Origin: a virus
IMG/VR virus record: IMGVR_UViG_3300014880_000043
Location: 1-25,583 of that record
DNA: 25,583 bases
Strand: one strand, 5' to 3'
The notes below the pieces were generated by a model that searched no databases, was not told where the DNA came from, and worked only from the letters and a program-made list of their open reading frames with translations. Positions within the stretch are counted from its first letter, which is position 1. Each line of letters starts with the position of its first letter. Shown one piece after another: positions 1-25,583 of this stretch. The translations under genes were made by a program, and so were the position numbers.

Positions 1-189
1 GGAGTATTTTTAAATCCTGGTTATGGAGTATTTTGTTATTGTGATGCGACAATTGCATCCCTATCAATTATATCATTTAATGTATATGGTTCATCCCATA
101 CTTATACTGCATTAGGTGGACTTCCTTTTGGTTTAGGATTTCGTGCTGCAACTCCAAGTGTATCGGCTATATTAGTTCGTTGGGAATAA
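1..189 (+). CDS. C-terminal end of a probable virion/tail appendage protein (5' truncated)
   Basis: An open frame enters from the window edge and stops at TAA 187-189, leaving 62 visible residues. These are rich in Gly, Ser, aromatic and beta-branched residues and end in ATPSVSAILVRWE, a beta-rich ending typical of phage fibre or neck appendage proteins. No catalytic motif is visible. The next gene starts at the base right after the stop, so the two are probably translated together and may work in the same structure. The structural role is inferred from composition and neighbours; the rest of the protein lies outside the window. Confidence 0.55.
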   Translation, partial: GVFLNPGYGVFCYCDATIASLSIISFNVYGSSHTYTALGGLPFGLGFRAATPSVSAILVRWE

Positions 190-1086
190 ATGATTTCTCG
201 TGTTGCAAATACTATAGTTGCTATGAGTGGTGGAGCTGCAACTTCATCAGTTACAACAGCAGCAATAGATACAACTGGTGCAGTATTAATTGAATGCACT
301 GTAGCATCATTTTTTGAAACTGCTGTTGTTGCATTAACTGATTCTAAAGGAAATACATGGATTCTTAATACTACACGTATTTTTTCTAGTATTTATAGAA
401 TTCAAAAATTTTATTGCTACTGTAGTGAAGTAGGCAAAAATGGAAGTGGTCATACATTTACATTTACTAGCACAGCGGGAGTAGTAGGTTCATTAGCAGT
501 ATTAATGGTTCAAGCATATGCAGCTGATGGAGCTTTAACATTCTTTTCAGAATCAGCAGGAGCAGGAGGTAGTACACCATTAGCAATAGGAAATCAAACT
601 CCACCTGCTACCCAATCAGCACTAATTACAGCAGGTTTATGTAATATTTCAACTACACATGCTGGATTAGCAATATCACTAGGATTAGGAATACTAAATT
701 CACTACCTTATAATGCTGGTAATAATATGGGTGGTGCTAGTGCTGATTTAATTCAAGCAACTGGTGCTGCATTAAATCCTGTATGGTCATTAACTACTCC
801 TTCTAATGTGGTTGTATGTGGTGCTTGTTATCTAGAAAATCAATACAGAGTTCAATCTACACCGAATATTGGATTAAATATTTCACATAGTGCTCAAGAA
901 TACAAATTAACTGGACTTAATTCAAATATAGCACAAGCACCGGCAGGATTTTATGTTCAACAATTACCAATGTTTAGATTAGTTAAACTAAAGAAAGCTG
1001 ATGGGACTTGGGCTAATGTATTTACTGTTTTCGGAGTATTAATGAAGATGCCTGATGGAACTTGGGAAATTGTGGGTGAATTCTAA
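190..1086 (+). CDS. Probable phage appendage / receptor-binding-like protein, 298 aa
   Basis: The frame starts at ATG 190, abutting the previous stop, and ends in TAATG shared with the next gene. The first 130 residues look like a beta-sandwich: SGGAATSSVTTAAIDTTGA is followed by TDSKGNTW and GSGHTFTFTSTAG, a pattern I associate with short beta modules in phage and environmental surface proteins. Residues 125-210 are rich in Ala, Gly and Thr. The C-terminal 70 residues contain two similar strands, KKADGTWANVF and KMPDGTWEIVG. There is no signal peptide, membrane segment or enzyme motif. The position between a virion-type protein and the lytic peptidase fits a tail or fibre component, but the exact role is unknown. 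Confidence 0.6.
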   Translation: MISRVANTIVAMSGGAATSSVTTAAIDTTGAVLIECTVASFFETAVVALTDSKGNTWILNTTRIFSSIYRIQKFYCYCSEVGKNGSGHTFTFTSTAGVVGSLAVLMVQAYAADGALTFFSESAGAGGSTPLAIGNQTPPATQSALITAGLCNISTTHAGLAISLGLGILNSLPYNAGNNMGGASADLIQATGAALNPVWSLTTPSNVVVCGACYLENQYRVQSTPNIGLNISHSAQEYKLTGLNSNIAQAPAGFYVQQLPMFRLVKLKKADGTWANVFTVFGVLMKMPDGTWEIVGEF

Positions 1087-1400
1087 TGAGTGAATTGAAA
1101 GTAAAATCTACCGTTCGGCCGCGTTCTCATGTGATTAGTGCGGCCGTTATTAATGCTGCTAATGAACTTAAACTTGATGTTGATATGCTTATGACTAGTG
1201 GAAATGATAGTAAGCATATGAAAAATTCTAAGCATTATACTGGTGAAGCTGGAGATTATCGTTCTCATCATTTAACAGTTGAAGAATGTCGAGCACTATT
1301 GAAGATAATTCGACGACGACTAGGTAAAAATTATCAAGTTATATTGGAATCTCCAATGAAAGTAAACGAACACATTCACATTGAGTATGACCCATCATGA
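1086..1400 (+). CDS. M15-family zinc peptidase, candidate endolysin, 104 aa
   Basis: The motif SxHxxGxAxD is present as S48-K-H50-Y-T-G53-E-A55-G-D57, and E95-x2-H98 follows within NEHIHIEYDP. Together these give the M15 (D-Ala-D-Ala carboxypeptidase / L-Ala-D-Glu peptidase) signature: zinc ligands H50, D57 and H98 with E95 as probable general base. Phage members cut the peptide crosslinks of peptidoglycan for lysis or, if in the virion, for entry. At 104 residues it is a bare catalytic domain with no wall-binding module and no signal peptide, so it would need a holin or a virion position. ATG 1086 overlaps the upstream stop by one base and its end overlaps the GNAT-like gene by four. Confidence 0.75.
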   Translation: MSELKVKSTVRPRSHVISAAVINAANELKLDVDMLMTSGNDSKHMKNSKHYTGEAGDYRSHHLTVEECRALLKIIRRRLGKNYQVILESPMKVNEHIHIEYDPS

Positions 1401-1780
1401 AAGTAAAAGAATTAACACCTGAAGATATTGGAAAAATCAGAGAATTACATGAGAAATTCTATTCTGATTTAGAATTTCCTGATTTCTTTAATGGTTTCAT
1501 GTGTGCATTCCTTATAGATGATGACGATGATAAATTGATTCTAGCTGGTGGAGTTCGATTGATAGCTGAATCAATTGTCATAACAAATAAAGATATGTTT
1601 CCATCCACTCGTGTTCAGGCTTTACTGAAAGCATTAGATGTTTCAATTCATGTCTGTAAAAACACTAGTCCAAATATAACTCAATTACATGCATTTGTAG
1701 GTGAGGCATTTTGGTCTAATCAATTACAGAGACATGGATTTCGTAAGATGATAAGTGAAGCATTAGTTTTGGACATATAA
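1397..1780 (+). CDS. GNAT-like N-acetyltransferase fold protein, 127 aa
   Basis: The N-terminus KELTPEDIGKIRELHEKFY matches the beta1-alpha1 opening of GNAT acetyltransferases. LILAGGVRLI fits the central beta2-beta3 hairpin, and LQRHGFRKMISEALVLDI fits the closing segment, where the acyl acceptor side ends in a strand. The classic acetyl-CoA pyrophosphate loop (R/Q-x-x-G-x-G/A) is not obvious, so activity is uncertain. Phage structural clusters often carry such proteins with unknown targets. The ATG overlaps the preceding stop by four bases and the next gene starts one base after this stop, so it belongs to the late operon. Fold assignment is inference from pattern. Confidence 0.55.
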   Translation: MKVKELTPEDIGKIRELHEKFYSDLEFPDFFNGFMCAFLIDDDDDKLILAGGVRLIAESIVITNKDMFPSTRVQALLKALDVSIHVCKNTSPNITQLHAFVGEAFWSNQLQRHGFRKMISEALVLDI

Positions 1781-1781
1781 C

Positions 1782-3071
1782 ATGGGAAAAAAGAAAGCGG
1801 ACGCGGCACCTCAACAACCTAGACAAAGTTCTATGTTTAATAGGACAGGTCAAAATGCGGCCGCACGACCGCCATCGAATAAACCTCAAAATTCTGCTGA
1901 ACTAAAGTCTTATATCTTTAATAAGTGGTTTCCTAAAACTGCTGCTAGACGTGCTGAAAATGCAGAATTCACTGAACAATTAAATACTAATTACACTAAT
2001 GCTAATGATAGATTCAATTCATCAGCAGACGCCGCTAATGCAGATTATGGTCGAATGATGGCAGGAATGGAGGATTGGAGAACCAATAGTCTCAATCCTC
2101 TCCAAGCATCTATTGACGCACGTCAACCGCACAAGTTTACTTATCAATCAGTTGGAGATAAACGAAGTGCTGAAACAGCATCAGCTTTAAAAGGATATCA
2201 GGAATTTGCTGATACTGGTGGTTACTCACCAACAGATATCCAAGAGTTACGAGCGCGTGGAATATCGCCTATTCGTTCTGTATACGCTAATGCTATGCAG
2301 GATGTTAATAGAGCGTCCGCGCTTCAAGGAGGATACGCTCCTAATGCTATTGCCGCACAAGCTAGTATGACACGGCAGTTACCAGGTCAACTTGCAGATG
2401 CTACAACCAATGTAAATGCTGGATTAGCTGATGCAATTAGACAAGGTAAATTAGCAGGATTAGGTGGTGTCACTGGTATATCAGAAGCTGAGGCTGGCAG
2501 AAGAATGCAGTCTCAAATGGCTAATCAAGGTGCTGATATACAGACACAAGGTATGTCTGAAGATGCCTATAACAATTGGCGTCAACAGCAAATGGGAATG
2601 CGTGAATTAGCACTTAAAGGGTATAGTACTCAAGCTGGTTTATATGGAACTACACCTGGTATGGCTGATATGTTTGGCCGACAGGCTATAAGTGCTAATC
2701 AACAGATACTATCTAAAAGAGAAATGGATGATAATCTTAGAATTGCTCAACTACGTGATAAGACAGATAGAGCTGGTCAGAATAAACAATTCTGGTCATC
2801 TGTTATCGGTTCTGTCATGAAATCAGATAGAGATTCTAAGGAAAATATTACTGAATTCGACCCAAGTAAAGTTCAGAGAGCCTTGAAAAAACTTCCTATT
2901 ACTAAGTGGAATTATAAGGGTGATGATACTAAACATATCGGACCTATGGCTCAAGACTTCAAGAAAGCATTTGGCGTGGGTGATGGTAAAACCATTCACG
3001 CTGTAGATATCATGGGTGTCATGCTCGCATCACGTAAGGCTGAATTAAATCGAGGAGCGAAGAATGGCTGA
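1782..3071 (+). CDS. Virion protein with C-terminal S74 intramolecular chaperone, 429 aa
   Basis: Residues 1-340 are Ala/Gln/Asn-rich and largely helical, with NADYGRMMAGMEDWR and ALQGGYAPNAIAAQASMTRQ, which resembles internal or ejection proteins of podovirus-like phages. Residues 348-420 match the Peptidase_S74 chaperone: S348-D-R-D-S-K-E-N-I, then LKKLPITKWNYKG and HIGPMAQDFKKAFG (H385). In fibre proteins this domain drives trimerisation and then cuts itself off next to the serine; S348 is the likely self-cleavage site. Loss of the last ~82 residues would leave a ~347-residue mature form. It overlaps the next gene by eight bases. The domain call is strong; the location in the virion is inference. 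Confidence 0.75.
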   Translation: MGKKKADAAPQQPRQSSMFNRTGQNAAARPPSNKPQNSAELKSYIFNKWFPKTAARRAENAEFTEQLNTNYTNANDRFNSSADAANADYGRMMAGMEDWRTNSLNPLQASIDARQPHKFTYQSVGDKRSAETASALKGYQEFADTGGYSPTDIQELRARGISPIRSVYANAMQDVNRASALQGGYAPNAIAAQASMTRQLPGQLADATTNVNAGLADAIRQGKLAGLGGVTGISEAEAGRRMQSQMANQGADIQTQGMSEDAYNNWRQQQMGMRELALKGYSTQAGLYGTTPGMADMFGRQAISANQQILSKREMDDNLRIAQLRDKTDRAGQNKQFWSSVIGSVMKSDRDSKENITEFDPSKVQRALKKLPITKWNYKGDDTKHIGPMAQDFKKAFGVGDGKTIHAVDIMGVMLASRKAELNRGAKNG

Positions 3072-4341
3072 TTATCTTCAGACTCTACGGATGCGTAATA
3101 TGTTTCCTGGAACTGATGCGGGAGCACCATCTAATTTTCCGATGGCAGACCAATATGGAATGGATATGCCATCTCAAGGTGGATATGGTGGCAATGTGAT
3201 GCAACCTGACCCTTCAGGTGGAAATGGTAGTAATATGTTTCAACCCCTTCAAAATGACTATATGCCTCAATCTACGGATAATGCATATGGTGTAGATGAA
3301 GGATATGGAGTTGATTTTACGGGTCCAATGCAGGGACCGGAAACATCAGATTATAATGTTGACCAACGAATGAATCAACTCTATGACCCACAATATGAAC
3401 AAGCAGAAAACTTAAATACTATGTTAGATACTTATCCCCAACGGCCGCCACCGAAAACTGGATGGGGTAAAGTTGGTGCAATTGCGGGTGAAATGGTCCT
3501 CGGAAGGGGATTTTATGATGAATTCATGAATGGTAAACATAATCGTGCTGTTGAAGATTGGAAAGCACAAACTGGACCCACTCAACAAGCTGCACAAATT
3601 GAACGTCAAGGTAATGTTAATGAACGTCAATCAGCTATGGGAGTTATCTCTGCTGAATTACGTAATCAAGCTATGGTGCATAAAGCTAATAATGATGAAA
3701 CTCGTTCTAGAATAGCACAACAACGTGCTGATGCATATGATTTCAAAACACGTAATCCTAATCTTAAATTAATTATGACTAAAGGTGGAAATGTTATGGC
3801 ATTTAATCCCATTACTAAGGAAACATCTGATTTGGGTATTCCCACAGGTTCATTAACTCAAGCGGACCATATGGCATTAACTCAACAAAATGCTTTAGAA
3901 CGAATTCAAGAAACTGGTGCTCAGGGTAGAGAAACTGAAGATTTACGACAAGCAGGTAGAATTGAATTAGAGGGAGTAAAAGAAACTAATAGACCCCCCA
4001 CTGTAGATAAGACTCTTAAACCAGAAGCGCCTAATCAGACTAGAATAAGAGAAACAGATGCAGCTCGTAAAATAAGAAATACTAGACCTGATTTGGCTAA
4101 GTTTCTTAAATTTACCACAAATGGTTTTACTATAATGCCATCTACTGAAGCTGGTATGATTATGGGTGCTAAAGGTCCTACGCCTAAAGAGCGTTCTGAA
4201 ATAGAGCAAATTATATATGGAACTCCTGGAACTGATAGGAGAAAACCAGGAGATTCACGTAATGCTAATGAACCTCCAGCACCTCCAGGATATCGATATG
4301 TTCGTAAACCCGGTGGTGGATGGACTGCTGTAGCTAAGTGA
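3064..4341 (+). CDS. Gly/Pro/Gln-rich probable virion (ejection-type) protein, 425 aa
   Basis: I do not recognise a family. Residues 1-125 are low complexity and rich in Gly, Met, Asp, Pro and Tyr, probably disordered. Residues 130-155 (GWGKVGAIAGEMVLGRGFYDEF) form a short hydrophobic, amphipathic stretch. Residues 160-320 are charged, Gln/Arg/Glu-rich and predicted helical or coiled coil (ALERIQETGAQGRETEDLRQ). The C-terminus is PPAPPGYRYVRKPGGGW. The ATG lies inside the end of the S74-domain gene (8-nt overlap), and the 1165-aa gene follows three bases after the stop. Composition and position suggest a partner of those two in the internal core or injected set. Confidence 0.55.
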   Translation: MADYLQTLRMRNMFPGTDAGAPSNFPMADQYGMDMPSQGGYGGNVMQPDPSGGNGSNMFQPLQNDYMPQSTDNAYGVDEGYGVDFTGPMQGPETSDYNVDQRMNQLYDPQYEQAENLNTMLDTYPQRPPPKTGWGKVGAIAGEMVLGRGFYDEFMNGKHNRAVEDWKAQTGPTQQAAQIERQGNVNERQSAMGVISAELRNQAMVHKANNDETRSRIAQQRADAYDFKTRNPNLKLIMTKGGNVMAFNPITKETSDLGIPTGSLTQADHMALTQQNALERIQETGAQGRETEDLRQAGRIELEGVKETNRPPTVDKTLKPEAPNQTRIRETDAARKIRNTRPDLAKFLKFTTNGFTIMPSTEAGMIMGAKGPTPKERSEIEQIIYGTPGTDRRKPGDSRNANEPPAPPGYRYVRKPGGGWTAVAK

Positions 4342-4344
4342 TAT

Positions 4345-7300
4345 ATGCAAAAACCACCTGATTTAGATGATGATTTTAATCCCGTCTATGATTCTGGTCC
4401 TCCACCAGATTTAGACGATAATTTTAATCCTGTTTTTGAAAATAAATTCACAGGACCCATTCAATCAGAATCAATGCAGGGTGATTCGATTGTTGGTCAA
4501 CGTCCTCAAAGAAAAGAACCTGATACATATTGGGGCGGATTTCGTAAAGGATTAGGTGATTATTTTACTGAATCCATTCGCGACCCGTCTATGTTACAAT
4601 CAGCCGCAAATCCTCAGACTACTGGGGATATGCTGAATCTAGTTATTCCTGCTGCGCTTCCTAATCTTCGCAATCTTTTACCTAAAGGAAAGTTACCTCA
4701 GATAGCTAAATCTGTTAGTAATGGAACTATTTCACCTAGAAAGGCTGAATATGAACCACTTCCTCCTACATTTGATGATTTACCTGACGGTGGATTAAGC
4801 ACTATTACTCCAGAGAATTATCCTCCTACTATAACTAAACCGAAAATGCGGATGGAATCAGATGGTTCATTCACTAATATGGAAACTGGTGAGAATCATG
4901 TTTCCGCTAAGAAACCTGCTCTTGATTTCTCTGAGAATCCTTCAAAGAGACCAGCATATATACCAGATGAAGATTTACAAGAAATAACTGGTTTTAGGAA
5001 TGACCGAAATCCATTACCTAATTTTGATGTAGTGGATGATTTACAACCAACGCCTTCTAGTCATCCTGTTCAATACAATGAAACTGATATCTTTGATTTG
5101 GGTGATATAGAGGATTTGAATCCAAATCAAGGATTGCAAACGACTCCACAACTACGTCAAATTGGCGATGGAGTAAGGATACCAGAAGTATTGACACCTG
5201 ACCAATATACTCATTTTGGAGTAGATGTTGAATCAGGTTCACAATTTGGAAATACTAAACGTGTTGAATCTACACGTAATGCAGACCCCGAATGGCGTGC
5301 ATCAATACGTGAAAATTGGGGTGAAATGACTGACCCCCAAATTAAACGATGGATTGAATTAGATTCTAATATGAAAGGTTCTCTCGCGAACATTACTCCT
5401 GAAATGCACAATGAATTTGTTGCGCTTAATGAAATGCGGCCAGGACCAAAACAACCTGACCAATATTTAATGAAACAACAAGCTGAGCAGACTAGATTAC
5501 AAAATGTAGCTGCTCAACGTGGATTAAATCCTGCTCTAGAATTCGGAAATAATATTCCTGATGATATGAGACTTCCAGTGGATGAAGCTAGAAATGAACC
5601 ATTACTGGGTTCGGAAATCTCTCGTGATGAATTACTCCAACCAGCAGAAAGACAAGATTGGTGGAATAAGAGAGGACAAGGTATAGACCAATTAGTAACT
5701 GACCCTTCCAAACGATTTGGAAATCAAGTATTAGGTGTCCCAGACGAAGGAGCCGATTTTGTAGGTTGGATGCCAGGATTTGAAGAAATTCCAGAACAGG
5801 CATTATTCAATTTGAGGGGTGGAAATAACGCTGGTTCATCAGTTGGTATAGATGAATTAACTAGACGTGGTATAGCTGTTCCTCATACGCCTGCATATAA
5901 TCCTAATAATTTAACTGAAGGAGCTATTAGACAGAAACCACCTGAATCTCCATTGGGTAATGCTCAGAGATTCGCTGATAGATTAAAGAGTAATACAGGT
6001 TCGGTTCCGATTGGTCCTAAGAAACCTTTTAAGTCTAGAGAAATAAAAGAACCAACTATAGCAGAGTTAGATAAAGAATATAAGTATCAAATACAAAGAT
6101 ACAAAGCTACTAATAATGGTAGAGATTTTACTAGTGTAGAATCAGAACAATATTTTGAAACTATGGAAAAATATTCAGCTGCTAGAGAAGCTGCTGGTAT
6201 GAAACAAGTACCGATGCCAGAACCTGAGTTTGGTCCATCAAAAAGACCTGGATGGAACGATGAAACCGGAAGTGTTCCAATCGGCCCAAATCTACCACCT
6301 AGAATCACACTAAAGAATCCAAGTCCTTCTAATCTAAAGAAAGCTCAGGAAATGGGTTATGAATTAGATGGTCTAGGTGAGGATGGCAAATGGAGAATGA
6401 AGTATACTGGTAAGAAATCTTCTACTATTCTTGAAGAAGATATTCCTTCTAAATCTAAGACTACTAAAAAGGTAAATAATGAGATAGGATTGCCACGACA
6501 GATATATGATTTGTCACGTGGAATGATGTCAGTAGACCCTCCATTTGTGACATCGGCCGCGTTTCGACAGGCTGCACCATTAGCCGGAACTAAGAATTGG
6601 TTTAAAGCATGGGCTTCTGCTGCTAAATCATTCGGTAGTGAGAACTGGTATAATGCCAGAATGAAACAAATTCAGGAAGGTCCACTATTTAAATCAAGAC
6701 CACTTGCAGATGGTAAAGTAGGTAAGTCATTTGCTGAAGAAATTGGCTTACGTATGACCGATTTAAAACATACTAGAAATGCTAGAATGGAAGGAATTCG
6801 TTCTAATCTAGCTGAAAGTATTCCTGTTTATGGACGTTATATTAAAGCCAGTAATAGAGCTTTTTCTGGCTTCTTGAATGATTTGAGAGCTAATCAATTA
6901 GACGCTTTTGTAAAGGATGGATTGGTCATATCCAAGGCTCATGGAGATGACTCATTAAATTTACTTCATAATGTTCCACTTGCAAAGGAATATGCAGAAT
7001 TCCTTAATGATGCTACTGGTGCGGGAACTCTGAAAACAGGTATTGGTAAACATGAATATAGTCTAGAAAATCATGCTAGCAAAGTAGCTGATGCTCTTTT
7101 TAGTCCTAGACTAATGGCTCGAAATATTAGAATGCTTAATCCCAATACTTATCTGATGGCTTCACCACAAGTCAGAAAACAGTATGTTCATGCAATGTTA
7201 CGAACTGTAGGTGCCTGGTGGGGAATGGCACAATTAGGAAAAATGGCAGGCGCGGATGTAGTAACCGACCCCACAAATCCAGATTTTGGTAAGATTAAAA

Positions 7301-7842
7301 TTGGTAATACGAGACTAGACCCAGGTGCAGGATTTCAACAATTCCTTGTATTGGGTAGTCGTATTAAACCGGAGGCCGCTACAGTTCCAGGTGTGGAACC
7401 TACTGATACCGGAATTATGCCATTAGATTTGGCAACCGGATTAATGGGAACTCCAGGAAATCAATACTCATCTTCCATATCGGGTGAGTCTAGACAATTT
7501 GGAGTAGGACTTAATGCTCCAACTAAAAGGTCTAATACGGTTGATTTCATGGCTAATAAACTACATCCTACCGCAAAACTATTCTGGGATATCGCATCCG
7601 CAAATGAACGTCAACCTGTTTATTTGGGGGATAGAGCAATTCAAATGTATGTCCCTATGATGGCAGGTGATATATCAGAATTACTTCAAGAAAATCCTGA
7701 ATTACTTCCATTAGTGCTGCCGTTTACTGGAGTAGGAGGGGGTTCTCAGACTTATGATGGAAGTCCGATTAAACCCCAATTTACTCCATTTCTAGGTCTT
7801 GAAGAATACGACTACAGGTTTGGTGGAAAGGATGAGTTTTAG
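4345..7842 (+). CDS. Large ejection / polyvalent-type phage protein, 1165 aa
   Basis: The N-terminus carries two 16-residue repeats (PPDLDDDFNPV then PPDLDDNFNPV), followed by a helical patch (WGGFRKGLGDYF). Residues ~130-720 are Pro/Asn/Asp-rich, weakly structured, and contain a twice-used GSVPIGP element. From about residue 720 the protein becomes an ordered helical domain: LFSPRLMARNIRMLNPNTY, VRKQYVHAMLRTVGAWWGMAQL and DPTNPDFGKIKIGNTRLDPG. That last block resembles the C-terminal domain I associate with large polyvalent phage proteins injected with the DNA. No protease, transglycosylase or nuclease motif is evident. It is the largest gene of the late cluster; function is inferred from size, architecture and place. 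Confidence 0.6.
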   Translation: MQKPPDLDDDFNPVYDSGPPPDLDDNFNPVFENKFTGPIQSESMQGDSIVGQRPQRKEPDTYWGGFRKGLGDYFTESIRDPSMLQSAANPQTTGDMLNLVIPAALPNLRNLLPKGKLPQIAKSVSNGTISPRKAEYEPLPPTFDDLPDGGLSTITPENYPPTITKPKMRMESDGSFTNMETGENHVSAKKPALDFSENPSKRPAYIPDEDLQEITGFRNDRNPLPNFDVVDDLQPTPSSHPVQYNETDIFDLGDIEDLNPNQGLQTTPQLRQIGDGVRIPEVLTPDQYTHFGVDVESGSQFGNTKRVESTRNADPEWRASIRENWGEMTDPQIKRWIELDSNMKGSLANITPEMHNEFVALNEMRPGPKQPDQYLMKQQAEQTRLQNVAAQRGLNPALEFGNNIPDDMRLPVDEARNEPLLGSEISRDELLQPAERQDWWNKRGQGIDQLVTDPSKRFGNQVLGVPDEGADFVGWMPGFEEIPEQALFNLRGGNNAGSSVGIDELTRRGIAVPHTPAYNPNNLTEGAIRQKPPESPLGNAQRFADRLKSNTGSVPIGPKKPFKSREIKEPTIAELDKEYKYQIQRYKATNNGRDFTSVESEQYFETMEKYSAAREAAGMKQVPMPEPEFGPSKRPGWNDETGSVPIGPNLPPRITLKNPSPSNLKKAQEMGYELDGLGEDGKWRMKYTGKKSSTILEEDIPSKSKTTKKVNNEIGLPRQIYDLSRGMMSVDPPFVTSAAFRQAAPLAGTKNWFKAWASAAKSFGSENWYNARMKQIQEGPLFKSRPLADGKVGKSFAEEIGLRMTDLKHTRNARMEGIRSNLAESIPVYGRYIKASNRAFSGFLNDLRANQLDAFVKDGLVISKAHGDDSLNLLHNVPLAKEYAEFLNDATGAGTLKTGIGKHEYSLENHASKVADALFSPRLMARNIRMLNPNTYLMASPQVRKQYVHAMLRTVGAWWGMAQLGKMAGADVVTDPTNPDFGKIKIGNTRLDPGAGFQQFLVLGSRIKPEAATVPGVEPTDTGIMPLDLATGLMGTPGNQYSSSISGESRQFGVGLNAPTKRSNTVDFMANKLHPTAKLFWDIASANERQPVYLGDRAIQMYVPMMAGDISELLQENPELLPLVLPFTGVGGGSQTYDGSPIKPQFTPFLGLEEYDYRFGGKDEF
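4354..4449 (+). repeat. Two 48-bp in-frame tandem repeats
   Basis: Two adjacent 48-bp units (4354-4401 and 4402-4449) encode PPDLDDDFNPVYDSGP and PPDLDDNFNPVFENKF. The DNA copies have drifted mainly at third positions, so the peptide is conserved more than the DNA. The acidic, aromatic-tipped units look like a binding motif at the extreme N-terminus. Confidence 0.8.
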
Positions 7843-7980
7843 ATGAACAACATTGATTTGGTCCTTTACGTTTTCGGATTCGTTCTGTTTGTTCTCTCAG
7901 CATATCCGCCTTGGAATGCGAGGGTTAATCTTATTGCATTAGGATTAGCTTGTTGGATTCTAACGAATATTCTTAATTAG
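7843..7980 (+). CDS. 45-aa two-helix membrane peptide, possible holin
   Basis: ATG 7843 directly follows the TAG of the 1165-aa gene, and the frame runs 45 codons to TAG 7978-7980. Residues 5-21 (DLVLYVFGFVLFVLSAY) and 28-43 (VNLIALGLACWILTNI) form two hydrophobic helices joined by a short PPWNARVN loop. This size and topology occur in small phage membrane proteins, including class II-like holins, and the late cluster needs one to release the M15 peptidase. There is no independent evidence for pore formation; it could equally be an unassigned membrane peptide. Confidence 0.6.
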   Translation: MNNIDLVLYVFGFVLFVLSAYPPWNARVNLIALGLACWILTNILN

Positions 7981-7985
7981 GAATT

Positions 7986-8069
7986 TGCCAGCTATCGGAA
8001 TTGAACCGATAAGGTATTTCTACCGTCAGATTTTAAGTCTGATGTGTTTGCCTATTTCACCAAGCTGGC
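7986..8069 (-). tRNA. tRNA-Leu (anticodon UAA)
   Basis: Read on the minus strand, GCCAGCT (8069-8063) pairs with AGCTGGC to make a perfect 7-bp acceptor stem, followed by discriminator A (7986). The anticodon stem is TCAGA/TCTGA with loop CTTAAAA, giving anticodon TAA. A class II variable arm and a T-arm with loop GGTTCAATTCC complete the cloverleaf. CCA is not encoded. It decodes UUA, a codon common in these AT-rich genes. It lies downstream of the last leftward gene, where the two gene arms converge. Confidence 0.93.
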
Positions 8070-8076
8070 ATATTAA

Positions 8077-8361
8077 TTAAGTAGACCGTTTAGAACCCCA
8101 CAAAGCACAATAATTAGTTAAATCTACGAATGAGTCGTAAATCGATTCATTTTTAGGTGGTTCATCTGAACTAAGTAATACCGCTAGTCTCGCTAGTTTT
8201 GTTGTAATTAAGGTTACATAAACCTTATCTACATCCTCTTTAAACCATTCCACAACAGAAGTAGAACGGTCGAAATTCTGATGTATTGCGCCATCAGAAT
8301 AATCCGCACGTTTAATTCTTTGTAATGCTTCACACTTTTTGAGTATCTGTTCTGGTGTCAT
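8077..8361 (-). CDS. DUF1599 / MazG-like nucleotide-associated protein, 94 aa
   Basis: Visible blocks are K-R-A-D-Y-S-D at 18-24, NFDRSTSVVEWF, and LITTKLARLAVLLSSDEPPKNESIYDSFVDLTNYCALWG. The TTKLARL helix followed by NESI-D-S-x-x-DL-x-NY is the pattern of phage DUF1599-type proteins, related in style to MazG-like all-alpha nucleotide pyrophosphohydrolases and the nucleotide-modification-associated group. The substrate is not known. The start is supported by AGGAG five bases upstream of the ATG. It is the last protein gene before the tRNA and overlaps the preceding zinc-ribbon gene by 32 bases. Confidence 0.55.
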   Translation of the reverse strand: MTPEQILKKCEALQRIKRADYSDGAIHQNFDRSTSVVEWFKEDVDKVYVTLITTKLARLAVLLSSDEPPKNESIYDSFVDLTNYCALWGSKRST

Positions 8362-8536
8362 CTTTTCTCCTGTAATATTCTCTCATCCATTCCGCCTTAA
8401 TCCTACGACAAGTAAAACAAGCCCATCCCTCATCTGTTTCTGATTTAGGATGTCCACATCTTGGACATAATCCTTTCGCAATCGCACGTTCTCTCCATAT
8501 TTTAGAATTATCTTTTTTCACATTTGCATCCTGCAC
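8330..8536 (-). CDS. Small zinc-ribbon protein, 68 aa (GTG start)
   Basis: The core CPRCG (24-28) and CFTCR (40-44) form a two-knuckle zinc ribbon, followed by a basic helix (RRIKAEWMREYYRRKDD) that could contact nucleic acid. No ATG exists; the frame begins at GTG 8536, and a second GTG five codons later (8521) has AGGA about seven bases upstream, so the true protein may be 63 aa. It overlaps both neighbours (32 and 29 bases). Function unknown; similar ribbons recur along this strand. Confidence 0.6.
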   Translation of the reverse strand: MQDANVKKDNSKIWRERAIAKGLCPRCGHPKSETDEGWACFTCRRIKAEWMREYYRRKDDTRTDTQKV

Positions 8537-8696
8537 ATTTTTGATTGTAATGATGATTATTTAGTCCACATGAAGAACATAACCAAGGTGGATGGCTTAA
8601 TCTCTCTTTAATATATTCATACTGTTCTTTAGTGAATGTAGCTATCTCATCCACATAAGGAATCTCTAATTCATCTTTGGGTGGTGGAATTATCAT
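8508..8696 (-). CDS. Small protein with RanBP2-type zinc finger, 62 aa
   Basis: Residues 38-57 fit the RanBP2-type finger exactly: W-x-C-x2-C-x3-N-x6-C-x2-C (WLCSSCGLNNHHYNQKCAGC). In eukaryotic proteins this fold binds ssRNA or ubiquitin; in phage the ligand is unknown. The N-terminal 35 residues are acidic (PPPKDELEIPYVDEIATF). The start ATG has GGAAG upstream. It may be coupled through ATGA to the short reading frame before it. The motif assignment is strong, the function is not assigned. Confidence 0.65.
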   Translation of the reverse strand: MIIPPPKDELEIPYVDEIATFTKEQYEYIKERLSHPPWLCSSCGLNNHHYNQKCAGCKCEKR

Positions 8697-8770
8697 TTTC
8701 TTCCAACCAACAATTTGTAATCAGGTCTATTCTTCGTCTTGAAAATAATCTTTCTTTTATTTTGATACAT
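8693..8770 (-). CDS. Possible 25-aa basic peptide
   Basis: ATG 8770 opens a 25-codon frame (MYQNKRKIIFKTKNRPDYKLLVGRK) that ends in ATGA overlapping the RanBP2-type gene, as many real genes here do. It fills an otherwise empty 100-bp gap and is strongly basic. There is no convincing ribosome binding site, and another frame from ATG at about 8787 also stays open for 41 codons, so this is a weak call. Confidence 0.3.
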   Translation of the reverse strand: MYQNKRKIIFKTKNRPDYKLLVGRK

Positions 8771-8796
8771 TTTAGTATTCTAAAGTTCATAATATT

Positions 8797-10074
8797 TTAC
8801 CGTGGTTTTCCGGCATAGAATCGTTGAAGTTCTTCAACTTGGTTGGTTGGCATTGTATAGAGAATATTGTTTCCAATCGAGGCAGTTTTTATCATTCCAG
8901 ATGCATCGAATGATTGCATCAAAGTATCAAATTCCTCAGGAGTGGAATAATGCATCCAGAATTTCTTCATCATAACGACTCTAGTGATGTTATGAGTTTC
9001 TCTTTGAAGTAATTCATTGATTATTAGACTCTTTAATAGAGCCGTATTAGAGATACCATTCTTTCCTTGAGTAGCCTTCCGCACGTTACCTAATAGTTTC
9101 TCACACATGGTAATGGCTTCTTGCATAGCCTCACCATATATGACTAGCTCAGGTGAACGGGCGAGGGATAGTAACATAGCTACTTTGAGGACAGAATCAC
9201 CAAATCGATTAAGTGTTCCTGTTTCATCTTTAGTCTCTTGTGTATCAATGATATTAAGAAATGAATCATACCATTTCTGATAGATGATTCCGGCTTCAGT
9301 GAAAAAGAAAGTTTGAGTAGTAGTATGGTCATCATACGGATAAAGGAATGTATCATCTTTATATCTACTACCGAGAGCCTGAAATGGACCATTTAACTTA
9401 GCTACTTCTTTGAGATAATCAGCCGCGCTTGAATAATTAATTTCAGTTTCTAAAGGAACCAATAGTGAATTTCCACGATTCCTTTTATCTGCATATATGA
9501 TAAAGGTTCTAGCGAAATAACCACCTTGTATAGCCGAACGTGTAAAGAAATCTTCACTCATTGCCTCATTAGTCGCAGTAAGCATTGTAATCGTTGGGTC
9601 TTTGAGATTGAACGATTCCATTTTAAGGAGTGATTTCCACTCTCCTACATTATACTGTCTGTCATACAAGTCAGTTAGAATCTTAGTTGCTACTTTGTCG
9701 TCAACTATGGAAGATGATAACTCACTTGAACAGATGAATGCGACCGATTTAGTTTGAACCTTACCCCCTGGTTGGGTATATGCTGTGCCTAAATCCTTGA
9801 GAATTCCTTGAATACTGGACCTACCACTAATGATTCTAGTGTTATTAACTTTAGTGACTAGTTGCCTCGCGGCGCTCACAGGCGGACCTTTCTTTAGCCC
9901 CGACTCAGCATGTAACATGATATAAACATTTGGATATAAATTATAGATAAATCTAGGAAGCCAAACCTGGTCCTTGACTACAGCAGAAATTGATGCTATA
10001 GCCGACCAATAGTAGAACGATGTTGGTGTTTCTAATTCCTTGTGAATCGAAACAAAATCACTTAACCAATTCAT
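8797..10074 (-). CDS. DUF3987-type helicase/primase-like ATPase, 425 aa
   Basis: The N-terminus (WLSDFVSIHKELETPTSFYYWSAIASIS) and the layout match the phage DUF3987 group of P-loop proteins, usually found beside family A polymerases and thought to serve as replicative helicase or helicase-loader-like ATPase. The nucleotide loop is SGLKKGPPVSAAR at residues 58-70. It keeps lysine but has K-G-P in place of the usual G-K-S/T, like the K-G variants of this group. A Walker-B-like strand VAFICSSELS lies at 111-120. The C-terminal ~90 residues look like winged-helix domains. With no canonical DnaB or DnaG in view, it is the best helicase candidate. Confidence 0.6.
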   Translation of the reverse strand: MNWLSDFVSIHKELETPTSFYYWSAIASISAVVKDQVWLPRFIYNLYPNVYIMLHAESGLKKGPPVSAARQLVTKVNNTRIISGRSSIQGILKDLGTAYTQPGGKVQTKSVAFICSSELSSSIVDDKVATKILTDLYDRQYNVGEWKSLLKMESFNLKDPTITMLTATNEAMSEDFFTRSAIQGGYFARTFIIYADKRNRGNSLLVPLETEINYSSAADYLKEVAKLNGPFQALGSRYKDDTFLYPYDDHTTTQTFFFTEAGIIYQKWYDSFLNIIDTQETKDETGTLNRFGDSVLKVAMLLSLARSPELVIYGEAMQEAITMCEKLLGNVRKATQGKNGISNTALLKSLIINELLQRETHNITRVVMMKKFWMHYSTPEEFDTLMQSFDASGMIKTASIGNNILYTMPTNQVEELQRFYAGKPR

Positions 10075-10270
10075 TAATTATTCTCGAAATCTTCCTCACT
10101 ACTTCGATTACGGAAATATCCTCATATGAAATGTAATGATGGGATAGTATTCTCCAGAGTGCTTTGATTTCCTCTTTAGTGAATTCAATTCCTGGTTCAG
10201 GACAACATACATCGGGTAAAGAATGTGATTCTTTACAATGTTCAACAAAACTAGAATGGTATGTCCTCAT
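10058..10270 (-). CDS. Hypothetical protein, 70 aa
   Basis: No family recognised. ATG 10270 is preferred because AGGAG lies eight bases upstream; an in-frame TTG one codon earlier is possible. The protein has one CC pair (VCCPEPG) and a helical C-terminal half (FTKEEIKALWRILSHHY ... EVVRKISRIINELVK). It overlaps its upstream neighbour by 20 bases and the DUF3987-type ATPase by 17, so it is translationally coupled to a replication gene. Confidence 0.55.
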   Translation of the reverse strand: MRTYHSSFVEHCKESHSLPDVCCPEPGIEFTKEEIKALWRILSHHYISYEDISVIEVVRKISRIINELVK

Positions 10271-10442
10271 CAATTACTCTCCTATCGGTTTCGGTTTGAA
10301 TAACTCGACGTTGAACTGTCACAATCAGTATCATGAATTGAGCTAATAGATGAACTAAATCATCAGCTACTACCATATCTATTGAATGCATATCACTAGT
10401 TGGTCCTTCTACTTTACATACTAATGTTAGTTCGAATTTCAT
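10251..10442 (-). CDS. Hypothetical protein, 63 aa
   Basis: The preferred start is ATG 10442, giving MKFELTLVCKVEG; a GTG eight codons upstream is in frame but lacks a site. GGAG lies about 11 bases before the ATG, separated by an A-rich stretch. The protein is beta-prone at its start, with a central hydrophobic helix (LVHLLAQFMILIVTVQRRV) and an acidic tail. It shows no motif that I can assign. It overlaps both neighbours, as is typical of this operon. Confidence 0.5.
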   Translation of the reverse strand: MKFELTLVCKVEGPTSDMHSIDMVVADDLVHLLAQFMILIVTVQRRVIQTETDRRVIDEDIPF

Positions 10443-10624
10443 TTCTTTTTTTTCTCCAAGAACCACTTTATTTTATTTTTATCGTGAGTTATTTTATATG
10501 AACTAGTTAAGTAAGTATTCATCCAACTAACTAGTTGTTCCATTAAAGCAGTTTCATATCCTTCAGCCCATCTATTCAATAAACGGACTACTTCAAGTTG
10601 TAGTTTCTCCTCTATAGTCACCAT
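10439..10624 (-). CDS. Hypothetical helical protein, 61 aa
   Basis: ATG 10624 is preceded by GGAGAA inside the end of the upstream gene. The protein is mostly alpha-helical (TIEEKLQLEVVRLLNRWAEG) and ends in a run of lysines (FLEKKKK). No family recognised. It overlaps the DUF2786-like gene upstream by seven bases and the next gene by four. Confidence 0.5.
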   Translation of the reverse strand: MVTIEEKLQLEVVRLLNRWAEGYETALMEQLVSWMNTYLTSSYKITHDKNKIKWFLEKKKK

Positions 10625-11268
10625 TTCTCCTTTTCTTTTTCATATTTATCCCAATCACATTTATTACATCTAAATACCTGGGGTGGACCCACAAATCCGG
10701 TCACGAATTCTTCACCACAAATACAACATTTCAATAATTTCTTTTCTTTCTCTTTCTTTTGTCCTCCTTTTTGTCCTCCTACAAAATCACTGTATGTTGG
10801 TTTAGGTTTATATTTATTATAGTATTTTGGATTACTATGAAATTCATGTTCAGAAACTCTAGATTTATCTGGTAAAATATATTCTCTAGTAACAGCATCA
10901 AATGTTACATAGATTGATTCTTTTGGTTCAGTTTTATCGTAATAATTCTGTTGTGCTTGTGATGGTCTATAGTATTGTTGTTGTTTAGACCGTTCTTCAG
11001 CTTCTCTAGCCCAATATTGTCTTTCCTGGTCATATGAGGACCATTGTGCATTCCTCATATTCTTTAATATTTCATTCAGCCAATCATTACTTCCTGGTTG
11101 GGGTGTTGGAATATGAGTTGCTTTATTAGAGGGTAAATTCGATTGAGTAAATTTATAATCGGCTTCCGCAATCATCTTACACACTTTTCGAGCGGCAAGA
11201 TTTGATTCATTCTCGTTCGGATTGTTATTAGCTAGTTTGATTAGCTTTATGAGTAGGTCAAGATTCAT
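10618..11268 (-). CDS. DUF2786-like N-terminus with C-terminal zinc ribbon, 216 aa
   Basis: Residues 4-33 (DLLIKLIKLANNNPNENESNLAARKVCKMI) fit the DUF2786 helical motif, in which K-L-x-x-LA, N-E-x-E and A-A-x-K are conserved. The middle is Gln/Tyr-rich and probably disordered. A lysine-rich stretch leads to a zinc ribbon, CCICGEEF with CNKCDW, near the C-terminus. It overlaps the end of the DNA polymerase gene by 11 bases, and GAAAG precedes its ATG. The coupling suggests a replication accessory role; the biochemical role of DUF2786 is not known. Confidence 0.6.
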   Translation of the reverse strand: MNLDLLIKLIKLANNNPNENESNLAARKVCKMIAEADYKFTQSNLPSNKATHIPTPQPGSNDWLNEILKNMRNAQWSSYDQERQYWAREAEERSKQQQYYRPSQAQQNYYDKTEPKESIYVTFDAVTREYILPDKSRVSEHEFHSNPKYYNKYKPKPTYSDFVGGQKGGQKKEKEKKLLKCCICGEEFVTGFVGPPQVFRCNKCDWDKYEKEKEKW

Positions 11269-13846
11269 TCATCTTTCTTTCTTCAGCATTATAGATGATA
11301 TTTGTTAATGGACTATCGATAGGTAAATCAACTACAATAAATTGTTCTGTAATTGATTTAGGCGGTAGGTTTAAAGGAACAATAGGAGGACGAATGATAG
11401 GTATGTCTCTGAACTTCGATAGTTCACGATAATTAGGTCCAGTTTCTATTTCGCATGGAATGACTAATTCATGACGCGGTAGTGAACATCTGGAAAAGTT
11501 GATAGGACGTTCCATCTCCTCTTTAATGATAATACTGTATTCTAAGAGTTTGTCCTTTTTGATGCAGAATAACAACGCATCATGAGATTCCATAACAATC
11601 TTAATACCAGGTATTTTCTCTCTAATTCTAATAGCTGCTGCTTTCGTGTTATCTGATACCGCTCGTTGAGGAATATAACTGAATCCCTGTCGAAAAAGTT
11701 CATCTCCCCATCGCTCATAGAATGTCCTCTTTCCACCAAATAGAGCATTTACTCCATATGGCACAGGTGCAATAAGCTGACGTGTTTTCTTTAGTGCTTC
11801 GATTACACCAGCCTGAAATATATGTTGTATCTTGGGCTGTTTTGAATGGAATATAATTAATGCTCGTTCCGCAATTGCTTCGCTAATTGCAATAGGTATC
11901 TTATATTTGCGCGCCTGTGTATTGAGTTCAATTGACGCTCTACGTTTTCCCGCTCCAAGGTGTCCTGCGTGCCTAAGAGTTTTACCAGCAAAACGTATTG
12001 GAGACTCATAACCAAGAGTTTTTTTAGAGTAATCAGATTCAGTGCCACCGAAAAACCAAGAAGCAGTAAGAGCATGATAATCATGTTCATCGATATCCTT
12101 TAATGCTTGTTCGTCATTCGCTAACAAAAATACTACTCTAGCCTCAGCTTGTGCACTATCAGCCTGAACAAAGATTTCATCAGGCTCATCAGGTATGTAT
12201 ATTTCACGTATGTCGGCACCAATGTCACCATGTTTAGTCATGGTCTGGAATGCGGTACCTAATACTTTGTCTTTTTTCTTACCATTCTCATCTATTACTT
12301 CTACTTTTGGTCTGATTGGGGGGTCCTGTTGCCCTGTAGAAGTTCTTCCAGTTTCCAAACAAAGGAAATAAGTAGTGCGCATCCTACCATCAAAATCTGG
12401 TAAAGCCATGAGGTAGGTTGATATCGACTTCCTGACACGTCTGCCCTCCAATATAAGTTCTAACACTCTACGATGTTCTGGATTCTTGACCGCGGTAGGA
12501 CTATTTAATAGTGCGGTGATATCTTCCTCGCCCGTTGTTGGCTTGGGAGGTAATTTGAAATTCTCGAATAGAAGGATATAAATCTGCTTAGGTGAATTGA
12601 CATTGATTTCAGTTCCAGTTAATTGAAATAATTCATAGCGTATTTTCTCATCCCATTCAACATATTTACGAATCAGTTTATCTCTAGTTTCAGGGTCCAT
12701 CTTGAATCCCTGATTTTCTATTGACCAATATACATCAGGCAACTTCATGAGAAAGTTTTCAAAGAATGGTCTTTGTTCTAACTCATCTAAGTCCTTATCC
12801 ATATTGGTGTTAATCTCAATGGTAACGCAGCTATCCCTTGCACACCCAAGTAACAAATCGGACATAGACCCTTCGTACATGCCCTCATCTTTATAGAAAG
12901 GTTCCTCTGTATATATACTCTGGTTAAAAGAGAGTCTTTTAGGTAGTTCTGGATTAATCGCGTGTGCCTTAAGCATAATATCCGAAAGAAGTTTTCGGAT
13001 AATAAATCCCAATCTTTTAATTTTATCCCTGTCGTAATTGAAGTTCTGTCCAATGATGTCTTTGTCATATAGCAACTTCGCTAGGATAATCCAAATTTGA
13101 ACTAGGTCAGCATCCGGTATAGTAGAGATTCCATCCTTATTCCATAGGGGAACCGTCATACCATGTTTAGGCGTAAATGCTAATCCCATACAGACGGGTA
13201 AACAATGACCTCGCGCTTCAATATCTACCGCCATCTGTGAATAATCTTTATATCGGTCGATGAACTGTTGTAACTCGAAGGAATTATGGCAAATCTGAAG
13301 TGTGCGTTGCGGTAGGACTAGTTCAGGAAATTGAGACTGATATATAGCGCGTTTAATATCAAATAGAATTAATTGTTTGTTCCAATATCCTTTGATTTCG
13401 CTTCCTTTATTGAATGATAAATCTCGCGGATGATATGTAGGCACAAACTTGACACCCATGCCGTGCATAATACTTCCACGGTAATTTTCAATGGAGGTTT
13501 TACCAGATAAAGCCCATAAACTAGAGCTAGAAAGAGCGATGATACAATTTGGTTTAATAGAATTGATTTCATTCTGTAACTCATAGAGTTGTTGTTCGAT
13601 ATCAACTCCTGACATCTTAGCACGAACTGCAAAAGGAATCTTTTTTGGTCCATCATTAGGCTGTATATGAAATTTTGATACAGCCGATAACCAACAATTA
13701 GCTCGATTGATTTTAGCGTCTTTTAGTATTCCTTCTAGTTCACTTTCTCTAGTGAATAGTTTTTCACTATCATAGTATGATGGACAATCAGTGAGAATCA
13801 TTAGTTTCGCGCCGATTGGTCCTTGGCCTGAGATATATTTAGTCAA
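11258..13846 (-). CDS. polA: Family A DNA polymerase with N-terminal UDG-like domain, 862 aa
   Basis: Residues 1-165 resemble the family-4 uracil-DNA-glycosylase fold found in SPO1-type polymerases (LMILTDCPS, CIIALSSSSLWALSG, FVPTYHPRDL). A 3'-5' exonuclease follows with D208/E210 (VDIEA), N268-x3-D272 and D338. The polymerase domain has RTSTG (501), motif A QADSAQAEAR with D563, motif B R618-x3-K622 and motif C SHDALLF with H755/D756. The residue equal to E. coli Pol I F762 is His626, Y766 is Leu630, and motif C has Ala after HD instead of Glu. The metal-binding aspartates remain, so it is probably active. This is the replicative polymerase. Confidence 0.93.
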   Translation of the reverse strand: MTKYISGQGPIGAKLMILTDCPSYYDSEKLFTRESELEGILKDAKINRANCWLSAVSKFHIQPNDGPKKIPFAVRAKMSGVDIEQQLYELQNEINSIKPNCIIALSSSSLWALSGKTSIENYRGSIMHGMGVKFVPTYHPRDLSFNKGSEIKGYWNKQLILFDIKRAIYQSQFPELVLPQRTLQICHNSFELQQFIDRYKDYSQMAVDIEARGHCLPVCMGLAFTPKHGMTVPLWNKDGISTIPDADLVQIWIILAKLLYDKDIIGQNFNYDRDKIKRLGFIIRKLLSDIMLKAHAINPELPKRLSFNQSIYTEEPFYKDEGMYEGSMSDLLLGCARDSCVTIEINTNMDKDLDELEQRPFFENFLMKLPDVYWSIENQGFKMDPETRDKLIRKYVEWDEKIRYELFQLTGTEINVNSPKQIYILLFENFKLPPKPTTGEEDITALLNSPTAVKNPEHRRVLELILEGRRVRKSISTYLMALPDFDGRMRTTYFLCLETGRTSTGQQDPPIRPKVEVIDENGKKKDKVLGTAFQTMTKHGDIGADIREIYIPDEPDEIFVQADSAQAEARVVFLLANDEQALKDIDEHDYHALTASWFFGGTESDYSKKTLGYESPIRFAGKTLRHAGHLGAGKRRASIELNTQARKYKIPIAISEAIAERALIIFHSKQPKIQHIFQAGVIEALKKTRQLIAPVPYGVNALFGGKRTFYERWGDELFRQGFSYIPQRAVSDNTKAAAIRIREKIPGIKIVMESHDALLFCIKKDKLLEYSIIIKEEMERPINFSRCSLPRHELVIPCEIETGPNYRELSKFRDIPIIRPPIVPLNLPPKSITEQFIVVDLPIDSPLTNIIYNAEERKMNES

Positions 13847-14048
13847 TCGATACCCTATAGAAATTATCGTTTGAAAAGATTATACCCACAGAGTGATTAG
13901 TTTCTGCACATTCTATTAAATAATCTTCTTTAGTTACTACTTCCATAACTACAAATGGAAGAAAATGAGGTATACCTTCATGGTCATTGATACCACCATC
14001 AGTTACTAATTCTCCTACTTTACGAGAAATTTGAGATTTGATAATCAT
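13839..14048 (-). CDS. Hypothetical protein, 69 aa
   Basis: No family recognised. It is a small beta-rich protein (FLPFVVMEVVTKEDYLIECAE and VGIIFSNDNFYRV) without cysteine motif, signal peptide or membrane segment. It overlaps the DNA polymerase start by eight bases and is joined by ATGA to the 54-aa gene upstream, so it sits in the polymerase operon. Confidence 0.5.
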   Translation of the reverse strand: MIIKSQISRKVGELVTDGGINDHEGIPHFLPFVVMEVVTKEDYLIECAETNHSVGIIFSNDNFYRVSID

Positions 14049-14209
14049 TTCGACTCCAATTTAGAAATAAATTCTTTTAAATCTTTCTTACAATTTTCTA
14101 AATCGAAAACTTGTCCCATCATTGGACCTGGAGGCCAATATAACCATCGTTTACACCTAATACTATCATATACAAAATTTGCTAATTGTTTAATTTGTTC
14201 ATCAGTCAT
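14045..14209 (-). CDS. Hypothetical protein, 54 aa
   Basis: ATG 14209 opens a 54-codon frame (MTDEQIKQLANFVYDSIRCK ...) ending in TGA inside ATGA of the next gene. The start also overlaps the end of the preceding 53-aa gene in the same way. It has a helical start, the segment RWLYWPPGPMMGQVFDLE, and a Lys-rich helical end. No motif assigned. The double ATGA coupling is the main evidence that it is real. Confidence 0.55.
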   Translation of the reverse strand: MTDEQIKQLANFVYDSIRCKRWLYWPPGPMMGQVFDLENCKKDLKEFISKLESK

Positions 14210-14367
14210 TTTGCCTCAGCTATGATTACTTTAATATCAAGTTGTTCTTTTAGTTCCTCCTCAAGAGTATCAATTATGATTCGTTGTAAATTACGAGGGT
14301 CGCCCTGATATTGTTTACGTAGTTTGTATTCATCTACATCGAGTGCGAGGGTTAATTCGATAATCAA
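14206..14367 (-). CDS. Hypothetical protein, 53 aa (TTG start)
   Basis: The frame from TTG 14367 is supported by GGAG eight bases upstream and ends in ATGA overlap with the 54-aa gene. The sequence reads MIIELTLALDVDEYKLRKQY, then RNLQRIIIDTLEEELKEQLD, which is acidic and helical. No ATG is available in frame. No family recognised. Confidence 0.5.
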   Translation of the reverse strand: MIIELTLALDVDEYKLRKQYQGDPRNLQRIIIDTLEEELKEQLDIKVIIAEAK

Positions 14368-14558
14368 TTTGTTTTCTCCGTATAGATTCGGTCTAATACT
14401 TCCTCTTGAGCCTGAGTTAAAGTGCGACCGTTATCTAATCTATTACTAATACTTGCAATAAAATCAGTTTCCCAACTGTTTAATGTTGCTTCATCCATTA
14501 TGGCTTTAATCCAGTCTTGATATATCTTTGAGTCTTTTGGACGCCATATCTCGGCCAT
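14364..14558 (-). CDS. Small phage protein with WE-x-FI helical motif, 64 aa
   Basis: ATG 14558 is preferred because AAAGG lies six bases upstream; a GTG five codons earlier is in frame. The core SWETDFIASISNRLDNGRTL followed by TQAQEEVLDRIY is a pattern I have seen in many small phage proteins and in helical bundle parts of replication proteins, with no known activity. The end overlaps the TTG-start gene by four bases. Confidence 0.5.
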   Translation of the reverse strand: MAEIWRPKDSKIYQDWIKAIMDEATLNSWETDFIASISNRLDNGRTLTQAQEEVLDRIYTEKTN

Positions 14559-14694
14559 TTTTACACCTTTCACAAAGAGTAGAACGATGAATTAAACCAG
14601 GTGTGGGATTTTGGTCTTTCCATCCTTTACCACACCCAATACAATCATTCCAGGTTTCATTATCAGTCATCCCTTTGCACGTTATGTTGCCCAT
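14506..14694 (-). CDS. Small zinc-ribbon protein, 62 aa
   Basis: Cysteine pairs DCIGCGKGW (18-21) and LCERCKNG (41-44) form a zinc ribbon with an intervening His. The C-terminus is basic (ASKRLKDISRLD). It overlaps the next gene by about 53 bases and the preceding HTH gene by 32, which is long even for this operon. The cysteine spacing is the reason to keep it. Ligand and role unknown. Confidence 0.5.
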   Translation of the reverse strand: MGNITCKGMTDNETWNDCIGCGKGWKDQNPTPGLIHRSTLCERCKNGRDMASKRLKDISRLD

Positions 14695-14935
14695 AATTGA
14701 TTCTTTTTAAAGCCTCTTGCCTTGAACTACAATTCAGTATGTCCGGCCGCGTGTGCATTAAATCCGCGAGCCGTAGATTCTCACTCACCAATCCCAAAGA
14801 AGCCTGAAAGTATTGAGCTGTATCTTGCAATCTCCACTCCTTATTGTTGAAACGCTGAGCTAAATGAAAAATTTCCATGATTTGAGCGCGGCCGTGCCAC
14901 GTCTTTTCGACCTTATAACGCTCGTGGAAAGTCAT
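14663..14935 (-). CDS. Helix-turn-helix (KorB/ParB-C-like) DNA-binding protein, 90 aa
   Basis: Residues 35-60 (RLQDTAQYFQASLGLVSENLRLAD) have the Q-D-T-A-x-x-F-x-x-S-x-x-x-VSE-x-LRLA spacing of an HTH found in many small phage proteins, similar to the KorB-like HTH. The segment CSSRQEALKRI follows, as in those relatives. The N-terminus (RYKVEKTWHGRAQIMEIFHLA) is helical. It may regulate transcription or act in replication; there is no direct evidence for either. It begins seven bases after the preceding gene. Confidence 0.6.
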   Translation of the reverse strand: MTFHERYKVEKTWHGRAQIMEIFHLAQRFNNKEWRLQDTAQYFQASLGLVSENLRLADLMHTRPDILNCSSRQEALKRINYGQHNVQRDD

Positions 14936-14941
14936 TCTTGT

Positions 14942-15181
14942 TTAGTTGAATCCATTAATGAAGTTGACAAATTCTTGTCTTGACATATTTGGTTTAGTTA
15001 TCATTGTCATCATGCACAATGACATTAATGTGTCGCTACTAGTTTCAGGATGTTTCCTGATATCAGATGCCATTGATGTAAGGCCATTCTTTAATGCTGA
15101 TTTGGGTTCAGTTTTGGCATAGTAATCATATTCCTGAATAGCTCTATCTTTACACCATTTGATGTGTTCAGCTCTAGTCAT
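14942..15181 (-). CDS. Conserved small phage protein, 79 aa
   Basis: The opening TRAEHIKWCKDRAIQEYDYY, then LTSMASDIRKHPETSS and a final FINGFN, match a small protein family I recall from many tailed phages, where E-H-x-x-WCK-x-RA and S-D-x-x-KH-x-ET are conserved. Its function is not known. ATG 15181 lies within the end of the cold-shock-domain gene (8-nt overlap), so the two are coupled. Confidence 0.6.
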   Translation of the reverse strand: MTRAEHIKWCKDRAIQEYDYYAKTEPKSALKNGLTSMASDIRKHPETSSDTLMSLCMMTMITKPNMSRQEFVNFINGFN

Positions 15182-15509
15182 GCGATTTTCCTTTTTTGTT
15201 TTGCATATTCATTTCTACAAGTTCGACTACTTCTATTTTGATAGCCCGAAATCCTTTGTCCGGTATCTCAACAGGAGTGAAAGAAACTTTCATTCCAATC
15301 TTTAACATTGTGAAGTTTAATGTGTTTTGCTTGAGACTAGTCCAGTGGAAAAATATGCGGGTGAACTTGATATCCTTGGAGGAAATGAACCCCCATCCGT
15401 CCTCAGATAGTTTGATGATTTTACCAATAACTCGTGTCTCAGTTTTCTCTGCAATTTCTTCAATTTCTTTCTTGTCATCTTCATTCAGTCTGTCGGAAAT
15501 ACTTGTCAT
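15174..15509 (-). CDS. Cold-shock-domain nucleic-acid-binding protein, 111 aa
   Basis: Residues 26-96 fit the cold-shock OB fold: V-I-G-K-I-I-K, RNP1-like DGWGFISS (37-44), RNP2-like RIFFHWTSL (51-59), then LKIGMKVSFT and GFRAIKIEVVE. Such proteins bind single-stranded RNA or DNA and melt RNA structure. ATG 15509 is chosen over in-frame ATG 15557 because AAGGAG lies about six bases upstream, and the longer form would start inside a stable hairpin. The N-terminal 25 residues are acidic. The preceding ~200 bases hold an unusual nested set of complementary arms, so expression may be controlled at the RNA level. Confidence 0.8.
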   Translation of the reverse strand: MTSISDRLNEDDKKEIEEIAEKTETRVIGKIIKLSEDGWGFISSKDIKFTRIFFHWTSLKQNTLNFTMLKIGMKVSFTPVEIPDKGFRAIKIEVVELVEMNMQNKKGKSHD

Positions 15510-15535
15510 CAGATGCTCCTTTATTGTTAAAATGC

Positions 15536-15702
15536 GGGGGACTAACTGTGAATCCATTTGTGATGGTCATTAGCTAGTCCCCCTGTTACCATTAACCTTT
15601 AAGGCCGATGTTAGGCACATACTCTAATTTTCATTGGGACTCGCATCAATGATATAATCTTCCTAAGAAGATTGCGAGTAAATCTATTTTTCAGGGTTAA
15701 TG
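15536..15702 (-). promoter_or_regulatory. Structured leader RNA candidate upstream of the cold-shock-domain gene
   Basis: In a gap of about 200 bases, four sets of complementary arms nest cleanly. P1 is 15695-15702 with 15590-15597 (8 bp). P2 is 15673-15679 with 15639-15645 (7 bp). P3 is 15667-15673 with 15656-15662 (7 bp, 4-nt loop). P4 is 15572-15583 with 15536-15547 (12 bp with one G-U and five G-C pairs at its base). P1 encloses P2 and P3; P4 follows and ends about 15 bases before the ribosome binding site. This could be a 5' regulator (thermosensor-like, as in cspA leaders), a riboswitch-like element, or a processing site plus terminator. It matches no riboswitch consensus that I know. 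Confidence 0.55.
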
Positions 15703-15714
15703 ATAAGTTTCAGT

Positions 15715-15882
15715 TTAAATCAGTTCTTCAATCTCTGAGTCTGGCTCCTTATCACCATCCTCATCGATATCAGAATCTTCTTCTTTTGTATCCATGTCAG
15801 TTGTGATTTCCTCAACGGTTTCCACGTCTGGCATTTCCTTCGGTTCAGTTCTAACAGCGTCGTCGAAATTTCCAGTATTCAT
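15715..15882 (-). CDS. Highly acidic small protein, 55 aa
   Basis: ATG 15882 follows AAGGAA within the end of the Acb2-like gene, and the frame runs 55 codons to TAA. Nearly half of the residues are Asp or Glu (VETVEEITTDMDTKEEDSDI, then DEDGDKEPDSEIEEL). It is probably disordered. Very acidic phage peptides sometimes mimic DNA or bind basic host proteins, but no homology supports that here. It is the last gene before the structured gap. Confidence 0.6.
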   Translation of the reverse strand: MNTGNFDDAVRTEPKEMPDVETVEEITTDMDTKEEDSDIDEDGDKEPDSEIEELI

Positions 15883-15883
15883 T

Positions 15884-16126
15884 CTATTCCTTTTCGTTAC
15901 GGGCTATTGCCGCATTTGCCATCATTAACAGTTGGTCAAGTAGTGTTAGTGCTACGGATTGTTCTCTACTTACAGGAGTGTTCTGAACAATCGCCATAGC
16001 TAATCGTTTACCCTCATTTCGTAGAAATACATATCTCTCCTGTTGGTCGCCCATAGGAGCATGATACTGATAATCATTATCTAATCTCTGCTGAATAGTA
16101 TCAGTGATAGGATATTTGTTTATCAT
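15884..16126 (-). CDS. acb2-like: Acb2/Tad1-type hairpin-domain protein, candidate anti-CBASS sponge, 80 aa
   Basis: The sequence follows the pattern of small phage proteins now grouped with the Acb2/Tad1 hairpin domain: QQRLDNDYQYHAPMGDQQERY (residues 12-32), a helix KRLAMAIVQNTP, then SREQSVALTLLDQLLMMANAAIARNE (53-78). Characterised Acb2 proteins form hexamers of helical hairpins that sequester cyclic di- and trinucleotides and so block CBASS immunity. The length of 80 residues fits. Binding residues cannot be confirmed by eye, and relatives may bind other nucleotides or none. It sits between the ssDNA-binding protein gene and the acidic protein gene. The domain call is moderately strong; the anti-CBASS role is inferred. 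Confidence 0.68.
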   Translation of the reverse strand: MINKYPITDTIQQRLDNDYQYHAPMGDQQERYVFLRNEGKRLAMAIVQNTPVSREQSVALTLLDQLLMMANAAIARNEKE

Positions 16127-16143
16127 TTGTTTTCTTTCGTTTA

Positions 16144-16189
16144 ATGAACTAGGATGCCAAAATCCTACCCTAATGACATCCTAGTCATT
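16144..16189 (-). terminator. Intergenic hairpin, possible attenuator or terminator
   Basis: ACTAGGATG (16148-16156) is the exact reverse complement of CATCCTAGT (16177-16185), with a 20-nt loop and a further AATGA/TCATT extension after a one-base bulge. It fills the gap between the stop of the ssDNA-binding gene and the Acb2-like gene. No U-run follows on the minus strand, so it may be an attenuator, a stabilising 3' hairpin or a protein site rather than a strong intrinsic terminator. Confidence 0.45.
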
Positions 16190-16192
16190 TAG

Positions 16193-16606
16193 TTATACCG
16201 TCGCCGCTTCCGTGCGGACAGGACGATATTTATGGTTAACCCTGTTAACGATTCGACCCTGCCATTCGCCGTTTTCAACGAAAACATCGAGTTCTCGTCC
16301 TTCGGCAGACTTCAGGTCAAACCTGGTCCCCGCTTTAACTTCCACACCAAAGGCCGCGAGGAATCCAACACAGAATCCGATGGCTTTCGAGTTAAAGTTC
16401 CAATCCAACGGAACACCAGCAAATTCCGTATCACCATTATCAGCATTACGAATAATGGTTCCTTCAACTGGATAATTAGTTGATGGACCTTTTTCTGATT
16501 GTTTTGCGGGAGCCTCTCCCACAGATTCAATCTTGACAGTGTACCAAGAAGGTGTAATAACCTTCCCTCTCATGATATCGCGATCGCCAAACTGGATAAC
16601 GGGCAT
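16193..16606 (-). CDS. DUF669-like phage ssDNA-binding protein, 137 aa
   Basis: The sequence has the layout of phage DUF669-like proteins: VITPSWYTVKIESVGEAPA, STNYPVEGTIIRNADNGDTE, then DWNFNSKAIGFCVGFLAAFG and a final strand set GRELDVFVENGEWQGRIVNRV with HKYRPVR. Relatives sit in replication-recombination clusters and are thought to be OB-fold single-strand binders. Gene order (RecA-like ATPase, then this gene) supports that. A remnant homing endonuclease lies directly upstream. There is no classic acidic SSB tail. The gene is noticeably more GC-rich than its neighbours. Confidence 0.6.
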   Translation of the reverse strand: MPVIQFGDRDIMRGKVITPSWYTVKIESVGEAPAKQSEKGPSTNYPVEGTIIRNADNGDTEFAGVPLDWNFNSKAIGFCVGFLAAFGVEVKAGTRFDLKSAEGRELDVFVENGEWQGRIVNRVNHKYRPVRTEAATV

Positions 16607-16629
16607 GTTTTTAACTTTCTGTTCTGTGG

Positions 16630-16973
16630 TTAATGTTTTTGATGGTTGTTTCGTCGTCGTTCTTTTGCTCTTTTTTGAGCTTCATTCCAGCATGTTTGAC
16701 ATCTCCATTCTTTACCCTCATTGTAAAAGTATTTATTTCCTTCTAACGAATGTCCATATTTACAATGAGTTCTGGCATCTCTATAACTTGTTTTAATAGG
16801 TGGTGGAGAAAATGTTCCTTTTTCCATACTATCTTTAACATTTTCTCGATGTGTTCCAACATATAAATGATTCCAATTCCATCTCTCATTGAACCAATAA
16901 ATAACCAACATCCAGTCTTATCATCGTAGACTGTTCGTTCATTTAATTTATTTATAATAGTAACAATATTCAT
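16630..16973 (-). pseudogene. Broken HNH homing endonuclease
   Basis: Two overlapping frames each carry part of one HNH homing endonuclease. The first (ATG 16973) gives NERTVYDDKTGCWLFIGS, the usual N-terminal C-W-L-x-x-GS block. Translation then continues in the wrong frame to a stop near 16743. The second frame, ending at 16630, gives NHLYVGTHRENVKDSMEKG, RDARTHCKYGHSLEG and a C-terminal CQTC finger. The stretch between, which should carry the catalytic His pair (about 40-60 residues in relatives), is missing, so an internal deletion with frameshift has destroyed it. It is coupled by ATGA to the RecA-like ATPase gene. Alternatively, both halves could be expressed separately without activity. 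Confidence 0.7.
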
Positions 16974-17794
16974 TTGACAAAAGGTGATACTATAGTTGGA
17001 GATTGTATTCTTTCAACAGGAACTTGTTTATTTAATTTATCAATAGCAGGCTTAATCCATTTCTCATAAAGTGGTTCATCATTAAAAAGAATTTTAGTTT
17101 CCAATGGAAGTGAAGTTCTAGCGAAATCATTTCCGGTGTGTCGAGTTAATACTGCGTATTGTCCTTCTTTATTTTCCTCAAAAGCTGCTTCGATGTTAAA
17201 ATGATAAACTTCAGTCATATATGCAGGAAGTTTTGCACTAATCTTTTCAGCTCCAGTAACGATAACTCGGGAATGATGTGTAAGTTTATTTGCATCGTTA
17301 TCTTTTCTAGCGCCTATAACATGTGCAATAAGTATTACATGAACTTTATGATACTTGTGGATGTCTTTCAGGAGTGCGATAAGTTCTGAGAATGCGGCTG
17401 ACTCAGCATTAAATTCCTCAAGTCCACTAACAGGGATGCCGCCGATACGCTTACCACTTCCATCTTTAGCTTTCATCTGTCTAACTTGACGTGTCATAGC
17501 ATCGCCAAGTGATGTAATTGAATCTACTACTATAGTTCTATAAGGACAAGTAGTTTGGAATTTCTCAAGTTGAATTCTTGGTTTTTCCCAATCATTATAA
17601 TCGTCAAAATGCACTTCCTTCATATTAATGCCCCATCGTTTAGCAGGCAATTTTAACGCTTCCATCTTCTGGTCAGTTGAAATCCAGTATTGGGGTAATG
17701 GATAACTTAATGCAGAAGTTGATTTGCGAAGTCCTGGTTCGGACTTAAACATTGTGAACAAAGCGTCAAGATTTACACTATCAAGATTCTGCAT
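16970..17794 (-). CDS. Sak4/RecA-like ATPase with altered Walker A, 274 aa
   Basis: The core is a RecA-fold ATPase of the phage Sak4 type. KSEPGLRKSTSALSYP at 17-32 takes the place of Walker A. IVVDSIT (88-94) is Walker B. VHVILIAHV and the following basic loop look like the sensor and DNA-binding region. Walker A keeps K24-S25-T26, but both consensus glycines are replaced (Ser18 and Arg23), and the N-terminus starts close to the loop. Sak4 proteins promote single-strand annealing recombination together with an SSB, which fits the nearby DUF669-like and Cas4-like genes. ATG 17794 has AGGAAA upstream. Confidence 0.7.
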   Translation of the reverse strand: MQNLDSVNLDALFTMFKSEPGLRKSTSALSYPLPQYWISTDQKMEALKLPAKRWGINMKEVHFDDYNDWEKPRIQLEKFQTTCPYRTIVVDSITSLGDAMTRQVRQMKAKDGSGKRIGGIPVSGLEEFNAESAAFSELIALLKDIHKYHKVHVILIAHVIGARKDNDANKLTHHSRVIVTGAEKISAKLPAYMTEVYHFNIEAAFEENKEGQYAVLTRHTGNDFARTSLPLETKILFNDEPLYEKWIKPAIDKLNKQVPVERIQSPTIVSPFVK

Positions 17795-17876
17795 CTTTAT
17801 TTCCTATCTTTTCTATCCATGAATTACTCATATATTGACCACGATTCAAATGAATGATGGCCCATCGAATCTTCAT
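17781..17876 (-). CDS. Possible 31-aa peptide
   Basis: ATG 17876 opens 31 codons (MKIRWAIIHLNRGQYMSNSW ...) in the gap before the RecA-like ATPase gene and overlaps that gene's start by 14 bases, in keeping with the packing here. No clear ribosome binding site and no recognisable motif, so it may be untranslated spacer. Confidence 0.3.
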   Translation of the reverse strand: MKIRWAIIHLNRGQYMSNSWIEKIGNKDAES

Positions 17877-17889
17877 CCAATAGAGTATA

Positions 17890-18093
17890 TTAGTGAACCA
17901 CGTTTGGGAAATGGTCGAGATTTTCTTTTTCAATTAGTCCTTCCAATGCTTCCTTAGCACATACAGGACAGAGATTACCTAAGATGTCGTATCCATCACC
18001 ATCTAATTCTATTATAACAGTCATACCAAATTCCTTTTGGTATTCGTTACATAGAACTTTAAGTGCCGCTTTTAGTTTTTCTATCTTGTTCAC
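17890..18093 (-). CDS. Hypothetical protein with CPVC motif, 67 aa (GTG start)
   Basis: The frame starts at GTG 18093; no ATG is available near it. The N-terminal half is helical (IEKLKAALKVLCNEYQKEFG) and the second half has LGNLCPVCAKEALEGLIEKE, a single C-x2-C that would need a partner to hold zinc. A thioredoxin-like active site is unlikely, given its position in the chain and the lack of a fold signature. It overlaps the preceding gene by 35 bases. No family assigned. Confidence 0.5.
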   Translation of the reverse strand: MNKIEKLKAALKVLCNEYQKEFGMTVIIELDGDGYDILGNLCPVCAKEALEGLIEKENLDHFPNVVH

Positions 18094-18271
18094 TTGTCAG
18101 CTCAATGAAATCTGCCAATATCATTAGAAATTTACGCATCTTATCATTTGATATGCCCATCATGGACTGATAAGTTGCAACTTGAAGAATAAACACATTG
18201 AGAGCAGCTATATCCTGACCATCATTAATGCCGCTTGCTTCCAATAGTTGTTTTGCTAAATCAATACTCAT
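18059..18271 (-). CDS. Hypothetical helical protein, 70 aa
   Basis: ATG 18271 has a good site (AAGGAA, eight bases upstream). The product is all-helical by composition (DLAKQLLEASGINDGQDIAA, then MRKFLMILADFIELTSEQ). No motif or family recognised. A gap of about 90 bases separates it from the nuclease gene upstream. Confidence 0.55.
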   Translation of the reverse strand: MSIDLAKQLLEASGINDGQDIAALNVFILQVATYQSMMGISNDKMRKFLMILADFIELTSEQDRKTKSGT

Positions 18272-18365
18272 TTTTTATTCCTTCTTTTCTCATTATATTT
18301 AATTCGATATTCTAATCGACAAGTTTGAAGTCAACTTCCATAAATCATCTATAATATTATTCACT

Positions 18366-19352
18366 TTAGTCCTCAACGAGATTGACGGGATTCCAAGTTG
18401 GGCCTACTTTGAAAGATAACTTTAACTCCTCTTCTCTCATATTTGGGTCACTCTCACAAACCTTAGTAAACATACATGGACCGAACTTACCTTCACATGC
18501 TGAATAGTTTGGCGGGAAATGACCTGACTCACTATACATGATAAGTAACTTTGCATAGTAAGGAAGAATCTCACTCTGCCATTCCATCAGACGCGCGGCC
18601 GAATATGAAATTGGAGCGCGGACGAACTTTTCAACAGGTTTTAATGTAGCTTGAAAACCTATCTTGTTTATGATGACATTCCGTGTCTGCATGATGATAC
18701 ATTGTCCCATGAATTGATTATTCAGAGATAATGTTTCACGACGCTGTTTCATTGTCTTATGGTCTACTGGATAGATTCCCTGATTGGTATCAGATGTAAG
18801 GTCAAGTTTAGCTTTCCAGAGGATACGAATTTCATCATCCTCGTAAAGTATCTTTCCTTTAACAACTTCTACTTCAAGTGGAACCCAGTAATCAGCACGA
18901 TAATGAACATGATACTGTTCACAAGTAGTAAGAACCCATTTCCATCCTGTCTTATATCCTTCAGTATCCATCGGTGTATTCTGAACACCAGGATATTCAT
19001 TCGGTGGATGTCCACATTTTGGTTTCGGTTCCTCTACTGTAGATTCAAAATTAGTGCAATGAGGACAGCCGCGTATATACATCTCGGCAGCCGCCATGCC
19101 GTATTGTAATGCTTTCTCCTTATCCATTCCATGAATCATACTACCGTAGTATATTTCCATGAACTTATGGACAATCGAGCCACATTCTAGACTGTTTGAT
19201 TTACCACCCAAGGATACTAATGAATGATTGAATCGAAGGTCAGAGAATCTAGCACACGTCATTAATGCCGTTAACATAGTTGCATCTAGAATAATATTCT
19301 TTTTACCACCTACTATGTTCTCGACTACTGATTCGATTAGTTCGTCAGTCAT
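18366..19352 (-). CDS. Cas4/RecB-like PD-(D/E)XK nuclease with Fe-S-type cysteines, 328 aa
   Basis: The nuclease core shows [12 protein letters not shown] (H62, E66), a strand pair with KAKLDL (D184), YPVDHKT (D197, K199) and NNQFMGQ (Q213), the order of RecB/Cas4 family exonucleases. C33 near the N-terminus and C286, C293 and C299 at the C-terminus ([15 protein letters not shown]) are placed like the 4Fe-4S cysteines of Cas4/AddB. A further cysteine-rich insert, CPHC with KCGHP, lies at 96-115. It probably resects DNA ends for the annealing ATPase downstream. No Cas1, Cas2 or CRISPR array is nearby. The ATG is coupled to the upstream gene by ATGA. Confidence 0.8.
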
Positions 19353-19510
19353 TTTGATTTGGGCCTTCCACCCTTTAAACCATTTAATCTAGCAGCTTCA
19401 GATTTGGCTTCAGATTTAGTTGAACCTGCTTTACCTGCGAATACTTTTCGCATCATTTTTGAGCATTCTTCACAATTCATTACATGAAGAAGAATCTCTG
19501 GACAAGTCAT
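19349..19510 (-). CDS. Small protein with CxxC motifs and basic tail, 53 aa
   Basis: ATG 19510 has GGAG five bases upstream, and the frame ends in ATGA shared with the nuclease gene. The N-terminus holds [15 protein letters not shown] (one Cys, then C-x2-C). The tail is rich in Ser, Lys, Ala and Gly with a final GGRPKSK, a basic ending typical of small phage proteins that contact nucleic acid. Role unknown; coupling suggests association with the nuclease. Confidence 0.6.
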
Positions 19511-19704
19511 TGTTTCTCCATTTTCGGCAGTATGATGAGAGTAGTCTCATTCTCTTGAGGCATGAAGTTATACATACCTTCAGGTAAAGGAATGTTATTC
19601 TCATCGAATAACGTAGGCGTCAACATGCGGCCGTCGTCGCGATAGATAAGATAACCATTACCTACGCGAGAGCCATTCATATTAAATACCAAAATCTTTT
19701 GCAT
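19507..19704 (-). CDS. Hypothetical protein, about 65 aa, start uncertain
   Basis: The conserved-looking part is KILVFNMNGSRVGNGYLIYRD, then LFDENNIPLPEGMYNFMP, a beta-rich small domain. I chose ATG 19704; ATG 19728, TTG 19746 and ATG 19680 are also in frame, and none has a clear ribosome binding site. It ends in ATGA overlapping the 53-aa gene. No family recognised. Confidence 0.45.
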   Translation of the reverse strand: MQKILVFNMNGSRVGNGYLIYRDDGRMLTPTLFDENNIPLPEGMYNFMPQENETTLIILPKMEKQ

Positions 19705-19879
19705 GATTGCTGAGTGTTGTTTTTTCATGCCCTGTAACCGGGTCAATATTCTGAAGTTTTATTTCACGTTCAATGATTCGTATTCCTTTAATTAAAGGTT
19801 GATACAAACCATCAGTCTTAGTTTTACGTTCTAAGGCTCGAAGTAAACCCATGATAAGTTGAAGCTCATCTAGATTCAT
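19682..19879 (-). CDS. Hypothetical helical protein, 65 aa
   Basis: ATG 19879 is preceded by AAAGAGA. The product is a charged helical protein (MNLDELQLIMGLLRALERKT ... GIRIIEREIKLQNI). No cysteines or known motif. Its end overlaps the next reading frame. Function unknown. Confidence 0.5.
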   Translation of the reverse strand: MNLDELQLIMGLLRALERKTKTDGLYQPLIKGIRIIEREIKLQNIDPVTGHEKTTLSNHAKDFGI

Positions 19880-19891
19880 TTTTCATCTCTT

Positions 19892-20365
19892 TCAAAGTCC
19901 AGAAGGAGATTTAAGTAAATCCTCAGCTGAGATATTATCTACTGGCATTAAATAGTTCTGCCAGATATCAGGCTCAACAACATAAGCTCTAATAGTGCGG
20001 TTGCCTAAATCCCATGCTTTGATATAACGATGTGTTCCATCAATCATGAGAAGTTGTCTATCAGTGTCAACTATGAAGGTTAAAGGATTCTTATCGATAA
20101 TTTCTTGTGTGATGGCATCGAGTCTATGTTGCTCGTAACCACGTTGGGTCTTACTAGTGATGTAACCTTGTTCGGTTATTACACCATCATAAGGTTTAAG
20201 ATGTTCAACACAATAAGCATTGATTCCCGACACATCGAACTTACGTGTGAGTTTATTGTTATCATCAATGTGTGTGAAACATTCTTTGATAACATGAGTG
20301 CCTTCGATGATTCCGAGGACTTCATCTAATGATGAGCCGGCAGGAAATTTGAATACTCTAGTCAT
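19892..20365 (-). CDS. ParB-like (DGxHR) domain protein, 157 aa
   Basis: Residues 94-135 (PLTFIVD, LLMIDGTHRYIKAWDLGNRT, IRAYVV) match the ParB/Srx-type core, in which DG-x-HR (109-113) ends the strand that binds nucleotide and the following helix plus strand complete the fold. ParB-family domains use CTP or ATP and some phage members act as nicking nucleases or host modifiers. The N-terminal 70 residues contain one Cys-His region (YCVEHLKPYDG) and no HTH, so it is not a full partition protein. AAAGGAA lies upstream of ATG 20365. Confidence 0.6.
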   Translation of the reverse strand: MTRVFKFPAGSSLDEVLGIIEGTHVIKECFTHIDDNNKLTRKFDVSGINAYCVEHLKPYDGVITEQGYITSKTQRGYEQHRLDAITQEIIDKNPLTFIVDTDRQLLMIDGTHRYIKAWDLGNRTIRAYVVEPDIWQNYLMPVDNISAEDLLKSPSGL

Positions 20366-20369
20366 TATT

Positions 20370-20510
20370 CTATTCCTTTACAACAATCTGTTTAATGAGA
20401 TAGAATGTTTTACCACAAGCTGTGCAATAATACGCTAATGCTAATGGCGTATCTACCTCAGCGTGGCGAATTATATAGTTAGGGTCACAATTAAGAGGAC
20501 ATTTAATCAT
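20370..20510 (-). CDS. Small zinc-finger protein, 46 aa
   Basis: ATG 20510 opens 46 codons beginning MIKCPLNCDPNYIIRHAEVD and continuing to YYCTACGKTFYLIKQ. C-x3-C plus C-x2-C with flanking aromatic residues form a compact zinc ribbon. It lies tightly between two genes, with gaps of two and four bases. Function unknown. Confidence 0.6.
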   Translation of the reverse strand: MIKCPLNCDPNYIIRHAEVDTPLALAYYCTACGKTFYLIKQIVVKE

Positions 20511-20512
20511 GA

Positions 20513-20656
20513 TTATTCTTCCACATCCATATCTATGCTAATGTTAGCTCCACCAGCATTAGTGATTAAGTTAATAATTCGAATCATCAATTGCATAGTT
20601 GCTTCTGTAAGCAAATTATCAATCAATGATACAGTGAAGTTTATAGTGATTTTCAT
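20513..20656 (-). CDS. Hypothetical protein, 47 aa
   Basis: ATG 20656 opens 47 codons (MKITINFTVSLIDNLLTEAT ... NISIDMDVEE) ending two bases before the zinc-finger gene. It alternates beta-prone ends with a central hydrophobic helix (MQLMIRIINLIT). No ribosome binding site stands out, but it starts two bases after the preceding stop, which allows coupling. No family recognised. Confidence 0.5.
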   Translation of the reverse strand: MKITINFTVSLIDNLLTEATMQLMIRIINLITNAGGANISIDMDVEE

Positions 20657-20658
20657 GA

Positions 20659-20865
20659 TTAATGAATCGTCTTGATTGTATTATCGACAATCATATTGAG
20701 TGATGCAATATGCTTGTCCATCATTGCACCTGCCTCAATAAGTAATTCCTGTTGTTTAATTAGTGTGTCAGAAGCCAATACAAGTAACTGTTTGACATAG
20801 TTAGTATTGGAGGACTCAGTTGACGCAAGTTCAAGTGCGGCTGCGAGTTTGTGAATAGCGTTCAT
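20659..20865 (-). CDS. Hypothetical helical protein, 68 aa
   Basis: ATG 20865 has AAGGAA about eight bases upstream, inside the end of the previous gene. The product is alpha-helical with leucine and alanine heptads (AIHKLAAALELASTESSN, then YVKQLLVLASDTLIKQQELL), possibly a short coiled coil. No cysteine or enzyme motif. Function unknown. Confidence 0.5.
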   Translation of the reverse strand: MNAIHKLAAALELASTESSNTNYVKQLLVLASDTLIKQQELLIEAGAMMDKHIASLNMIVDNTIKTIH

Positions 20866-20869
20866 TACT

Positions 20870-21022
20870 TTATTCCTTCACCCTGGTAAGACCTTTATGC
20901 TTAGCCAGACTCTTAACAATGATGTGTAGTGCGTCACCCTTACTGTTACCAGTAATTTTCGCTAGTTGAGTTGCTGCACGTAGAAGAACTTTCGCTTGTT
21001 GAGTATCGATACTTTTAGTCAT
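20870..21022 (-). CDS. Hypothetical basic helical protein, 50 aa
   Basis: ATG 21022 shares TAATG with the stop of the helicase gene, and GGAG in that gene's last codons precedes it. The 50-residue product (MTKSIDTQQAKVLLRAATQL ... HIIVKSLAKHKGLTRVKE) is basic and helical. No motif is recognised. The tight coupling suggests a partner of the SNF2-type enzyme. Confidence 0.55.
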   Translation of the reverse strand: MTKSIDTQQAKVLLRAATQLAKITGNSKGDALHIIVKSLAKHKGLTRVKE

Positions 21023-23160
21023 TATGCTCTCCTGATTAGTGTTGCGGCCGCGGTTACATTAGTTGGTTTAGCAGGTGAACCATGCTTCGCTTTATGCTTA
21101 GCGATGATAAGTTTCGCCATCTCCTTACCGATATCACCTTCATTCCATTTGGGCTGTTCACCCTTGTTCATAACAGCATGAAAGTGACGACGTTTACGTT
21201 CCACGATTTCGTCAAGATGTCCGTCAATAGTTCCTTCACCTTCGGTGAATGTAATATTGATTTGTTTGGAAAGTTGACCAATACGACGGAATCTACCAGG
21301 TGCCGCTTGGTCCTCATTCTGTGGATTCCATTGTCTCTCATGCATTACACTATCTGAACAAGTTTGAAGGTCAATACCTTCACCACTCGCCAAAGTAGAT
21401 GCAACCATGATAGCGCGAGGAAGTTTATTGAATAACTCCTGTGCTTCAAATCTCTCAGCGTCTGACATCTCGGCGATGATTTTCAGAACAGGAATCTTTT
21501 CGATAAACTCCTTATGATTCTCATCCTGATATCGTTCGCACAATCCATCGAACAGAATGCGGCCGACATCTTTGTGATGAAAGAAGATAACTAATTTCTT
21601 ATCAGTATCTTCAATGAATTCTTCCGCGAATGACATCGTAGCAGGAATCTTAGCGAGGCCCGTGATGTGACGCATACGGGACATCTTAGCTAAGATTTCG
21701 ATACCATTCAGACTATCCTCAGTTCCATCGATAACGAACTGATTATACCACGCTACAAATTCTGATGTAGCGTCGTCATATGTAGTCTGTGAGAACTCGT
21801 CTAATTGAATAGCGAGTTTAGTGCGGTTGATATCAGGAAATTCATCCATGACTTCATTGTATTCACGGCGAATAACGATATCCTGAACATATTCCCTGAA
21901 CTTCTTAGGATTGCGGATGCCACCCTGTTTCTTCTTGTTACCTTCCCAATAGAAATCTACCCACGTATCAAGATAATGCTGATGTGAGTAGAACTTAGTG
22001 GGTGATAGCATGTTGAGGACAGGAAAGAATTCCTCGCCTCTGTTTTTCCAAGGAGTTCCTGATAATGGAAGGACTTTGATGTTGGTATCTTTTACGAGCT
22101 TCCGCACCTCTTGAGTGCGGCTACTATCAGGATTCTTAATCTGCTGGCATTCGTCGAGAACTACAGTCTTAAGTCCGAGCTTCGCTAATTTCTCTGTGGG
22201 AAATCTCTTGAGTAAATCATAACTAATGATGTATGACTTGAGACCAGGAAGAATAGCATCTTTGGAAGTATTGATTACCTGCGCGAGATAATCAGGACCA
22301 TGCCAACGAACTATCTGTTTAAACCAGTTAAATTTGATAGCAGATTTGACGACGTAAAGGACAGGATATCGTTCAGGATGATAGCGGAGATATGCGAGAA
22401 TCTGAACAGTCTTACCAAGGCCCATATCATCGAATAAACCGGCGCCCTTCTGTATGGCACAAGCTGCTTCAATGAATCTAGCTCCAGTAACTTGAAATTC
22501 AAATAGTTTGAATTCTCCACATCCATCACATTTATTCTTAGTGAATACATGTTTACATGACTTGACTTCAGGTTTCCACCAATTACTTACTAGTTCCTGG
22601 AATGGTGTTCCCTTAGGAATGACTTTCTTGATGATGTGGAAACATTCAAGAGTAATCATTTTTACTTGATTACCTTGTTTATCCACTGTCATGTAAGAAA
22701 ATTTCTCTTTCGCTACTTTACCACAATCAGGGCATTTATCCTGTAATCGTGTGACCTTATGTGTAACATTGCGGATGACCTGGACGACTTCTTTTTCTTC
22801 GGTGATAACTTCTACTGTATGTCCTGAGCGTATTGCATCGATGATATGTGGTGGCAAACTCAGATGAGAACATGGTTGAGTATTATCACAACCGATTTCA
22901 CGCGCTTTAGCTTCCCATACACTATCATGACCGTGACCAGGAGTTAAGGCATGAGCTACTTCATGCTTAATCGTGCATACAACTTCCTTGTATGGATGGA
23001 TATCGATGTGGTGTGCATTTAACATGATGACCTTATCACCATGCATACATAATCCGAGGAATGGTAAATCAGGGTCTGAAGAAATACGGATAGACCATTT
23101 ATTCAATCCGTGTTTATTCAATTCCTCACGTAGAAATGTTGATGCTGTATTTCTATCCAT
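21022..23160 (-). CDS. SprT-like zinc protease fused to SNF2-family helicase, 712 aa
   Basis: The N-terminal domain (1-100) has H66-E-V-A-H70 with HGHDSVWEAKAREIGC after it, the SprT/SPRTN-type zinc metalloprotease signature. Zinc-ribbon cysteines follow (CPDCG 143-147, C202 with H204, CDGCG 211-215). The SNF2 engine comes next: Walker A DDMGLGKT (244-251), DECQ (336-339), LSGTPWKN (366-373), and the motif VI region APGRFRRIGQ near residue 640. SPRTN proteases cut proteins crosslinked to DNA, and SNF2 enzymes move along dsDNA using ATP. The fusion could clear bound proteins from phage DNA. Both active sites look complete. AGGAA lies eight bases before ATG 23160. Confidence 0.88.
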   Translation of the reverse strand: MDRNTASTFLREELNKHGLNKWSIRISSDPDLPFLGLCMHGDKVIMLNAHHIDIHPYKEVVCTIKHEVAHALTPGHGHDSVWEAKAREIGCDNTQPCSHLSLPPHIIDAIRSGHTVEVITEEKEVVQVIRNVTHKVTRLQDKCPDCGKVAKEKFSYMTVDKQGNQVKMITLECFHIIKKVIPKGTPFQELVSNWWKPEVKSCKHVFTKNKCDGCGEFKLFEFQVTGARFIEAACAIQKGAGLFDDMGLGKTVQILAYLRYHPERYPVLYVVKSAIKFNWFKQIVRWHGPDYLAQVINTSKDAILPGLKSYIISYDLLKRFPTEKLAKLGLKTVVLDECQQIKNPDSSRTQEVRKLVKDTNIKVLPLSGTPWKNRGEEFFPVLNMLSPTKFYSHQHYLDTWVDFYWEGNKKKQGGIRNPKKFREYVQDIVIRREYNEVMDEFPDINRTKLAIQLDEFSQTTYDDATSEFVAWYNQFVIDGTEDSLNGIEILAKMSRMRHITGLAKIPATMSFAEEFIEDTDKKLVIFFHHKDVGRILFDGLCERYQDENHKEFIEKIPVLKIIAEMSDAERFEAQELFNKLPRAIMVASTLASGEGIDLQTCSDSVMHERQWNPQNEDQAAPGRFRRIGQLSKQINITFTEGEGTIDGHLDEIVERKRRHFHAVMNKGEQPKWNEGDIGKEMAKLIIAKHKAKHGSPAKPTNVTAAATLIRRA

Positions 23161-23367
23161 TTACTTATTCCTCAGTTGACGAGGACCAGTGTAAGTCTGA
23201 CAAACGCGGCAGACTTCATAACAATCACTAATACCATGATGGCTCATCGCGTCATGATAGTTGTATGTCAGACAAGTGCGGCAGTATTGAAAACCACCAT
23301 CGATTAATGGCATATGTGGATTCTCCACACATCCATCTTTCACTAGTTGTTCAATGGTGAGAATCAT
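23161..23367 (-). CDS. Cys/His-rich zinc-binding protein, 68 aa
   Basis: C13, YCRTC (29-32) and YEVCRVC (53-56), with several His residues (YHDAMSHHG) between them, give one or two zinc sites. ATG 23367 shares TAATG with the upstream gene, and its stop abuts the helicase gene. It resembles the ribbons inside the SNF2 fusion but is not an obvious duplicate. Possibly a DNA-binding or accessory subunit; function unknown. Confidence 0.6.
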   Translation of the reverse strand: MILTIEQLVKDGCVENPHMPLIDGGFQYCRTCLTYNYHDAMSHHGISDCYEVCRVCQTYTGPRQLRNK

Positions 23368-24128
23368 TATTTTGTCTCAATATTGGATGAAGCAGCTTTA
23401 GCCTTAGCAAGAAATGCCAGAATCTCTTTCGTGGCATCCTCAGGTGAGATATTCTTCTGAACACAAGTCTGTTGAATCATGTATTCAGGAATACCGGATT
23501 CGGCCGCGAACTTCTTAACTTCCGCCTTATCGATTTTCTTCGTTTTGATTGTGGCCGGTTTGACAGCCTTGACAGCGCCCGGCTGATAGTTGATATCTGC
23601 AATCTTTAGTTTCTCGCGTTCCTCAGAACGGAGCTGATTAGCAAGAGTATTCAGATAAACCTGTTCGGCTTTCTGTTTTGATACTGCATCGCTAATAGTC
23701 TGATTCGCATCGAAAATCACCTGTTGATTTTTCAAGAAACGAGCTTTAACTTCTGACGCTAGAGCGTATGGCTTATTGGTAATGTTAGCGTCATTATCAA
23801 TAGCCGCTTTCAGTTCTACGATTGAAAGAGTTTCTGCATTGAACAGGTCCGTAAGGACATTCACGCTATTATCAATTTCATGAGCTTTCGCTAATGCAAT
23901 GTTCATTTCATTAACACGTGTAGTCTGTGCGGATGCTGACATTCTGTCAGCATATGATTTTCGTTCCAATTCAATACAAGTAGGACACATTAACATTGTG
24001 TCGTGAATTTCCATCTTGCCTACGTTTGGGCAGGATTCACATGTAGCAGCGTCCGTATGGTCAATAGATGGACGTTTGCATACGCCGCATAGTTTGACGT
24101 TACCGATGGAAGGATGGAAGGAATGCAT
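23367..24128 (-). CDS. Zinc-finger plus coiled-coil protein, 253 aa
   Basis: The first 55 residues carry three cysteine pairs, CGVC (14-17), CESC (30-33) and CPTC (48-51), a probable binuclear zinc unit. Residues 58-190 are a long charged helix or coiled coil (NIALAKAHEIDNSVNVLTDL ... QLRSEEREKLKIAD). The last 60 residues are Lys/Ala-rich with a possible small UBA- or HeH-like helical unit (VKKFAAESGIPEYMIQQTC). I do not recognise a named family. It is joined by TAATG to both neighbours. A scaffold for the replication-recombination proteins would fit, but this is inference. Confidence 0.55.
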   Translation of the reverse strand: MHSFHPSIGNVKLCGVCKRPSIDHTDAATCESCPNVGKMEIHDTMLMCPTCIELERKSYADRMSASAQTTRVNEMNIALAKAHEIDNSVNVLTDLFNAETLSIVELKAAIDNDANITNKPYALASEVKARFLKNQQVIFDANQTISDAVSKQKAEQVYLNTLANQLRSEEREKLKIADINYQPGAVKAVKPATIKTKKIDKAEVKKFAAESGIPEYMIQQTCVQKNISPEDATKEILAFLAKAKAASSNIETK

Positions 24129-24274
24129 TATCGTTTCCTTCCATCATGTTTATCGCACACGCCGATTCTATCTTGTGGAAGTGAATTGTTACGTAATGAA
24201 ATGGTAGGAATCGAGCGCGGCAGGATACGAACCCGGCGGACTTTCTTACATACTGTGCAGAAGAATCTTTTCAT
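24128..24274 (-). CDS. Small basic zinc-finger protein, 48 aa
   Basis: ATG 24274 follows AGGACAGG, and the frame of 48 codons ends in TAATG shared with the 253-aa gene. The product begins MKRFFCTVCKKVRRVRILPR and ends VCDKHDGRKR: C-x2-C plus C-x2-H with many Arg/Lys, a likely nucleic-acid-binding ribbon. Function unknown. Confidence 0.6.
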   Translation of the reverse strand: MKRFFCTVCKKVRRVRILPRSIPTISLRNNSLPQDRIGVCDKHDGRKR

Positions 24275-24306
24275 TTAACCTGTCCTTACGGAACTGAGGT
24301 TTACTC

Positions 24307-24429
24307 TTACTTACTTAGAATCTTGTATTCGTCGGCACGCTTTTGAAAACAAGTTGGACAGTAACGCCCTGTATAGGCATTTCCTGTCATTGGCTTAAAT
24401 TTCTTCTCGCATCGAATACATTTTTTCAT
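24307..24429 (-). CDS. Small zinc-ribbon protein, 40 aa
   Basis: ATG 24429 opens 40 codons: MKKCIRCEKKFKP, then GRYCPTCFQKRADEY. Two C-x2-C knuckles about 20 residues apart make a minimal treble-clef or ribbon, close in style to the next two genes. The site upstream is weak. It starts four bases after the stop of the 51-aa gene. Confidence 0.6.
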   Translation of the reverse strand: MKKCIRCEKKFKPMTGNAYTGRYCPTCFQKRADEYKILSK

Positions 24430-24433
24430 TGAA

Positions 24434-24589
24434 CTAGTCTAGATTCATGATAACGAAATTGACCATATCGTTTTTCGACTCTATGGTAGTCGCGATGATA
24501 CCAATGATTGCGACCGGATATGTTCCTCTTACATCGATTTTCACACTGTCATTCAGGACACACGGCAGATTTAATAGCCATTCTCTCAT
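24434..24589 (-). CDS. Hypothetical beta-rich protein, 51 aa, first gene after the promoter
   Basis: ATG 24589 has AAAGGATA upstream, and the frame runs 51 codons (MREWLLNLPCVLNDSVKIDV ... TTIESKNDMVNFVIMNLD). It looks like a small beta-barrel or OB/SH3-like peptide. It is the first gene downstream of the sigma-54-like promoter at 24647-24663, so it may be among the first expressed. No family recognised. Confidence 0.6.
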   Translation of the reverse strand: MREWLLNLPCVLNDSVKIDVRGTYPVAIIGIIATTIESKNDMVNFVIMNLD

Positions 24590-24646
24590 TTCATTATCCT
24601 TTCAAAATATTGTGTCGTCTAAGTCCCATCACCTGCACAGTGATAG

Positions 24647-24663
24647 TGCGAAAATCGTGCCAA
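24647..24663 (-). promoter_or_regulatory. Leftward sigma-54-like (-24/-12) promoter
   Basis: The minus strand reads TTGGCACG-ATTT-TCGCA. The sigma-54 consensus is TTGGCACG-N4-TTGCA/T, so one base differs, and the GG-to-GC distance is the required 12. Transcription would start near 24636 and read into the 51-aa gene. It lies in one of the longest non-coding gaps (24590-24793). The call rests on the consensus match only. Confidence 0.55.
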
Positions 24664-24702
24664 GAGCTAAGTCCTTTGTTTTCAATCATTTAGCTCTTGG
24701 CA
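24658..24702. repeat. 13-bp perfect inverted repeat overlapping the promoter
   Basis: TGCCAAGAGCTAA (24658-24670) and TTAGCTCTTGGCA (24690-24702) are exact reverse complements separated by 19 bases. The first arm contains most of the -24 box of the leftward promoter. A third partial copy, TTGGCACG, lies at 24725-24732. It could be an operator, or an RNA hairpin if transcribed from upstream. Confidence 0.8.
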
Positions 24703-24751
24703 TAACTTTTGAAAGTGTCCGATTTTGGCACGTCAGTTACAATTCTGAGGG

Positions 24752-24768
24752 GCGAACAGAAAGCGAAC
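24752..24768. repeat. Paired GCGAAC direct repeats, 11-bp phase
   Basis: GCGAAC occurs at 24752-24757 and again at 24763-24768, one helical turn apart, about 120-130 bp upstream of the predicted leftward start site. That is a usual place for an activator site. No binding protein is identified. Confidence 0.4.
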
Positions 24769-24793
24769 AAACGATTACAAAGTTCATTTTATA

Positions 24794-25519
24794 TTATTCT
24801 GTCGGTTTATCTATTGAATTAGGTGAGAATGCGTTAGGATTATTCTTTAATTGTTCTCTGAGTTCTGTAAGCATATCGGCTGAATTGAATGTTCCACTCA
24901 TTATATCGATTGGTTTAGTTGGTTCGATGATTGGTTCAATTATGGGAGTAATAATTGATTCTGATTCTTCAGTAGGTTCATATATTGAATAATCTGAAAG
25001 TGGTTTTATTGTAACTACTTTACGTAACATTAATTGATATTCTTCTTGAGTATGTTTATGCTCATCTTCGCCAGCTATTTTATAGATTTTATTTCTACAA
25101 GTATCACAATACATTTCACCGTAACAAGAATATACTTTACCCCAACCATTACATGCGTCACAATTTGTTTCTTTTATTTGTTCATTTTTATTTTCTAGAG
25201 CTTCCTTTTCCTTACGGGCGATGTATTCATCAAGTGATTCATTATTTACACCTTTAGTTACTAATTCTTGATGAATTTCTAGAATGGTTGAATCACAACT
25301 ACCACATGATGGAAAATCCTCTTTCATGTTGTTATGGTCCATTACGAACGTATTACCACAGTTCCAGCAGATTGATTTGCGGCCGAGTACATATGCATTC
25401 GCTTGTGTCGGATATACAACGAATGCGCAATCTGGAAATTGACAACGCCATACTGTATGATTTAGCGTATTTACTTGTAGAAATTTGTGAATATGTTTCG
25501 GTGTTCCTTTGTGTTTCAT
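24794..25519 (-). CDS. Multi-zinc-finger protein, 241 aa
   Basis: The protein has several cysteine pairs: RCQFPDC (25-31), ICWNCG (near 50), SCGSC (near 72), NCDACNGWG (near 120, DnaJ-like C-x2-C-x-G-x-G) and YCDTC (near 138). The C-terminal 100 residues are acidic and repetitive (IITPIIEPIIEPTKPI) and probably disordered. It may bind nucleic acid or bridge proteins; no named family. ATG 25519 has a strong AAGGAG site about eight bases upstream. It precedes the promoter gap, so it may belong to a separate transcript. Confidence 0.65.
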   Translation of the reverse strand: MKHKGTPKHIHKFLQVNTLNHTVWRCQFPDCAFVVYPTQANAYVLGRKSICWNCGNTFVMDHNNMKEDFPSCGSCDSTILEIHQELVTKGVNNESLDEYIARKEKEALENKNEQIKETNCDACNGWGKVYSCYGEMYCDTCRNKIYKIAGEDEHKHTQEEYQLMLRKVVTIKPLSDYSIYEPTEESESIITPIIEPIIEPTKPIDIMSGTFNSADMLTELREQLKNNPNAFSPNSIDKPTE

Positions 25520-25556
25520 TTGATTTTCTCCTTATTATATAAGCTGTTTTTCAGAG

Positions 25557-25583
25557 CCCCCCTCCCCCACTGACTCCCCATCC
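25557..25583. other. C-rich/G-rich window end
   Basis: The last 27 bases contain C-runs of six, five and four, unlike the AT-rich DNA elsewhere. On the minus strand they are G-runs that could form a G-quadruplex upstream of the 241-aa gene. It could equally be an assembly or sequencing artefact at the contig edge. Confidence 0.4.

Follow-up and report, generated by a model that had tools for sequence, protein, structure and literature searches.

A conserved two-helix RNA in the replication operon of an uncultivated phage lineage

Does the gap in front of a phage cold-shock-domain (CSD) gene hold a structured RNA and, if it does, does that RNA belong to the CSD gene? The window considered here is the whole 25,583-nt stretch of the viral record IMGVR_UViG_3300014880_000043, and the gap lies on its minus strand, between the gene for a small acidic protein and the CSD gene. 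From the letters of this DNA, an earlier note had described four sets of complementary arms, arranged P1(P2(P3)) then P4, and had suggested that, as a phage version of the structured leaders of cold-shock genes such as cspA but with a different fold, they would make a new regulatory RNA. All four sets are present on the minus strand where the note had placed them, and base 15673 is indeed claimed by both P2 and P3. P1 reaches into the linker, and is thereby two pairs longer than by a strict reading. The parts of the element and its neighbours are as follows.

15526..15706 (-): whole structured RNA, P1-[P2/P3 domain]-P1'-hinge-P4-P5-P4'-tail (fold z-score, covariance-model match, covariation in relatives)
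15695..15706 (-): P1 5' arm, TTATCATTAACC; 12 of 12 positions pair with the 3' arm
15685..15693 (-): conserved single-stranded stretch 3' of P1, TGAAAAATA; GGAAAAATA in relatives (alignment A1)
15639..15679 (-): P2, ACTCGCA at 15673-15679 with TGCGAGT at 15639-15645 (located in the sequence; minimum free energy (MFE) fold)
15656..15673 (-): P3, nested in P2, AATCTTC at 15667-15673 with GAAGATT at 15656-15662 (located in the sequence; MFE fold)
15604..15616 (-): small GCC...GGC hairpin, then a conserved GGCC-WWAAAGG box preceding the P1 3' arm (alignment A1)
15586..15597 (-): P1 3' arm, GGTTAATGGTAA (near-relative alignment; P1 pair probability 0.96 at 37 °C)
15584..15585 (-): 2-nt hinge between P1 and P4, CA in the window and UA or CA in relatives (alignments of relatives)
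15572..15583 (-): P4 5' arm, GGGGGACTAGCT (pairing in 52 sequences and in the hold-out)
15554..15566 (-): P5, apical hairpin CCAT-cacaa-ATGG atop the conserved asymmetric internal loop of P4 (sequence; alignment A2)
15536..15547 (-): P4 3' arm, AGTTAGTCCCCC (pairing in 52 sequences and in the hold-out)
15526..15535 (-): tail 3' of P4, GCATTTTAAC; GCYTTT in most relatives (tail comparison)
15515..15522 (-): Shine-Dalgarno sequence of the CSD gene, AAAGGAGC (sequence and position)
15174..15509 (-): CSD gene, 111 aa, next downstream, start at 15509 (Pfam CSD PF00313, E 1e-7)
15715..15882 (-): small acidic gene, 55 aa, directly upstream of the RNA (open reading frame; acidic neighbour in 62 of 64 relatives)
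16193..16606 (-): conserved 137-aa protein of the replication region, labelled 'ssb'; used as a structure-independent anchor

The minus-strand leader folds with an MFE of -57.3 kcal/mol, against -40.6 ± 4.0 kcal/mol for shuffled sequences (z = -4.23), and none of 200 shuffles did as well, which bears out the proposal of a structured RNA. Folding is favourable on the plus strand as well (z = -4.82), as expected of hairpins, which fold on either strand; folding energy, therefore, does not tell the strand. In a longer sequence context at 37 °C, the ensemble is dominated by P1 and P4, with pair probabilities of 0.96 and 0.99, respectively. The middle domain of the window, folded alone, is barely better than shuffles (z = -0.7).

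Comparison of the leader DNA with the relatives and with GenBank phages gave nothing useful, and the relatives were collected by protein similarity rather than through the leader. These protein searches yielded about 120 loci of one phage lineage, several of them on contigs of 44-49 kb; in nearly all, a family-A DNA polymerase is encoded close to the CSD gene. In the window, this polymerase (11258..13846, minus strand) is fused to an N-terminal domain of the uracil-DNA-glycosylase superfamily (PF00476 and PF03167). A tblastn search with the CSD and ssb-like proteins found no match among cultured phages, none of the loci coming from one, and a search for hosts by the polymerase across bacterial genome contigs returned a single remote match, in Chryseobacterium. 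The 'ssb' label of the 137-aa protein is a guess; Pfam and PHROG searches with it gave no match. The acidic protein encoded just before the RNA is 45-85 aa long, very acidic and fast-changing in sequence in 62 of the 64 loci, and is perhaps the detached acidic tail of the ssb-like protein.

About 75 distinct copies of the element were found. The hairpin that recurs in the leaders of the relatives starts with (T)GATA or something close to it; 12 bp lead up to an asymmetric internal loop and a short hairpin at the apex, and the returning strand of the 12 bp is followed by GCYTTT. In alignment A2, a sequence-made alignment of 52 copies chosen by having at least 10 of the 12 pairs, P4 is paired in 99.5% of cells and shows two-sided changes at 10 of 12 pairs; its covariation score is 0.899, compared with 0.214 when shuffled and at most 0.27 for slid partners. 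The GGGG in the stem changes together with its partners, and the contiguous helix measures 12-13 bp in 59 of 64 loci. G-U pairs occur 51 times and A-C pairs not once, hence P4 is selected as an RNA of the gene strand. A hold-out set of 32 new loci was picked solely via an unrelated protein anchor, the ssb-like protein, and 27 of these carry the element (E < 0.005) at the same place. Among the 28 matches listed there are 24 distinct stems, which are 99.7% paired and show two-sided changes in 11 of 12 pairs; this alignment was fitted to the covariance model and is biased towards it, but the free stem letters are nonetheless new. Additionally, a DNA-pattern scan of the viral collection, in which only the stem base and its flanks were fixed, matched 13 contigs, 11 of which represent the same lineage at the same spot; the other two, the near-identical L126 and L132, lack any marker gene and look like chance matches. 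Judged from these alignments, the sequence of the element turns over almost completely while its geometry is held. Covariation this strong is rare among phage RNA elements: about 75 distinct copies share a helix of ~12 bp that is >99% paired and almost free in sequence.

The covariance model (R1), which is ready for use, matches the window at 15522-15609 with 48.9 bits, and, in 27 of 30 phage records, a search of the whole record found a single copy. The second match in G024 is due to end redundancy, and that in G021 is at chance level. These observations bear on whether the conserved letters act as DNA, either as a replication origin or as a phage promoter at the conserved TGATAGGG. The position inside a replication operon would suit such an element, as would TGATAGGGG, which precedes the stem and resembles the start of a T7-class promoter. 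However, a single copy speaks against a promoter set, the presence of G-U without A-C indicates selection on one RNA strand, the GGGG covaries with its partners, and the GC skew shows no switch at the element; we consider a DNA-level role highly improbable. Specifically, a T7-like promoter (ATAGGG before the stem) was rejected because of the single copy and the covarying stem, a promoter set or DNA palindrome because of the single copy and the one-strand RNA selection, and an origin marked by GC skew because of the lack of a switch.

The second helix, P1, is likewise maintained. Pairing across its 12 positions reaches 96.6% in 22 near relatives, compared with 65.4% after row shuffling (maximum 76.9% in 1000 shuffles). 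Complementarity was used in delimiting the aligned stretches, which somewhat favours pairing, but this does not account for the ungapped 12-bp register or for the two-sided changes seen at most positions. The 3' arm ends at the hinge preceding P4. In a more distant subgroup, P1, the P2 helix and P4 jointly show two-sided changes in 29 of 33 pairs. Compensatory changes in related phages thus extend to P4, to P1 and, in the distant subgroup, to the P2 helix.

Inside P1, the relatives also hold a hairpin domain at the place of P2(P3), which varies in sequence and length. The near subgroup has GGAAAAAUA, a hairpin and then GCC..GGCCAAAA; in the distant subgroup, CAGAA/AUAAGUUGA forms the internal loop of a helix. 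The P2(P3) hairpin of the window itself is present, but the alignment gives it no support, and so the arms proposed in the earlier note fared unequally, P1 and P4 being upheld and P2(P3) less so. Similarly, the alternative pairings hinted at by the shared base amount to a real competition at 15673 that is confined to this variable domain. Two further ideas about the loops were dropped: P2 modules and P4 loops of particular types are, by eye, not strictly linked, the window itself being mixed; and loop-loop pairing via CACGT/ACGTA fails since the two motifs do not co-occur.

The element keeps its place relative to the gene upstream of it. The acidic open reading frame ends beside P1 in 62 of 64 loci, with a median gap of 7 nt (range -34 to +33 nt from the stop), and the median distance from the end of P4 to the next start is 26 nt. 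What follows varies: the CSD gene comes directly next in the window, as it does in roughly two thirds of the relatives, and at least 15 relatives have other, unrelated genes between the RNA and the CSD gene (for example, one of 264-283 aa in L012, L017 and L018). Moreover, the predicted pairing between the element and the ribosome-binding site that follows is negligible (probability averaging 0.02 over 55 loci), and P1 and P4 of the window sequence are predicted to stay folded throughout 4 to 55 °C; a thermosensor for the CSD gene is, on these predictions, unlikely. The cspA messages are known thermosensors (PMC6386945), and the window element shares with a cspA-type leader its nature as a long structured RNA before a CSD gene, but differs in that it tracks the acidic gene, leaves the ribosome-binding site unpaired and has no predicted temperature response. 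Despite the direct adjacency of the CSD gene in most loci, therefore, we regard a leader dedicated to that gene, be it a thermosensor or an autoregulatory site for the CSD protein, as very unlikely, given the interposed genes, the unpaired ribosome-binding site and the predicted stability of P1 and P4. The earlier proposal consequently stands as regards a real, conserved, structured phage RNA, both outcomes that the note had named as refuting it having turned out the other way, and is not supported as regards a dedication to the CSD gene and a cspA-like sensing of temperature.

The RNA is packed between two operon genes with no room for a flanking promoter, so that the downstream genes would most simply be reached by read-through. 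It lies flush to the acidic stop, with a short gap to the next start and with any of several genes following, which implies read-through unless a promoter lies inside; no promoter of its own was seen for the element. We tentatively favour, at a little under an even chance, a cis-acting intercistronic RNA of the replication operon that sets downstream expression relative to the ssb-like and acidic genes. It would sit in the replication-operon transcript between those genes and the stretch from CSD to DNA polymerase, and its cis action would be exerted either on the polycistronic mRNA itself or on the polymerase transcribing it, setting how strongly the downstream genes are expressed in comparison with those upstream. 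The constant length of the helix, together with its conserved internal loop, suggests that P4 is recognized by a helix-measuring factor, most simply as an RNase III-type processing site or an mRNA-stability site. On this reading, the replication operon would have, throughout this uncultivated phage lineage, a control point at a fixed position.

A natural replacement experiment is provided by L077, L118 and L182, which lack the full element and have a simple stable hairpin in the same gap; these substitutes would fit an operon-internal barrier or a processing site. Taken with the measured P4 helix, they fit a cis element that separates the expression of the ssb-like and acidic genes from that of the genes downstream. 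Judged by eye, L173 and L199 seem to keep the P1-hinge-P4 shape with different letters.

A rival reading is an intrinsic terminator or attenuator, with P4 and the U-rich tail passing only part of the polymerases downstream. The GC-rich stem of ~12 bp followed by GCYTTT, with a mean of 3.8 T in the next 8 nt, has this look; however, the U tract is short, the longest T-run being two or fewer in 8 of 64 loci, and variants end in ACUCUC (L173 and L182) or CUAUUC (L077). Furthermore, efficient termination here would silence the polymerase and primase, and the conserved loops would be left unexplained; we therefore think partial termination quite unlikely. A universal terminator is ruled out by the tail sequences, as the U tract is absent in those 8 of 64.

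Among the cis options, namely processing, stability and action on polymerase, an RNase III-type site would in our analysis be the simplest and a put-like antiterminator the most interesting. An RNase III site has a double-stranded region of roughly two helical turns that includes an internal loop, and the anatomy of P4 (about 12 bp, an internal loop and a further 4-6 bp) is compatible with a candidate site. The RNase III sites of T7, such as R1.1, are intercistronic hairpins with a lower stem of ~one turn and an asymmetric internal loop, features that the element shares; T7, however, has several sites per genome, whereas the element is present once and also has conserved letters at its junction and, in P1, a second conserved helix. 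Stability hairpins of the REP/BIME kind lie between genes whose proteins are needed in different amounts and, like the element, are stable hairpins between genes; unlike them, the element is not a repeated DNA palindrome, and it has a fixed helix length and conserved loops. The conserved letters of loops and junctions, namely the GATA hinge, GGCCAAAA, CAGAA/ATAAGTTGA and AACGTA...CGTATAA, exceed the needs of an RNase III site or a stability hairpin, which counts against the cis processing or stability reading.

A more elaborate proposal, which we rate as possible yet somewhat unlikely, is a new phage RNA device, in which two helices of ~one turn each, joined by a 2-nt hinge and carrying loop modules at their far ends, would dock on the host RNA polymerase or on a phage replication protein and switch the expression of the replication operon. 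The put RNA of phage HK022, of about 70 nt with two stem-loops, acts in cis on the host polymerase, and it resembles the element as a phage cis RNA with two adjacent stem-loops, a tiny hinge, a bulge or internal loop and an early-type operon (PMC9378689). The hinge of one or two nucleotides that typifies put is found here too, P1 and P4 being separated by UA or CA. In a put-like antiterminator, the nascent RNA would bind RNA polymerase such that later pauses and terminators of the long replication operon are ignored. Two adjacent helices with a hinge of 1-2 nt, acting in cis, present singly in a long operon and indifferent to the next gene, would suit this role. The put sites, however, number two per genome (putL and putR), are ~70 nt long and lie just behind early promoters, whereas the element is ~180 nt long, single and mid-operon; R1, at E values up to 10, found no match in HK022, and the two have no sequence in common. 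Our analysis, therefore, leaves a put-like antiterminator unlikely. Were RNA polymerase the target, the element would solve the same problem as put RNA in a second, unrelated way.

The cis-acting reading has also to be weighed against a phage RNA that is cut from the operon transcript and acts in trans as a decoy, sponge or structural RNA, since a processed RNA of this kind would give identical data. The element is compact, stable and single-copy, and holds its shape while its sequence turns over; moreover, the same region of the window holds an Acb2/Tad1-type gene. Against this, no own promoter was seen, the element fits tightly between two genes, and an Acb2-type gene was found in just 13 of the loci; we judge a trans-acting role decidedly unlikely. 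The gene in question (15884..16126, minus strand), two genes upstream of the RNA and present in some relatives only, encodes an 80-aa protein with an Acb2/Tad1 hairpin domain (PF24729, E 2.2e-10), likely an anti-CBASS protein.

At curated thresholds, Rfam release 15 gave no match in the window or in the loci of 13 relatives, and none appeared at E values up to 0.5 in the loci of eight further relatives; a permissive Rfam scan of the window element returned scores at chance level only. A literature search found no description of the element. The element matches no described family in the libraries compared and is best classed as a new family of a known kind, the cis-acting structured phage RNAs.

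Two other features of the window deserve mention. The gene at 21022..23160 (minus strand) encodes, in a single chain, an SNF2-type helicase preceded at the N terminus by a SprT-like metalloprotease domain (PF00176, PF00271 and PF10263), and a tRNA-Leu(taa) gene at 7985..8070 (minus strand) lies where the structural and replication operons converge.
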